Positions 1 to 64,000 of a stretch of 64,000 bases of DNA are shown in pieces. A program made the position numbers and the translations under genes. The notes beneath the pieces are model-generated. The model made no database searches. It saw nothing but the letters and a program-made list of their open reading frames with translations, and was not told the origin of the DNA. The DNA is from Candidatus Aquidulcis sp. (lineage in GTDB: Bacteria; Chloroflexota; Anaerolineae; Anaerolineales; UBA4823): NCBI GenBank assembly GCA_020723385.1, contig DYIZ01000003.1:13009-77008 (forward strand), given 5' to 3'. Positions within the stretch are counted from its first letter, which is position 1. Each line of letters begins with the position of its first letter.

Positions 1-509
1 TCGGAGCTGTCATCATCATCGGCCTGATTCGAGGGATTGTCAGGCCGGGTGTGGATTCAGCCCAGGCGATGGACTGGCTCGTCGAGGCTTTGCGTGAATG
101 CAGTGAGGCGGCTCGCCCGCAAAGCGTTCGCTTGGCGCTGGAGCCGATCAACCGTTACGAGACCACCCTGGTCAACACCGTCGTCCAGGGGCTGGATCTG
201 ATCGAGCGGGTGGGAGCAGACAATTTCGGGCTGCTGCTCGACACTTTCCACATGAATATCGAGGAACCGAACATCGAGGCCAGCATCCGGGCGTGCGGGA
301 AGCGCGTCTTTCACTTTCACGTGGCCGATTCGAACCGCTGGTATCCCGGCGCGGGGCATCTGGATTTCAGATCCCTCTTGACGGCGCTGTTTGCCACTGG
401 CTACCGAGGGTTTGTGTCCGGCGAGTTTATCCCTCAACCCGATGCGATCACATCAGCCCAAGAAAGTATCGCCCACCTGAGGGGACTCAGGGAGCCGAAA
501 ATCCCCTGA
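1..509 (+). CDS. Sugar phosphate isomerase/epimerase (xylose isomerase-like TIM barrel), 5'-truncated by the window edge
   Basis: Frame is open to base 3 upstream of the tracked start (GAVIIIGLIRGIVRPGVDSAQ...). Motifs LALEPINRYETTLVNT, LLLDTFHMNIEE, FHFHVADSNRWYPGAGHLDF are typical of the AP-endonuclease-2/xylose isomerase-like family. Confidence 0.85.
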   Translation, partial: GAVIIIGLIRGIVRPGVDSAQAMDWLVEALRECSEAARPQSVRLALEPINRYETTLVNTVVQGLDLIERVGADNFGLLLDTFHMNIEEPNIEASIRACGKRVFHFHVADSNRWYPGAGHLDFRSLLTALFATGYRGFVSGEFIPQPDAITSAQESIAHLRGLREPKIP

Positions 510-600
510 TTCTTCGGCTGAATGGGGCTGCCAAACTTTGTCGAAAATGAACACAGCCGGGCGTTTCCGTCCGGCTGTGTTGTGTCATATTGAACGACTA

Positions 601-1077
601 TCAGCCCACTTTGGCGGCTGGCAGGGTATGCAAATCGGCGGTTTCGGCGGCGCTGAGCACTTTGCTCAACTCCAGCAGAATGATCAGCCGGTCTGCCACT
701 TTGGCAATCCCCGTGATGAAGGCCGTGTCCACACTCGTCACCATCGGCGGCGGCGGCTCGATTGACTCCTCCGGGATGCGCAATACTTCCGACACCGCAT
801 CCACGATCATCCCCACCTTCATCGCTCCCAGGGCCACCACCACGATGCGCCGGTGGCCTTCCGCCTTCCCATCCCCTTCTCCCGCCTGCAGCCCAAATCG
901 CTTCCGCAAGTCCACCACCGGCAGCACCACCCCTCTCAGGTTCGTCACCCCCTCCACAAATCCCGGCGCATGCGGCACTACCGTGATCGCCTGCATCTTG
1001 ATGATGCTCTCCACCGCTCCTATATCTACCCCAAAATGCTCCTTACCCAACTCGAATACCACCAGTTGCTTTTCCAT
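601..1077 (-). CDS. cheW: Chemotaxis coupling protein CheW
   Basis: MEKQLVVFELGKEHFGVDI...VESIIKMQAITVVPHAPGFVEGVTNLRGVVLPVVDLRKRFGL is a CheW-like signature. Confidence 0.93.
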   Translation of the reverse strand: MEKQLVVFELGKEHFGVDIGAVESIIKMQAITVVPHAPGFVEGVTNLRGVVLPVVDLRKRFGLQAGEGDGKAEGHRRIVVVALGAMKVGMIVDAVSEVLRIPEESIEPPPPMVTSVDTAFITGIAKVADRLIILLELSKVLSAAETADLHTLPAAKVG

Positions 1078-1088
1078 TGCTAACCTCC

Positions 1089-3227
1089 TCAGCGCACCGC
1101 TACTTTGCTGTGATGCCCATTGCCCGAGGCGCTCGCGGCGCGTACTACCCCCGGGACTGTCGGCTGACGCTTCTCCACCTTCGCCTTCCCCTTCACCTCA
1201 ACCTGCTGATCCCCTAGATTGAACTGCGCCACCACTTCCTGCAATGCCTGCGCCATCTCCGCCAGCGACTGCGCCGAGGCCGTCACTTCTTCCACCTGCG
1301 CACTCATCTCCTCCGCACTCGCACTCACTTCCTCGATCGCCGCTGAGTTCTCCTCCGACACGCTGGCGATGTTCTCGATGGCCTGCGTCACTTCGCTCGA
1401 GTTGGCTGACATCTCTTCCGTCGAAGCCGTGTTCTCTTCCACCACCGCACTCACGCTGTCCATCGCCGCTACCAGCTCGTTCGAGAAGACCGTCATCCGG
1501 TTCGCGGCTCCCGCTGCCTGATCCGCCTGTGCATACACCGCTTCCGCCGCTTTCAGAATATCCGCCAGCGCCTTCCCCGCTTCGTTGGCGTAGCCCACTC
1601 CGTTCTCCACTTCCTTCGCCCCATCTTCCATCGCAGCCACCGCTTCCGCTACCGTCTTCTGGATCCCCTTGATCAGCCCACCGATCTCCTTCGTGGCTGC
1701 GCTCGCCCGCTCCGCCAGCTTGCGTACTTCGTCCGCTACCACCGCAAACCCCTTGCCGTGCTCCCCAGCCCGCGCCGCCTCAATCGCTGCGTTCAAGGCC
1801 AGCAGGTTCGTCTGGCTGGCTATGTCTTCAATCGTCTCCACGATCGCTCCAATCTGATCCGACCGCTGTCCCATCTCCTGCACTTTCTGCGCTGATAACC
1901 CCACCTTCGCCTTGATGGCGTGCATCCCCTTCACCGTGTCTTCCACCGTCTTCGCTCCAGAACGGGCCGCCTGCGCCGCCGTATCCGAATCCCGTGTCAC
2001 CGCCTGGGCGTTCCCAGACACCTGCTCGATGGCTGAGGTGATCTGGCTGGTGATGTTCGAGGCCTTGGCGACTGCCCCCGCCTGCTCCTGCGCCCCCTGC
2101 GCCACACCCTGGATGGCGCGCCCCATCTGCTCAGTCGCCGCAGCCGTCTTCGTCACCGCTTCCGACTGCTGCGCCGTCCCCTTCGCTACCTGCTGCACCG
2201 TCGCCGCAATCTGCCCCGTCGCCTGCCCCGCCTGGTTGGCCGCCGCTGCAAGCTGCTGCGAAGCCGACCCCAGGCTGATGGCATTGTCCGCCACCTGCCC
2301 CACCGACGTTCGCAGGTTCGTGACCATCAATGAAAAGGCATTGCCAAGCTCGTCTTTTTCACTTTTGGGTGTTACTGAAATGGTAAGGTCACCGTCAGCA
2401 ATACGATTGGCCGCTTCCGACATGGCGATCAGGTAAAGCTCGGTCTCGCCTAGGCCTTTACCGACTGTCCCAATCTCATCGTTACGGCTCATGATCAAAT
2501 CTTTGACCGCCTGCGGAATATCTCGGTTGAGATTTCCCACTCGCAGGTTCTGCATGGCCCCCGCCATGATGCCCAACGGAGCGTTGAAGCTCTTTGTGAT
2601 GAGCAAGCCCATCCCCATCGCCGCCACCACAGCAATGACTCCCGCAACAGCGATCATCAGGGTAGCGCTGGAGAAAGTCTTGCCTCCCTGGAGGTTGAGT
2701 TCCTCGGCTACACGAACATTGATACCGGTCAGGATGGTCAGGGCATCGTCCACTGCTTTCCGGGTGTCGACTGTAGTAGTATCGCTAATGAGCCGCGTGG
2801 CCTCTGCCGGATTCCCGGCTTTGAGCTGCGCCAGGATATTGGCAACAATTTGTTTATACGTGGGCCAGGCCGCATCGAACTGGGCCAGGCCGTCTACTTC
2901 CTCTTGCACCAGGTATGTCGCCCGATAGAAGCCCATTTGCTCTTCAATGCTCCTGATACTGGCATTGACAGACTGCTCGAGCGTGGCGTAATCTTCCGAC
3001 AAGAGCAGCGCCTTATAAATGTTCCCACGCAGTCTATAAAACTCAGTGTTGGCGGCGCTCAGTTGCTTAATTGGCAACGTGCGGTCGTTATACAGCGTGG
3101 TCATACTATCGTTGATGTTTTTCATATTGACATAGCCGACCACCGCCACGATGATGACGATGACGGCGACGATCATAAACCCGCCGATCAGCTTTACGCC
3201 CGTTTTGAGATTATTGATCGCTTTCAT
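1089..3227 (-). CDS. Methyl-accepting chemotaxis protein with 4-helix-bundle sensor
   Basis: N-terminal TM helix, second TM near residue 190-215, and the signalling hairpin [47 protein letters not shown]. Confidence 0.95.
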
Positions 3228-3269
3228 TGTGAATTTTCTCCTTCTTGCTCGTCAGATGGATGAATTTTT

Positions 3270-3370
3270 GATTACAGGTGAACGTATAAATAAGGGCTTT
3301 TCACCTGCACCCCAGGTAATCGTCTGTAAAGATCAGGATTTGCTATCCCATCGTTAAATATCTTTACCCC
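3270..3370 (-). promoter_or_regulatory. Possible structured 5' UTR upstream of the MCP gene
   Basis: Complementary blocks 3326-3333 (GTAAAGAT) / 3360-3367 (ATCTTTAC) and 3275-3282 (CAGGTGAA) / 3300-3307 (TTCACCTG). Confidence 0.35.
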
Positions 3371-3697
3371 GGGGATTCCTCCTTTTTGCTGACTGTCGAA
3401 GAAGAATTAGATTCAAAACAGGTTATTTTTATTCAGTCTCGGCCGTGTCGAACAGGTTGAGAAAGGCATAATATTTTTGTCAAATGATAATTGTTTCTAT
3501 AAACAATCGCCATAAATACAAACTATAAGCTGGATAAAATTAGTCTTAAAATGATCTCCGGGTTTTCCCAATGAGCGCGCAGCGCCAGATTTGGAACATT
3601 TGGCTGCACCTGTTTTTTGCGCGTCAAACTATCCCCCCGAGTGGTGGATGCTAACCACAGGCGCTAACTTAAGCTAATTTCTCGCCGCCTTTTCTAC

Positions 3698-3740
3698 CCT
3701 CACCCCCGGTTCCTCTCCCAAAAATGGGAGAGGGGAGCAC
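3698..3740. repeat. Short palindromic intergenic repeat (CCTCACCCCCGGTTCCTCTCCCAAAAATGGGAGAGGGGA)
   Basis: CCTCTCCCAAAAATGGGAGAGG inverted repeat, resembling a widely dispersed bacterial repeat type. Confidence 0.5.
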
Positions 3741-3829
3741 GCGCCCATCTTCCATCTGGTGTGCTACTTCTGCGCTCCAGCGGCTGGCAAACCGGTCAAT
3801 AGATTTGGATTACATAGAGAATGTACAAG

Positions 3830-4945
3830 TTAAAAGGCAGGCAGCCTCACCCGAACAATCGTCCCCGCGCCCGGCTGGCTGACTGCCTCGATGGTCCCGC
3901 CATGGGCTTCGACGAGATGCTTCGCAATCGCCAGGCCCAGCCCCATCCCGCCCGAATCGCTGGATTTGTAGAATCGCTCGAAAACGTGCGGCAAATCTTC
4001 GGCGGCGATGCCCGGCCCCCGGTCGGCGACTTCGATTTCGACGGCGGCGGCATCCACCTGCCGGTAGCGCACGCTGACCGCATCGCCGGGCGGGGTGTAG
4101 CGCGCCGCGTTGGAGAGCAGGTTGACGATGACTTCCCGCAGGCGCGTCGGGTCTACTTCGACCAGTGGAATATCCTGGGCCAGCGCGGTCTCGATGCGGA
4201 TGCCCGGCGCGCCGGATTGGAAGCCGGCGACGGTGTCTCTCAGCAGCATCGCCAGGTCGGTGGGTTCGCGGCGAAGCTGGAGCGCCCCGCTCTCGGCCAG
4301 CGCCAGCGTGCGCAGATCGTCCACCAGGCGCGCCAGCAGCCGGGTCTCCTCCACCAACGATTTCAGCCGCGCCTCGTCGGCTGGGTAGACTCCGTCGAGC
4401 ATCCCCTCCAGATTGCCCTGGATCACCGTCAACGGCGTGCGCAGTTCGTGGCTGACGTCTGCCAGCAAATTGCGGCGCTGGGTGTCATTAGCTTGCAGGC
4501 GAGCCATCATCGAGTTGAAAGTCTCCGCCAGCGAGCGGATCTCCGGCGGGCCGTCTTCCACCATGCGGGCGGTGTAATCGCCCTCCGCCGCCCGGTTAGC
4601 CGCTTCCAGCAGATCGTCCAGCGGGACTGAGACCTGCCGGACGCGCATCCCGGCCCCGATGATCAGCGCGATCCCCAGGATGACCGCCACAACCATGCCG
4701 GGGACCAAAAGCCCCTGGGCGGGACGCCATACCGGGAGATCGAGCAGCCCGAGGGCTTTGGCAGCCAGCGCCAGCACCGCCAGGAACATGGCCGTGCCGA
4801 TCATATTGACGCCGATGAACAGGCAGCCCAACCGACGCATGAACGGGGCGCGGTGACGGCGCGGCGTCCAGGGTTCATTTTCGGGCCACCACGGCGGGCG
4901 GCGGCGGGGGAAGCGATAATAATGGCGCATCTCAGCAGTCGGCAA
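3830..4945 (-). CDS. HAMP-domain sensor histidine kinase
   Basis: Two TM segments, HAMP, H-box LLADVSHELRTPLTVIQGNLEG, ATPase motifs VIVNLLSNAARYTPPG, DRGPGIAAEDLPHVFERFYK, GMGLGLAI. Confidence 0.95.
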   Translation of the reverse strand: MPTAEMRHYYRFPRRRPPWWPENEPWTPRRHRAPFMRRLGCLFIGVNMIGTAMFLAVLALAAKALGLLDLPVWRPAQGLLVPGMVVAVILGIALIIGAGMRVRQVSVPLDDLLEAANRAAEGDYTARMVEDGPPEIRSLAETFNSMMARLQANDTQRRNLLADVSHELRTPLTVIQGNLEGMLDGVYPADEARLKSLVEETRLLARLVDDLRTLALAESGALQLRREPTDLAMLLRDTVAGFQSGAPGIRIETALAQDIPLVEVDPTRLREVIVNLLSNAARYTPPGDAVSVRYRQVDAAAVEIEVADRGPGIAAEDLPHVFERFYKSSDSGGMGLGLAIAKHLVEAHGGTIEAVSQPGAGTIVRVRLPAF

Positions 4946-5618
4946 ACTTGTATCCCAGCCCGTAGACGGTCAGGATGTAACGCGGCTGGCGCGGGTCTGG
5001 CTCGATCTTGCGGCGGATGTTTTTGATATGCGCGTCAATGGCGCGCTCGTAAGATTCGAAGGCCACACCGTGGATGGCATCCAGCAATTGGGAGCGGGTG
5101 AAGATGCGCCCCGGGTGGCGGGCCAGCGCGGCCAGCAGCTCGAATTCGGTGGCGGTCAATTCCTCGATCTCACGTCCCGCGGAGGAAACGCTCATGCGCG
5201 GCACATCCAGCGTCAGGTCAGCGGCGCGGAGAATGTCAGCAGGCTGCCTGCTGTACGATTCCATCCGGCGGAAGAGCACCCTCACACGCGCCACCAGTTC
5301 TTTCGGGCTGAAGGGCTTGGTGATGTAATCGTCAGCGCCCAGCTCCAGCCCGACCAGCTTGTCGCTCTCCTCCGAGCGGGCGGTGAGCATGACAATGGGC
5401 ACGTTGGACAGCTTGCGCAGCTCACGCGTCACATCCAGGCCATCCATCTGCGGCAGGCCCAAATCGAGAATGATGAGGTCGGGCTTGGCGCTGCGAGCCA
5501 ACGCCAATGCGGTTTTACCATCCTGGGCGGCCTGCACCCCAAAACCGGCGCGTTCCAGGTAATCTCGCACGAGTTGGACGATCTTGATTTCGTCGTCTAC
5601 GACAAGAATGGTTTTCAT
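4932..5618 (-). CDS. OmpR/PhoB-family response regulator
   Basis: MKTILVVDDEIKIVQLVRDYLE...DLIILDLGLPQMDG plus winged helix ELTATEFELLAALARHPGRIFTRSQLLDAIHG. Overlaps the downstream kinase ORF. Confidence 0.95.
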   Translation of the reverse strand: MKTILVVDDEIKIVQLVRDYLERAGFGVQAAQDGKTALALARSAKPDLIILDLGLPQMDGLDVTRELRKLSNVPIVMLTARSEESDKLVGLELGADDYITKPFSPKELVARVRVLFRRMESYSRQPADILRAADLTLDVPRMSVSSAGREIEELTATEFELLAALARHPGRIFTRSQLLDAIHGVAFESYERAIDAHIKNIRRKIEPDPRQPRYILTVYGLGYKFADC

Positions 5619-5823
5619 CTCTACCAAACGTATAACTCACCGCAGAGAACGCGGAGGCCGCAGAGTTTTTTGGCAATGGAGCATAACTCGCTATTACGTT
5701 GGTCGAGTAGGCGTTTTTTGCCGTAATCGAGACCAGACATTGCGCCAAAACGCTGGTTTCGACAAACTCAACCGGCGTTTTGGTCACCGTTGATAGCGAC
5801 TTATGCGGTACTGCGTTTTTTGG

Positions 5824-6273
5824 TTATATCCATCGCCCAACTCTCGTTGTGTAATCCAGCCAATCCTGGCCGAATTTCTCAGCGAGCATTCTCTCTTCAG
5901 TTCGGATGAAATTCATCTCGATCAGAACGAGAAAAATCGGGATGACCAGCATCGGGGTCAGGCTGCCGAGGAGGATGGCTACACCAATCAGCGCCAGCAT
6001 GAACCCGAGGTACATTGGGTTGCGGCTGATCCGGTACAAACCGTCAGTTACCAACACTGACGAAACCTCGAACGGCCTGACCGTCGTCTTGTAACGGCGG
6101 AAAAGGCCCTCCGCGATCAAGGCGACATCAATTCCGACCAGGAGGAATATTACACCAATCATGTTCCAGGGGGAAGGAATGACTTTCGTTATCGGCAGAA
6201 CGAAATGGAGCGCGATCATCGCCAGGAGGGCGAACAACAGGTAAGTGGGAGGCAGTATTTTACGGTTATTCAT
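5824..6273 (-). CDS. Isoprenylcysteine carboxyl methyltransferase-like membrane methyltransferase
   Basis: VTDGLYRISRNPMYLGFMLALIGVAILLGS...IEMNFIRTEERMLAEKFGQDWLDYTTRVGRWI. Start chosen at MNNRKIL (6273). Confidence 0.82.
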   Translation of the reverse strand: MNNRKILPPTYLLFALLAMIALHFVLPITKVIPSPWNMIGVIFLLVGIDVALIAEGLFRRYKTTVRPFEVSSVLVTDGLYRISRNPMYLGFMLALIGVAILLGSLTPMLVIPIFLVLIEMNFIRTEERMLAEKFGQDWLDYTTRVGRWI

Positions 6274-6301
6274 GGCACAGTATCCAGTAGCCAAATGGAC
6301 C

Positions 6302-6410
6302 GTCATTGCGAGGCGTTCTTTGCCGAAGCAATCTCAACGTTGGTTATCGAGATTGCTTCGCAGTCACTTCGCAAGCGAAGTGCAAACGCCCGCAATGACG
6401 GCAAAGAAAC
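6302..6410. repeat. Dispersed palindromic repeat (ATTGCGAGGCG...GAAGCAATCTC...GAGATTGCTTCG...CGCAATGACGGC)
   Basis: Inverted blocks GAAGCAATCTC/GAGATTGCTTC and CATTGCG/CGCAATG. Confidence 0.6.
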
Positions 6411-6452
6411 TGTATGACTCTATTTACTTGTTGTGAGAATTTAAATCCAGTG

Positions 6453-6869
6453 TTACAGAGTCTTCTCTGCGGGAGGCTGCTCCTCCCCGGATGAGCCGCC
6501 GTGCGCACGGCGATGCCACTCATCGAACATTGGCGGCACGCCTTCGCCCCAGCTATGGCGTCCCCACGGGCCGTGATGGCGCATGGCCCAGCGCGGCCCG
6601 CCCCACAGCAGGTGACGGAAGGAAGCGAAAGCCAGGAATAGCAGGAAAAGTGGTATCAGGCAGCCCAACAGGCCGAACGGCCCAAAACCGAAGAAATGCC
6701 GCCCGTAAGGCATCCCATAATAGCCCGGATTGGGCAGGTCGCCGGCTTTGGCTGCGTCGAGGGCAACGCCTTGCGCCACGCCGGCATTGAAGACGAAATA
6801 AGCAATCCCGGCAATTGCGGCCAGCAGAACCAACCCGGCCAGAAAACGGAGAAGAATACGACCGAACAT
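6453..6869 (-). CDS. Hypothetical small membrane protein, His/Trp/Gly-rich C terminus
   Basis: Two TM segments. Start MFGRILLRF at 6869 has an AAAGGAG Shine-Dalgarno upstream. Confidence 0.65.
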   Translation of the reverse strand: MFGRILLRFLAGLVLLAAIAGIAYFVFNAGVAQGVALDAAKAGDLPNPGYYGMPYGRHFFGFGPFGLLGCLIPLFLLFLAFASFRHLLWGGPRWAMRHHGPWGRHSWGEGVPPMFDEWHRRAHGGSSGEEQPPAEKTL

Positions 6870-7082
6870 GTCAAACTCCTTTGAGTGAATGTGATTGGAT
6901 TTCATTGACGATCTAAACAAGAGTATAGGATTCGATTGTGAATTGACTGTGAAGAGACCTGGGAGACATTGTGACAATCTCATTTGGGTTGAACCGGAAT
7001 CCAAACCTGAGAGTAGTTCTCATAACCTAATTGGCTTCGACGGGCATTCGCACTTCAGAACGCCGCTCAGAATTCCTGTTTA

Positions 7083-7112
7083 AGCGCCCTGAGCGTAGTC
7101 GAAGGGCTTCTT
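7083..7112. repeat. Short palindromic repeat GCGCCCTGAGCGTAGTCGAAGGGC
   Basis: Sequence resembles a widespread intergenic repeat type; located just upstream of the C45 hydrolase gene. Confidence 0.5.
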
Positions 7113-7142
7113 GAACCAGGAACCACTCTAAGGAGATTAATC

Positions 7143-8180
7143 GTGAACCGTTGGATTTATTTTCTGGTATTCATGGGATTGCTGGCAGCCTGTGAGGCGC
7201 GGCAGCCCGCTGGAACGCCCCCCGCCCCGACTCTCCCGGCTCCCACCGGGATGACGGCAGACGAGACAGCCACGTTAAGTTCGTTGATCGAGGTAGACGA
7301 CTATCCTCTCTACGTAATGCACTACCAGGGAGCCTACCAGCTTTCCGCCCGTCCATCCGCGCCGATCTCTCATAATAACGAGAGCCTCCCGGCCTGGGGT
7401 TGTTCACTCTTCGCAGCGATGGGAAACGACGCTACCCGCCTGTATGGCCGAAATTTCGACTGGCAATACAGCCCGGCGCTGCTGCTGTTCACCGCGCCGC
7501 CCGATGGCTATGCATCGGTCTCGATGGTGGACATCGAATACCTGGGTTTTAAGGGCGACAGCGCCAAGTCGCTGGCAGACCTGCCGCTGGAAGCCCGCGC
7601 CCCCCTTCTTGGCGCGCCCGGTATGCCATTCGACGGCATGAACGAGAAGGGATTGGTGATCGGGATGGCAGCCGTCCCTTCCGGCGGCGCGCCGGCAGAT
7701 CCATCCAAACCGACGATTGGCTCGATCGGCATTATCCGCGAAATCCTGGATCACGCTGCGACGGTGGATGAGGCCATAACGATCTTTGAACAACACAATA
7801 TTGATATGGCAGGCGGCCCGCCGATTCACTACCTGGTCTCTGATAAGGAAGGGCATTCGGCGCTGATCGAGTTTTCCGAGGGGGCGATGGTCGTTCTGCC
7901 CAATGAATCCCCCTGGCATCTGGCGACCAACTTTTTGTGTACAAAAGCAGGCAACAATCTGTCCGGCCAGTGTTGGCGTTACGACCGGTTAGCCGAGGCA
8001 TTCAGCGCTACTGACGGCATCCTCACTGAGACTGATGCCATGCACCTGTTGAAAGAGGTGGCCCAAGAGGGAACACAGTGGTCAGTTGTTTACAATGCTT
8101 CGACGGGCGCAGTCAATGTCGCTATCCACCAAAATTACAACCACACCCAATCGTTCGAATTGAAGGCGCACAATAAATAA
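7143..8180 (+). CDS. C45-family / choloylglycine-hydrolase-like Ntn hydrolase lipoprotein
   Basis: GTG start after AAGGAG; lipobox LLAACEA; WGCSLFAAMGNDATRLYGRNFDWQYSPALLLFT and FDGMNEKGLVIGMA motifs. Confidence 0.78.
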   Translation: MNRWIYFLVFMGLLAACEARQPAGTPPAPTLPAPTGMTADETATLSSLIEVDDYPLYVMHYQGAYQLSARPSAPISHNNESLPAWGCSLFAAMGNDATRLYGRNFDWQYSPALLLFTAPPDGYASVSMVDIEYLGFKGDSAKSLADLPLEARAPLLGAPGMPFDGMNEKGLVIGMAAVPSGGAPADPSKPTIGSIGIIREILDHAATVDEAITIFEQHNIDMAGGPPIHYLVSDKEGHSALIEFSEGAMVVLPNESPWHLATNFLCTKAGNNLSGQCWRYDRLAEAFSATDGILTETDAMHLLKEVAQEGTQWSVVYNASTGAVNVAIHQNYNHTQSFELKAHNK

Positions 8181-8330
8181 AGGCTCTCCTGCCCTCGGCG
8201 GGAAATGTCCCAGATTTGGGGTGTGTGGGAGTGCGTAGCACTCCCACACACCCCAAATCTGGGGATTCTTCCCGTTGGACACGGGAGAACCCTATAAATT
8301 TATGGCTCTCCCGCCGTAGACGGGAGAGCC
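8181..8330. repeat. Copy 1 of a local repeat (GGCTCTCC...CGGCGGGAAATGTCCCA...GGG.ATTC.TCCCGT.GGA.ACGGGAGA) with a nested palindrome
   Basis: Matches copy 2 at 9975-10040. Confidence 0.7.
8209..8263. terminator. 26-bp perfect-arm hairpin, 3-nt loop GTA, between convergent genes
   Basis: CCCAGATTTGGGGTGTGTGGGAGTGC-GTA-GCACTCCCACACACCCCAAATCTGGG, read directly. Confidence 0.65.
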
Positions 8331-8364
8331 GTAAATTTAATCTACTTTTATTGTTGGCAATGAG

Positions 8365-9525
8365 TTATTGCAAATATTTCAATCCCAACCCGGTGTTGAA
8401 CAGAACGATGCGCTCATCGGGTTTTACCCAGCCCTGGGCAACCAGCATCTCCAACCCCGCCAGGGTGGCCGCGCCCTCCGGAGCGGCGAAAATCCCCTCA
8501 GCCACAGCCAATCGCTTCTGGGCTTTGAGAATCGCTTCGTCGCTGACGGCCAGGGCCGTTCCGCGGCTGTCACGCAAAATCTTGAGAATGAGGTAATCGG
8601 CAAAGCTCTTGGGCACGCGCAGCCCGGAGGCAATCGTCTGCGCGCCAACCCAAAAATCGCAGAAGGATGCTCCTGCATCGAAAGCCCGCACCACCGGTGC
8701 GCAACCCGAAGCCTGCACAACAACCATGCGCGGGCGGGCTTTATTTTCCAGCCAGCCGAGGGCTTCCATCTCATCAAAGGCTTTCCACATCCCCACCAAC
8801 CCCGTCCCACCTCCGGTTGGATAAACGATCACATCCGGCAGCTCCCAGCGGAAAGTCTCGGCCAGCTCATAGCCCATAACCTTCTTGCCTTCGGCCCGAT
8901 AGGGTTCCTTGAAAGTCGAGATGTCGAACCAGCCCTCATCGCGGGCTTTCTCGCCAGCCATGCCCGCCGCCTCGCTGATCAGCCCGTCTATCAGGATCAC
9001 CGTCGCTCCGGCGATGCGGCTTTCTTCCACGTTTGCCAGCGGCGTGTCTTTGGGCATGAAGATACACGCTTCCATCCCGCCGCGGGCGGCATAAGCCGCC
9101 ATTGCCCCGCCGGCGTTGCCCGCCGTAGGGATGATGACCCGCCGGATGCCCAGTTCCCTGGCCTTCGATACCGCCGCCGACAGCCCGCGCGCTTTGAACG
9201 AACCGGTAGGATTCAGGCTTTCATCCTTCAGATACAACCGTTCGAGACCCAGCTCGCTCCCCAACCGGGGTAGAAGCAGCAAAGGGGTGTCGCCTTCTCC
9301 CAGGCTGAGAATGTGCGCCGGGTTGTACACCGGCAGCAGCTCACGCCAGCGCCACATCCCCTGCGGGCGGCGACGCACCATGTCACGATCGAGGTGAGCG
9401 CGAGCTGTCTCCAAATCGTAGCGGGCCAGGAGCGGCGACTGACAATCGAAGCAGTATTTTTGAACCTGATCGGCGGCAAAACTGCGCCTGCAATCCGAAC
9501 ATTCGAGATGGCTGAGATAAGACAT
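8365..9525 (-). CDS. thrC: Threonine synthase (PLP-dependent)
   Basis: Zn-ribbon-like CSDC...CFDC N terminus; LSLGEGDTPLLLL; PLP-Lys motif NPTGSFKARG; PTAGNAGGAMAAYAARGG; YPTGGGTGLVGMWKAF. Start MSYLSHLECS at 9525. Confidence 0.9.
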   Translation of the reverse strand: MSYLSHLECSDCRRSFAADQVQKYCFDCQSPLLARYDLETARAHLDRDMVRRRPQGMWRWRELLPVYNPAHILSLGEGDTPLLLLPRLGSELGLERLYLKDESLNPTGSFKARGLSAAVSKARELGIRRVIIPTAGNAGGAMAAYAARGGMEACIFMPKDTPLANVEESRIAGATVILIDGLISEAAGMAGEKARDEGWFDISTFKEPYRAEGKKVMGYELAETFRWELPDVIVYPTGGGTGLVGMWKAFDEMEALGWLENKARPRMVVVQASGCAPVVRAFDAGASFCDFWVGAQTIASGLRVPKSFADYLILKILRDSRGTALAVSDEAILKAQKRLAVAEGIFAAPEGAATLAGLEMLVAQGWVKPDERIVLFNTGLGLKYLQ

Positions 9526-9538
9526 GAAAACCTCGGGG

Positions 9539-9916
9539 TCAGGCAGCGGTGGGCAGAAGCATTTCCACCCGGTTCCATAGTTCACGGATGCTGACCGGCT
9601 TGGCCAGGTAAAGATTACAACCAGCTTGCAAAGCCTTTTCTGCGTCGCCGTCGAGGGCATTCCCGGTGAGAGCGACCATGGGCGTCTGCGCCAGCCCGGG
9701 TTGACCCTCCCGAATGCGGCGGGCTACCGTATAGCCATTCATATCGGGCAGGTTGATGTCAAGCAAGATCACATCTGGCAGTTGAGCTTCCGCCAGTTTA
9801 ATGCCTTCCTCGCCATTGCGTGCCAAAAGCACGTGAAACCCCCGTGCCTCGAAAACCCTTTTGACCAATTGACAGGTGCTGGGATCGTCCTCGATGCAAA
9901 GAATCGTTTTGGACAT
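9539..9916 (-). CDS. Stand-alone CheY-like receiver (REC) protein, 13 nt upstream of thrC
   Basis: ILCIEDDPSTCQLVKRVFEARGF...DVILLDINLPDMNGY...MVALTGNAL...CNLYLAKPV; acidic pair, phospho-Asp, Thr and Lys present. Confidence 0.93.
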   Translation of the reverse strand: MSKTILCIEDDPSTCQLVKRVFEARGFHVLLARNGEEGIKLAEAQLPDVILLDINLPDMNGYTVARRIREGQPGLAQTPMVALTGNALDGDAEKALQAGCNLYLAKPVSIRELWNRVEMLLPTAA

Positions 9917-9974
9917 AAGTTTCTCCTGAGAAACACCACAAGATCGCCAAGCTCACAGGTATTCAAAATAGGCA

Positions 9975-10040
9975 GTTCTCCCGCCTTCGGCGGGAAATGT
10001 CCCATATTGGGGAATTCCTCCCGTGGGAAACGGGAGAGCC
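9975..10040. repeat. Copy 2 of the local repeat
   Basis: GTTCTCCCGCCTTCGGCGGGAAATGTCCCATATTGGGGAATTCCTCCCGTGGGAAACGGGAGAGCC. Confidence 0.7.
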
Positions 10041-10146
10041 GAATAGGTAAAATCCATACCCAGAAGTATTATACTCCGAGGTCGGTAGCGATGTATAATT
10101 CGACTTATGTTCAGTTCGCGATTTCTGGAGTCTCAGTAGTCATTCA

Positions 10147-13100
10147 ATGCCCCAAGATCGTCTTTCGAGCCAGTTAGAAACGATGCGCCAGCAGGTGACA
10201 GCCCTGCTCGATCAACCCGGGATCAGGCGGCACGTTGACGCGCTCCAACAGTTTCGCACCAGCATAGACGATCTGGAAAATCTCATCCATCAGCAGGCTG
10301 CCGAAGATCAGCAGCGGCACGAAACCCACTTCCAGGCGCTGATCGAATACGCTTCAGACATCTCTTTGATTCTGAAACCGGATGGGATCATCAGCTACAT
10401 AGGACCGTCTGCCCAACGATCACTCGGTTACCGGCCCGAAGATCTCATCGGTGACCCGATTTATGATTACGTTCACCCGGACGACCGTGAGGCCGGTATA
10501 GAGCAATTCCAACATCGGATACTGACCCCCGGGTGCCATGCCGAGCCGATAGAGATACGCATACGCAGCAAAGCAGGCGAATGGCGGGTCTTTGAGGGCG
10601 CCACCGTCAACCTGGTAGACGATCCCGCGATTGGCGGGCTGGTGATCAACGCCCGTGATGTAACCGAGCGCTCGCTCTCACAACAAGCCCTGAAAGCGAG
10701 CGAGGAAAAATTCCACGCAATTTTCGAGTTGTCGCTGGATGGGCTGGCGCTGATTGATAAAAACGGCAAGATCGTCGAGTGGAATCGCGGGCAGGAAGCC
10801 ATCACCGGCCTGCAGCGCAGCGAAGTGATCGGGCAATTTTTGTGGGACGTGATGTATCTGCTCACACCCGACACGCCCCAATCGCTGGATGGCTACAACA
10901 GGATGAAAGCCGGGACTCAAACCTGGTGCCGCACAGGTGAAGCCCCATGGGGGCAAGGCGCGATGACCGTCACCATCAAATGCCCCGACCAATCGAAACG
11001 GTCTGTGGAAATATCCGTCGCTGTCTTGGGCCTTGAACACGGCCGGCAGCTTGCGGTCACCACCCACGACATCACAGCTTTCAAACAGGTCGAGCAAGCT
11101 TTGCGGTCGAGCGAAGCCCGCTACCGGGGCATGATCGAAGATCAGGCCGAGCTGGTTTGCCGGTGGCTGTCCAACGGTATCACGATCTATGCCAATGAAG
11201 CCTACTGCCGAGCCTTCGGCCTGAAACGCGAGGCGGTAGTGGGCAGTAATTTCCTTTCATTCACTGCCGAAGATGACCTCCCGGCTATTCGTGAAAAAAT
11301 CTCGGCGCTCACCCTCAACCAACCTTTAGTAACCTGTGAACACCGCGTGATCCTGCCGGGCGGGGAGGTACGATGGCAGCATTGGGCGCACCGGGCTATC
11401 TTTGACCGGCGCAACCGCATCACCGAATACCAGTCCACCGGGTTCGACATCACCGAACAGGTGCGGGCTCAGCACCAATTGATGGTGGTCAATCACGCCG
11501 CCCAGGCGATCACGGCCCGGCTGGATCTCGATCAGGTGCTGGCGGCGATTCTGGAAGAGATGCGCACCCTGCTCGGGGTGAGCGCCTGCTCGGTCTGGCT
11601 CGTAGAGGCCAACAACGATATCGTCTGCCGGCAGGCAAGCGGGGCGCGCAGCGAGATGGTGCGCGGCTGGCGGCTGAAACCTGGGGAGGGAATTGCCGGC
11701 AACGTTGCGCTCTCCGGGGCCAGCACCATCGTTTTGGACACACGCACTGACCTGCGTCACCAGCGGAGGGTGGGGCACACCATCGGCATGGAGCTGCGCT
11801 CGATCCTGTGCGTCCCGGTGAAGAGCCAGGAGCGCGTGGTCGGCGTTTTGCAAGCCGTGGATACTCAGCCGGGCCGCTTCACCCACTCGGATTTGGAGCT
11901 GGTGGAAATGCTGTCGGCCTCGGCGACAATTGCCATCGAAAATGCCGGGTTGTATACGAGCCTGCGCGAAAACGAGGAAAAATACCGGGCAGTCGTCGAG
12001 AACATTTCAGACATTATTTTACTGATGCAGGCAGATGGCGCCTTGATCTACGCCAACCAGGCGGTCGAGCGGTTATTCGGCTACCCTCGGGAGCAGTTGA
12101 TCGGCAAAAACCCAATGGAATTGCTCCACCCTGATGATTCTGAAATTATCCGGATAGCTTTCCAGAATGAGACTGCCGCCAATGGGGTCAACAATACACC
12201 TAAACGGATGCGCGCCAGGCATCGCGACGGTTCGTGGCGGACTCTGGAAGGCATGGCGATCAGCTTGCTCGATAACCCGAGCATCCAGGCCGTGATGGTC
12301 GTCGCCCAAGACATCACCGACCGGGTCAGGGCAGAACAAGCCATTCAGGAGAGCGAGGCGCGCTATCGGATGTTGATCGAAACCTCGCCCGATGCCATTA
12401 TGCTGACCGATTTGGACACCCGCATTATCCTGGCTAACCAGCGCACTGCTGAATTATTCGGCTTCAATCACGCCCAGGAGCTAAATGGATTAAACGCTAC
12501 AGATTACATCATCCCCACCGACCGGGAACGCGCCTACGACAACTTGAAACTCGCCATCGAACGAGGCAGCCTGTCGGGGGCAGAATACACCATGCTTCGT
12601 AAGGATGGGGGACACTTCTTCGGTGAGATTACAGTTTCAGTGCTGATTGACCCCGGCGGTAAGCCTCGGGCAGTTATCGCAATCTTGCGCGATATCACCC
12701 AACGTAAGGAAATCGAACGACAAATCCAAAGTTACACCGCCCGCCTCGAATCCTTGCTTCGCAGCGCATCCCAATTGAACGCCCACCTCAACCTGGCCGC
12801 GACCCTGCACACGGTTTGCGAAGAGGCCGCTCACGCCCTGAATGTCCCGGTGACAGCGCTCTATCTCTACGATCAGTTCTCAGATACCCTCAGCCCGGCC
12901 AGTGGTTTTGGCATCCCAACGGAAGAATTCCAGCGTATGCCAGTCATTCCACGCGCCATGTATGATGCTGTGGCCCAGCAATACGGATCCATTGGCGAAC
13001 TGCCAGACCTGGCCGTCGAGCCGCTGGCGCTCGTCACCGACTTAGTTGCCCGTAGCAACGCCAGAACATTGGTGTACGTCTCGATTTGGCGTGACAAAGG

Positions 13101-14877
13101 GCTGATCGGTACACTCAATATCTTCACCATGGGGTCTGTTCGGCACTTCACCAACGAAGAGCGCGCCCTGCTCCAGGGTTTGGCCGACCAGGCTGCCCTG
13201 GCGATTACCAATGCCCGCCTGTTCGATGAGCAGCAGCAAACCCAGGCTCGCATCCAGCGCCTGCTCGACCAGCAGCTTGCACTCAACCAATTAGCGCTGG
13301 CTTTGGGTGAATATACCGATACCGCCAGGGTTTATCAGACCCTCTATGAGCACGTCTCGCACTTGATGGATACAGATGGCTTCATCCTGGCTTTGTGCAA
13401 TGACCGCTCAACGCAGATCACCGCAGCTTACGCCGTCACCGAAGGGCAACCCATTAATATCTATGAGCTGCCGCCGCTGCCAATCGGGCCAGAGGACGAA
13501 GGCACCCAAAACCAGGTGATACGGTCTGGTCATGCCATGTACATACCGAACCTGGACAATGTCGAACATAAGCTGTACACCCTGCAGGATGCGACAAAAA
13601 GCAACAGCGAGACCCATAGCAGCCGGCCGCGGGTCATGTCAGCAGCTTATGTGCCGATGAAAGTCCTGGGTAAAACGATCGGCGTGATCCAGGCGCAAAG
13701 CTATCGTCCGAGTGCGTACACCACCGATGATGTCGAGCTGCTGGAAGCAGTCGCCAACGTGGCGGCAACCGCCGTTCAAAATGCCCGCCTGGTTGAAGAC
13801 CTGCGCCACTCGGAGGAAAAATACCGCACGATCTACGAAAATGCCATCGAAGGCATCTTCCAGAGCACCCCCGACGGCCAATTCATCAGCGCCAACCCGG
13901 CTGTAGCGCGCCTGCTTGGATTTGCGACCCCCGAAGACCTGATTGCCAGCATTCACGACATCAGCCAGCAGTTGTATGTGGATCCGGAACGGCGTAAAGA
14001 ATTCGCACGCCTCACCGCTCAGGAAGGCATAGTGCGCGGCTTCGAAGCGCAGTTGCGGCGGAAAGACGGCAGTATCATCTGGCTGTCAGAAAATACCCGC
14101 GCCGTCAATGACGCCGATGGCCGCCTGCTTTATTACGAAGGCACGCTGGAAGATATCACCGACCGGAAGCTGATGCAGACCCGTATGATTCACGCCGACC
14201 GGTTGTCTGTGGTAGGCCGGCTGGCGGCATCCGTCGCCCACGAGATCAACAACCCCTTGCAATCGGTGCTCGGATGCATGGGGCTGGCTCAAGAAGCGCT
14301 CGACGAGGGCGGCGATGCCCGCAAGTACATGCAAATCGCCCGGGATGAGCTGCGCCGAATGGCGCGCATCGTCGCCCGCATGCGAGATCTCTACCGGCCT
14401 GTCTCTGGCGAGAAAAAACCGACCAATATCAACACCCTGATCGAAGAGTCCCTCGAAGTCAGCCGGAAGCGCTGCCAGGAAGCCCAGGTCGAGCTTACAT
14501 GGCAGTTAGCCGATAATTTGCCCGATCTGCTCGTTTCGCCGGATCAAATCAAACAAGTTTTTCTGAACCTGATTCTCAACGCGCTAGACGCCATGCCGGA
14601 GGGCGGCAAACTACGCGTGAGCACCCTGCGGGATGAAGCCTTCCCTCGGGTTGGGGTGCGCTTCGAGGATTCCGGCGACGGCATCCCCGCCAGCACACTC
14701 GCCCACATCTTCGACCTGTTTTACACAACCAAACGAGAAGGCTCCGGCCTGGGATTGTCTATCAGCAAGAATATCATCGAACTGCACGGCGGCACTATCG
14801 AGGTGACCAGCCAGGATAAAGTAGGCTCGACATTCACGATCTGGCTGCCCCTGCCGCCGGCTGGGAAAACTGCGTAG
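10147..14877 (+). CDS. Multi-sensor histidine kinase (about 6 PAS and 3 GAF domains, HisKA, HATPase)
   Basis: Repeated PAS motifs (YASDISLILKPDGIISYIGPSAQRSLGY; FELSLDGLALIDKNGKIVEWN), GAF segments, H-box LAASVAHEINNPLQSVLG, SGLGLSISKNIIELHGG. Confidence 0.95.
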   Translation: MPQDRLSSQLETMRQQVTALLDQPGIRRHVDALQQFRTSIDDLENLIHQQAAEDQQRHETHFQALIEYASDISLILKPDGIISYIGPSAQRSLGYRPEDLIGDPIYDYVHPDDREAGIEQFQHRILTPGCHAEPIEIRIRSKAGEWRVFEGATVNLVDDPAIGGLVINARDVTERSLSQQALKASEEKFHAIFELSLDGLALIDKNGKIVEWNRGQEAITGLQRSEVIGQFLWDVMYLLTPDTPQSLDGYNRMKAGTQTWCRTGEAPWGQGAMTVTIKCPDQSKRSVEISVAVLGLEHGRQLAVTTHDITAFKQVEQALRSSEARYRGMIEDQAELVCRWLSNGITIYANEAYCRAFGLKREAVVGSNFLSFTAEDDLPAIREKISALTLNQPLVTCEHRVILPGGEVRWQHWAHRAIFDRRNRITEYQSTGFDITEQVRAQHQLMVVNHAAQAITARLDLDQVLAAILEEMRTLLGVSACSVWLVEANNDIVCRQASGARSEMVRGWRLKPGEGIAGNVALSGASTIVLDTRTDLRHQRRVGHTIGMELRSILCVPVKSQERVVGVLQAVDTQPGRFTHSDLELVEMLSASATIAIENAGLYTSLRENEEKYRAVVENISDIILLMQADGALIYANQAVERLFGYPREQLIGKNPMELLHPDDSEIIRIAFQNETAANGVNNTPKRMRARHRDGSWRTLEGMAISLLDNPSIQAVMVVAQDITDRVRAEQAIQESEARYRMLIETSPDAIMLTDLDTRIILANQRTAELFGFNHAQELNGLNATDYIIPTDRERAYDNLKLAIERGSLSGAEYTMLRKDGGHFFGEITVSVLIDPGGKPRAVIAILRDITQRKEIERQIQSYTARLESLLRSASQLNAHLNLAATLHTVCEEAAHALNVPVTALYLYDQFSDTLSPASGFGIPTEEFQRMPVIPRAMYDAVAQQYGSIGELPDLAVEPLALVTDLVARSNARTLVYVSIWRDKGLIGTLNIFTMGSVRHFTNEERALLQGLADQAALAITNARLFDEQQQTQARIQRLLDQQLALNQLALALGEYTDTARVYQTLYEHVSHLMDTDGFILALCNDRSTQITAAYAVTEGQPINIYELPPLPIGPEDEGTQNQVIRSGHAMYIPNLDNVEHKLYTLQDATKSNSETHSSRPRVMSAAYVPMKVLGKTIGVIQAQSYRPSAYTTDDVELLEAVANVAATAVQNARLVEDLRHSEEKYRTIYENAIEGIFQSTPDGQFISANPAVARLLGFATPEDLIASIHDISQQLYVDPERRKEFARLTAQEGIVRGFEAQLRRKDGSIIWLSENTRAVNDADGRLLYYEGTLEDITDRKLMQTRMIHADRLSVVGRLAASVAHEINNPLQSVLGCMGLAQEALDEGGDARKYMQIARDELRRMARIVARMRDLYRPVSGEKKPTNINTLIEESLEVSRKRCQEAQVELTWQLADNLPDLLVSPDQIKQVFLNLILNALDAMPEGGKLRVSTLRDEAFPRVGVRFEDSGDGIPASTLAHIFDLFYTTKREGSGLGLSISKNIIELHGGTIEVTSQDKVGSTFTIWLPLPPAGKTA

Positions 14878-14892
14878 CAATTGGAGCACGGA

Positions 14893-15618
14893 ATGACAGA
14901 ATCACTCTCGATGCTGGTCGTTGACGATGAACCGAATGTATGCTTTTTTCTGAAAGAAGTTCTGGAAAAAGCCGGGCATCGAGTGACAACCCTTTACAGC
15001 GGTGAAGAAGCCCTGTCTTACCTGCGGGACCAATCCTTCAACCTGGTGATTGTGGATCTGAAATTGGGTGGGGCTGTGGATGGGCTGCGGGTGCTCGAAG
15101 CCGTGAAATGGCGCTGGCCCGATACGAGCGTTATCATCCTCACCGCACATGGCTCGCTCGAATCAGCCATGACCGCCATCCGCGTGGGGGTAGACGGCTA
15201 CCTGCTCAAGCCGGTCGAGCCGGAGGATGTTCGCCAGGCGATTGTAGAGGTGCTCGGTCGTCGCCGCCAACCGACAAACCACACCAGCCCCGAAGATTCG
15301 CTCCTAAATCATGGCGACTTGTCTCTCAATACGAATAAACACCAGGCAACCCTGCAAGGCAAGCTGCTCGACCTGACGCCCAACGAGTTCACTCTACTGG
15401 CTCATTTTTTGCAGAACGCTCAAAAAGTGGTGACGCCCAGCGATCTGGTGTGGGCACTGCACCGCTACGAAGCCGACAATGAGCGCGAGGCCCGGGAAAT
15501 CGTGAAGTGGTACATTTATCGCCTGCGGCGCAAAATCGAACCGGACCCCGAAAATCCCCGCTACATCCTCAACGTGCGCGGTGTGGGTTACACTCTCGGC
15601 CCACCGATCTTGTCATAG
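14893..15618 (+). CDS. Response regulator: REC plus OmpR-type winged helix
   Basis: MTESLSMLVVDDEPNVCFFLKEVLE...NLVIVDLKLGG; DLTPNEFTLLAHFLQN...IVKWYIYRLRRKIEPDPENPRYILNVRGVGY. Confidence 0.94.
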   Translation: MTESLSMLVVDDEPNVCFFLKEVLEKAGHRVTTLYSGEEALSYLRDQSFNLVIVDLKLGGAVDGLRVLEAVKWRWPDTSVIILTAHGSLESAMTAIRVGVDGYLLKPVEPEDVRQAIVEVLGRRRQPTNHTSPEDSLLNHGDLSLNTNKHQATLQGKLLDLTPNEFTLLAHFLQNAQKVVTPSDLVWALHRYEADNEREAREIVKWYIYRLRRKIEPDPENPRYILNVRGVGYTLGPPILS

Positions 15619-15641
15619 TCAGGTGAAACGCCAAACCATCG

Positions 15642-15682
15642 AGTAAAACTCCCGAGGTTTCCAAAACTTCGGGAGTTTTACT
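15642..15682. terminator. Hairpin GTAAAACTCCCGAGGTTTCCAAAACTTCGGGAGTTTTAC
   Basis: 13-bp outer arms followed by a T-rich 3' arm, just downstream of the 14893 gene. Confidence 0.75.
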
Positions 15683-15787
15683 AACCCGATTCCAACCAAG
15701 TCCCAACCTACCCCAACATCCGCTCCCACCCATGTCGGTGTGTTCCAGAGCGGATGTTTTGTTATAAAAGGTAGGGAGTAATGACCC

Positions 15788-16162
15788 ATGTCGCGTAAAA
15801 AGCGGATACTTATCGTTGAAGATGAAGCGCAAGTTCTATTCGTAGCCTCCGAAGGGCTGAAGAAATTAGGCGCGGGCTACGAAATCCTGACCGCCACGCA
15901 CGGCCTCGAAGCGCTGGCGATCATCCGGCAGTCCCCGGTAGATTTACTCATCACCGATTTGATGATGCCTGGTATGGACGGCGTCACGCTCACTGAGGTC
16001 GTCAAAATGACCGACCCTGGTACACGCGTTATCTGGATTACCGCTCTCGACCAGCGTGAGGCTGACGCACAAAGGCTTTCGGTCTATCGTTATCTCATCA
16101 AACCTCTCGACGTTATCGAAATTCGCAACGCGGCGAAGGAAATTCTTTCCAAAGACGGGTAG
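15788..16162 (+). CDS. CheY-like receiver protein
   Basis: RILIVEDEAQVLFVASEGLKKLG...DLLITDLMMPGMDG...YRYLIKPLDVIEIRNAAKEIL. Confidence 0.93.
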   Translation: MSRKKRILIVEDEAQVLFVASEGLKKLGAGYEILTATHGLEALAIIRQSPVDLLITDLMMPGMDGVTLTEVVKMTDPGTRVIWITALDQREADAQRLSVYRYLIKPLDVIEIRNAAKEILSKDG

Positions 16163-16199
16163 GCTTTCCAGCGGGGAGCCAGTAGAAAGGACAAAGATC

Positions 16200-17030
16200 A
16201 TGAGCGGTTATAAACGCATTTTGGTCGTTGATGACGAAGAGCAAGTCGTTTTCGTCTTGCGAAACAGCCTGCAAAAGCTCGGCAGCATGTATGAAATCGT
16301 TACCGCCAATAGCGGCCAGGAAGCACTGGAAAAAGTCCGCAATGGCTCATTCGATTTGCTGATTACAGATTTACGTATGCCAGGCATAGACGGCATCTCG
16401 TTGACCGAGGCCGTTCGGGAGACGGATCCAGATACAAAAGTTATCTGGATTTCAGCCTACGACCACCTGGCGACTGATGCCAACCGGCTGGGCGTGTATC
16501 GTTACGTTGCCAAGCCACTGGATGTCACAGAAATCCGGCAGATCGCCCGCGAAGGCCTGGGGATCGCCGAACCCCAGGCGGGATCGGTTGTACCACCGGC
16601 TTCGGGCTGGCAGGTCGCGTCACCAGTCACGACGCCGATTACCGAAAACATCGAACCGATCCTCGTCATGGACGATGACACAGATCTGCGCCGTCTGCTA
16701 TGCAAAACCCTGGACAAAATGGGATACCGCACCTATCCAGCTTGCACGATCCAGGAAGCCGATCAGTTGCTGCACCAACATCGTTTCTCGATCCTTCTGT
16801 GTGACGTTCACATGGGCGAGGAGCGTAGCACGGATATGCTGAAAACGCATCTCGACGAGCTGAAACAGCAAGGCACTCATGTTGTGATGATTTCAGGCGA
16901 CTCACGCCAGCGAGATGTTTGTGAAGGGATGGGAGTCGAGTTCTATATCGAGAAACCGATTTCGTTGATGCCGCTGGTCACGTTGATCCGGCGGTTGACG
17001 GGCGCCACCCGAGGGGGGCTGACGGTTTAG
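16200..17030 (+). CDS. Response regulator with two tandem REC domains
   Basis: Start MSGYKRILVVDDEEQVVFVLRNSL; REC1 LLITDLRMPGIDG; REC2 PILVMDDDTDLRRLLCKTLDKMGY...LLCDVHMGEER. Confidence 0.92.
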   Translation: MSGYKRILVVDDEEQVVFVLRNSLQKLGSMYEIVTANSGQEALEKVRNGSFDLLITDLRMPGIDGISLTEAVRETDPDTKVIWISAYDHLATDANRLGVYRYVAKPLDVTEIRQIAREGLGIAEPQAGSVVPPASGWQVASPVTTPITENIEPILVMDDDTDLRRLLCKTLDKMGYRTYPACTIQEADQLLHQHRFSILLCDVHMGEERSTDMLKTHLDELKQQGTHVVMISGDSRQRDVCEGMGVEFYIEKPISLMPLVTLIRRLTGATRGGLTV

Positions 17031-17105
17031 GGCGGTTTCGCCAGGAGCGCGTTGCCGAAGACCTCATTGAGGTTACACCGACCCGTTTATCAGGAGGAAA
17101 TCGAA

Positions 17106-20100
17106 ATGAAATACCCGATCAAAATGTCCCTGCGTGTCAAGCTCATCCTGGCTTTCCTTTTTATCGCCATTGCTGCCCTTGGCACGTTTGCTTTCTTGAG
17201 TAATACCAGGATGGCCAGCATCCTCACGAATCAAACCAACCAAAGATTACATATGTTGGCTTCCACCCAGGCTGAAGTCATCAGTACATTGATTATCAAC
17301 CGCATCACAGCTATGAAACTCCTAGCTGTAAACGACATCATTGCAGAGGCAGCAGATGCCCAAAATGCCAGCTACCGAGATACAACGGCCGCGATCCTGG
17401 CTAATTTGTCAATCCTGGATGACCAATGGAAAGCGGCTGCCGATGATTCCAGCTTGATCCGCACCTATTTAACCAATCCGGCCGCCAACGAATGTCTGGA
17501 ATTCAAGCAAAACCTGCCTGATTTTACCGAAGTTTTTTTGACAGACCGCTACGGAGGCCTGGCCGCAGCCAGCGACCGCACATCGAATTATTACCATGCA
17601 GATGAAAATTGGTGGCAAGCTGCCTATAATAATGGCCATGGCGGCATCTTCGTTGACAAGCCTGAACTCGATAAAGACAGCGGAATCTTCAGCATCAATA
17701 TAGCCATCCCTGTCTATTCGGAAGAACACGGGGCAATCGTGGGCGTTCTGCGGTCAACGCTTGACATCACTGCGTTGATCCAGTCCATGAAATCTACAGG
17801 CAACGATACAACAGCCGCTGATTTACTCTTTCCGGACGGTAGTATCTTATCCCATACAGGCGATACGGAAACTCTCGACCCAGAAGTAGTAAACAAGTTC
17901 GCATCCCCGGCTGACACGGCTGATTTTATGCACGACGGCGTGCGTATCCTGGCGAAAGCGGAAAATGTAACATCGAACACAGAATCCTTTGTTAATGATT
18001 TAGGCTGGCGGGTGATTTCACATCAGTCACGCAAAGAGGCCATGGCGACTTTGACACAAAGCATGCGCTACACGCTTGTTCTGACCATCGGCGTCATTGT
18101 CCTCTCCGTTGTGACAGCCCTCATCATGTCCCGGCAGTTGACCCGCCCGATTGCCAAGTTGAGCGAGGTGACGGCGCGCATCACCGAAGGCGATTTGTCG
18201 GCCCGCGCCCCAATCGTTTCCAAAGACGAGATCGGAGATTTAGCCGCCCGCTTCAACCAGATGGTCGGCCAGGTGAACAGCCTGATTCTCGACACCAACT
18301 TCAAAAGCCAGGAATTGGCTGGCCGCACAGCCCAATTGGAAGCCAATCAGCGAGCCCTGCAAGTCGTATTTTCGGCAAGCAGTACCGTTCAATCGTCCGA
18401 ATTGTTGAGCCTGGTAGTCAACCTGATCCGGGACCGGTTCAACCTCTACCACGTGCAAATGTATCTGGTTGACCCTGAACGCCAAGCTGCCGTGTTGAGC
18501 CAGAGCACCGGTTATGCCGGTCAGCAGCTCCTACTAAAACACCACAGCATACCCCTCGAAAAGCAATCCCTCGTCACGAAAACCGTCCGCGATGGCAAGC
18601 CGGTCTTGGTGGATGACGTCAGCCAGGATCCAGATTTTCTCCCAAATCCACTCCTGCCCGATACCCGCTCGGAACTGTCTATCCCGCTAAAGATCGGCGA
18701 CGAAGTGATCGGCGTACTGGATGCGCAAAGCCGCGACCTGGATTATTTCAACCCAGACCGGGTGGAATTGTTCGAGACCATCGTCAATCAGGTAGCGCTG
18801 CTGTTCCGCAACAGTGAATTGTTTACGAAACTGGCAGAACAGTCGGAATCGCTGCGGCTTTACACCAGCCAGTTGAGCACCGCCTCCGAGGTAGCCCGGC
18901 GGGTGAGCAGCATTCTCGATCTCGACCAATTATTGAGCGAAGTCGTCGAGCTGATGCAGAGCCGGTTCGGACTGTATCACGTTCACATCTATCTTCTCGA
19001 TAAAACCAGTGACACGCTCACCGTCAAAGCAGGCTCCGGCGAGGTTGGTAAAATCCTGAAAGAACGGGGACACGGCATCCCGTTGGATCGCGAAAAGAGC
19101 CTGGTGGCGCGTTCAGCCCGCGACCGCAAGACCATTGTCGTCAATGATACCGCACTGCAATCTGATTTCATGCCCAATCCCCTGCTCCCCCAAACCCGCT
19201 CGGAGTTGTCAGTGCCTCTGATGATTGGCGATCAGGTGTTGGGTATCCTGGATGTTCAGGATGACCAGGTTAACCGGTTCACTCAATCGGATATGGATGT
19301 TTTCAACACCCTGGCCGGGCAGGTCGCATCGGCTTTGCAAAACGCCCATCTCTTCGAGGCGCAAAAACAAGCCGAAGCTGCCGTCCGCCAAAGCGAGGAA
19401 CGCCTGCGCTCGGTCTTCGACAACATGCAGGATGTGGTTTACCGCACCGATCTGCAGAGCCGCCTGATTTGGGTGACGCCATCAGCTTCAGAGATGTTTG
19501 GCTATCCGAAGGAAGAAAATCTCATCGGGCGGAACGTGCTCGATGAGGCCTATGTCCATCCCGAAGAACGCCAGAATATCCTGAAAGAGTTGACTAAAAA
19601 AGGAAGGATCTCAGATTACGAGCTAGAGATGCGCCGGGCAGACGGCTCCATATTTTGGGGCAGTATTTCGGCCTGTTTCTTCAATGATACTGAGGGCAAC
19701 ATCGCCGGAATCGAAGGTACTTTCCGAAACATCAACGAGCGCAAGCACGCTGAAGAACGGGTGCGCATCTTCCAGGCTCTGGCCGAGAACGCCGGCGACG
19801 CCATCATTATGGGCGGGCTGGATGGCAAGTTGTCTTACGCCAACCGGGCAGCTTACGAGCTTTCAGGCTTCGACTACGCAACCGAGAAGGGCGCTCTGCT
19901 CGGCGCGAATATGGCTTCCATGGCCCCGGATGCGCAGCTTCCCAGGCAGATCGAGGCGCTCCAGCAAATCATGACGACCGGTAAAAGCTGGAGCGGCGAA
20001 GTGCAAGCCCGGCGGCGCGACAATAGTGTTGTGGATGTCGCCATGACCATGTTCCCCGTGCTCGGAGAAACCGGCCAGCCGATCAGCATTGCGGCCATTA

Positions 20101-21383
20101 TGCGCGACATCACCGAACATAAACAAGCAGAAGAACAACGGGCGCGGTTCACTACTCAGCTCCGCACTGCTGCCAACGTCGCCGGGCAGATCACCACCGT
20201 GCTGGATGTTGACGAACTGCTGGCGCAAGTTGTCACCCTATTGAAAGAAAGTTTTGATCTCTATCACGTTCACATCTACACCTTCGACAGCCTCATCGAA
20301 GACCTGGTGATGCGGGCAGGATACGGCGAGCCGGGGCGAGTCATGAAAGAGAGCGGCCACAGAATCCCGCTGAGCCGGGAGCAATCCCTGGTCGCCCGCG
20401 CCGCCCGCACTCGCCAGAGCGTTATCGTAGACGATGTTACCCAGACGGTGGATTTCATGCCGAACCCCCTGCTCCCCGAGACTCGCTCGGAGGTAGCCGT
20501 TCCCCTCATGATCGGCGAAAAAATCCTGGGCGTCTTCGATGTCCAGCACAACCTGCCGCATTACTTCACTTCGGCAGACCTCGACGTTTTCAATACCCTC
20601 TCCGGCCAAATTGCCTCTGCCCTGCAAAATGCCGCTCTCTTCGAGGAGACGCAAAGGACTGCCGAGCGCTTGCGCGAAGTGGACCGCCTGAAGAGCGAAT
20701 TCCTGGCGAGCATGAGCCATGAGCTGCGCACCCCACTCAACTCCATCATCGGTTACGCCGAAGTGCTGCTGATGGGCATTGACGGCGATATGAATCCCGA
20801 AACCCAGGAGGATGTCCAGGCGATCTTCGACAACGGCCAGCATCTGCTACGCCTGATCAATGATGTGCTCGACCTGGCCAAGATCGAAGCCGGGCGTCTC
20901 AACCTCAAATTTGAAGATGTGAACGTGCCCGATCTGCTCGAAGAGGTGAAGACCAATAACATGGGGCTGATCCATAAAAGCATGAAACCCGTCGAATTCA
21001 TGACAGGGGTCGGCGGGAGCTTCGCGCCGCTGCATGCCGACCCGCTGCGCTTGAGCCAGATCCTCAATAACCTGGTCTCGAACGCGGTCAAATTCACTGA
21101 AAAAGGCTGCATCGAGTTGAGCGCCCGCCAGGAAAATGGCTGGACGGTCATCGAAGTTAAGGATACCGGCATCGGCATCGAGGCAGAAAACCTGGAGAAG
21201 ATATTCGATAAGTTCCGCCAGGTAGACGGCTCCAGCAAACGCCGCGCCGAAGGCACCGGCCTGGGACTGGCGATTACACGCTCGTTGGTGCAGATGCACG
21301 GCGGCTCGATCACCGTCCATAGCAAGCCCGGAGAGGGCAGCGCCTTCATCGTCCGCTTGCCGAACGCCGGGCCGCAGGAATAA
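17106..21383 (+). CDS. Sensor histidine kinase: Cache-like, HAMP, 3 GAF, 2 PAS, HisKA, HATPase
   Basis: CAGGAGG upstream of MKYPIKMSLRVK; three near-repetitive GAF segments containing (F/M)xPNPLLPxTRSE; H-box LASMSHELRTPLNSIIGYAEV; GTGLGLAITRSLV. Confidence 0.95.
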   Translation: MKYPIKMSLRVKLILAFLFIAIAALGTFAFLSNTRMASILTNQTNQRLHMLASTQAEVISTLIINRITAMKLLAVNDIIAEAADAQNASYRDTTAAILANLSILDDQWKAAADDSSLIRTYLTNPAANECLEFKQNLPDFTEVFLTDRYGGLAAASDRTSNYYHADENWWQAAYNNGHGGIFVDKPELDKDSGIFSINIAIPVYSEEHGAIVGVLRSTLDITALIQSMKSTGNDTTAADLLFPDGSILSHTGDTETLDPEVVNKFASPADTADFMHDGVRILAKAENVTSNTESFVNDLGWRVISHQSRKEAMATLTQSMRYTLVLTIGVIVLSVVTALIMSRQLTRPIAKLSEVTARITEGDLSARAPIVSKDEIGDLAARFNQMVGQVNSLILDTNFKSQELAGRTAQLEANQRALQVVFSASSTVQSSELLSLVVNLIRDRFNLYHVQMYLVDPERQAAVLSQSTGYAGQQLLLKHHSIPLEKQSLVTKTVRDGKPVLVDDVSQDPDFLPNPLLPDTRSELSIPLKIGDEVIGVLDAQSRDLDYFNPDRVELFETIVNQVALLFRNSELFTKLAEQSESLRLYTSQLSTASEVARRVSSILDLDQLLSEVVELMQSRFGLYHVHIYLLDKTSDTLTVKAGSGEVGKILKERGHGIPLDREKSLVARSARDRKTIVVNDTALQSDFMPNPLLPQTRSELSVPLMIGDQVLGILDVQDDQVNRFTQSDMDVFNTLAGQVASALQNAHLFEAQKQAEAAVRQSEERLRSVFDNMQDVVYRTDLQSRLIWVTPSASEMFGYPKEENLIGRNVLDEAYVHPEERQNILKELTKKGRISDYELEMRRADGSIFWGSISACFFNDTEGNIAGIEGTFRNINERKHAEERVRIFQALAENAGDAIIMGGLDGKLSYANRAAYELSGFDYATEKGALLGANMASMAPDAQLPRQIEALQQIMTTGKSWSGEVQARRRDNSVVDVAMTMFPVLGETGQPISIAAIMRDITEHKQAEEQRARFTTQLRTAANVAGQITTVLDVDELLAQVVTLLKESFDLYHVHIYTFDSLIEDLVMRAGYGEPGRVMKESGHRIPLSREQSLVARAARTRQSVIVDDVTQTVDFMPNPLLPETRSEVAVPLMIGEKILGVFDVQHNLPHYFTSADLDVFNTLSGQIASALQNAALFEETQRTAERLREVDRLKSEFLASMSHELRTPLNSIIGYAEVLLMGIDGDMNPETQEDVQAIFDNGQHLLRLINDVLDLAKIEAGRLNLKFEDVNVPDLLEEVKTNNMGLIHKSMKPVEFMTGVGGSFAPLHADPLRLSQILNNLVSNAVKFTEKGCIELSARQENGWTVIEVKDTGIGIEAENLEKIFDKFRQVDGSSKRRAEGTGLGLAITRSLVQMHGGSITVHSKPGEGSAFIVRLPNAGPQE

Positions 21384-21395
21384 CCTGTTGATTTG

Positions 21396-21440
21396 GAGTG
21401 CAGGGCTTTAGCCTGCTCATGTTGGCGGTCTAAAGACCGC
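21396..21440. repeat. Two adjacent palindromic REP-like units (GCAGGGCTTTAGCCTGC; GCGGTCTAAAGACCGC)
   Basis: Inverted repeats read directly at 21400-21416 and 21425-21440. Confidence 0.6.
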
Positions 21441-21466
21441 AATCCAGTAGATTTGGAAAAACGCTT

Positions 21467-23563
21467 ATGCCAACCCTGTTCAGTGCCGTCGTTTGCTGTG
21501 AATGCGGCCTGGAGATGCCCCCCGACCCGTTCGCCACGCGCTGCCCGGCGTGCAAGAGCCAATGGCTAGAAGCCCGCTACGATTGCCAGGCGCTGGCAGC
21601 CCGCTGGGGATGGCGGCCAGGCCAGCGCGCCACACCTCCCGGCCTGGCGGCGCGCCCAACCAGCCTGTGGCGGTACACCGAGCTGCTGCCAACCTCCGGC
21701 GATACGGCCCCTGTCTCCCTGGGCGAAGGCTGGACGCCGATAACCCGTGCCGAAGCCCTCGAATTAGAAACCGGACACGACGGCCTTTGGATAAAAGACG
21801 AGCGCCAGCAGCCCACCGGGTCTTTCAAAGACCGCCAGGCTTCCGTCGCGATCAGCGCCCTCATGGCGCAAGGCATCAACGAAATCGCGTTGGCGTCCAC
21901 CGGCAACGCCGCCGCCGCTTACGCTGCCTATTGCGCCCGCGCCGGGATCAAGCTGTGGGTTTTCCTCACCAGCAGCGTGCCCAACGAGAAAATGCGCGAG
22001 CTGGCTCTGTACGGCGCGGAGGTTGTCAAGATCGCCGGAACCTACGATCAGGCCAAAGAAATCGCCGCCGATTTCGCCTCACGGCGCGGTATTTACCTCG
22101 ACGGCGGGGCCAAAGCTATCCCCTGCAAAGAGAGCATGAAAACCATCGCCTTCGAGATCGTCGAACAGATGGGATGGACCGCCCCCGATTGGTATATCCA
22201 GGCCGTCTCGGGGGGCATCGGCCCGCTGGGAGTGCTCAAGGGCTTCATCGAGTTGTACGAGGCTGGCATCACCAACCGCGTCCCCCATCTGGGGATCGTG
22301 CAAACCCAGGGATGCGCCCCGATGGTGCAGGCCTGGAATCGCAAACTGGCCCACGCCGAGGCCGTGCAGCCCGACAGCCTGATCACCGTGCTCTCCACCG
22401 GCAACCCGGGATATTCGTATGTTCTGCTCAAACGGCTGATGGATACTTATGGGGGCGCGATGACCGCTGTCAGCGATGGCGACGCTTTCCGGGCGATGCG
22501 CCGCGTCGCCCGGCAGGAAGGGATTTCGATGGAACCGGCGGCCAGTGTGGCTTTTGCCGGGCTGGATAGATTCCTGGCCCAGGGGGATATCAAACCTGGC
22601 GAGCAGGTGGTCGTTAATTGTTCGGGGCACACCTTCAGCGCCGAGAAACACGCCCTCGAGGATCGCTACACACTGAGTCTGAATACCACTGCCGGTCACC
22701 GCCCCATCGAAGGCCTGGCTGCCGCGCTGGAAGAACTCGACGAGCAAGTTACCACCCTCGTTGTCATTGACGACAACCCCCACGACAACCGCCTGATTCG
22801 CCGCTTGCTCCAGAGCTACAAACATTACCGCGTGTTCGAGGCCTACACCGGGCGTGACGGCATTGACCTGGTGCGCCAGCGCCGCCCCGATTTGGTGATC
22901 CTCGACCTGACCCTGCCCGACATGGATGGCTGTACCATCCTGTCCACCCTGCACGCCGACTCCCAGGTCAGCCAAATCCCCGTCATCGTCATCTCGGCCC
23001 GGTCGCTCACCGCCGCTGAGCAGGAATACCTGCACCGTTATACCGACTCGATCTGGCAGAAAGGCAATTTCAGCGCCCGCGAACTGGTCAGCCACGTGGT
23101 CGAGGTACTGGGAGATGATGTCAGTGAGCTGGAACCGCTGCTGCCGCCGAAAGCTGAGATTCACCCGGTGAGCAGTTTCGGCCAGGGGCAGCGCACCCGC
23201 ATCCTCGTCGCCGAAGATAACGTATGGGAGGCACGGCTGATGCGCCGCCTGTTCGAATCGCGCCAGCGCTTCGAGGTTGTGGAAACCTACACTGCCGCCG
23301 AGGCCCTGGCGGCCATCGCACAAAAAATGCCTGATCTGGTTCTGCTGGATTTGTTGTTACCCGATATGGCTGGAGAAAAGTTATTGGAACAATTGCGAAC
23401 ATCAGAGGCCACCCGGCAACTGCCGGTAGTCGTCATCACCGCCAAAGACCTGGAACCGCAGGAATTGGCCAGCCTCTCGAGGCAGGCATCATCGGTTTGG
23501 TCAAAGGGCAACCTCGACCGGAGCAGCCTGCTGGCCCATGTCGAGGCGCTCCTGCCGGGGTAG
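21467..23563 (+). CDS. Threonine synthase-like PLP enzyme fused to two C-terminal receiver (REC) domains
   Basis: N-terminal CCECG...CPACK ribbon, SLGEGWTPI, PLP-Lys QPTGSFKDRQA, ASTGNAAAAYAAYCARAG, then REC1 (VVIDDNPHDNRLIRRLLQ...DLVILDLTLPDMDG...SIWQKGNF) and REC2 (ILVAEDNVWEARLMRRLFE...DLVLLDLLLPDMAG...SVWSKGNL) in one uninterrupted 698-aa ORF. Confidence 0.92.
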   Translation: MPTLFSAVVCCECGLEMPPDPFATRCPACKSQWLEARYDCQALAARWGWRPGQRATPPGLAARPTSLWRYTELLPTSGDTAPVSLGEGWTPITRAEALELETGHDGLWIKDERQQPTGSFKDRQASVAISALMAQGINEIALASTGNAAAAYAAYCARAGIKLWVFLTSSVPNEKMRELALYGAEVVKIAGTYDQAKEIAADFASRRGIYLDGGAKAIPCKESMKTIAFEIVEQMGWTAPDWYIQAVSGGIGPLGVLKGFIELYEAGITNRVPHLGIVQTQGCAPMVQAWNRKLAHAEAVQPDSLITVLSTGNPGYSYVLLKRLMDTYGGAMTAVSDGDAFRAMRRVARQEGISMEPAASVAFAGLDRFLAQGDIKPGEQVVVNCSGHTFSAEKHALEDRYTLSLNTTAGHRPIEGLAAALEELDEQVTTLVVIDDNPHDNRLIRRLLQSYKHYRVFEAYTGRDGIDLVRQRRPDLVILDLTLPDMDGCTILSTLHADSQVSQIPVIVISARSLTAAEQEYLHRYTDSIWQKGNFSARELVSHVVEVLGDDVSELEPLLPPKAEIHPVSSFGQGQRTRILVAEDNVWEARLMRRLFESRQRFEVVETYTAAEALAAIAQKMPDLVLLDLLLPDMAGEKLLEQLRTSEATRQLPVVVITAKDLEPQELASLSRQASSVWSKGNLDRSSLLAHVEALLPG

Positions 23564-23572
23564 TGAAATCAT

Positions 23573-23968
23573 ATGGATACAAAGCCCGCCACCATTCTAT
23601 ACATCGAAGACAACTTCCACAACCGGCGGTTGGTGCGGAAGATCCTGCAATCACGCGGGTTCATCGTTATCGAAGCCGAAGATGGTCTCAGCGGGTTGGA
23701 ACTGGCGCGCTCTCTCGAACCGGCGCTGGTGCTGCTCGATATTGGCTTGCCGGGGATGGATGGGCTGGAAGTCATGGCGCATATCCGGGCTGAACCCAAC
23801 TTACAGCACACCCTCATCATCGCCCTGACCGCTTCGGCGATGCGCGGCGACCGGGAACGCTTTCTGGAAGCTGGCTGCGACGATTACATATCGAAGCCAG
23901 TGCAGGCGATGGAATTGATCACCAAAGTGGAAGCCCACCTCTCGCATAATGGGCAAGGCCACAAGTAA
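23573..23968 (+). CDS. CheY-like receiver protein
   Basis: ATILYIEDNFHNRRLVRKILQSRGF...LVLLDIGLPGMDG...IIALTASAM...CDDYISKPVQ. Confidence 0.93.
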   Translation: MDTKPATILYIEDNFHNRRLVRKILQSRGFIVIEAEDGLSGLELARSLEPALVLLDIGLPGMDGLEVMAHIRAEPNLQHTLIIALTASAMRGDRERFLEAGCDDYISKPVQAMELITKVEAHLSHNGQGHK

Positions 23969-24000
23969 GACCCCCGGCGTTTTGGAAACGCCGGGGGTCT
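23968..24000. terminator. Hairpin AGACCCCCGGCGTTT-TGG-AAACGCCGGGGGTCT
   Basis: 15-bp perfect arms, 3-nt loop, at the gene end. Confidence 0.8.
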
Positions 24001-24042
24001 TTGCCGTTGCCAATAGTTTTGCGCAATAACCAGATAATTGGG

Positions 24043-25455
24043 TCAGACAGATTTTTCCGCCCGCTGCAACTGCTTCTTGAAAATGATATCCCCCCGCAAA
24101 CCGGTGCGATGGCTGATGACGTGCCTGAGGGCATCTATCGCCACACCGGATAGGTCAATCCCGGTAGCCTGGCGGGTGAGGCGCACCGCCTGGGCCGCAT
24201 ACGCCACATTATTTTTCGGCTCGATGCGTGAAAAATCCTCGAAGAACCAGCCGCACGAGGTGAACATCCGCTGGCGCTGGCGCTGCGCATCGAGCAGCAG
24301 GGCCACGCGCCGGATTTGATCGCTGGATAGCGCCCGGCCAGCCATTTCGGTGAGCAGAGTCTCGATGGGCATTCTACCCATCATGGCGTGGATATAGCGG
24401 TTCCTGAGCTGGAGGGGATCAAACCCCAGGGAGAGCACCGCCTCCCGGTAGACGCCATCCACCTCCGCGGCCAGCGCATCCAATCCCCGGCGCAGGTACA
24501 TTTTCCAGATGCCGTAATCCGGCGTGCAGCCGCACTCTCCGGACCAGCGCAGAACCCCGTGATGGCACGACCACGAGGTTTTCTCACGGATAGAGATCGT
24601 CCGCCGGGGCGGGTGACTCTTGAGCCACAGAGCCAGGTTAGTGGTCGTGATCCCGGCGTGAGAGCTGGCGCCGTTGACCAGATGAGCGAGGAAGTGATCC
24701 CGAAAAGTCTGGTGGTGGCCGTACAATTCGCCATCCGAGGCAATGAGCAGAAGCTGCGGCTCGCCGCGGCGGGCTTTATCTGCCAGAAAGCGGGAAGCAA
24801 CCTCCTCCTGGACAAACTGGTCAGCATTGGTTGTGATGAGGGGATCGAAGCTGACACGGCTGCTCAGCTCACGGTGATAAAAAAATACCGTGATGCTTCG
24901 ACCGTTCGGTAAAGCAACACGGTACGGCTCGGTTGGATCGAGATAATCCAAATCGGCCTGCCAGGGAGCTAATATAGTAAACTCGATGCCATGATCCGCC
25001 AGAACCATCAACGTTTCGGTGTCAGCGGCGGTCTCTGGCAGCCAGATTCCCGTGGGCGAGCGGCCAAACCCGTGTTCGAAAGCCTTCACCCCCCAATAGA
25101 CCTGAGTGATCTTATCTTCGAGGGTTGCCAGAGGCAGAATGGTATGGTTGAATGGCTGGGCAATCGAGTTGCCGATCCCATGCTTTTTCACATTGGCGCG
25201 GTCTTGAGCAGCGATCAGGCGCAGCGTCGCCAGATCGTTTTCGACCATCCATTCACAAAGCGTTGGCCCCAAATTGAAGCTGATGCGTTCGAAATTCCCC
25301 AGCTCGGCATTCGGCCGGTAACACTCAGCTTGGATGCGCTCGTTCCAGTTCTTGTAAGGCGCAGCGCCAACTTCGTATGGAATCTCGCCGGTAATCGGGT
25401 CTTCGCGTGGTGGTTGGTAAAAATGTCCGTGAATCGAGAGAGCACGAATCGGCAT
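24043..25455 (-). CDS. GH57/DUF3536-type glycoside hydrolase
   Basis: MPIRALSIHGHFYQPPREDPITGEIP...; GIWLPETAADTETLMVLADHGIEFTILAPWQ; IASDGELYGHH. Confidence 0.85.
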   Translation of the reverse strand: MPIRALSIHGHFYQPPREDPITGEIPYEVGAAPYKNWNERIQAECYRPNAELGNFERISFNLGPTLCEWMVENDLATLRLIAAQDRANVKKHGIGNSIAQPFNHTILPLATLEDKITQVYWGVKAFEHGFGRSPTGIWLPETAADTETLMVLADHGIEFTILAPWQADLDYLDPTEPYRVALPNGRSITVFFYHRELSSRVSFDPLITTNADQFVQEEVASRFLADKARRGEPQLLLIASDGELYGHHQTFRDHFLAHLVNGASSHAGITTTNLALWLKSHPPRRTISIREKTSWSCHHGVLRWSGECGCTPDYGIWKMYLRRGLDALAAEVDGVYREAVLSLGFDPLQLRNRYIHAMMGRMPIETLLTEMAGRALSSDQIRRVALLLDAQRQRQRMFTSCGWFFEDFSRIEPKNNVAYAAQAVRLTRQATGIDLSGVAIDALRHVISHRTGLRGDIIFKKQLQRAEKSV

Positions 25456-25633
25456 GCGGTAATCAGCCGCCGGGGAAAATACAGCCTTTTTCCCCGGCAT
25501 GGATATAGTTTGCACAAAAACTCTTATTTTGGCAAGTGACAATTATCACCTTTTCCAAACCGAGAAAGCGATAATCGTGTAAAATTAGGGTGAAACTCGA
25601 TAATGACATTCTGCTCGTCCAGAGGCAACCAGC

Positions 25634-27094
25634 ATGGGTAATCCAATCAAGGTATTGTTCCTGGCATCCGAGGCCGATCCCTTCGTCAAAGTCGGCGGCC
25701 TGGGCGATGTTGCCGGCTCGCTCCCGAGAGCAATTCGCCAACTCAACGTGACGCCGGATGCGGAGGTTGACATCAGGCTGGTGATCCCGCTCCATGGGGT
25801 CATTCTCCGGGAGACTTACGATCTGCGCTCCGTGGCGAAGTTCACCGTGATGCACAGCGGGGGGACAATCCCAGCCGAGGCATTTGCCACCGATTTGAAC
25901 GGCCTGACGGTCTATCTGATCTCTGGCCCGCCAATACCCCCAGAGGTCAAAGTGTACTCAGACGATTGGGGCTTTGACGCACACAAGTATATCTTCTTCT
26001 CGCTGGCTGCGCTAGAGTTGGCACGCGCATTGGGCTGGCAGCCTGATATCCTCCACGCCAACGACTGGCATACCGCGGCAGCCATCTATTGGCTGGCGCT
26101 TCACCGGGAGGCTGATTCCTTCTTCAACCATACGAAAACGGTGTTAAGTGTCCACAACCTGCCTTATCTAGGCACGGGCGGCAGTTATCCGTTGGATGCT
26201 TTTGGCTTGCCGGCGACGAAAGATGTCTCCCTCCCAGAGTGGGCGCGTCATCTGCCCCTGCCTTTGGGCTTACTGTCTGCTGACCGCATCGTCACCGTCT
26301 CGCCCACCTATGCCCAGGAAATACTCACCCCCGATTACGGCGCGGGTCTCGATGATTTCCTGCGGTCACGGGCCGATACGGTATACGGCATTCTCAATGG
26401 GCTGGATATGGAACGCTGGAATCCTGAGACTGACCATCACCTGGTCGAGCGTTTCTCTCCGGGTGATTTAAAGCCTCGCCTGGCCAATAAAGCCACTTTG
26501 CAGTTGGATTTTGGTTTTACCCCCGACCTGGGAATACCGTTGCTGGCGATGATCAACCGGATGGATTATCAAAAGGGAGTGGACCTGGCTTTCGAAGCGC
26601 TGCGCCAGATTTCAGACCTGCGCTGGCATGTGATTTTGCTGGGCACCGGGCTGCCGGAATTGGAAGAATCAGCCCGCCATCTGGAGCGCAACATCCCCGA
26701 CCGGGTGCGCTCCGTCATCCGCTTCGATGCGCCGCTCAGCCGCCGCATCTATGCCGGGGCTGACTTGCTGCTCATCCCATCGCGGTACGAGCCGTGCGGG
26801 TTGGTACAAATGATCGCTATGCGTTACGGATGCGTACCCGTCGCCCGGTCAACCGGCGGCCTGCAGGACACAATTCACGACGAAAAAGAAAATCCAGCAT
26901 CCAGAGCTGACGGCTTCTTATTTCAGGAAGCCACGGCTGAGGCGCTGGCTGAGGCGCTCCGCCGCGCCCTGGCAGCGTACACCAATAAACGGCGCTGGCA
27001 GGCGATCCAGCGGCACGGAATGCGCCAGGATTTCTCGTGGGAGAAATCGGCCCGAGGCTATACGGCGTTGTATAGAAAACTTCTAAATCCATAA
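25634..27094 (+). CDS. glgA: Glycogen/starch synthase
   Basis: KVLFLASEADPFVKVGGLGDVAGSLPRAI; ILHANDWHTAAA; NRMDYQKGVDL; LIPSRYEPCGLVQMIAMRYGCVPVARSTGGLQDTI. Confidence 0.96.
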   Translation: MGNPIKVLFLASEADPFVKVGGLGDVAGSLPRAIRQLNVTPDAEVDIRLVIPLHGVILRETYDLRSVAKFTVMHSGGTIPAEAFATDLNGLTVYLISGPPIPPEVKVYSDDWGFDAHKYIFFSLAALELARALGWQPDILHANDWHTAAAIYWLALHREADSFFNHTKTVLSVHNLPYLGTGGSYPLDAFGLPATKDVSLPEWARHLPLPLGLLSADRIVTVSPTYAQEILTPDYGAGLDDFLRSRADTVYGILNGLDMERWNPETDHHLVERFSPGDLKPRLANKATLQLDFGFTPDLGIPLLAMINRMDYQKGVDLAFEALRQISDLRWHVILLGTGLPELEESARHLERNIPDRVRSVIRFDAPLSRRIYAGADLLLIPSRYEPCGLVQMIAMRYGCVPVARSTGGLQDTIHDEKENPASRADGFLFQEATAEALAEALRRALAAYTNKRRWQAIQRHGMRQDFSWEKSARGYTALYRKLLNP

Positions 27095-27200
27095 GAGAGT
27101 TGACCGTGAACCAACGATTGGCACCGGTCCTTGCAGAATTGCCTCGAATTAGCATTACAACAAATCGGCGAAATCTGATCACAAAAAAAGAGAGGACACT

Positions 27201-28463
27201 ATGAAAACACGCGCAATCATTCTTGCCGGCGGTGAAGGCTCACGCATGGGTATTCTGACCGCAAAACGCACCAAGCCTGCTGTTCCTTTCGGGGGGAAAT
27301 ACCGCATCATTGACTTCACTCTTTCCAATTGTGTCAATTCCGGGATTTTCGATGTGATGATCCTGGCGCAGTATCGTCCCCATTCGCTCATCGAGCACAT
27401 CGGCGCTGGCGGCCCCTGGGATCTCAACCGGGATTGGACGGGCGGGGTGCGCATCTATACCCCCTACAAAGCGCGCGGCGCATCCGATTGGTATCTCGGC
27501 AACGCCGATGCCGTCCAGCAAAATTTCCGGTTCATCAAGCAAGGCAACCCCGATTTGGTGATAATTCTCTCCGGCGATCAAATCTATGAGATGAATTATG
27601 ATGCCATGGTGGCTTTCCACCTCGACCACGAGGCCAGCCTCACCATGGCGACCATTCGCGTCCCCATCTCAGAAGCATCCCGCTTCGGCGTCGTCGGGCT
27701 GGATGAAGATTATCGCGTGACTTCATTCGTCGAGAAGCCGTCCAACCCGCCGTCGGATATGATCAATATGGGCGTTTACCTTTTCAACCTGGAAGTGCTC
27801 GATCACGCCCTTTGGGAGGATCACAACCGGCCAGATTCATCCCACGACTTTGGTAAGGATATCCTGCCCCGGCTGATCAACCGGGGAGAGCGGGTATTTG
27901 CTTACCCATACACGGGTTATTGGGTGGATGTTGGGACAGTAACCTCGTATTGGCAGGCGCACATGGATCAATTGGAAGACAAGCCCCCCTTCGATCTCAA
28001 CGACCGCTCGTGGATTATCCACACCCGTACTGAAGAGCGCCCGCCAGTCTGGTTTGCCCGCGGCGCTTCGGTGGAGAACTGTATGGTCAGTGATGGGTGC
28101 GAAATCTTCCCCGGCGCACGGGTCGAGCGATCTGTGCTCTCTCCAGGGGTAAAAATCCAGTCCGGCGCAATCGTGCGTGAATCGATCATCCTCACCGGCA
28201 CAGTGATCGAGAAAGGCGCGGTGGTCGAGCATGCCATCATTGACAAGAAAGTCAACATCGGCGAGAACTGCCGGGTGGGCGCAATCGTTCCCGGCCCGAC
28301 GCCCCAAATTTGCATGGTTGGCAAAAACAGCCAGATTCCAGCCAACCTCATCATCGAGCCGGGCGCTGTCATCGGCACCGACGTGATCGCATCCGATTTC
28401 ACCTCCGACATCGTGCGGAGCGACGAATACATCCAGACCAGGAGATTACCCTATGAAATTTGA
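27201..28463 (+). CDS. glgC: Glucose-1-phosphate adenylyltransferase
   Basis: AIILAGGEGSRMGILTAKRTKPAVPFGGKYRIIDFTLSNCVNSGI; DQIYEMNYDAMVAFH; C-terminal left-handed beta-helix repeats. Confidence 0.96.
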   Translation: MKTRAIILAGGEGSRMGILTAKRTKPAVPFGGKYRIIDFTLSNCVNSGIFDVMILAQYRPHSLIEHIGAGGPWDLNRDWTGGVRIYTPYKARGASDWYLGNADAVQQNFRFIKQGNPDLVIILSGDQIYEMNYDAMVAFHLDHEASLTMATIRVPISEASRFGVVGLDEDYRVTSFVEKPSNPPSDMINMGVYLFNLEVLDHALWEDHNRPDSSHDFGKDILPRLINRGERVFAYPYTGYWVDVGTVTSYWQAHMDQLEDKPPFDLNDRSWIIHTRTEERPPVWFARGASVENCMVSDGCEIFPGARVERSVLSPGVKIQSGAIVRESIILTGTVIEKGAVVEHAIIDKKVNIGENCRVGAIVPGPTPQICMVGKNSQIPANLIIEPGAVIGTDVIASDFTSDIVRSDEYIQTRRLPYEI

Positions 28464-29994
28464 GCGACTTTCCGGCATTTTGCTGCACCCCACGAGTCTG
28501 ACCGGCCCGTATGGCATCGGCGACATCGGCCTTCAGGCAATTCAGTGGTTGGAATTCCTCGATGGGGCAGGATGCGGCCTGTGGCAGGTGCTGCCCCTCG
28601 GTCCCACGGGCTATGGCGACTCGCCTTATCAGTGCTTTTCAGCCTTTGCCGGAAATCCCTATCTCATCAGCCTCGATTTATTGAAAGCCGACCATCTGCT
28701 CACCGATGATGACCTGGCCAATCTGCCGCCTTTCCCAGCCGGCCAGGTGGATTTCGGCGAGGTTATCACCTGGAAGCTCGAGATGCTCGACCGGGCGTTC
28801 AATCGTTTCCAACGAGGCGCAACTGCCAAACTCAAGTCGGAATATGCTGAGTTTTGCGCCGCACAAGCCCTCTGGCTTAATGATTTTGCCCTGTTCATGG
28901 CGATCAAAGACGCGCACGGCGGCGAGCCGTGGGTAACCTGGGAAGCTGCACTGCGCGACCGCAAGCCTGCGGCGATTGAAAAAGCCGCCGAGAAACACGA
29001 GACCGACATCCAACGACACATCTTCCGCCAATTCCTTTTCTTCCGGCAGTGGGCAGCCGTGCGCGCCCGCGCTCACGAATTGGATATCAAGATCATTGGC
29101 GACATCCCCATCTTCGTCGCCCACGACAGCGCCGATGTGTGGGCGCACCCCGAGCTGTTCTACCTGGACAAAAAAGGTAAACCCACGGTGGTCGCCGGCG
29201 TCCCGCCCGATTACTTTTCCCCCACCGGCCAATTGTGGGGCAACCCACTCTATCGGTGGGATGTTCATAAAGCCAGCGGCTACACCTGGTGGGTGGATCG
29301 CATCCGCGCCGTGCTGGGAATGGTGGATATCATTCGGATTGACCACTTCCGTGGTTTTGCAGCCTACTGGGAAGTGCCCGGCGGCAAGCCGACCGCGGAG
29401 ATCGGGCGCTGGGTACGCGGGCCGGGGAAGGATCTGTTTCTCACGATTCGCTCCGCCCTCGGGGATTTACCCATCATCGCCGAAGACCTGGGAGTCATCA
29501 CCCCGGATGTGGTCGAGCTGCGCGATGGGCTTGGGCTGCCAGGTATGAAAATATTCCAGTTTGCGTTTGCCAACGATCAAACCGATCCCTTCCTGCCCCA
29601 CAATTATCCCCAAAATTGCGTGGTCTACACCGGCACGCACGATAACGATACCGCCCTCGGCTGGTACAAGCGGGTGGAAGAAAAAGAGAAAGATTTCTTC
29701 CGCCGTTATGTGGCCCGCAGCGGTAACGATGTTTCCTGGGATATGATCCGCGCCGTTTGGTCATCGGTGGCGATGTTTGGGCTGGCCCCGTTACAAGACA
29801 TGCTCTCTTTGGGGAATGAAGCCCGCATGAATTACCCTGGCAACCCGAGCGGCAACTGGAGCTGGCGTATGCCCGAGGGCGCGTTGAGCGACAGCCTGAA
29901 AGCCCGTATCAAAGAATTCAATTTCCTGTACTTGCGGGATAAGGAAAAGCCAAAAACTGAAACAGTCAGCGAATATCCGGTTCCCCCGGCATAG
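28453..29994 (+). CDS. malQ: 4-alpha-glucanotransferase
   Basis: RLSGILLHPTSLTGPYGIGDIG...WQVLPLGPTGYGDSPYQ; IIGDIPIFVAHDSADVW; RIDHFRGFAAYWEVP; IIAEDLGVITPDV. Overlaps glgC by 11 nt. Confidence 0.96.
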   Translation: MKFERLSGILLHPTSLTGPYGIGDIGLQAIQWLEFLDGAGCGLWQVLPLGPTGYGDSPYQCFSAFAGNPYLISLDLLKADHLLTDDDLANLPPFPAGQVDFGEVITWKLEMLDRAFNRFQRGATAKLKSEYAEFCAAQALWLNDFALFMAIKDAHGGEPWVTWEAALRDRKPAAIEKAAEKHETDIQRHIFRQFLFFRQWAAVRARAHELDIKIIGDIPIFVAHDSADVWAHPELFYLDKKGKPTVVAGVPPDYFSPTGQLWGNPLYRWDVHKASGYTWWVDRIRAVLGMVDIIRIDHFRGFAAYWEVPGGKPTAEIGRWVRGPGKDLFLTIRSALGDLPIIAEDLGVITPDVVELRDGLGLPGMKIFQFAFANDQTDPFLPHNYPQNCVVYTGTHDNDTALGWYKRVEEKEKDFFRRYVARSGNDVSWDMIRAVWSSVAMFGLAPLQDMLSLGNEARMNYPGNPSGNWSWRMPEGALSDSLKARIKEFNFLYLRDKEKPKTETVSEYPVPPA

Positions 29995-30001
29995 GTGAAA
30001 C

Positions 30002-30058
30002 GCCTAAAAAAGTAAGTGGGGCTGCGGCTATGCCGCAGCCCCACTTACTTTTTTAGGC
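30002..30058. terminator. 27-bp perfect-arm hairpin, 3-nt loop TAT, between convergent genes (probable bidirectional terminator)
   Basis: GCCTAAAAAAGTAAGTGGGGCTGCGGC-TAT-GCCGCAGCCCCACTTACTTTTTTAGGC. Confidence 0.85.
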
Positions 30059-30069
30059 AATTATTACAT

Positions 30070-31083
30070 CTATCTGCTCAGCTTCAAATCGCCCCAGGTG
30101 GTGGGGTCGGTCAGGTGGCGATCAGCGACATTGGATATCATAGTTTGCTGGACGCTGTCGCCAGTTTTGTCGTTGTCCGAGACTGAGAACGCAAAGCCAT
30201 AGTGTTTATTCGATTGAGGGGTGATCTCGAAAACTGACCATGGGATAGCTATTTCCACAGTGTACCCATCCTCCTGACGCTCGCCGGAGATGCGGATGTC
30301 ATCGGGTTCACCATCAATGGAAGTTGGGAACCAGAGGTAGGCATTCGGGTCATCTTGAACATGGGGGGAGCCTGGGGAGATACCCAGCTGGAAATCGTCA
30401 GGGCTGAGATCATCAACATAAAAATCGGAAGTCAGGTTCGTATCGAAGAGAATTTCCAGGCTGTCGCCTTTGTACATATTCAGGCCGGTCTCGTTTTGAA
30501 CGTAATCCTCATCCACCACGTAAACGCCTAAATAGAGATTAGCTTCATCCCAACCGATCATCACTTTGGCCGAGAGGTCGGCGGCGTTGTCCCATTTTTC
30601 CTTGCCATAGACCACCTTCGTGATCGAGTAAGATGACAGAGTCCACTCGCCCAGGTCGCCATCAATTTTTGGCTCCTTTTCGAGATAAGAGGCAACCATA
30701 CTGGCAGCAGTGCGGATCAAGGGCTGGGTCGGTACGGGTGTATTGGTGGGGGGTACTGCCGTTGGGAGAGGTGTATTTGTTGGCGGGACGGGGGTGTTCG
30801 TTGGCGGGATGGGGGTGCTCGTCGGGAGCGGTGGCGCCGTCGGTGTGAGAGGCGTCGCCGAGGGCAATCCCGCCAATTGAGTGGCGGTGACCGCCGGGGG
30901 CAGAGTCGGCGTCTGCGGAGGCGGTACTACCGTCAGAATATCGAGCGTCGAGTAAATGGCAGTCAGCGTGAAATCCGGCGTGGGGAAGGTGAAGGGGGTC
31001 GGGGCAGTTGATCCGGGCAGATTGCAGGCCGCCAACCCGACGATCATAAAAGCGATCAAAATCAGGATTTTCGTGCGGTTCAT
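30070..31083 (-). CDS. Lipoprotein with Thr/Pro-rich linker and CBM9-like C-terminal domain
   Basis: MNRTKILILIAFMIVGLAACN lipobox; IDGDLGEWTLSSYSITKVVYG...WDEANLYLGVYVVDEDYVQNETGLNMYKGDSLEILFDT. Confidence 0.78.
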   Translation of the reverse strand: MNRTKILILIAFMIVGLAACNLPGSTAPTPFTFPTPDFTLTAIYSTLDILTVVPPPQTPTLPPAVTATQLAGLPSATPLTPTAPPLPTSTPIPPTNTPVPPTNTPLPTAVPPTNTPVPTQPLIRTAASMVASYLEKEPKIDGDLGEWTLSSYSITKVVYGKEKWDNAADLSAKVMIGWDEANLYLGVYVVDEDYVQNETGLNMYKGDSLEILFDTNLTSDFYVDDLSPDDFQLGISPGSPHVQDDPNAYLWFPTSIDGEPDDIRISGERQEDGYTVEIAIPWSVFEITPQSNKHYGFAFSVSDNDKTGDSVQQTMISNVADRHLTDPTTWGDLKLSR

Positions 31084-31248
31084 GGGTTTCCTCCAATAGT
31101 GATATAGGGCGATTATAGTCGCGCATCCCAAAGCGGGAATGTCGAATTATGACGATCTTGGAAATTCGATAGTTCCTCACCCGCTTGCCAGCCATCTTGA
31201 ATTGGTGTATAGTTGACACGAGATCAACCCGAGAACAGGAACCCATCT

Positions 31249-31932
31249 ATGGAATACACCTACGACCATCCACGCCCCGCCCTGACAGTGGACATCGTCA
31301 TTTTCACCCTGCGTGAGAATCGCCTGCAGGCGTTGCTCATCCAGCGAAAAGACGATCCCTTCAGGGGCATGTGGGCCTTACCAGGCGGATTCGTCCACAT
31401 GGATGAATCGCTCGAAGATGCCGCGCTGCGCGAGATGGAGGAAGAAACTGGACTGAAAGAAGCCTATCTCGAACAGCTATACACGTATGGTGCACCGGAA
31501 CGTGACCCGCGCGGGCGCGTGGTAACAGTGGCGTACTTCGCTCTCATCCCGGCGGATGCGCCTTTTCGCCGGGAAGGCGGGAGCGATGCCGCCCAGGCAC
31601 AGTGGTGTACAGTGAGCGAGCTGCCCCCTCTGGCGTTCGATCACACCGAGATCGCCGCGTATGCCCTGCGCCGCCTGCGCTACAAGCTGGAATACTCCGC
31701 GGTCGGATTCGAGCTGCTGCCAGACGAGTTCACGTTGACCGAGCTGCAATACACATACGAAATCATCTTGGGGGAAAAACTGGATAAACGTAATTTTCGC
31801 CGCCGGATACTGGAGGCCAACATTATCGAGCCAACCCCGCAGCGCCGTACGGGGGAGGGCCGCCCTGCCCGGCTGTATCGTTACCAGCCGGATGCGGTGG
31901 CAGAAGTCAAGGCGCGGCGTCTGTTCCCGTAG
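31249..31932 (+). CDS. Nudix hydrolase with C-terminal winged helix (NrtR-like)
   Basis: Complete Nudix box GFVHMDESLEDAALREMEEETG; C-terminal LPDEFTLTELQYTYEIILGEKLDKRNFRRRILEANII. Confidence 0.87.
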   Translation: MEYTYDHPRPALTVDIVIFTLRENRLQALLIQRKDDPFRGMWALPGGFVHMDESLEDAALREMEEETGLKEAYLEQLYTYGAPERDPRGRVVTVAYFALIPADAPFRREGGSDAAQAQWCTVSELPPLAFDHTEIAAYALRRLRYKLEYSAVGFELLPDEFTLTELQYTYEIILGEKLDKRNFRRRILEANIIEPTPQRRTGEGRPARLYRYQPDAVAEVKARRLFP

Positions 31933-31952
31933 AGTCTTGCAGAGACAGCTCT

Positions 31953-32000
31953 AAAATTGGATGAAAGCGTAGGCGAACGCCCACGCTTTCATCCAATTTT
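31953..32000. terminator. 18-bp-arm hairpin between convergent genes
   Basis: AAAATTGGATGAAAGCGT...ACGCTTTCATCCAATTTT. Confidence 0.8.
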
Positions 32001-32045
32001 GGTAAAAAAGCGATTAATACCGTAACAGGGTGTTTCGTTTTTACA

Positions 32046-33164
32046 CTACCCTCTTGGCGCGATCATTTTATAGCGTGAAGCCGCCAGGTACAGAATTTCA
32101 AGAATCAAATCCTTGTATGGCAGATTCTCAGCATCGGACATGATGCAGATGTCGCTGATCGCTGGATTCAACCCCGGCAGGGTGTTGATCTCCAAAAGAA
32201 CGGGATTTCCCTGGCTGTCGAGGCGGAAATCCACCCGCGAGACATCCTGCGCCCGAATGGCATTGTGCGCCTTCATCGCCAGCGATTGCAGAGTGTCGTG
32301 CAGCTCCTGAGAAACATCTGCCGGGCAAAGATAGCCAGGAGCGCCATTTTCGAACATATCTTTCGATTTGGCGGCGTGGCTGTACACTCCCGGCGTGATC
32401 GAACGGTGGCTATCAATTTCCAAAATTGGGAAGCGATGGAAACCATCTTCAGCAAACAATTCGGGGCGGCGCGCATATAATTTCGCATCTTCTCGCCCCA
32501 GCACACCCACCGTAAACTCGCGCCCCGGCAGGAAGGATTCAACCAATGCCGGCTGCTGGTAAGTGTCTATTACGTATTGGATCCGGCTGCGCATTTCGCC
32601 AATATTGGTTGCTTTGGCTGCCAGGTCTACGCCCATCCCGGTACCCTCGCGGGATGGCTTGACGAACAGCGGGAAATCCAATTCGTCGCTGAGAGGCTCA
32701 TCTGGCGAGAAGAATTCCTGGTAGGGCGCAATCGGCAGGCCGGCTTCGCGCCACAACCGCTTGGTCAGGACTTTGTCGAGTGAGATGGCATTGGGCAGGA
32801 TGCGAGAGGCCGTATACGGAACACCCAGCAGCGCTAATACCGCGGGCACATGAGTCTCTCGGGAGTCATCTCCCTTGCCTTCGGCAATATTGAAGCAAAT
32901 ATCTGGTTTGGCCTCCCGCAGGGCAAACGGGAGATTCTCGTCGGCGTTGAGGAAAACTGTCCGGTGCCCCCCAGATTCTATGGCATTGCGAATATTTTGG
33001 ATCGTTTCCGGCTTATCGTATTCCGCCCCTGCATCCGCCGGGCCTTCATCGGTATCATGATGTTCGAGCTTGACATTGGCGATGACCGCGACGAGCCATT
33101 TCGGGTGATCGCCGTTCAAACTGGGAGGTTTGTTTTCTTTATCGTGGGGATGATTTGCACTCAT
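32046..33164 (-). CDS. D-alanine--D-alanine ligase-like ATP-grasp protein
   Basis: PDICFNIAEGKGDDSRETHVPAVLALLGVPYTAS; FPLFVKPSREGTGMGV; SRVDFRLDSQGNPVLLEINTLPGLNP. Confidence 0.87.
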   Translation of the reverse strand: MSANHPHDKENKPPSLNGDHPKWLVAVIANVKLEHHDTDEGPADAGAEYDKPETIQNIRNAIESGGHRTVFLNADENLPFALREAKPDICFNIAEGKGDDSRETHVPAVLALLGVPYTASRILPNAISLDKVLTKRLWREAGLPIAPYQEFFSPDEPLSDELDFPLFVKPSREGTGMGVDLAAKATNIGEMRSRIQYVIDTYQQPALVESFLPGREFTVGVLGREDAKLYARRPELFAEDGFHRFPILEIDSHRSITPGVYSHAAKSKDMFENGAPGYLCPADVSQELHDTLQSLAMKAHNAIRAQDVSRVDFRLDSQGNPVLLEINTLPGLNPAISDICIMSDAENLPYKDLILEILYLAASRYKMIAPRG

Positions 33165-33360
33165 GATGAACCCTTCCTTTGGAATTGATAGGTTTGTTTA
33201 TTCTGCTGGAGAGCAGGATAATACCGCACTTTCGAACAATTTATTTATCAGGCAGCCGATTCGGTGCTTTGAGGAGAAACCGTCTCGTCTCGAAGCAACA
33301 TATGGACAGCATTATTATAACGGCGGATGAACGATGGTGAAAGTAGTTTTCGTCAGGAAA

Positions 33361-33397
33361 CGCAGTGACCCTTGCCCATAGGTCAAGGGTCACTGCG
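33361..33397. repeat. Hairpin CGCAGTGACCCTTG...CAAGGGTCACTGCG
   Basis: 14-bp perfect arms. Confidence 0.55.
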
Positions 33398-33652
33398 TTG
33401 AAAACGGCGAGACAACAAACGACCCCACTGTGCCGTGAGACGCTAAGTTTTGAACCTGCCTTCGCAGGTCTGGTCTCTCCTCGGAAAATCCGCCTTGGCT
33501 CAGGCCTATCGCGTCATATCCGTAAGATTGAGACCATATAAGAGAGTGTTGGCTCAAAACCGATTATGCGACTGCACAAGCACAGCAGGGCACACTTCTT
33601 ATACCACAATTCAAGCGGGGTGTGGTGATGATTTTAGATTAATACGGCTCGA

Positions 33653-33691
33653 CACAGACCCCTGGGGTTTTAAAAACCCCAGGGGTCTGTG
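33653..33691. terminator. 18-bp-arm hairpin at the 3' end of asnS
   Basis: CACAGACCCCTGGGGTTT-TAA-AAACCCCAGGGGTCTGTG. Confidence 0.75.
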
Positions 33692-33697
33692 GTCTCA

Positions 33698-35041
33698 TTA
33701 AGGATAAACCCGTTTGATCGTGCGCGGATAGGCAATAGCCTCACGGATATGCTCGATACCACACAGCCAGGCCACCGTGCGCTCCACGCCCATCCCAAAC
33801 CCGCTGTGCGGCACACTGCCGTACTTTCGCAGATCGAGATACCATTTGAACGCTTCTTCGGGCAGTTGATGCTCGTGGAGACGCTGAAGCAATAAATCGT
33901 GGCTGGACATGCGCTCGCTGCCGCCGATGATCTCGCCGTAGCCCTCGGGGGCCAGCAAATCCACGCTTTTGCACACCTCGGGGCGGCCGGGCCACGGCTC
34001 CATGTAAAAAGCCTTGACCGCCGTGGGATAGCCATAGACAAGCAGCGGTTTATCGAACCGGCTGGTCAACTCTGTCTCGTGAGGCGCGCCGAAATCCATA
34101 CCCCACTCGAATTTGAGCAACTCTTTCTTTTCGGGGTCGTCGGTGGCATCATAGGCTTCTTGCAAAATCTTGGCTGCATCGTCATAAGAGATACGCGGGA
34201 AGGGCGGCTCGATCTTTTCGAGACGGGTGATATCACGTCCCAGCGATTTCAGCTCCGGCAGGCGTTCGCGCAGCACCCGCTTGACGATGTGCGTCACGAA
34301 CTGCTCCTCGATTTCCATCAACTGGTCGAGATCGCAGAAGGCGATTTCCGGCTCGACCATCCAAAACTCGGTCAGGTGGCGGCGCGTCTTCGATTTCTCG
34401 GCCCGGAAGGTCGGCCCGAAGCAGTAGACTTTGCCGAAGGCCATAATGTCGGCCTCGTTGTAGAGCTGGCCGCTCTGGGCCAGGTAGGCCAAACCCTCGT
34501 CGAAGTAAGGCGTCTCGAAGAGGGTGGTTGTGCCCTCGCAGGCCGCCGGGGTGAGAATCGGCGTATCCATGTTGATAAAACCGTGGGTGTCGAACCACTC
34601 CCGGATGGCGGCGATCACCGTCGAGCGGATGCGCAGGATCGCCCACTGGCTGGGCATGCGAATCCACAGGTGGCGGTGATCCAGGGCGAAGTCAACCCCA
34701 TGCTCTTTGAGCGCCATCGGGTAATCATCCGCCGCTTCCTGGACGATCTCGATCTGTTTGACGCCGATCTCGTACCCGCCGGGGACACCCGGAGCGCGTT
34801 TGTCGGCGCGCACCGGCCCGGTCACGATCACCGAGGATTCCTGCGGCAGCCGGACGAGCCGGTCGAACAACGCCGCGTCCAGGTCGCCCTTGAACGCCAC
34901 ACATTGCACAAAGCCGGAGCCATCCCGAACGAGCAGAAAAACCAGCTTTCCCTTGTCCGTGCGGTTGTAGACCCAGCCCTGAACAGTCACTTCCTGGCCT
35001 TCGCAGGCGGCGATTTGATCAACTCGGATGATAGATGCCAT
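33698..35041 (-). CDS. asnS: Asparaginyl-tRNA synthetase
   Basis: [88 protein letters not shown]. Confidence 0.95.
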
Positions 35042-35093
35042 ATTCGTTCTCCTGATTTATGTTTTGTAGCAATATTTTACACCGTTTGCGGGC

Positions 35094-35435
35094 CTATTCG
35101 GCATACGCCTGGATTTCGTCAATGCAGCCCAGGGCGACTGCCTCGTCCAAAGTGTCGGTGAACCCTCGCCGCTTGAAATATAACGCCGCATAATTGCGCT
35201 GGATGAGCGTACCGTTGAAAAGGTAATGCCGGATGCGCAAGCGTCCGGGCCGCGCCTCCACCTGGCTCAATCCAAAATCAACCAGCTTGCAGGCCACGAA
35301 CTCTTCTACATCCAGGCAGCCCATCAAATAATCAACATCGCTGGCCTGACCGCTGGCGGCAAGGCGGGTGACTTGCTCCAATGTCAGAGACTGTGTAAAC
35401 GGTTGTAAAAGCGGTTGTGAAAGTTGGGTGGTCAT
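35094..35435 (-). CDS. Hypothetical 113-aa protein between aspS and asnS (orf113)
   Basis: Continuous ORF in the same direction as both flanking synthetase genes, with short gaps. No domain recognised. Confidence 0.62.
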   Translation of the reverse strand: MTTQLSQPLLQPFTQSLTLEQVTRLAASGQASDVDYLMGCLDVEEFVACKLVDFGLSQVEARPGRLRIRHYLFNGTLIQRNYAALYFKRRGFTDTLDEAVALGCIDEIQAYAE

Positions 35436-35502
35436 GGCTTTGTCCTCGTTCAGCCTGACCAGGGATCAGGCTGTGAAGCCAAAGCCAAACCACGATCCCT
35501 GG

Positions 35503-37272
35503 TTAACTCGAAATTTTGATGTGCAAATCCTTGAGCTGTTTCTCTTCCGCCGGGGAGGGCGCGTCGGCCATTACGTCACGCGCCATCTGGTTCTTCGGGA
35601 AGGCAATCACCTCACGAATGTTTGGCTCATCGGCCAGGATCATACAGATGCGGTCAATCCCGGGGGCGATGCCGCCGTGCGGGGGCGTGCCATACTCGAA
35701 AGCCTCCAGCATGTGCCCAAAGCGCTGGCGGGCGGTCTCCGGGTCGAGGCCGATCAGCGCGAACACTTTTTCCTGAAGGGCGCGGTTGTGGATACGGATC
35801 GAGCCGCCGCCAACCTCGTAGTTGTTGAGCACCAGATCGTACTGCTGGCCGCGGGCTTTGCCGGGGTCGGTATCCAGCAATGGGATATCCTCCCGCATCG
35901 GGGAAGTAAACAAATGATGACTGGGGTCCCAGCGCTGCTCCTCCTCGTTCCAATTGACGAAGGGGAAATCAATCACCCAACAAAAGCCAAGCACATTGGG
36001 ATCAATCAGTTTCAATCGTTCAGCCATCAAAACCCGCAGGCGGGCGAGCGACTCGAAGACCACCGCCGGTTTGGCGTCGGCAACAAACAGCAGCAGGTCG
36101 CCAGGTTTGCCTTCCAATCGCTCGATAATCGCCTGTACCCGCTCAGGGGACAGGAATTTAGCAAACGATGAGCGATGCTCGCCGCTCTCGGCCACCGCCA
36201 GGTAGGCCAGGCCCTTGGCGCCGTGCTTTTTTACCTGCTCGGTCAGCTCATCGAGCTGTTTACGGCTATAACCGCCGCATCCGCTGGCGTTGATGCCGCG
36301 CACATGCCCGCCGCTGGTCACCGTATCTTCGAACACCGCAAAGCCGCTGCCCATCGCCAGGTCGGAGATGTTCTTCAACTCCATGCCGTAGCGGATGTCG
36401 GGATTATCTTTGCCGAAGCGTTCCATGGCATCCTTGTAGAAGATGCGTGGCCAGGGAGATGCCAGCAAACGCTTGTGCGGCACGACTTTGGCGACCATCT
36501 CGGTGAACATACCTTCGATCAGGCGCATGATGTCTTCCCGCTCGATGAAGGACATTTCCAAATCGAGCTGGGTGAACTCCGGCTGGCGGTCGCCGCGCTG
36601 GTCTTCGTCGCGGAAACAGCGGGCGATCTGGAAATAGCGTTCCATCCCAGCCACCATCAACAGTTGTTTGAGCTGCTGCGGCGACTGTGGGAGGGCGTAG
36701 AATTCACCCGGATGGACGCGGGAGGGAACGAGATAGTCACGCGCACCCTCGGGAGTGGTCTTGAAGAGAATGGGAGTCTCGATCTCGAGGAAACCGCGCG
36801 CATCGAGGTAATCGCGGATGAACTTGACCACGCGGTGGCGCAGCTCGATGTTGCGGCGCATCCGCTCGTGGCGCAGGTCGAGATAGCGATATTTCAGGCG
36901 GAAATTCTCGTCCACGTCTTCCTCTTTGTGGATGAGGAAGGGCGGGGTCTTCGCCATGTTGAGAATCTTCACCTCGTGGGATTCGACCTCGATCTCGCCG
37001 GTGGGCATATTGGGGTTAGCAAGCCCCTCCGGGCGGGCGCGCACCAACCCGATGATTTGCACGACCCATTCGGGCCGCACAGCATCCATCACCTGGTGGG
37101 CTTCCGGGAATTTCAATGGGTCGGCTACCACCTGCACGAGACCGAACCGGTCGCGCAGGTCAATGAACGTCACGCCGCCGTGATCCCGGCGGCGGTGAAC
37201 CCACCCGGCCAGGGTAACAGTCTGGCCGATGTGGCTGGAACGCAGCTCACCGCAAGTATGTGTTTTGTACAT
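35503..37272 (-). CDS. aspS: Aspartyl-tRNA synthetase
   Basis: [109 protein letters not shown] precedes the start. Confidence 0.97.
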
Positions 37273-37285
37273 TCTGACCTCCTAC

Positions 37286-37318
37286 AAAAAAAACGCCCTC
37301 CGCGGGTTGCGTCGGGCG
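37286..37318 (-). terminator. Putative intrinsic terminator (attenuator) in the aspS 5' leader
   Basis: RNA strand: CGCCC-GA-CGC-AACCC-GCG-GA-GGGCG followed by U8, directly before the aspS Shine-Dalgarno. Confidence 0.72.
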
Positions 37319-37365
37319 ATTGGATTGACCGGTCTGGAGCTTTAGCAGCCAGGCATGCGCAACCC
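37304..37365 (-). promoter_or_regulatory. Putative antiterminator pairing in the aspS leader
   Basis: GGGUUGCG (37365-37358) is a perfect 8-nt complement of CGCAACCC (37311-37304), which forms the 5' inner stem and loop of the terminator. Confidence 0.62.
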
Positions 37366-37434
37366 ACCCACCCGAGGGGGGCAATTATTATCATCGTCAT
37401 TATTCAGGGCGGGTAAGGCATACTGGGTTGACAT
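37342..37434 (-). CDS. Candidate 30-aa leader peptide upstream of aspS: MSTQYALPALNNDDDNNCPPRVGGLRMPGC
   Basis: ATG at 37434, TAA at 37344-37342. Codons AAT AAT GAC GAT GAT AAT AAT at 37404-37384. Below the size cutoff of the supplied ORF track. Confidence 0.6.
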   Translation of the reverse strand: MSTQYALPALNNDDDNNCPPRVGGLRMPGC

Positions 37435-37459
37435 GATTGGGCTTCTTTCGAGTGCCAGC

Positions 37460-37465
37460 ATTATA
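37460..37465 (-). promoter_or_regulatory. -10 box TATAAT of a putative aspS operon promoter
   Basis: Perfect TATAAT on the minus strand about 26 nt upstream of the leader ORF start and downstream of the preceding gene's terminator. The -35 is weak. Confidence 0.55.
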
Positions 37466-37494
37466 CACGAGCAAGAGTAAAGTGAGAAGGATTG

Positions 37495-37533
37495 AAACAA
37501 AAAAGGCTGTGCTTATATTGCAGCACAGCCTTT
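37495..37533 (-). terminator. Intrinsic terminator of the 37561-38301 gene
   Basis: RNA strand AAAGGCTGTGC...GCACAGCCTTTTTT. Confidence 0.85.
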
Positions 37534-37560
37534 GGCGGCTTTTCCAGGGGAGAAAAGGGA

Positions 37561-38301
37561 CTAACGACGTACTTGATTTGTGGAACTGTTCTCGGGCGCG
37601 CTCATCCCGACCGGGTGATAGGTTGGCTCAGAGCGGACAAAATTCTGCTCCGGCTGGTAGCTGGTTTTGGGCGCTGGGCGGTAGGGCGCCGCCGCAATCG
37701 GGTTGACCGGCGTCGGGCGGGTCAATGAGGTCGCAGGGCGCGTTCCCAGAGTCCGAATGGGTGATTGAGCTTGACGGGAGGGACGAGTGGAAGCATCCGA
37801 GAACAGCCGGTCCCCTGCTACCGAGAACGTGCCGATGATGAGAATACGGATCAACCACACCATTACCGCCACGAAAATGGGAACAACCTTGACCAGAGTC
37901 TGGTGCTGGATGACTGCGTTTCCCAGCGTGTCATGGTTGAGCAAGGCAATGGAGACGCCCCACCAGGTCAGCATGGCATTCATCGTGGCCGCCAGCAGCC
38001 AGGCCCCAAAGAGATACCACACCTCGGCGGGTTCATCGGCCCCTTGCTGCGGGGTGAACAACCGGGCAATGCCGGCGAAGTCAATCCCGCAGAAGGCAAT
38101 CGCCAGAATCGTCGCCCAGCGGACACCGGCAAAACGCAGGTCGCCGAGCAAATCCGAGAGAGCAAAATCGGTGGTGCTGTAATTGAACAGCTCGAAAGCC
38201 AGCAGGGCTGTAATAATCAACAGCCCAAAGAGCAGCCCACGGCGGATTGGGAAACGCCGCAGGATGTCGGCGAAGTTGAGACCTCGGTAATTGGGGTTCA
38301 C
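37561..38301 (-). CDS. Hypothetical multi-pass membrane protein
   Basis: GTG start VNPNYRGLNF with upstream AGGAGGTG; four to five hydrophobic segments. Confidence 0.7.
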   Translation of the reverse strand: MNPNYRGLNFADILRRFPIRRGLLFGLLIITALLAFELFNYSTTDFALSDLLGDLRFAGVRWATILAIAFCGIDFAGIARLFTPQQGADEPAEVWYLFGAWLLAATMNAMLTWWGVSIALLNHDTLGNAVIQHQTLVKVVPIFVAVMVWLIRILIIGTFSVAGDRLFSDASTRPSRQAQSPIRTLGTRPATSLTRPTPVNPIAAAPYRPAPKTSYQPEQNFVRSEPTYHPVGMSAPENSSTNQVRR

Positions 38302-38415
38302 GGAACACCTCCTGAATTGGGTCTGTTCTAATAAATACGCCAAATTTCATGTTACAGGTATAATATAGAACAATTGTTCCAATTTGTCAAGAGGCAATTC
38401 CTTTTTTGAGGAAGG

Positions 38416-38468
38416 CCGGAGATTAGACAATCGGGCGTGCAGAGCACGCCCGATTGTCTAATCTCCGG
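38416..38468 (-). terminator. 25-bp perfect-arm hairpin, 3-nt loop AGA
   Basis: CCGGAGATTAGACAATCGGGCGTGC-AGA-GCACGCCCGATTGTCTAATCTCCGG, downstream of the E2 gene. Confidence 0.8.
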
Positions 38469-38511
38469 TTTTTTCGTAGACTGCTCAGCAGCCATTCAAA
38501 CCAGAAAGAGA

Positions 38512-39791
38512 TTAAACCAGTATCTTCAGCGGACTTTCAATATACCCCGCCAGCGCCTGCATGAACCGCGCCGCTTCCACACCATCACTTACCCGGTGAT
38601 CCACCGAGATGGTGAGCTTCATCCGCCAGCCGGGGACGACCGCCCCCTCTTTCACCACCGGGATCTCCCGCCCCGATCCGACGGCCAAAATCGCCGCCTC
38701 GGGCGGGTTGATGATGGCGATGAAATGCTCCACATCATACATTCCCAGGTTGCTGATCGAAAACGTCGAGCCTTCGATATCGTCCGGGCGTACCTTGCCC
38801 TCGCGGGCACGCGCCACCATCACTTTCAATTCGCCGGAAATCTGGCGCAGCGGCTTGTGGTCTGTGTCGCGGCTCACCACGGTGAGCAGCCCGCCTTCCA
38901 CCGCCACGGCTACGCCAACGTTGACCTGCTCGTGCTGGACGATCTGATCTCCTTGCAGCGACGCGTTGAGATTGGGGAACTGCCGCAGCGTCAACGCCGC
39001 GGCTTTGACGATGAAATCGTTGACCGACAGCTTTTCTTCTTCCGGCAACAGCGCGTTGATCTGCTTCCGCAGATTGAGCAGCGCCGCCACATCGTACTCG
39101 TGAGTCACGTAGAAATGCGGCACTGTCTGTTTCGACTCGACCATCCGCCGCCCAATCGCCGCTCGCAGGCGATTCAGGGGAATAGGGGGATAGGGGATGG
39201 ATGACCAATGACCGACGATGGTTGTTCGCCGACCGCCAACCGCTGATCGCTGACCGCTGATTGCTGACTGCTGATCGCTGAAAGCTGACCGCTCGCTTTT
39301 TCCACATCCCGCTTGACGATTCGTCCCCCGGGGCCGGTGCCGGTCACCGATTGCAAGGGAATCCCCTTCTCGGAGGCGATTTTCCGGGCGAGGGGTGAAG
39401 AGCGAGGGGCGAGGAGCGAGGGCTGAGGGGCGAGAGGCGAGGGGGGTAGGCCGAGGGGCGAGGCTTTCTGGGGAGATCCTTTTTCCCCTCTCCCCTTCTC
39501 CCCTGTCCCTTCATCCCCTTTCCCCTGTTCGCCTATCTTTTCCAGCTTCTCACCCGGCTGAGCCACAATCGCGATTGGCGTATTCACCGGCACCACGCTC
39601 CCCTGCGGGACGAGATGCCGCGCCACAATCCCCTCGAACGAGGATTCGACTTCCACCGTGGCTTTGTCGGTCTCGATTTCCGCCAGCACTGCGCCCTTCG
39701 TCACCGGCTGGCCTTCGCCGATCACCCAGCGCACCAGCGTGCCCTCGGCCATATCGAAACCCAGTTTGGGCATGATAACGGTCTCGGCCAT
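38512..39791 (-). pseudogene. 2-oxoacid dehydrogenase E2 (dihydrolipoamide acyltransferase), split by a frameshift in the linker
   Basis: Lipoyl domain (GAVLAEIETDKATVEVES) and E3-binding domain (ARKIASEKGIPLQSVTGTGPGGRIVKRDVEKA) in ORF 39174-39794; catalytic domain (IPLNRLRAAIGRRMVESKQTVPHFYVTHEYDV...TISVDHRVSDGVEAARFM) in ORF 38512-39144, in another frame. Confidence 0.85.
39242..39290 (-). repeat. Heptameric tandem array, 7 units of NNTCAGC, in the E2 linker
   Basis: Minus strand GGTCAGC TTTCAGC GATCAGC AGTCAGC AATCAGC GGTCAGC GATCAGC, then degenerate GGTTGGC GGTCGGC. Confidence 0.88.
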
Positions 39792-40762
39792 CACAGCACC
39801 TCCTTGACCGCCTTGATCACATCCTCCACCTGCGGCAAAGCCATCTGCTCGAGCGTGCGATTGTACGGCAGCGGGACTTCCTTCTGCGCTACACGCTGGA
39901 TTGGGGCGTCGAGGTAGTCAAAACAATCTTCGTAAATACGCGCCGCCACTTCAGCGCCGACCCCGAAGGATTTCCAGCCTTCTTCAACGATCACGGCGCG
40001 GTTGGTTTTCTTGAACGATTCGTACACCGGCCCCATGTCGAGCGGTCTCAGGGAGCGCAGATCAACGATCTCGGCTTCCACCCCCTCCTGGGCCAGTTGG
40101 TCAGCGGCTTTCATCGAGAGTTCCAGACCCTTGGAATAGGCGACGATGGTCACATCCTTGCCGGGGCGCTGAATCTTCGACTGCCCGATGGGGATGGTGT
40201 ACTCGCCCTCCGGGACTTCGCCGCGCACCTGGTACATCGTAGCGTGCTCGATGAACAGCACCGGGTCATCCGAGCGAATCGCCGACTTGAGCAGCCCCTT
40301 GGCATCCTCCGGCGTGCCAGGAGCGACAACTTTCAAACCTGGAAAATGAGCAAAAATAGCATCGGGCGTTTGTGAATGGGTCGCGCCGAGCTGGCGTCCG
40401 CCGCCTCCCACGGTACGAATGACCAGCGGCAGCACGAACTGCCCGGCAAACATATAATGCAGCTTGGCAGCTTCGTTGACGATGTGATCCATCGCTGAAA
40501 AAGCGAAGTTGATCGTCATCAGCTCCGCCACCGGGCGCAGCCCCGTCATCGCCGCGCCAATCGCCGCGCCGATGATAGCCGCCTCAGCAATGGGGGTGTC
40601 GCGCACCCGCTCCGCGCCGAAATGATCGTAAAAACCTTTGGTCACGGCGTACGTCCCGCCCCACACGCCGACCTCCTCCCCTAAAACGAACACCTTAGGG
40701 TCGCGTTCCATTTCCTCCCAGAGCGCCTGGGAAATTGCTTCGCGCATAGTGATTTTTGGCAT
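39791..40762 (-). CDS. pdhB: 2-oxoacid (pyruvate-type) dehydrogenase E1 beta subunit
   Basis: KITMREAISQALWEEMERDPKVFVLGEEVGVWGGTYAVTKG; VRDTPIAEAAIIGAAIGAAMTGLRPVAE; VIVEEGWKSFGVGAEVAARI. Confidence 0.93.
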   Translation of the reverse strand: MPKITMREAISQALWEEMERDPKVFVLGEEVGVWGGTYAVTKGFYDHFGAERVRDTPIAEAAIIGAAIGAAMTGLRPVAELMTINFAFSAMDHIVNEAAKLHYMFAGQFVLPLVIRTVGGGGRQLGATHSQTPDAIFAHFPGLKVVAPGTPEDAKGLLKSAIRSDDPVLFIEHATMYQVRGEVPEGEYTIPIGQSKIQRPGKDVTIVAYSKGLELSMKAADQLAQEGVEAEIVDLRSLRPLDMGPVYESFKKTNRAVIVEEGWKSFGVGAEVAARIYEDCFDYLDAPIQRVAQKEVPLPYNRTLEQMALPQVEDVIKAVKEVL

Positions 40763-40785
40763 AGGTTCCCTCGTGAAAGTACACC

Positions 40786-40849
40786 AGTAGACAAGTAAAC
40801 AGGTAGACAGGTACGTGTTTACTTGTCTACTTGTTTACTTGGATACTTG
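40786..40849. repeat. Inverted pair of degenerate octameric arrays
   Basis: AGTAGACA AGTAAACA GGTAGACA GGTACGTG | TTTACTTG TCTACTTG TTTACTTG GATACTTG; overlaps the pdhA 3' end. Confidence 0.75.
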
Positions 40850-41810
40850 TTCCCTTCTCCACATACACATTCTCGAATAACGCCTCCGGCCCTGGCTCCG
40901 GGCTGCTCTCAGCAAACGCGACCGCAGCCTGTACCTCATCGGCCACTTTCGCTTCGAGGGCATCCAGCTCCGCCTCTAAGGCGATAGTATTGCTGGTCAG
41001 ATAGTGATGGTAGATGCCGATCGGATCGGTCTCCTGCCACTTCTTGACCTCCTCGGCTTTGCGATAGCGTTCCGGGTCGCCCATCGAGTGCCCGCGGTAG
41101 CGGTAAGTGGTGATTTCCAGGAAAAAGGGGCCTTTACCGCTGCGGCAATAGTCGAGCGCTTTTGCAGCCGCATCCCGCACCTCGAGCACATTCATCCCTT
41201 CTACACGTTCGTTGGGGATACCGTAACCCTCGGCCTTCTGGCGAATCTCCGAGACGGCAGACGCCCGCTCGACCGCGGTGCCCATGCCATACAGGTTGTT
41301 CTCGCACACCCACAGCACCGGCAGATCCCAAACTTTGGAGAGATTCACTGCCTCGTGGAAATAGCCAATATTGGTCGCCCCGTCGCCGAACATGCAGATG
41401 GTGACTCCATCCTTGCCGGCGTATTTATCACCCAGGGCCAACCCCGAAGCCAGCGGGAGATGCGCCCCAACGATGGCGTGCCCGCCCCAGAAATTCTTGC
41501 TCACGTCGGCCATGTGCATCGAGCCGCCCTTGCCTTGCGAGCATCCGGTGGCTTTGCCCAATAACTCGGCGATCACGATGTTGGCCGGGATGCCACAGTT
41601 GATAGCCACGCCGTGATCCCGGTAAGCGGTGATGACGCGATCCTGCGGCAGCCGCGCCGAGATCAGCCCGGTGCTAACCGCCTCCTGGCCGATGTAAAGG
41701 TGCAAAAAACCGCCGATTTTGCCCTGTTGATACAGTTCGGCGGCGCGCTCCTCCACCCGGCGAATTAAAACCATTTGATAGAACAGATCGAGATATTGTT
41801 CCTTGTCCAT
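40827..41810 (-). CDS. pdhA: 2-oxoacid (pyruvate-type) dehydrogenase E1 alpha subunit
   Basis: LFYQMVLIRRVEERAAELYQQGKIGGFLHLYIGQEAVSTGL; GDGATNIGYFHEAVNLSKVWDLPVLWVCENNLYGMGTA; TYRYRGHSMGDPERYR. Start MDKEQYLDLF. Confidence 0.94.
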   Translation of the reverse strand: MDKEQYLDLFYQMVLIRRVEERAAELYQQGKIGGFLHLYIGQEAVSTGLISARLPQDRVITAYRDHGVAINCGIPANIVIAELLGKATGCSQGKGGSMHMADVSKNFWGGHAIVGAHLPLASGLALGDKYAGKDGVTICMFGDGATNIGYFHEAVNLSKVWDLPVLWVCENNLYGMGTAVERASAVSEIRQKAEGYGIPNERVEGMNVLEVRDAAAKALDYCRSGKGPFFLEITTYRYRGHSMGDPERYRKAEEVKKWQETDPIGIYHHYLTSNTIALEAELDALEAKVADEVQAAVAFAESSPEPGPEALFENVYVEKGTSIQVNK

Positions 41811-41894
41811 AACGCGGCCTCCTGCCGCACATAAGTGATGTAATCCCAGTGATGACACAAATTATATCAGATTGCACAAACTTACTCCGAATTC

Positions 41895-42512
41895 TTATAT
41901 TATTATAACCAACAAGATGCGCAGTCCCAGCCCGATGATGATCAGATTCCCGGTCACGCTGAGGAGGATGCTCACCCGCGGGGAAAGATTTCTCCCGGCG
42001 AAAGCGCCGAACCCGGCCAAAAGGGTCTGCCATGACAACGAAGCTGCCCCCGCCCCGATGGTAAACGCTGCCCGGTCCGCGAAAGTGGACAACCCGCTCC
42101 CGCTTCCGCCCAAGATCAGTGAAGCAAAATAAGCCACAGTCAGCGGGTTGAGCAGCGTCAGACCAAGAAATTGAGTGTAGACCGCCCAATACCCTCGCGG
42201 GGCTGCCGCGGCAGGCTCGGCTTTGGCAGGCGTTTTGCGAATCCGCCAGAGTCCATATACGCCCAGGCAGAGCAACACTACACCGCTGACTACGCGCATA
42301 ACATTTGCAGAAGCTGACAGCCACGGAGTCAACGCCTGGCCCGCCAGCGCAGCCAGGATTGCATAGAAAAGGTCTGCGCTGGCTGCGCCTGCTCCAGCCC
42401 AAAAGCCGGCCTTAAACCCGGTGCGTAAGGCCACATCAATGATCAAAATTGCGATCGCGCCAACTGGAATGGCGATCCCATAACCCGCCAGAAGACCTTC
42501 GACAAATGCCAT
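41895..42512 (-). CDS. LysE-family transporter
   Basis: LLAGYGIAIPVGAIAILIIDVALRTGFKAGFWAGAGAASADLFYA; QFLGLTLLNPLTVAYFASLI. Confidence 0.87.
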   Translation of the reverse strand: MAFVEGLLAGYGIAIPVGAIAILIIDVALRTGFKAGFWAGAGAASADLFYAILAALAGQALTPWLSASANVMRVVSGVVLLCLGVYGLWRIRKTPAKAEPAAAAPRGYWAVYTQFLGLTLLNPLTVAYFASLILGGSGSGLSTFADRAAFTIGAGAASLSWQTLLAGFGAFAGRNLSPRVSILLSVTGNLIIIGLGLRILLVIII

Positions 42513-42637
42513 ACCAGTGATTATGCCATAAAATTTGCCCTACTCCCCAAAGATTTGACGAATCACAGGTTGAGGATAAAATTGACAGGGCAATAACAAA
42601 CTGACCCAAACATGATGCGTCCAGGAGGTTTTCCGCG

Positions 42638-43573
42638 ATGCCCGATTCCCCCGCTATCCACACTGATCATCTCGCCAAAGCCTTCGGGCGCGGACGGCAA
42701 GCCGTACAGGCCGTCAAAGATGTCAGCTTAAATGTCCAGCCTGGGCAGGTTTACGGTTTCCTCGGCCCAAATGGAGCCGGGAAGACCACCACGATCCGTA
42801 TGTTGATGGGATTGATACGCCCCACCCGGGGCGAGGCGCTCATTTTTGGGCTGCCGGTCCAGAATCCCAGGGCGCTCGACCGCGTCGGCGCGCTGGTGGA
42901 AAGGCCGGCATTCTACAGCTACCTGAGCGCACGGGATAACCTGGATGTGCTGGCCCGCACCGCAGGGAACCATCGCTCCGAGCGTATCGCTGCCCTGCTC
43001 GAACAGGTCGGGCTGGCAGAGAAGGCGCACCGCAAGGTTGGCAGTTACTCACTGGGGATGAAGCAGCGCCTGGGAATCGCCGCGGCGCTGCTGGGCAACC
43101 CCGACCTGGTCATCCTCGACGAGCCGACCAATGGTCTCGACCCGGCAGGCATCCAGGAAATGCGCCGTTTCATCCGCAGTCTGGCTGAAGAGCAAGGGAA
43201 GACAGTTTTTCTGTCCAGCCATTTGCTGAACGAGGTCGAGCAGGTTTGCGACCGGGTGGCGATCATCCATCTCGGCGCGCTGATTCGGGAGGGGGCCGTG
43301 CGGGATCTGCTCGCCGAGGGTCAGGGAGAACTCCGGGTACAGGCGACCCCTTTGGCCCAGGCCGCCGAGGCGCTGCAATCCCGCTGGACGGTCACGCCCG
43401 ATGGGGAGTGGCTCTCCATCGCCGCCCGGCCCGAGGCCAGCCCGGAGATCGTCAAATGTCTCGTCGAGCAGGGGGTCAGCGTGCACCAGGTCATCATCCA
43501 ACGCCAATCGCTGGAAGATTATTTCATGACCGTAACCGGCAATGAAAATAGCGCGGAGGCCAGCCATGCTTAA
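42638..43573 (+). CDS. ABC transporter ATP-binding protein
   Basis: Walker A GFLGPNGAGKTTTIRMLMGL, signature YSLGMKQRLGIAAALLGNPDLVILDEPTNGLDPAGI. Confidence 0.96.
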   Translation: MPDSPAIHTDHLAKAFGRGRQAVQAVKDVSLNVQPGQVYGFLGPNGAGKTTTIRMLMGLIRPTRGEALIFGLPVQNPRALDRVGALVERPAFYSYLSARDNLDVLARTAGNHRSERIAALLEQVGLAEKAHRKVGSYSLGMKQRLGIAAALLGNPDLVILDEPTNGLDPAGIQEMRRFIRSLAEEQGKTVFLSSHLLNEVEQVCDRVAIIHLGALIREGAVRDLLAEGQGELRVQATPLAQAAEALQSRWTVTPDGEWLSIAARPEASPEIVKCLVEQGVSVHQVIIQRQSLEDYFMTVTGNENSAEASHA

Positions 43574-44450
43574 CCTGATTCGCGCCGAATGGAAAAAAGC
43601 GACCAAAAACTACATGCTGATCGGTTTCCTGGTGTGGTCTTATCCCATCGGGGTGGGAATGCTCTACGGATTCTTCGTGCTCACCGCGTTGCTCGTTCCC
43701 CGTATGCGCGACGGCCTGACGACGATGAGCTCCGGGCAGTGGACATCGGACATGGCTGGTATTTGGGGCATGGTGAGCACATTCCCTGGCAACGTTTTCG
43801 GGCGAATGCTGCCGCTGGCCTTCATGGCGGTCATCTTCGCCGGCGAATATCAATGGGGCACCTGGAAAAATCTCATCCCGCGCGGCCGGCGCATCTCTCT
43901 GCTGCTGGCGAAATTCATCACGCTGATTGCGATCATCGCCACCAGTTTGCTGGTTACAACGTTGATCGCAGGTGTCATGCAGGTGATTGCCCACAAAATC
44001 GCCGATCTGCCCTATGGGCCAGCGCTCTCCGCCGAAGCGCTGGCTGACTTTGCGCGTATGTACATCCGCGAGGCGCTGTTGAGCGTCGCATCGCTGATCA
44101 TCCTGGCGGGTTATGCATCGCTGGCGGCGCTGCTCACCCGCTCGATATTGGGCAGCCTGATGCTTGGCCTGGGGTTTTCGATTGTCGAGCCGATAACGAT
44201 CACATTTTTCGGGTTGTTGGGGAAGCTGCTCGACAACAATCAAGCGGTCAATTTGTACCGTTTCGTTCCGACCTATAACATTGACAATATCCGCGCCTGG
44301 CTGGTCACTGATGAAGCCCTCACGGGAATGCCATTTGGCTTCAATGCGGAGGCCAGCCTGGGCTTTTCGGCGGCGATGCTGGCATTGTGGATCGTGGGGC
44401 TGGTGCTGCTTTCGGCAGTAATCTTTCAGAGGCAAGATATCACATCATAG
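43566..44450 (+). CDS. ABC transporter permease (ABC-2 type)
   Basis: MLNLIRAEWKKATKN...; six hydrophobic segments; overlaps the upstream ATPase stop. Confidence 0.9.
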   Translation: MLNLIRAEWKKATKNYMLIGFLVWSYPIGVGMLYGFFVLTALLVPRMRDGLTTMSSGQWTSDMAGIWGMVSTFPGNVFGRMLPLAFMAVIFAGEYQWGTWKNLIPRGRRISLLLAKFITLIAIIATSLLVTTLIAGVMQVIAHKIADLPYGPALSAEALADFARMYIREALLSVASLIILAGYASLAALLTRSILGSLMLGLGFSIVEPITITFFGLLGKLLDNNQAVNLYRFVPTYNIDNIRAWLVTDEALTGMPFGFNAEASLGFSAAMLALWIVGLVLLSAVIFQRQDITS

Positions 44451-44459
44451 ACCGATATA

Positions 44460-44520
44460 AAACAGGGATAGACAGGATGGGCAGGATTTTTCATCCTGCC
44501 CATCCTGTTTATCCCTGTTT
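44460..44520. terminator. 28-bp-arm hairpin (one G/A mismatch) between convergent genes
   Basis: AAACAGGGATAGACAGGATGGGCAGGAT-TTTTC-ATCCTGCCCATCCTGTTTATCCCTGTTT. Confidence 0.75.
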
Positions 44521-44545
44521 GCTTTGCGGTTGATATGCCCCAGAT

Positions 44546-47302
44546 CTATTGGGACAAATACGCCTCCGGCAAGGCTTGAATCCGGATTTCGAAGCGACGC
44601 CCATCCTCGAAGTGACCTTTGAACACCCACATCGGCTGGACATATAGCCCTGCTTCCAGGGGAGTTTCATTCGCGGCAGGGGTGCAGTTATCCAGCGAGA
44701 CAGCCATATAAGCCAGCTCGATACTCTCTACGGTCGCCATACCTTGCAGTGAATCTACCGATGGGCTATCTTCTGACATGTAGGCTTCGTCAACCACCGC
44801 CGGTTGGTTGCTGGTGATCTCGTAGCTGCTCAGATCCACACCATCCCCCCAGGAGGCAGCCATATCAATAAAAACCGGATAACCGCCGAAGGTTTCACTG
44901 GTCAGCAGCCCTTCCTGGATGATGGTATCGCCGGGGCGGCCAACCAGGTAGCTGGCGTCGCCGCCGATGGTATGTTTCAGGATGAATTGCACCCCATCCT
45001 GCGTCGTGAACAGGATCGCCGTCTGACCTTCGAGGGTTACCACCTCTTCGGTGCCAATCCAGGCCTGAATGGTCTGCCCGGGGTAGGCTTGCTCGAAACG
45101 GTCTACCGAAATAACCGGCGTGCCATTTTCGGCAATTCGAGACACCTGTCCCCAAACTTTAATGGGCTGATTTTGATACGTCTCGATATCTGCCAGCGCT
45201 TCGCCTTCCAGAAGGTAACTCAGATAAGCGGATGTGGATGCGCCAGGGTCTACCCAGAAATTGACATCACGCCGAAGCTCGACGCCATTGCGGGTATAGA
45301 TTGTGATGTAAACGGTTCCTGTGACGCCTTCGAGCGTCTCGCCAGACTGTACCAACCCGGCGATGACTGTGGGCGTCGCCGTGGCCGTGTCGGGGAACAA
45401 ATTCAACATGGCGAACGACCCGCCGCCAAAGTTAGCGTTCGACGGCCCAAACCCGCCGCCTCCCCCGCCGCCAAAGCAGGTTATAGACGTGCCGTAAGAT
45501 GAGACCAGCGTGTCAATGGATGTCCATTCGAAGGTAGGCACGTCGCCGGGAACAACCACGCCGAGCACATTGACCAACGCTCCGTCAGGCAAAGATTCCG
45601 GCAGATCAGGCAGCAAGAACCTTTGCCCATCGTCAGCAGCCAGCCAGTTTTGACCATCCTGCTGCTGGATCTCGCCGTAATAATAAGCCCCATCAGCCTG
45701 CAATGGTTCCCAACGTGTGACGACCAACGTGCGCTCTCCGCTCGTTTCAGAGAGTTGCCCCCAGATGTGGGTCACAGATACGGATCCTTGATCAGTTGGA
45801 ATCTGGACTTCAAGGCCCTGGATATTGCCCGAGACCGGCCATTCGGCGGGCAATCCCCACGGGTTGAAAACCAACTGTCCATTTTCATACGAGTGGTTGA
45901 TAAAGCCATAGAATTCCGTTTCCTGATCCAGGGGGTAGTTACGCTCCCAGGTTTGGGGAGTTTGCTCATGCGGATAGATCGCAAACGTCGAGTGTGAAAA
46001 CGCATTCTCGTCGGCGAGGCGCTCCCAGGCCTGCTGGGCCGTCAAGATGGGATAATCCCCTACGGGCTGGAAATCATGGGCGCTGTGAGTCACCCAGCCC
46101 ACCTGGCCGTCGGCATTGATGGTCACTTCGATCCAGGCGAATCCGCCGTTTATTCCGTAGCCATAAATCACCGGACGGCCGTCCAGCAGGCGCACGAAAC
46201 GCACCCCACCCGGCGTTGTCTCGATTGGCTCTGATCGGTACGGGAAGTTCAGCAGCCCGCGGGCGTTGAGGAAATCTTCGGCGATGGCAACCTGCTGCTC
46301 GAAGGACATAAGGTCGCCGGTGATCGCATGGATCACATCATCGAGGGGATCGTACACCCATTGATCCGCGAAATTCATAAAGCGAAGGAGCGCAACCCCA
46401 TCCGAAACCTCGAAGATCGTCTGGTCGTAGCCTTCAGACTCGGTTTGCGTGGGTATGCCATTGATCCCCAGGTTCGCGGCGGCCTGCTGCGCGGTTTCAG
46501 CCGTGACGCTTTCCGAAATCTGCTGGCGGTAGACCGTCACCTGGGCCGGCGCGTCGGGGAGGGCTGTGGCGAGGGCAATCGTCAAATTCGGGAACATGCC
46601 GAACGGCTGCGCCAGCGGGCCAGACGGGGCGGGGGTGCTCAATGCAGGCGGCATCGGGGTGAGAGCAAACGATGGGATCAGCAACGTCTGACCGACCGAG
46701 ATAATGCAATCTGTGGTCAGATTATTGAATGTGATAATGCTCTCCTCAGGCACTTTGAAAAGCGATGCGATGTAAGCGCAGGTGTCGCCGGCAACAACGG
46801 TATAACTGAAAGGGGCATCCGTGGGAACTGGCAGCGGGGTTTCGGTCGAGATTGGGAGCAAGGGTGCCGGAGGCATCATCGTCGAAAGCGGACTGGAGGG
46901 GATTGTCCCAGAGGGGGTGATATTGCTGACAACGGGGGCGCTCTGCGGCCAGAAGGCGCGGATGCCCAGCCCGATGGCGAGCACGATCACGATGGCGATC
47001 ACGCCGAAAACAAGCGGGCGCACGAGCGAGGTCGAATTGGATTGCATGGTGGGTCTCCTATTGGGGGTCGAAATTTGCCCGATGATGGAGGCCGCCACCG
47101 ATGTGTCCATTTTTTGATCCGGCCAGCGCGCCTGGAGCGACGTCGAGAGCCGGCCTTCCAGCGCGGTCAAAGACGCGGCGTAATTCCGGCAGTCTGCGCA
47201 CGCTTCCAAATGCGCATCGAGGGCTGTGCGGGCTTCGGGAGCCAGCAGGCCGTCAGCAGCCGCGTGCAGCGCGGCGCGGGCTTCGTCATGCGTCAGAGTC
47301 AT
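44546..47302 (-). CDS. Anti-sigma factor-like membrane protein: zinc-finger N terminus, one TM helix, LysM, large extracytoplasmic region
   Basis: LDAHLEACADCRNY (HxxxCxxC), TM LVFGVIAIVIVLAIGLGIRAFW, LysM YTVVAGDTCAYIASLFKVPEESIITFNNLTTDCIISVGQTLLIP; overlaps the sigma-factor gene. Confidence 0.85.
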   Translation of the reverse strand: MTLTHDEARAALHAAADGLLAPEARTALDAHLEACADCRNYAASLTALEGRLSTSLQARWPDQKMDTSVAASIIGQISTPNRRPTMQSNSTSLVRPLVFGVIAIVIVLAIGLGIRAFWPQSAPVVSNITPSGTIPSSPLSTMMPPAPLLPISTETPLPVPTDAPFSYTVVAGDTCAYIASLFKVPEESIITFNNLTTDCIISVGQTLLIPSFALTPMPPALSTPAPSGPLAQPFGMFPNLTIALATALPDAPAQVTVYRQQISESVTAETAQQAAANLGINGIPTQTESEGYDQTIFEVSDGVALLRFMNFADQWVYDPLDDVIHAITGDLMSFEQQVAIAEDFLNARGLLNFPYRSEPIETTPGGVRFVRLLDGRPVIYGYGINGGFAWIEVTINADGQVGWVTHSAHDFQPVGDYPILTAQQAWERLADENAFSHSTFAIYPHEQTPQTWERNYPLDQETEFYGFINHSYENGQLVFNPWGLPAEWPVSGNIQGLEVQIPTDQGSVSVTHIWGQLSETSGERTLVVTRWEPLQADGAYYYGEIQQQDGQNWLAADDGQRFLLPDLPESLPDGALVNVLGVVVPGDVPTFEWTSIDTLVSSYGTSITCFGGGGGGGFGPSNANFGGGSFAMLNLFPDTATATPTVIAGLVQSGETLEGVTGTVYITIYTRNGVELRRDVNFWVDPGASTSAYLSYLLEGEALADIETYQNQPIKVWGQVSRIAENGTPVISVDRFEQAYPGQTIQAWIGTEEVVTLEGQTAILFTTQDGVQFILKHTIGGDASYLVGRPGDTIIQEGLLTSETFGGYPVFIDMAASWGDGVDLSSYEITSNQPAVVDEAYMSEDSPSVDSLQGMATVESIELAYMAVSLDNCTPAANETPLEAGLYVQPMWVFKGHFEDGRRFEIRIQALPEAYLSQ

Positions 47303-47903
47303 CGGATGCCTCCTTTCGGGCAGGGATGTCGCCCAACCTTGCCTGCAACCGCATCCGGGCTACATGAAGCCGCGAATGCACCGTGCCTTCGCTGATCCCG
47401 AGGCTGGCCGCGATCTCGGGGACGGTCAGCTCGTGAACGTATCGCAAAATGACCGGCAAACGATGTTTTTCCCCCAGGCCGTCTACCGCCCGCCAGAGGG
47501 AGGTATCCGACTCGCTTTGGAGAGCAGCATCCTCGGGCGCGGCTGGCTTTGCGGACAGCCAGTGCAGCGCGGCCAGCGTCGTGTGAAGCGCCTGGCGGGC
47601 TTTGCGTTTACGCAGGCGGGCGCGGCAGGTGTTGACGGCGATGCTCGTCAGCCAGGTGCGAAGATGGGACTCGCCCCGGAAGGTGTGCAGCGCCCGGCAG
47701 GCGGCGATGAATGTTTCCTGGGCGGCGTCGTCAGCTTCAGCCGCGCCGTTGTCGCTGCCATCATCGAGGATCGAGAGGGCCAGCCGGCGGATGTAGGGAT
47801 AGTAAAGCGTCACCAGGCCCTCGATTTCGAGGGGCCGAGTTATGCCAGCCGGAAGCGATTTGGGGTCGAAGTCGGTCATGGTGCAGGCATTCGGTTTGGG
47901 CAT
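47286..47903 (-). CDS. ECF RNA polymerase sigma factor
   Basis: LVTLYYPYIRRLALSILDDGSDNGAAEADDAAQETFIAACRALHTFRGESHLRTWLTSIAVNTCRARLRKRK; LPVILRYVHELTVPEIAASLGISEGTVHSRLHVARMRLQ. Confidence 0.95.
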   Translation of the reverse strand: MPKPNACTMTDFDPKSLPAGITRPLEIEGLVTLYYPYIRRLALSILDDGSDNGAAEADDAAQETFIAACRALHTFRGESHLRTWLTSIAVNTCRARLRKRKARQALHTTLAALHWLSAKPAAPEDAALQSESDTSLWRAVDGLGEKHRLPVILRYVHELTVPEIAASLGISEGTVHSRLHVARMRLQARLGDIPARKEASDDSDA

Positions 47904-48018
47904 TTCACACGATTAGACGCGCCAGATGCCCAAAACCTTCATTCCACCGAAGAGAAGAAACAAAAACTCTTCCGTTGCGAAGCGGAAGAGCCATTCTACC
48001 CAATTATTCGTACACCGA

Positions 48019-48411
48019 TCAGGGCAAATCTGAAGCGGTCTGATCCGCGAATAACATCAGCCACACCTGCCAGTTATGAATGACCTGCGGTGTGATCATG
48101 GGGGCCGTGGTTGCCGGGGGTGTCGCACCCGCCGGGGGCAGCGCAACCACCAAATTTTCGCCCTCGCGCACCTGTTTGTTGCCGTAAGCCCATTCAGCTA
48201 CAGCCGCATCGGAAGTGGCATACGCGATCTGGGTTTCGAGAACCGTCTTGGTTTCGACCAACTGCGTCACCTGCGCGCCCACCCGCTCTCGCTCAGCCGT
48301 CAACCGGCGCAGCTCAGACATCCGGCCATTGAAGTCCACGATCAGCAGGAATAAAACAGCCAGCCCAAGAACGATCAAAGCGATACGCCAACCCCGGTTG
48401 AATGCTTTCAT
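48019..48411 (-). CDS. Septum-formation-initiator (FtsL/DivIC)-like small membrane protein
   Basis: One N-terminal TM followed by coiled coil RMSELRRLTAERERVGAQVTQLVETKTVLETQIAYATSDAAVAEWAYGN. Confidence 0.7.
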   Translation of the reverse strand: MKAFNRGWRIALIVLGLAVLFLLIVDFNGRMSELRRLTAERERVGAQVTQLVETKTVLETQIAYATSDAAVAEWAYGNKQVREGENLVVALPPAGATPPATTAPMITPQVIHNWQVWLMLFADQTASDLP

Positions 48412-48458
48412 GAACCCATCTTACCGCAGGCGACCTTTTCGCGCAAGATTAAAAATGC

Positions 48459-48490
48459 AAACCCCAGGGGTTTGAAAACCCCTGGGGTTT
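48459..48490. terminator. Hairpin AAACCCCAGGGGTTT-GA-AAACCCCTGGGGTTT
   Basis: 15-bp arms adjacent to the tRNA-Leu 3' end. Confidence 0.65.
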
Positions 48491-48500
48491 ATCGGGTCTG

Positions 48501-48584
48501 TGCCGAAGGAGGGACTTGAACCCTCACGACCTTGCGATCACTAAGCCCTGAACCTAGCGCGTCTGCCAATTCCGCCACTTCGGC
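48501..48584 (-). tRNA. tRNA-Leu (anticodon CAG), CCA not encoded
   Basis: GCCGAAGTGGCGGAATTGGCAGACGCGCTAGGTTCAGGGCTTAGTGATCGCAAGGTCGTGAGGGTTCAAGTCCCTCCTTCGGCA; acceptor GCCGAAG/CTTCGGC, anticodon stem CTAGG/CTTAG, long variable arm. Confidence 0.96.
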
Positions 48585-48667
48585 AATTCGATTTGACTGC
48601 GGACTGAATTTTACCCATAATTCGAGTTTTGTCAACCTCGATTTTGTCGCCCCCGGAAGTCTCACCG

Positions 48668-48731
48668 AGGTGCAACGCACTTCAGAATTACGATTTCTGG
48701 CCGTTTTCTCGCTCTGAAGTGCATTGCACCT
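48668..48731. repeat. 19-bp inverted repeat (one mismatch), 26-nt spacer
   Basis: AGGTGCAACGCACTTCAGA...TCTGAAGTGCATTGCACCT. Confidence 0.75.
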
Positions 48732-48774
48732 GGCCTTTCCTAAGCTGCCTTGCCAGCGATTCGAGTTTCATTGG

Positions 48775-49605
48775 CTATCCCTTCAGGAAGGGTAATACCC
48801 ACGATCTGCCCGGATCGAGGATGCCCCATGTCCAAAATGGGTCGAGCCAGGCCAGTTTGAGTGGCTTCCCATTGACAATGGGAAACTTACCAGATAAGGG
48901 CAAGGTTTGTCCTTGTGCTATTACTTTTGTCGGTAAATAAGCATAATATAGTGAGGTTGTAAATGAAATAGTTTCACCGGGTGCTAAACTATCAGTCAAT
49001 AATTGGCTTGATATAACATTGACTTGATTCAATGACCATGCTACTCCTTGAACATTCGACATCGAATACGGTTCATCATTACGTACTTCTGCATAGACAT
49101 AGGCCCAATCACCGATGTATTGTGTTTGAGAATATACGACAGTCAAAGGTTTAAAATTCTGATCACCGTTCGGATTCCAACCGATTATAGACACCTCATA
49201 ATAATCAACATCATCACTAAATATATCGATATAAATATCAAAAGGATTCAATTCGTAAGGTAATGTTGCGGTCAGGATCGTAGTTTCAGTATATGTACCG
49301 AGTAACTGACCAGAATGACCATAAGGTCTGGCTTCAATAAGCACGTCAAATAATGAGCTGGTAGTTGTAGCCATAACATCACCAAGAATTCGAACTGTTC
49401 CCCCTCGGTTTCGGACCATATTGGTTTCGACTATGTGTAATGGCATCGAGATTGCCGCTAACGGAAGATAGACACAATTTGTTGATCCACAGGTTGACTG
49501 TAGCTTGGCAACACCCTGGTCCGTAAAGGATAGCAGGATAGCCAGAATCATAATACAACCCACAAAACGAATTCTCATCATCAGTGCATCCTCCACAATT
49601 TTCAA
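48775..49605 (-). CDS. Hypothetical secreted protein
   Basis: Hydrophobic N-terminal signal (IRFVGCIMILAILLSFTDQGVAKL); FxxxL-type extracellular domain resembling NEW3/FxLYD-like proteins (DWAYVYAEVRNDEPYSMSNVQGVAWSLNQ). Confidence 0.6.
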   Translation of the reverse strand: MKIVEDALMMRIRFVGCIMILAILLSFTDQGVAKLQSTCGSTNCVYLPLAAISMPLHIVETNMVRNRGGTVRILGDVMATTTSSLFDVLIEARPYGHSGQLLGTYTETTILTATLPYELNPFDIYIDIFSDDVDYYEVSIIGWNPNGDQNFKPLTVVYSQTQYIGDWAYVYAEVRNDEPYSMSNVQGVAWSLNQVNVISSQLLTDSLAPGETISFTTSLYYAYLPTKVIAQGQTLPLSGKFPIVNGKPLKLAWLDPFWTWGILDPGRSWVLPFLKG

Positions 49606-49950
49606 ATCATTGTGTGATGAACCATGAACATGCTCCAGGAAGAACTATTGGTCTACCCAAGCAGACGAGTGTGCCGCTATAGTTTCTGGAAAATCGTATC
49701 CTGACCCTACAAGACTGGCTCGAACTGTTTTTACACACCACAAGCAAGCGTATTTTGCAATAGAAGCGGCTGATTGACATCTCGACTTGCTCATTGTCGC
49801 CAGGAAAGCGCTATTTGTCAACAAAAATTTGGGCATAGACGCGCGCCTGGCACAGAAATTGCTGTGATTTCCAACAACCCGGCAAGATTTGGGTCATCAC
49901 CACTTTGCCCCTCTTTCGCCCGCGTGCTATAATCATAGCGGATAATCATT

Positions 49951-52317
49951 ATGGAATTCTTCCTGTCGCAAATCTACGCCATTCTCACCACCTCCCCGGG
50001 CAGCCTGCTCTACCATGCCGTGCTGGCGATTTCGATTGCCATGGCTTTGCAGGCTTCGATCACCTACTGGCGCATCAGCGGGTTCCCCCAGGAGCGCCGC
50101 ATGGTCATCGGGCTTGGATTGCTCCTGCTGACCCAGGTCGCCTTGTTCGTGGCGTCTGGCCTGGTCTGGCAGGGAGTCGTCGAAGCATCCACGGTGTTTC
50201 CGCCTCTCGACCGGGCGGTCGCCTTGCTATGCTTCGTCATCATCGCCTGGCTGTGGATTTTCCCCGAGACCGCCCGCCTGGCGGATGCCGCCACCCTGCT
50301 GGTCATGCTGCTGATCGGGCTGGCCGCGGTCTTGGCGCTGGTGTGGTGGAACGGCCAAGGTAACGGCCAGCCATTCAACAGCACGTGGCCTGATTTTCTC
50401 GCCAACTCCTTGGCGCTGGTTATTGCCATTGGAAGCGGGCTGCTCCTGATAATCCGTCGGCCCAACAATTGGGGGATTGGCCTGGGCACACTGGGTATGC
50501 TTGCCGCCGGGCACTTGCTGGCGCTGCTCATACCCGCCCCTGAAGGGGACTACTATGGGATTATCCGCCTGACGCAAATTGCCGCCTACCCTTTGCTGCT
50601 GGCCATCCCCCAACGGTTTCCATTGATCAGCGAGACGCCGCCGGCTTCCTTCAAAACCCTGATCCACGAAAAGCCCCGCATCAGCGCCGATATCAAGGTG
50701 CTCCAGGCATTCCTCGAGCTGGCAGTCGAGCCATCCGCCGAAAAAGCCTCCCGCGACCTGACCCGCACCATCTCCCAAATGATGCTGGCCGATATCAGTT
50801 TGTTAATGCTGTCCTCCGCGGACGGGCAGCTCAGCATCATCTGCGGGTATGATTTGATCCGCGAGCTGCCGATCGAAGGTTTCTCGCTGGATGAGCGTCT
50901 GTACCCGGTGCTGTCCAACGCCCTGCGGCGCGGCCGCCCGCTGCGCCTCCCCGCCAGCAGCACCTCCCCCGATCTGCTCGGGCTGACGCGTGCCTTGAAT
51001 CTTGGCCGCAGCGTGGGGCATTTGCTGGTCGTCCCGCTCACCCACCCCGAGCAAGTACCCTCCCTGGGGATGATTCTACTCTCACCGTATTCGAATCGCG
51101 GCTGGACCACCGAAGATCAAACTTACCTGCAAAATTCTGCCGATGCCCTGGGCAAAATCCTGCTTCGAAACCAGGTATCGAGCACCCTCTCCGACGATCT
51201 GGGAACGACGCGCCAGACTCTCCAAACCGCGCTGACCCAGGCCGAGCAATACCAGCAAGAAAATCGCGAGCTTCTCAGCCAGGTGGAACAGGCGCGTGAC
51301 CAGGCCGCCCAGCAGCAATCCCGCGCCGAAAGCCTGGCGGCCATCGTCGCCGCGCAAGAGGATGCCCGCCAGACGATTGCCGAATTGCAAGCCGAGCTGG
51401 AGCGGCGGCAGTCGCAAGCCGCCAGCGCCCCGGCCAGCCTTTCCGGCGAGACCGAGCATCTCGAAAACGAGCTGCGCGCGGCGCTGGAAGAAACCGCCCG
51501 CCTGAGAGCAAAGCTTTCTGAGGCCGACCAGACCATCCTCAAATTGCGGGCCGCCGCCGAGAGCGCCACGCCGCCTGCCGAACAGGCCGAGGTGATCGCT
51601 TCCATCGCCCAGGAGCTGCGCCAGCCGATGTCGTCCATCGTTGGCTATACCGATCTGCTGCTTGGCGAGTCGGTGGGCATTTTGGGCGCATTGCAGCGCA
51701 AGTTTCTCGACCGGATCAAGGCCTCCACCGAACGGATGGGCGGATTGATCGAAGACCTGATTCAGGTCACCTCGCTCGATTCTGGAGAGATGGAGATCAG
51801 CCCCGAGACGGTCAATCTCAACTCGGTGATTGACGAGGCCATCGCTTACTCGGTGATGCGCCTGCGCGAGAAAAATATCACCATGCGGGTGGATCTGCCC
51901 GAGCAGTTGCCCTACGTGAAAGCCGACCGCGACGCATTGCAGCAAATTCTGATGCACCTGCTGCAAAACGCCGGCTCGGCCACCCCGGTCGAGGGAGAGA
52001 TCAGCCTGTCGGCGCGGGTGGAACGCGAGGACAGCAAGCCGGGCTATGTGCTGCTTCAGGTATCCGACACAGGCGGGGGCATTCCTGCCGATGATCTGCC
52101 GCGCGTCTTCTCACGCTTGTACCGGGCCGATAACCCGCTCATCCAGGGGGTCGGCGATACCGGCGTGGGGTTGTCCATCGTCAAGAAACTGGTCGAGGCG
52201 CACGGAGGCCGCATTTGGGTAGACAGCCAGATCGGGCAAGGCTCGACGTTCAGTGTGCTGCTGCCGCTGACGGCTTCCGCGCCGGTGAATAACAATCGTG
52301 GGGGGAATGCCGGATGA
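49951..52317 (+). CDS. Membrane sensor histidine kinase (multi-TM, GAF-like, coiled coil, HisKA, HATPase)
   Basis: N-terminal TM helices; Q/E/A-rich coiled coil; VIASIAQELRQPMSSIVGYTDLLLGES; VSDTGGGIPADDLPRVFSRLYR; VGLSIVKKLVEAHGG. Confidence 0.93.
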   Translation: MEFFLSQIYAILTTSPGSLLYHAVLAISIAMALQASITYWRISGFPQERRMVIGLGLLLLTQVALFVASGLVWQGVVEASTVFPPLDRAVALLCFVIIAWLWIFPETARLADAATLLVMLLIGLAAVLALVWWNGQGNGQPFNSTWPDFLANSLALVIAIGSGLLLIIRRPNNWGIGLGTLGMLAAGHLLALLIPAPEGDYYGIIRLTQIAAYPLLLAIPQRFPLISETPPASFKTLIHEKPRISADIKVLQAFLELAVEPSAEKASRDLTRTISQMMLADISLLMLSSADGQLSIICGYDLIRELPIEGFSLDERLYPVLSNALRRGRPLRLPASSTSPDLLGLTRALNLGRSVGHLLVVPLTHPEQVPSLGMILLSPYSNRGWTTEDQTYLQNSADALGKILLRNQVSSTLSDDLGTTRQTLQTALTQAEQYQQENRELLSQVEQARDQAAQQQSRAESLAAIVAAQEDARQTIAELQAELERRQSQAASAPASLSGETEHLENELRAALEETARLRAKLSEADQTILKLRAAAESATPPAEQAEVIASIAQELRQPMSSIVGYTDLLLGESVGILGALQRKFLDRIKASTERMGGLIEDLIQVTSLDSGEMEISPETVNLNSVIDEAIAYSVMRLREKNITMRVDLPEQLPYVKADRDALQQILMHLLQNAGSATPVEGEISLSARVEREDSKPGYVLLQVSDTGGGIPADDLPRVFSRLYRADNPLIQGVGDTGVGLSIVKKLVEAHGGRIWVDSQIGQGSTFSVLLPLTASAPVNNNRGGNAG

Positions 52318-53330
52318 AAGAAATCCGCCAGGTTTTGCTGGGCATCCTGGCAGCCTTGCTCTCCGCCGTCATCATCCTGGGCAGCTTTTTCCTGACCCTG
52401 ACGGAGAGTGGGATCAACGTGGCCCAAGGGGCCTCGCCAACTCCCACGAGCAGCCTGCCCCCCGCGGTCACGCCCACCCACACCGAGACGGCTCGCATCA
52501 TCGAGCCGACCCCTTCACCCGCGGGAGTCACCAGTCTGCCGGGGGCCAGCCCGTCTTTTACCCCAACGATCACACCCATCCCAACCGGCACACCGACCGG
52601 CACGCCGACACCCACCACAATTCCCACATCCGCCAACTGCCCGCCGCCCCCGGGATGGTCGCCGGTGACGGTGCAGGTGGGCGATACACTCGATTCCCTG
52701 GCGCAAACCTACAACACCACCCCCGAGGCGCTGGCCGCGGCGAACTGCCTGAGCACGACCAATCTGATACCAGGCATGATTTTGTATGTGCCGGGTGCGC
52801 CGCCCACCGAGCCGCCCATCCAATGCGGGCCGTATCCTGGCTGGGTCTTCTACACGGTGCGAGTGGGCGACACCTTGTACAGCATCGGCCAGGCTTATAA
52901 CGTCAGCGTCCAGCAGCTTCAGTTTGCGAATTGTTTGGGCAGTTCGACGCTGATCCGGGTCGGGCAGCGCCTGTATGTGCCCAACATTGCCACAAGAACG
53001 CCGGTGATTTCAAAGACCCCCACCAGCGGGCCAACCGATACACCCACAGCCACACCCGGCCCGATCAGCAATACACCCACCGCGACTCCTTCGTCGGCGC
53101 CGGACACCCCTATTCCGACCGCTACACCCACACGGACTGCAACAGAGCCAATAATTTTGGATACCGATACGCCGACTCCCACCCCTACGCCAACAGGGAC
53201 AGAGACAGCGACGCCGACATCCACGGCGACTGAAACACCCGCGCCAAGCGAAACGCCTACTCCCACTGCCACTGAAACCGAAACGCCGGAACCGACCGAG
53301 ACCCCGACGCCTACGGCAACGGCGACTTGA
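52314..53330 (+). CDS. Membrane-anchored protein with two LysM domains and Thr/Pro-rich tail
   Basis: ATGA overlap with the kinase; [29 protein letters not shown]... and [29 protein letters not shown]... Confidence 0.9.
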
Positions 53331-53371
53331 GGCGGCAGATCATCAGGAATGATTTTGCTCAGACGAGACTA

Positions 53372-53436
53372 AATTCAGGCGCTGAAGCGCTCACTACGAA
53401 CCTGGCGCTGATGCGCCTGCTACGAAACCGAAAGAT
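53372..53436. repeat. REP-like tandem palindromes (CAGGCGCTGAAGCGCTCACTACGAACCTGGCGCTGATGCGCCTGCTACGAA)
   Basis: Two related units each with inverted symmetry (AGGCGCTGAAGCGCT; TGGCGCTGATGCGCC). Confidence 0.6.
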
Positions 53437-53454
53437 GATTTACTGGATCAATTT

Positions 53455-54558
53455 ATGCACTCACGAAATCGCGCTCTATGGCTGATCATTGCTTTGCTGC
53501 CCTTAGCCTGCGCGCTGCCCACGATTGCGACTCCCATCGCGCCGGGAACGGGCGGCGGCAGCGGCGGTCCGGTGTTCGTCTTCGCGCCCGCCAATGCGAC
53601 CCCCACAGCAACGCCTTTTCAGCCATCCGCACCCACGCCCACTTACATTCCCACCAACCAGCCGACGCCCACTGTCTTTATCCCTCCCACGGCGGAACTG
53701 CCAGAAATCGTCGAGCCGGTGGCTAAATCCTGGGATGATTATCCCGGCCCAACCGTCTGGCCCGACATTGACATTCCTGCGCCAACCGGGATTCTGGCGC
53801 AGCCCGAAGGGCAGGTGACCATCCTGCTGCTCGGCTCCGACCAGCGGCCTTCCGATGGCGGCTTGCGCACCGACACGATTCTGCTGCTGACGCTGAACAC
53901 AAAGGAAGGGACGGTCAATATCACCTCGTTCCCGCGTGATTTGTACGTGTACATCCCTGGCTGGACGGTGCAGCGCATCAACACAGCCTACGGCTTTGGC
54001 GGGTTCGAATCACTGGCGCTGACGCTCGAGTACAATTTTGGGGTTCACCCTGACCATTACGTGATGATCAATTTCAGCTCTTTCAAAGAGGTGATTGACA
54101 GCCTGGGCGGGATCAACGTCAATGTGGCGGCGCCCCTGACCGATCACCGCGACGCCTACGGGGATTACACCGTTCCGGCAGGGATCGTCACCATGGATGG
54201 GGAAACAGCCTTGTGGTACGTACGCGCTCGCTACACCACCAGCGACTTCGACCGCGGGCGGCGGCAGCAAGAAGTGCTGCAAGCAATCTTCGAAAAGCTG
54301 CTCAGCCTGGACGCCATCGAACGCGCTCCCGATTTGTATGATATCTACCGTCAGAACGTGACCACCGACATGACGTTCGACCAAATGGCCGAGCTGGCGC
54401 CCCTGGCGGTGCAGTTGCGCGATACATCGCGCATCCATCATTATTTCATTGGGCCAGAGACTGTGATGAACTGGGTCAACTACAGCGGCGCGCAGGTGCT
54501 GCTGCCCATCCGCGATGCGGTGCTGGAAGTGATGAAACAGGCGTTGAACAGCCCGTAA
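53455..54558 (+). CDS. LytR-CpsA-Psr (LCP) family protein
   Basis: ILLLGSDQRPSDGGLRTDTILLLTLNTKEGTVNITSFPRDLYVYIPGW...INTAYGFGG...INFSSFKEVIDSLGGINVNV...RYTTSDFDRGRRQQEVLQAI. Confidence 0.95.
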   Translation: MHSRNRALWLIIALLPLACALPTIATPIAPGTGGGSGGPVFVFAPANATPTATPFQPSAPTPTYIPTNQPTPTVFIPPTAELPEIVEPVAKSWDDYPGPTVWPDIDIPAPTGILAQPEGQVTILLLGSDQRPSDGGLRTDTILLLTLNTKEGTVNITSFPRDLYVYIPGWTVQRINTAYGFGGFESLALTLEYNFGVHPDHYVMINFSSFKEVIDSLGGINVNVAAPLTDHRDAYGDYTVPAGIVTMDGETALWYVRARYTTSDFDRGRRQQEVLQAIFEKLLSLDAIERAPDLYDIYRQNVTTDMTFDQMAELAPLAVQLRDTSRIHHYFIGPETVMNWVNYSGAQVLLPIRDAVLEVMKQALNSP

Positions 54559-54574
54559 CTCAGGAGGAACGAAG

Positions 54575-54856
54575 ATGCAATGGTCTGAAATACGCAAAAC
54601 CCATCCTGATGAATGGCTTGTTATAGAGGCCATACAAGCCCACACAACACCTACGAATCAGCGTCAATTAGATAGGATCGCGGTTATTGAACAGTGTATT
54701 GATGGCATCAGCGCCATACATAGCTATCGTCGCCTTCACCAACTATACCCTACTCGTGAATTCTATTTTGTGCATACTCATCGAGAAGAACTCGATATTC
54801 GCGAGCAACAATGGTTGGGTATCAGGAGAAGTTATGCAGCTAACATTGAAAGATAA
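54575..54856 (+). CDS. Hypothetical 93-aa protein upstream of a retropepsin-like gene
   Basis: Continuous ORF with upstream AGGAGG; overlaps the next gene by 23 nt. Confidence 0.68.
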   Translation: MQWSEIRKTHPDEWLVIEAIQAHTTPTNQRQLDRIAVIEQCIDGISAIHSYRRLHQLYPTREFYFVHTHREELDIREQQWLGIRRSYAANIER

Positions 54857-55217
54857 CCTCCCTTTCGTGACTGTTGTGGTGACTCATAAAGGGCAAGCTA
54901 TTGAAATAACAAATGTTCTAGTTGATACAGGATCAGGGTCTACAATATTGTCAGCCGATGCAATGCAGGTTATTCAAATCACACCCTCGCCTGAAGATAC
55001 ACTATATATTATCCGTGGTATCGGAGGAAATGAGGTTGTCTACTCACATCGAGTAGAAAACATAAGAATTGGTGAAGGGAATATCAGCAATTTTGAAATC
55101 GAGATCGGGGGTATGGATTATGGCTTTGAGATTAACGGCATTATTGGAATGGATTATCTTGTACAAACGGGAGCGATTATCAATTTGCAGGATACGATAA
55201 TCGAGTTTGCAGGATAA
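54834..55217 (+). CDS. Retropepsin-like aspartyl protease family protein
   Basis: Start MQLTLKDNLPFVTVVVTHKG; catalytic motif VLVDTGSGSTILS and C-terminal EINGIIGMDYL. Confidence 0.83.
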   Translation: MQLTLKDNLPFVTVVVTHKGQAIEITNVLVDTGSGSTILSADAMQVIQITPSPEDTLYIIRGIGGNEVVYSHRVENIRIGEGNISNFEIEIGGMDYGFEINGIIGMDYLVQTGAIINLQDTIIEFAG

Positions 55218-55242
55218 GCGATATAACATTTTAGGAGGAAAC

Positions 55243-56346
55243 ATGACTATACTGCAAGGCAAAGGCTTTTACACCTGGAAGCTGCCCAACTGCGAGGGCG
55301 GAGACCCCAATGCTTTCGCCGCACAGGCCAAGAGCGCCGGGCTGACGCATGTTCTCATTAAAATCGCCGATGGCGTCACCGTCTATAATGGCAACTGGGG
55401 CGATCCCAAGGACTACGTCACGCCTATCGTCGAGGCGCTCAAAGGGCGCGGTATCCAGGTTTGGGGCTGGCACTATGTTTATGGCAAAGACCCCATCGGC
55501 GAGGCCAACCGCGCCATCCAGCGCGCCCAACAATTGCAGGTGGACGGCTACGCCATTGACGCCGAGAAGGAATACAAGGAACCCGGTAAAGGTGAAGCCG
55601 CCAAGAAATTCATGGCCCAGTTGCGCACGGGCCTGCCCAACCTGCCGGTGGCGCTCAGTTCGTACCGCTTCCCATCCTATCACCCCCAACTGCCGTGGAA
55701 AGAATTTCTCGACAAGTGCGACATCAATATGCCCCAGGTATACTGGATGCAGGCGCATAACGCCGGCGATCAGCTCACTCGCTGCGTGCGCGAATTTCAA
55801 GCAATGACGCCCTACCGCCCGGTCATCCCCACCGGGGCGGCATTCCGCGAGGGCGGCTGGCAGCCCACAGTGAGCGAGGTGATGGATTTTCTCCAGACGG
55901 CGCAAAGTCTCAACCTGAGCGCGGCCAACTTTTGGGAGTGGGGCGATGCCCGCTCGGGAGTGCTTCCCGGTGTGTGGGAAGCCATCAGCGCCTTCCCGTG
56001 GGGCGGGGTCACTCCCCCGCAGGACATCTGCGAAAAATTCATCGCCGCACTCAACACACACGACCCCAACAAAGTCACCGAGTTGTACAATTCCACTGCC
56101 GTTCACGTCACATCAGCCCGCACCATCCAAGGCACCGAAAAGATCCGCACCTGGTACACCAGCCTGCTGACGCAGCTCCTGCCGAATGCCAAGTTCACCC
56201 TCACCGGCTTTTCCGGTACGGGCAGTTCCCGTCACCTGACCTGGACCGCCACCTCGTCCGGCGGGAACGTGCAAAACGGCAACGACACCTTCGGGCTGCT
56301 CAACGATAAAATAGCCTATCATTACGCCTTCTTTACCATAAAATAA
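55243..56346 (+). CDS. Glycoside-hydrolase-like TIM-barrel domain fused to a C-terminal NTF2/SnoaL-like domain
   Basis: GKGFYTWKLPNCEGGDPNAFAAQAKSAGLTHVLIKIADG...YAIDAEKEYK...; C-terminal CEKFIAALNTHDPNKVTELYNSTAVHVTSARTIQGTEKIRTWYTSLL. AGGAGG precedes the start. Confidence 0.78.
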   Translation: MTILQGKGFYTWKLPNCEGGDPNAFAAQAKSAGLTHVLIKIADGVTVYNGNWGDPKDYVTPIVEALKGRGIQVWGWHYVYGKDPIGEANRAIQRAQQLQVDGYAIDAEKEYKEPGKGEAAKKFMAQLRTGLPNLPVALSSYRFPSYHPQLPWKEFLDKCDINMPQVYWMQAHNAGDQLTRCVREFQAMTPYRPVIPTGAAFREGGWQPTVSEVMDFLQTAQSLNLSAANFWEWGDARSGVLPGVWEAISAFPWGGVTPPQDICEKFIAALNTHDPNKVTELYNSTAVHVTSARTIQGTEKIRTWYTSLLTQLLPNAKFTLTGFSGTGSSRHLTWTATSSGGNVQNGNDTFGLLNDKIAYHYAFFTIK

Positions 56347-56358
56347 TACCGAAGTGAG

Positions 56359-56411
56359 CCGGAATTTTGATATTGGTACGTGCTTCGCACGTACCAATAT
56401 CAAAATTCCGG
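56359..56411. terminator. 25-bp perfect-arm hairpin, 3-nt loop TTC
   Basis: CCGGAATTTTGATATTGGTACGTGC-TTC-GCACGTACCAATATCAAAATTCCGG. Confidence 0.6.
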
Positions 56412-56427
56412 TTTATTCCTAAAAACC

Positions 56428-57663
56428 TTGACGCTTTCCCCTCATTCGTCTTTCCCTGTACGCCGGAACCTGGTTTCCCGTCTGGAAACCAGGTTTTTTA
56501 TCGCGGGATTGATCCTCGTCATCCTGGCCGGATGCGCCGCGCCGACCGCCAGCAGTCCCACGCCGGCGGCGATCAGCGCCTCCCCGGTTGCCACGCGGGT
56601 CCCGCTGACCGTCACCCCCTCCCAGGCCCCGACCGAAACGCCCTCTCCATCACCCACCGTTACCCCCAGCGGGACGCCGACTCCCACCGTTATCCCGTCC
56701 CCCACGCTCATCCCGCCGACGCTGCCTGTTTTCACCACCCGGCTGATTCGGACAGGCGTCTTGCCGCAAGCCTACATCGCCAACCCTTGCGAGGCGCTGC
56801 GCCTGCGCTGGTCGCAGGAGGGCAGCCTGCCGGGGACGGTGGTCGTGCCGATCATGTTTCACAGCATCGTCAAAGATGGCACCACCATCGGCAACGTGAT
56901 GGACATCACCGAGCAGCAGTTCAAGGATTTCGTGGCTTACGCCAGTTACTGGGGGTTCGAGACGGTCACCACCGCGCAATTGACTGCCTTTCTCGAAACG
57001 AACGCCCCCATCCCGCCGCGCGCCATGATCATGATTTTCGATGACCGGCGGGTTGGTGTGATGCGCGAGCATGTGATGCCCGTTCTCGAAGAGCAAGGGT
57101 GGACGGCGACCCTGGCCTATATCACCGGCCCGGTGGTGACTGAAACCGAATGGGAGGCCGTGAAAGCGTTGGCGGCGACTGGGCGGGTGGATGTGCAGGC
57201 GCACGGCTACCTGCACACCGGGGAGACCTACTTCACCGAATTTTCCACCGACGAGGTGATCCACCAGGAAATTGACAACCCGGTGACGGTGATTGAATCG
57301 CACTTTGGCGCGCCACCATTAGCATTCATCTGGCCGGGAGGGAATTTCATCAGCCGGGCTGTGACGGTTGCCCGCCAGGCCGGTTACCACCTGGGATTCA
57401 CGATCAATTCCCGCGGGCCGGTGTTGTTTAACTGGATTCCATTGGGGGTAGAAGAACGGGCGATGAACGACCCGTTGATGGTGCTGCCGCGCGCCTGGAG
57501 TTACTCGGCTACCGTCAATCTGTACGAAGCAGTGCAGATCGGCGATCTGGTGAGGGCTGATGCAGTGCAAAATTACGCCAGCGAGGCAGATTATTATCAA
57601 ACGTATTGCGGAGGGGAATTACCGCTAATGCCAGAGGGATTGATGCCCACCCCAACGCCGTGA
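56428..57663 (+). CDS. Polysaccharide deacetylase-family lipoprotein (start uncertain)
   Basis: IAGLILVILAGCAAP lipobox; VVVPIMFHSIVKD; PPRAMIMIFDDRRVGV; VDVQAHGYLHTGETYF. The ATG in the track (56380) lies inside the hairpin; TTG at 56428 proposed. Confidence 0.8.
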   Translation: MTLSPHSSFPVRRNLVSRLETRFFIAGLILVILAGCAAPTASSPTPAAISASPVATRVPLTVTPSQAPTETPSPSPTVTPSGTPTPTVIPSPTLIPPTLPVFTTRLIRTGVLPQAYIANPCEALRLRWSQEGSLPGTVVVPIMFHSIVKDGTTIGNVMDITEQQFKDFVAYASYWGFETVTTAQLTAFLETNAPIPPRAMIMIFDDRRVGVMREHVMPVLEEQGWTATLAYITGPVVTETEWEAVKALAATGRVDVQAHGYLHTGETYFTEFSTDEVIHQEIDNPVTVIESHFGAPPLAFIWPGGNFISRAVTVARQAGYHLGFTINSRGPVLFNWIPLGVEERAMNDPLMVLPRAWSYSATVNLYEAVQIGDLVRADAVQNYASEADYYQTYCGGELPLMPEGLMPTPTP

Positions 57664-57669
57664 ACAGCC

Positions 57670-57993
57670 TCATTCCGCGAAGATTTCGGCCAAGATTTCC
57701 AGCGTATGCTTTTGAGTATCGTCATTAATCCGCCCCAATTTCTTCACCAAACGCGCTTTATCCACCGTTCGCAACTGATCCAGCACGATTTGCCCGTCTT
57801 TACCCAGGAAGTGGCACACGACTCGGGTTGGGTAGTCTCGTCCCATTGTTGTCATGGGAGCAATAATGATCGTGGCGATATGCGCGTTCATCTCATCTGG
57901 GGAAATAACCAGACAGGGGCGAGTCTTCTGGATTTCACTGCCAACTGTCAGATCAAGGTTGACGAGGTAAACATCGAATCGTTTGATTACCAT
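57670..57993 (-). CDS. mazF: MazF/PemK-type endoribonuclease toxin
   Basis: MVIKRFDVYLVNLDLTVGSEIQKTRPCLVISPDEMNAHIATIIIAPMTT...LDQLRTVDKARL. Confidence 0.92.
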   Translation of the reverse strand: MVIKRFDVYLVNLDLTVGSEIQKTRPCLVISPDEMNAHIATIIIAPMTTMGRDYPTRVVCHFLGKDGQIVLDQLRTVDKARLVKKLGRINDDTQKHTLEILAEIFAE

Positions 57994-58247
57994 TCCCATT
58001 CTTCCTCATCCCAGCGACTCGACCTCATCTCTTCTAGCAAACGATCGTCGCCCTGTTGAGCCATTTGCACAAACTTCACTTCCCACCCCTGGCGCGGTTT
58101 TCGAGCGGAATGAATGATCAACCGGTCGCCTTCTAGGGTCATTTCGACCTCGTCAACCAGCCCAGCCTGTTCCAGCAGTGCGCGAGGGATACGGATGCCG
58201 CGCGAATTACCAATCTTGATAATCTTTGAGCGTACAAACGTTTCCAT
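57987..58247 (-). CDS. mazE: MazE/AbrB-type antitoxin
   Basis: METFVRSKIIKIGNSRGIRIPRALLEQAGLVDEVEMTLEGDRLIIHS; overlaps mazF by 7 nt. Confidence 0.92.
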   Translation of the reverse strand: METFVRSKIIKIGNSRGIRIPRALLEQAGLVDEVEMTLEGDRLIIHSARKPRQGWEVKFVQMAQQGDDRLLEEMRSSRWDEEEWEW

Positions 58248-58380
58248 AGTCAAACTCCTCTGTAATAAACGTAACCACATTGTAATCACGCGATGAGCGA
58301 AAGTCAAGAGGCTCATCAGGCATGTTTCGGCTGCACTCAACACGCCTGATGACAGACTACGCAATCTGTCTGCAATGGGA

Positions 58381-58415
58381 AAGCCCCCCGGAGTTTTGGA
58401 AACTCCGGGGGGCTT
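58381..58415. terminator. 16-bp-arm hairpin downstream of gyrA
   Basis: AAGCCCCCCGGAGTTT-TGG-AAACTCCGGGGGGCTT. Confidence 0.8.
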
Positions 58416-58422
58416 ATGCCGA

Positions 58423-61299
58423 TTATTGAGTCTGGCGCGTTTTCTTTGTGGACGGTTTGGGAGTGCTTGCCGGTTTTACGGCAGGCGGCTTTGGTTTCGC
58501 CGCAGCGGGTTTCTTGGCCTGGGCCGCGCCTGGTTTTTCAACCGCTGTCTTTGGAACAGCTTTTTTCTTGGCAGCGGGGGTTTTCTTCGGAGCAGGCGCG
58601 CTCTTGGGGGTTGTGGTTTTAACTTTTCCGGCAGGTTTTACCACCCCGGCAGATTTGCCCGCCTTCGAGGCAGCCGGTTTCTTGGGCTGCACTGCCTTGC
58701 CTGCGGATTTAGCAGGGGCATCGAGCGACAGCGCAAGCTGCTCAGCTTCCCCGGCAGGCAGCTTGACATCAGCGGTTGATGGTTTTTCTGCCGATTTTCT
58801 CGGTCGCCGCACGCCATCGGCTGCTGATCGTCCATCGCCTTCCGCCGGACGACTCGCGTCTGCGGCGGTCATCAGCCGCAACACCTGCACGCCGGCTTTA
58901 ACCTGCAAAACATCCTTGCCCATCGCCGCGCGTGTTTGCAAGGGGGCCTCGTCGAAGCGCATCGCCTTGGGCGCCAGCTTGTTGAGGTGCAGTGTGACGC
59001 GGGTGGACGGCTTACCCACCGCGATCCCGGCCAGTGTGGCGGTGCGCGGCAGCTTCCAGGCTACCACGCCCTGACCGTAGCGACCCTGCTTCGGGAACAG
59101 CGCCGCCGCGCAGCGTTTGGCTTTGCCGTCGGATGTGACCAGCAGGATTTCGCCTTTTTCGGGGAGCAGCTCCATCCCGACGATTTCGTCGCGCGCCCCC
59201 AGTTTGATGCCGCCCACCCCGGCAGCCACCAGCCCCATCGGGCGCACATCCTCCTCCGAGAAACGGATCGCCATCCCGTCGGCAGTCGCCAGCAGGATGT
59301 CGGATTTCCCTTCGGTGAGGCACACCCAGCCGAGCGTATCGCCTTCGTTGACTTTGACGATAGCAAAAGGTTTGGAAGATGGGCCGGGAACTTCGGCCAC
59401 ATCCGTTTTCTTGACCATCCCCTGCCGGGTGCAGGTGAAAACGAATTGCCCAGCCGGGCGGGATTCTTTGGTCGGGAGAGTGAAAAGAGCCGCCAGTTTC
59501 GCGCCTTCCGGCAGGGAGCAGGCTTTCCAGAAAGGGTTGCCGTCGGCGGGGGTTTCGGCCTCGGGCAGATTATTCACCGGGGCGGTGGCGCAATCGCCGG
59601 CTTCGTCGCACAGGTAGAGCACATCCCGCGTGTTGGCCTGCAGCAGGAACTGAGGCGCGGCGACGCCTGACAGGCGCGGCGGTTTCTCGTCGGCGGTGCG
59701 GGCGATCAGCCCCTCGGCGGTGACGGTGATCCAGACCGTACGGTCCGGGGCAGCCTGGAGAGGGGCAAAGCTTTGCGCCGGCGTCAGGCCAGACCCGACC
59801 GCCCCATTGCGGCCTTCCCCGGTGAATATGTAGGTTCGCCGCCGGTCGCTGTAGGCTTCTTTGGCCGCGGCAAGCTCGTCGGAGCAAACCTCGCGCATCT
59901 TCTTGGGGGATTTGAGCAGCGCTTCGAGGGCTTTGATGGTGGCCTGGAGTTCTTTGTATTCCTCTTCGATCTTCTTGCGTTCGAGAGCCGCCAGGCGGCG
60001 CAGTTGCAGCTCGAGGATGGCCTGGGCCTGGAGTTCGGTCAGCTTGAAACGCTTCATCAGGCGGGTGCGGGCGGTGTCGGCGTCCGGTGATTTTTTGATC
60101 AACTCGATGACTTCATCGAGGTTCTTCAGGGCGACAAGATAGCCTTCGAGAATGTGGGCGCGGGCGCGGGCTTTTTCCAGCTCGTATTCGGAGCGGCGGC
60201 GGATGACGGTGAGGCGGTGGTCGAGGTAGACGCGCAGCGCCTGTTTGAGACTCAGCATACGCGGCTCACCTTCGACCAGAGCCAGCAAAATGATGGTGAA
60301 GGTGTCGCGCAAAGGCGTGTAACGGTACAGGTCTTGCAGGACTTTCTCCGGCTCGGCAGTCTTGCTCAGTTCGATGACGATGCGCAGCCCGTGACGGTCG
60401 GACTCGTCACGCAGGTCCGAAATCCCGGTGAGTTTCTCGTCGCGGGTCAGCTCGGCGATGCGCTCGATGAGCGAGGCTTTGTTGACCATGTAGGGCAGCT
60501 CGGTGACAATGATGCGCGAGCGGCCGCGTTCCATCTCCTCGGTATGCAGACGCGCCTGGATGGTGACGCGCCCCCTGCCGGTCCCGTAGGCGCTTTTCAG
60601 GTCGTTGTCGCCTGTCCCGGGGATCAGAATACCCCCGGTAGGGAAATCCGGCCCGTGGATGAAGGCCATCAAATCCTCGACGTTGATATCGTCCAGCTTC
60701 TCCCAGTTCGAGAGCAGGTAACGTGAAGCATCCACCACTTCGCCAAGATTGTGCGGGGGGATGCTAGTAGACATACCGACAGCGATGCCGGTCGCTCCGT
60801 TGACAAGCAGGTTGGGGAAGGCGGCGGGGAGCACAACCGGCTCTTGCAGGCTGCCATCAAAGTTGTCCACGAAATTGACGGTATTCTTGCCGATGTCGGC
60901 CAGGAGGTGGGTAGCAGGGGCGGCCAGGCGGGCTTCGGTGTAACGCATGGCCGCCGGGGGATCGCCGTCCACAGAACCGAAGTTGCCCTGCCCGTCTACG
61001 AGCAGGGTGCGCATGGAGAAATCCTGCGCCATGCGGGCCATGGATTCGTAAACGGCCGCGTCGCCGTGCGGGTGGTACTTGCCGAGCACCTCGCCAACGA
61101 TACGGGCAGACTTTTTATAAGGGCTGTCGGGGCGCATACCCATGTCGTGCATGGCGTACAGGATGCGGCGATGGACGGGTTTGAGGCCGTCACGCGCATC
61201 GGGCAGGGCGCGGGCGACGATGACGGACATGGCGTAGTCGAGGTACGCTTGCTGCATTTGATCGTTGATGTCAACGGATTGAACGAGGCCGATTTCCAT
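58423..61299 (-). CDS. gyrA: Type IIA topoisomerase A subunit (GyrA/ParC) with Lys/Ala/Pro-rich C-terminal tail
   Basis: [80 protein letters not shown]; beta-pinwheel-like CTD, then [14 protein letters not shown]...[26 protein letters not shown]. Confidence 0.94.
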
Positions 61300-61314
61300 G
61301 AGAACTCCAGTAAG

Positions 61315-61356
61315 CAGTGACCAGTTATCAGTTATCAGTTATCAGTGGTCAGTGTG
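61315..61356. repeat. Heptameric tandem array, 6 units of CAGTNNN, in the gyrA 5' UTR
   Basis: CAGTGAC CAGTTAT CAGTTAT CAGTTAT CAGTGGT CAGTGTG, ending 15 nt upstream of the gyrA start. Confidence 0.88.
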
Positions 61357-61510
61357 TGATAATTGCCGCATGTTGGGTTGAGAGTGGGGTTCACTCCACG
61401 CTCGACGCAATCTTACGGGGAAAGGGGGGAAACGTCAAGCGGATGAGAACGGATGAGGTCGGCAGCGGATGAGGCGCGGATTCACGGATGACACGGATTG
61501 GGTTGATGAT

Positions 61511-62461
61511 TCACGGGGCATGGACGAGCAGACCCGAGGCGACCAGGGCGTCGAGCCAGACTTTGGCGACTTTACGCGCTCCGCTCTCGTTCCAGTGAAC
61601 ACTGTCGGTGAAGTCGGCGGATTTGTCGAAACTAGCTTCGAGTTGGCGGTTCATATCTACGAAGATGATCCGATCAACCGGGCTGGCGCTGCCCAGCCGT
61701 TCGGCGGCGGCATTGACAGCCTGATAGGCAGGCCAATCACTGCCATCGGTCCATTGAACGGGCGCCAGCGAGGCAACGAAGATATACACCTGCGGGCGCA
61801 GCTCCACGATGCGCTGCACAAACCTTTCCAGTTTTCCGGCGGCATCGGCGGGGTTCACCTGACGCACATCGAGCGGGAACATATCGTTGATGCCGACCAA
61901 CAGCAGGATGATGTCCGGCTCGGCTGATAGCGAGGTTTCTAAATGATCATACAGGTTGGCAGTGGGGCAGGTCTCACAAAAGCGGGATTGGTCCGGGCCA
62001 ATGGTGTAGCCGCTGTAACCTTCGTGGTCTGGGTCCGTGCCGCCGTGTGCTGGGCGGCTCTGCGTGCCGACAAAATCGAAGGCGAAACCAGCCTCGATCA
62101 GCATCACTTCCAGGTAACCGCGATAACTGTGAACCAGGTTGGGGTAATTCCCCGAGGTGAGCGAATCGCCCATGGGCATGATGTGCCAGGGGATCAGGTT
62201 GGGTGCGGTGGGGGTAGGCGTATCGGTGGGCATGGGCGTGAAAGTCGAAGTCGGCAGCGGTGTATCGGTGGCTGTTGGGGAAGGCGGCGGGAGCGTGGGG
62301 GAAGGGATTTCGGTGGGAGTCGGCGTCCCGGTGGGAACGGGCGTCTCGGTGGGCGTCGCTATCGGTAAGTTGGCCGAAGGCGCGGTCACGATGGCGCAGG
62401 CTGTGAGGGAAAGGCCAAACAGACAGGTCAGCAGGGCGAGGTTAATTTTGATTCGAGTCAT
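61511..62461 (-). CDS. SGNH/GDSL-hydrolase lipoprotein with Thr/Pro-rich linker
   Basis: LFGLSLTACA lipobox; IMPMGDSLTSG block I; IILLLVGINDMF; DSVHWNESGARKVAKVW. Confidence 0.88.
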   Translation of the reverse strand: MTRIKINLALLTCLFGLSLTACAIVTAPSANLPIATPTETPVPTGTPTPTEIPSPTLPPPSPTATDTPLPTSTFTPMPTDTPTPTAPNLIPWHIMPMGDSLTSGNYPNLVHSYRGYLEVMLIEAGFAFDFVGTQSRPAHGGTDPDHEGYSGYTIGPDQSRFCETCPTANLYDHLETSLSAEPDIILLLVGINDMFPLDVRQVNPADAAGKLERFVQRIVELRPQVYIFVASLAPVQWTDGSDWPAYQAVNAAAERLGSASPVDRIIFVDMNRQLEASFDKSADFTDSVHWNESGARKVAKVWLDALVASGLLVHAP

Positions 62462-62756
62462 GGTGAGGGGTATTATACGAGTCTTTGAGAGCACTCAACA
62501 GGGATGGGCTGAAATAGAGAATCCTTTTATGATAGGCTATGCGGGTAGGTAGGGTTCATGCTACAATTTGGTATATATTTATCATCGCGAGGACAGTCAA
62601 GATAATCTCAGAAGTTCCAGGAAATATTTGGCATTCGATCCAATCAAATATTAGAGTGGTGGGTATTTTCTACCAGCATAAACTGGTAAGATTTTGTTCA
62701 ATATAAATTTAAAGGTTGGGGCATAATCGAAAATTGATCCATCAGGAGGCTATTAT

Positions 62757-64000
62757 ATGCACGCAAAAAAATACTTTTCATCTATCTTTCTCCTCCTAAC
62801 TTTCATATCCTTAAGTTGCAATCTACATTTGCCTGCTTCGCAATCGGCTCCATGCACTGGAAACCTATGCATTGACGGCGTTCAGATCAAGCTAAAAGGT
62901 CAGAAACTAGAAACTTATACTGTTCAGCTTCAATTGCCAGACGAAAAAACGCTGATTTTCTCCTGCCCTCAGCCGCCAACGATCTACGAATCGGCTTCAA
63001 TACAATTCCCAATTCAATGCACAAAAGATAGCATAACACTTATTTCTTACACACCAGAGAACTTGTCGTTAGTGGTGAACTGGGAGAATGGATCCGTAAA
63101 AAGTGATTATGCACTTGTCTACGATACGATATACCCTAATGGGAGCGATTGCCCTTCATGCAAACACACAGTGGTAGAAATGAGTTTGAAAAATGCTGGT
63201 ACACCAGTAGCATCTCTTTTCCCAACTGCAACACCTACTGCCATTCCCATCAATTCCCAGATTCCTCAAGGGAAGTGGATTGTGGCAGGTGAAGATACTA
63301 ATGGCGACTGGTTGGTCTATTCAACGCCATCTATCACGGCAATCGCACTCGACGAGAATTATATTTGGGCAGCAAGTTATGGAGGTTTACTTCGCTGGGA
63401 TCGTACTACCGGCAATGTTCTACACTACCTGGCTCCGCAAACGCCCTTGCCCGATAATGATGTTGACGATGTCATTCTTTACGATGGCAAATTATATATC
63501 GCCACAGAAACCGGCGTGGCAATCTTTGACCGTAAAGATCAATGGACTATTTATAAAAACGATGATATAGGCTTAGGGGAAGATTATAGCAAAGCTATAA
63601 CTGTCATAAACGGAGCAATTTGGGTGGCCAACAAGACTGGAGTAGCATACCAGTCAGATGGCCAATGGCAGACTATCAAATCTGGGCAAGATACTTTCTC
63701 TTTGGAGATAGTATCACGCATTGTTTCCCAGCAAGATGAGATTTACATTGAAGGTGCAGAGAAACTTGGTGATCGTGAAAATATCACATACCGTTATGCC
63801 GATCAAAAGTGGGAAAAGTTTGATACAAACCTCCCTGAAGGGATCGTTGCACCTGATGGTACACGCTGGAAAAATGACGGCAAAGAAGTATTCTACAGCA
63901 AAGATAATGGATTAAATTGGAAATTGGTTTTTAAGTGGCAAGACTACATAATACCTCTCGCTGTTGATGAACAAGGACAATTATATCTAGCAACAGATAG
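62757..64000 (+). CDS. Lipoprotein with beta-propeller-like repeats, 3'-truncated by the window edge (absent from the supplied ORF track)
   Basis: AGGAGG 8 nt upstream of ATG; MHAKKYFSSIFLLLTFISLSCNLHLPAS lipobox; ITAIALDENYIWAASYGGLLRWDRTTGNVLHYL...DVDDVILYDGKLYIATETGVAIFDRKDQW; open to base 64000. Confidence 0.85.
   Translation, partial: MHAKKYFSSIFLLLTFISLSCNLHLPASQSAPCTGNLCIDGVQIKLKGQKLETYTVQLQLPDEKTLIFSCPQPPTIYESASIQFPIQCTKDSITLISYTPENLSLVVNWENGSVKSDYALVYDTIYPNGSDCPSCKHTVVEMSLKNAGTPVASLFPTATPTAIPINSQIPQGKWIVAGEDTNGDWLVYSTPSITAIALDENYIWAASYGGLLRWDRTTGNVLHYLAPQTPLPDNDVDDVILYDGKLYIATETGVAIFDRKDQWTIYKNDDIGLGEDYSKAITVINGAIWVANKTGVAYQSDGQWQTIKSGQDTFSLEIVSRIVSQQDEIYIEGAEKLGDRENITYRYADQKWEKFDTNLPEGIVAPDGTRWKNDGKEVFYSKDNGLNWKLVFKWQDYIIPLAVDEQGQLYLATD

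Follow-up and report, generated by a model that had tools for sequence, protein, structure and literature searches.

A PALP-REC fusion family in Chloroflexota: a candidate response regulator with a PLP-enzyme output

Within the 64,000-nucleotide stretch of DNA that was analyzed (the window), one gene at positions 21467-23563 (+ strand) encodes a 698-residue protein in which a zinc ribbon and a fold-type II PLP domain (PALP) are followed by two receiver (REC) domains. PALP-REC proteins of this type form a large family in the phylum Chloroflexota, with members in two or more of its classes and in many of its families. Our preferred and, on balance, probable reading is that the protein is a response regulator with a catalytic PLP-enzyme output, whose substrate specificity has changed and whose activity is switched by phosphorylation.

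Reading frame and domain layout of the fusion gene

The gene starts with ATG and contains no internal stop. Its product opens with a zinc-ribbon-like CxxC...CxxC segment with four conserved cysteines (residues 10-29; 21494-21553, +), followed by the PALP domain (residues 83-387; 21713-22627, +), which matches PF00291 with 230 bits against a cut-off of 35 and carries the Schiff-base Lys121 (codon 21827-21829, +) in the motif PTGSFKDR. The receiver domains (PF00072) occupy residues about 429-550 (REC1; 22751-23116, +) and about 577-696 (REC2; 23195-23554, +), and the Pfam Response_reg model is matched in two stretches with 128.7 bits, against a cut-off of 30.2. Both hold the acidic pair, phospho-acceptor Asp and Lys of a response regulator: D435/D436, D480 (codon 22904-22906, +), S510 and K532 in REC1, and E583/D584, D628 (codon 23348-23350, +), T658 and K680 in REC2. 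The same polypeptide includes the PALP domain with its cofactor residues intact, the arrangement expected of an enzymatic output. The open reading frame check and Pfam agree with the earlier note, made from the letters alone, which had described a single 698-residue frame with a zinc ribbon, a PALP domain and two REC domains; the Schiff-base motif and the acidic pairs, Asp and Lys of both RECs that it named are all present.

These residues are conserved beyond the window. Cysteines C10, C13, C26 and C29 are invariant in our first alignment of fused proteins (30/30) and are kept in at least 21 of the 22 members of a two-REC set composed of 20 fetched loci, the window protein and locus L163. D480 and K532 are likewise invariant in an alignment of 30 fused proteins and, together with D628 and K680, in all 22 two-REC proteins. 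In AlphaFold models the PALP cores are confident and the linkers are of low confidence (pTM 0.59 for the window protein, 0.59-0.69 across models); no REC-PALP contact is predicted in these models, whose linker confidence is too low to place REC docking.

Distribution and history of PALP-REC fusions

An even sampling of the phylum Chloroflexota (400 genomes) contained 42 genomes with PALP-REC proteins, of which six belong to one genus outside the class and 41 are among the 284 high-quality genomes of the sample. When 41 related genomes were searched, the scores fell into two well-separated groups: full-length matches, at about 480-610 bits, were PALP-REC fusions, usually with one REC and 550-600 residues long; matches below 182 bits were ordinary threonine synthases, and the few intermediate ones were pieces of fusion genes. 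Four fusions are encoded by the source genome itself (the window copy, C48, C80 and C204). Among the best 80 loci listed in a contig scan of genomes, 78 could be read as single open reading frames and all 78 combined PALP with REC, including those of the cultured Bellilinea caldifistulae and Longilinea arvoryzae; the record titles of these 80 loci name Chloroflexi or Anaerolineae, except for one Blastopirellula. REC fusions to PLP enzymes, which the earlier note considered uncommon, are therefore standard within Chloroflexota in their PALP-REC form. Mapping of the PALP plus Response_reg architecture over so many genomes also rules out occurrence in a single genome, and the relatives recovered in the 41-genome and 400-genome searches led us to reject an orphan gene. 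Viral contigs that we searched contained no related protein, and no phage or plasmid record aligned to 80% of the query at a single site; viral or plasmid spread is thus without support from these searches. The sole REC-less member seen among the loci examined (L068:7897-9474) has a shortened PALP in frame with an EamA transporter and has lost its REC, as a remnant or deletion product.

The two-REC form was searched for with the window protein as query in 396 genomes of the class, a very strong match being defined as E <= 1e-190. Such matches occurred in 42 of the 396 genomes. Apart from the source genome, 30 genomes in eight other families gave a match that reached residue 694-698 with no stop; all 20 newly fetched loci were PALP-REC-REC. 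These counts bear on the possibility that an assembly or annotation error joined separate enzyme and REC genes, which might be suspected in a fragmented draft of 239 contigs whose examined relatives of the same order are without the second REC. Recurrence in independent assemblies refutes such a chimera and leaves it a vanishingly small probability: the 78 readable loci come from other records, and the 30 genomes with an uninterrupted PALP-REC-REC frame share the same kinase/REC context. A stop at the enzyme/REC junction, by which the earlier note would have recognized an artefact, is not found in these assemblies.

Within the two-REC set, PALP is the best-conserved part, with a median identity to the window copy of 63%, compared with 58% for REC1 and 42% for REC2. 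The window fusion has its closest relatives (up to 68% identity) in different orders of the class. Two further window genes, the canonical threonine synthase gene and a flanking gene at 25634-27094 that is presumably a glycogen synthase, have their best matches within their own order. The discordance means that the two-REC gene either arrived by lateral transfer or disappeared from many relatives. In the REC tree, REC1, REC2 and the terminal REC of the hybrid kinases form one group (support 96/93), apart from the free-standing RECs, so REC2 probably originated in the lineage of REC1 and the hybrid-kinase RECs. The same separation gives no support to the idea that the free REC downstream was the source of REC2.

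Gene neighbourhood and the proposed phosphorylation switch

Upstream of the fusion, at 17106-21383 (+), lies a sensor histidine kinase with the Pfam layout dCache-HAMP-GAF-GAF-PAS-PAS-GAF-HisKA-HATPase. The earlier note called it a hybrid kinase, a description that has to be dropped, as Pfam finds no Response_reg match in this protein. The REC gene that it placed directly downstream is confirmed by Pfam as a free-standing REC protein of 131 residues (23573-23968, +), which begins nine bases past the fusion. Before the kinase are a single REC protein (15788-16162, +; open reading frame and Pfam) and a two-REC protein (16200-17030, +; the longest frame starts at 16056). The region 10147-17030 as a whole is a dense signalling cluster, with a second giant sensor kinase, an OmpR-type regulator, and the REC and REC-REC genes. 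The 83-base gap between kinase and fusion includes two palindromes (21390-21457) that are part of a repeat dispersed through the source genome (27 matches); they may represent a small mobile element or act as an attenuator.

An adjoining kinase is a regular companion of the fusion. It lies upstream in 110 of 115 one-REC loci and in 19 of 21 two-REC loci (129 of the 136 testable), compared with a background of 9.7% of distant open reading frames in the same loci. A free REC follows the fusion in 18 of the 22 two-REC loci and in 13 one-REC loci. Three arrangements can be distinguished among relatives. Type A, which resembles the window and also occurs in the genus outside the class, consists of a histidine kinase without REC, PALP-REC, a free REC and sometimes a canonical threonine synthase (ThrC). 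Type B, a one-REC form, has the order sensor(s), ParA-like ATPase, GAF...HK-REC-REC, PALP-REC and EamA transporter, with an OmpR-type regulator and a REC-HK convergent to the operon. A hybrid kinase precedes the commonest one-REC form (88 of 115). Of the 112 one-REC loci in which the downstream gene could be tested, 86 have EamA there, a count that leans to type B since the listed sequences are those closest to a query of that type. Type C, a small branch (L041, L061 and L178), adjoins peptide deformylase and is without a kinase. As side observations, the five-gene operon of sensor, ParA, hybrid kinase, PALP-REC and EamA is conserved across Anaerolineales (L117, L140 and most listed loci), L040 has a Methyltransf_19 protein in place of ParA, and the further neighbours in L041 and L061 include an ARMT1-like phosphatase, an AIRS-domain protein and a ParA-NifU fusion.

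Since the kinase is adjacent, the phospho-acceptor residues are intact and the REC is covalently attached, phosphorylation control is the simplest reading, and the kinase at 17106-21383 is the likely phosphodonor. After autophosphorylation it would transfer the phosphate to Asp480 in REC1 and perhaps also to Asp628 in REC2; the resulting switch would alter how the PLP domain dimerises, how it closes or where it is located, raising or lowering its activity without transcription, and the free REC at 23573-23968 could serve as a phosphate sink or a second output. In the commonest operon form, the downstream EamA gene suggests an exported product, which this transporter would carry. Against a kinase-switched enzyme weigh the three type C loci and two others, L160 and L161, which also have no adjoining kinase. 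The earlier note had proposed a direct two-component link to amino-acid metabolism. Since a large family retains both the adjacent kinase and the fused REC, a link of this kind to an amino-acid-type enzyme is still the best reading, although the threonine synthase assignment is doubtful and the kinase is not hybrid. A broader picture would be a kinase-gated metabolite signal found throughout the Chloroflexota lineage, in which sensor kinases act on a new PLP enzyme by phosphorylation, directly and not through a transcription factor, and the adjacent EamA exports the small amino-acid-derived compound that the enzyme makes; we consider it improbable in this full form.

Descent, substrate pocket and comparison with known systems

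The descent of the PALP half is clear: threonine synthases are its best matches by sequence, among curated models as well as among solved structures, and they also give the best PDB fold matches to the model of the fusion (2zsj and 2d1f). The PALP fold and PLP Schiff-base lysine of a threonine synthase are both present. Nevertheless, the fusion scores below the NCBIfam cut-offs for NF006050 (PRK08197; 269.8 bits vs 303) and TIGR00260 (159.4 vs 167.1), and two further fused proteins also fall under the curated threonine synthase cut-offs. A canonical threonine synthase is encoded outside the cluster by a separate gene at 8365-9660 (- strand), with 580 bits to PRK08197 (cut-off 303). In the tree, the fused clade stands apart from ThrC with a support of 100, and 25 positions that are at least 97% fixed in this clade are absent from nine reference synthases.

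We mapped residues in the numbering of the Thermus (Tt) threonine synthase, comparing 127 fused proteins with the nine references. Lys121 is present in 127 of 127, the equivalents of Tt Lys61, Asn87, Glu287 and Thr317 are kept, and Glu356, the Asn loop, the Gly loop and the Ser/Thr of the pyridine-nitrogen site are retained in essentially all members. The STGN and SGGxG loops, the PLP lysine and the zinc cysteines are invariant or nearly so, which indicates strong constraint on the enzyme half. The site of Tt Arg160 differs: it is Ser, Ala, Cys, Thr or Pro in 125 of 127 fused proteins (the five commonest residues counted; Arg is absent), Cys in the window protein, and Gly, Cys or Ser in all 22 two-REC proteins. 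The site of Tt Arg/Lys242 is Ala or Ser in 127 of 127, whereas all nine references retain both R160 and R/K242. We take Arg160 and related loop residues to contact the substrate phosphate in the 1v7c complex. Other sites changed relative to Tt are Asn154 (Gly in all), Ser155 (mostly Ala) and Thr88 (Val or Ala); because the canonical ThrCs of these genomes are likewise without Thr88, Asn154 and Ser155, the argument on specificity is carried by Arg160 and Arg/Lys242.

The residue pattern is, as far as sequence can tell, that of an active PLP enzyme with altered specificity, and because a key substrate-pocket Arg is replaced in every member, the fusion is probably not an ordinary threonine synthase. 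The name given in the earlier note is difficult to maintain for a protein that scores below the NCBIfam cut-offs, has lost the phosphate-loop Arg in common with all fused proteins, and shares the window with a canonical gene. That it is nonetheless a genuine threonine synthase, converting O-phosphohomoserine to threonine at a rate set by REC phosphorylation, seems unlikely to us. Its best matches are of that kind, some clusters also include a canonical ThrC, and the presence of ThrC within three open reading frames of the fusion in six one-REC loci fits a threonine-related role and counts against changed specificity. Moreover, R/K216 in the same loop as the lost Arg is Arg or Lys in 109 of 127 fused proteins and could compensate for it, so that a phosphorylated substrate such as O-phosphohomoserine may still be used. 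The sub-threshold scores, the loss of both basic residues with Asn154 replaced by Gly throughout, and the ThrC already present in the source genome speak against this identity.

A different proposal is that the PALP half is non-catalytic and adjusts the RECs as a ligand sensor (amino acid or PLP), a dimerisation module or a scaffold; one example would be a metabolite-gated phosphate sink for the kinase. The altered pocket, the free RECs and REC-only proteins beside the fusion, and the second REC, which favours a signalling role, would all suit it. Yet the retained Schiff-base Lys, Asn and Gly loops, pyridine-nitrogen Ser/Thr and Glu356 exceed what a pure scaffold needs, and PALP is the most conserved domain of the two-REC proteins; we regard this proposal as a minority possibility that deserves consideration, and a catalytic output with changed specificity as the preferred one. 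If the RECs control the PLP domain, a direct switch from kinase to metabolic enzyme has been kept across a large bacterial lineage. The automatic annotation "threonine synthase" would probably be wrong for hundreds of genes, and PALP-REC points to an uncharacterised PLP activity with an adjoining transporter. The fusions of the cultured Bellilinea and Longilinea are ordinary soluble proteins, which makes such a switch amenable to testing.

Compared with ThrC (PRK08197/NF006050), the fusion has the same zinc ribbon, PALP fold, SFKDR Schiff-base motif and overall alignment, but adds REC domains, falls below the curated cut-off, and replaces the phosphate loop NSxNPxR or KEPYR with G-A-(R/K)-(S/T)-I-x-(S/A/C/G). 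Cysteate synthase/CapA2 (9k3c), its sixth-best solved sequence match, has likewise diverged from threonine synthase and uses a different substrate; however, it has no REC and its similarity is low, at 75.9 bits with the family profile, and the fusion scores 141 bits with TIGR03844 against a cut-off of 324.9. The Arabidopsis threonine synthase (2c2b) is an allosteric enzyme activated by S-adenosylmethionine (PMC9081730), and thus resembles PALP-REC in placing an extra control layer on the threonine-synthase fold, although its effector is a small molecule and PALP-REC carries a phosphorylatable REC. No PALP-REC fusion or PALP output was found in the literature searched, to which the 2006 and 2010 response-regulator censuses do not belong. 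Response regulators with an enzymatic output, in which REC is joined to a metabolic enzyme, are a recognised kind, and their archaeal examples have a narrow phyletic range (Galperin et al. 2018, PMC5847659). In contrast to those, PALP-REC spans many Chloroflexota families and at least two classes in conserved operon forms, and is a new, conserved form of this already recognised type of fusion.
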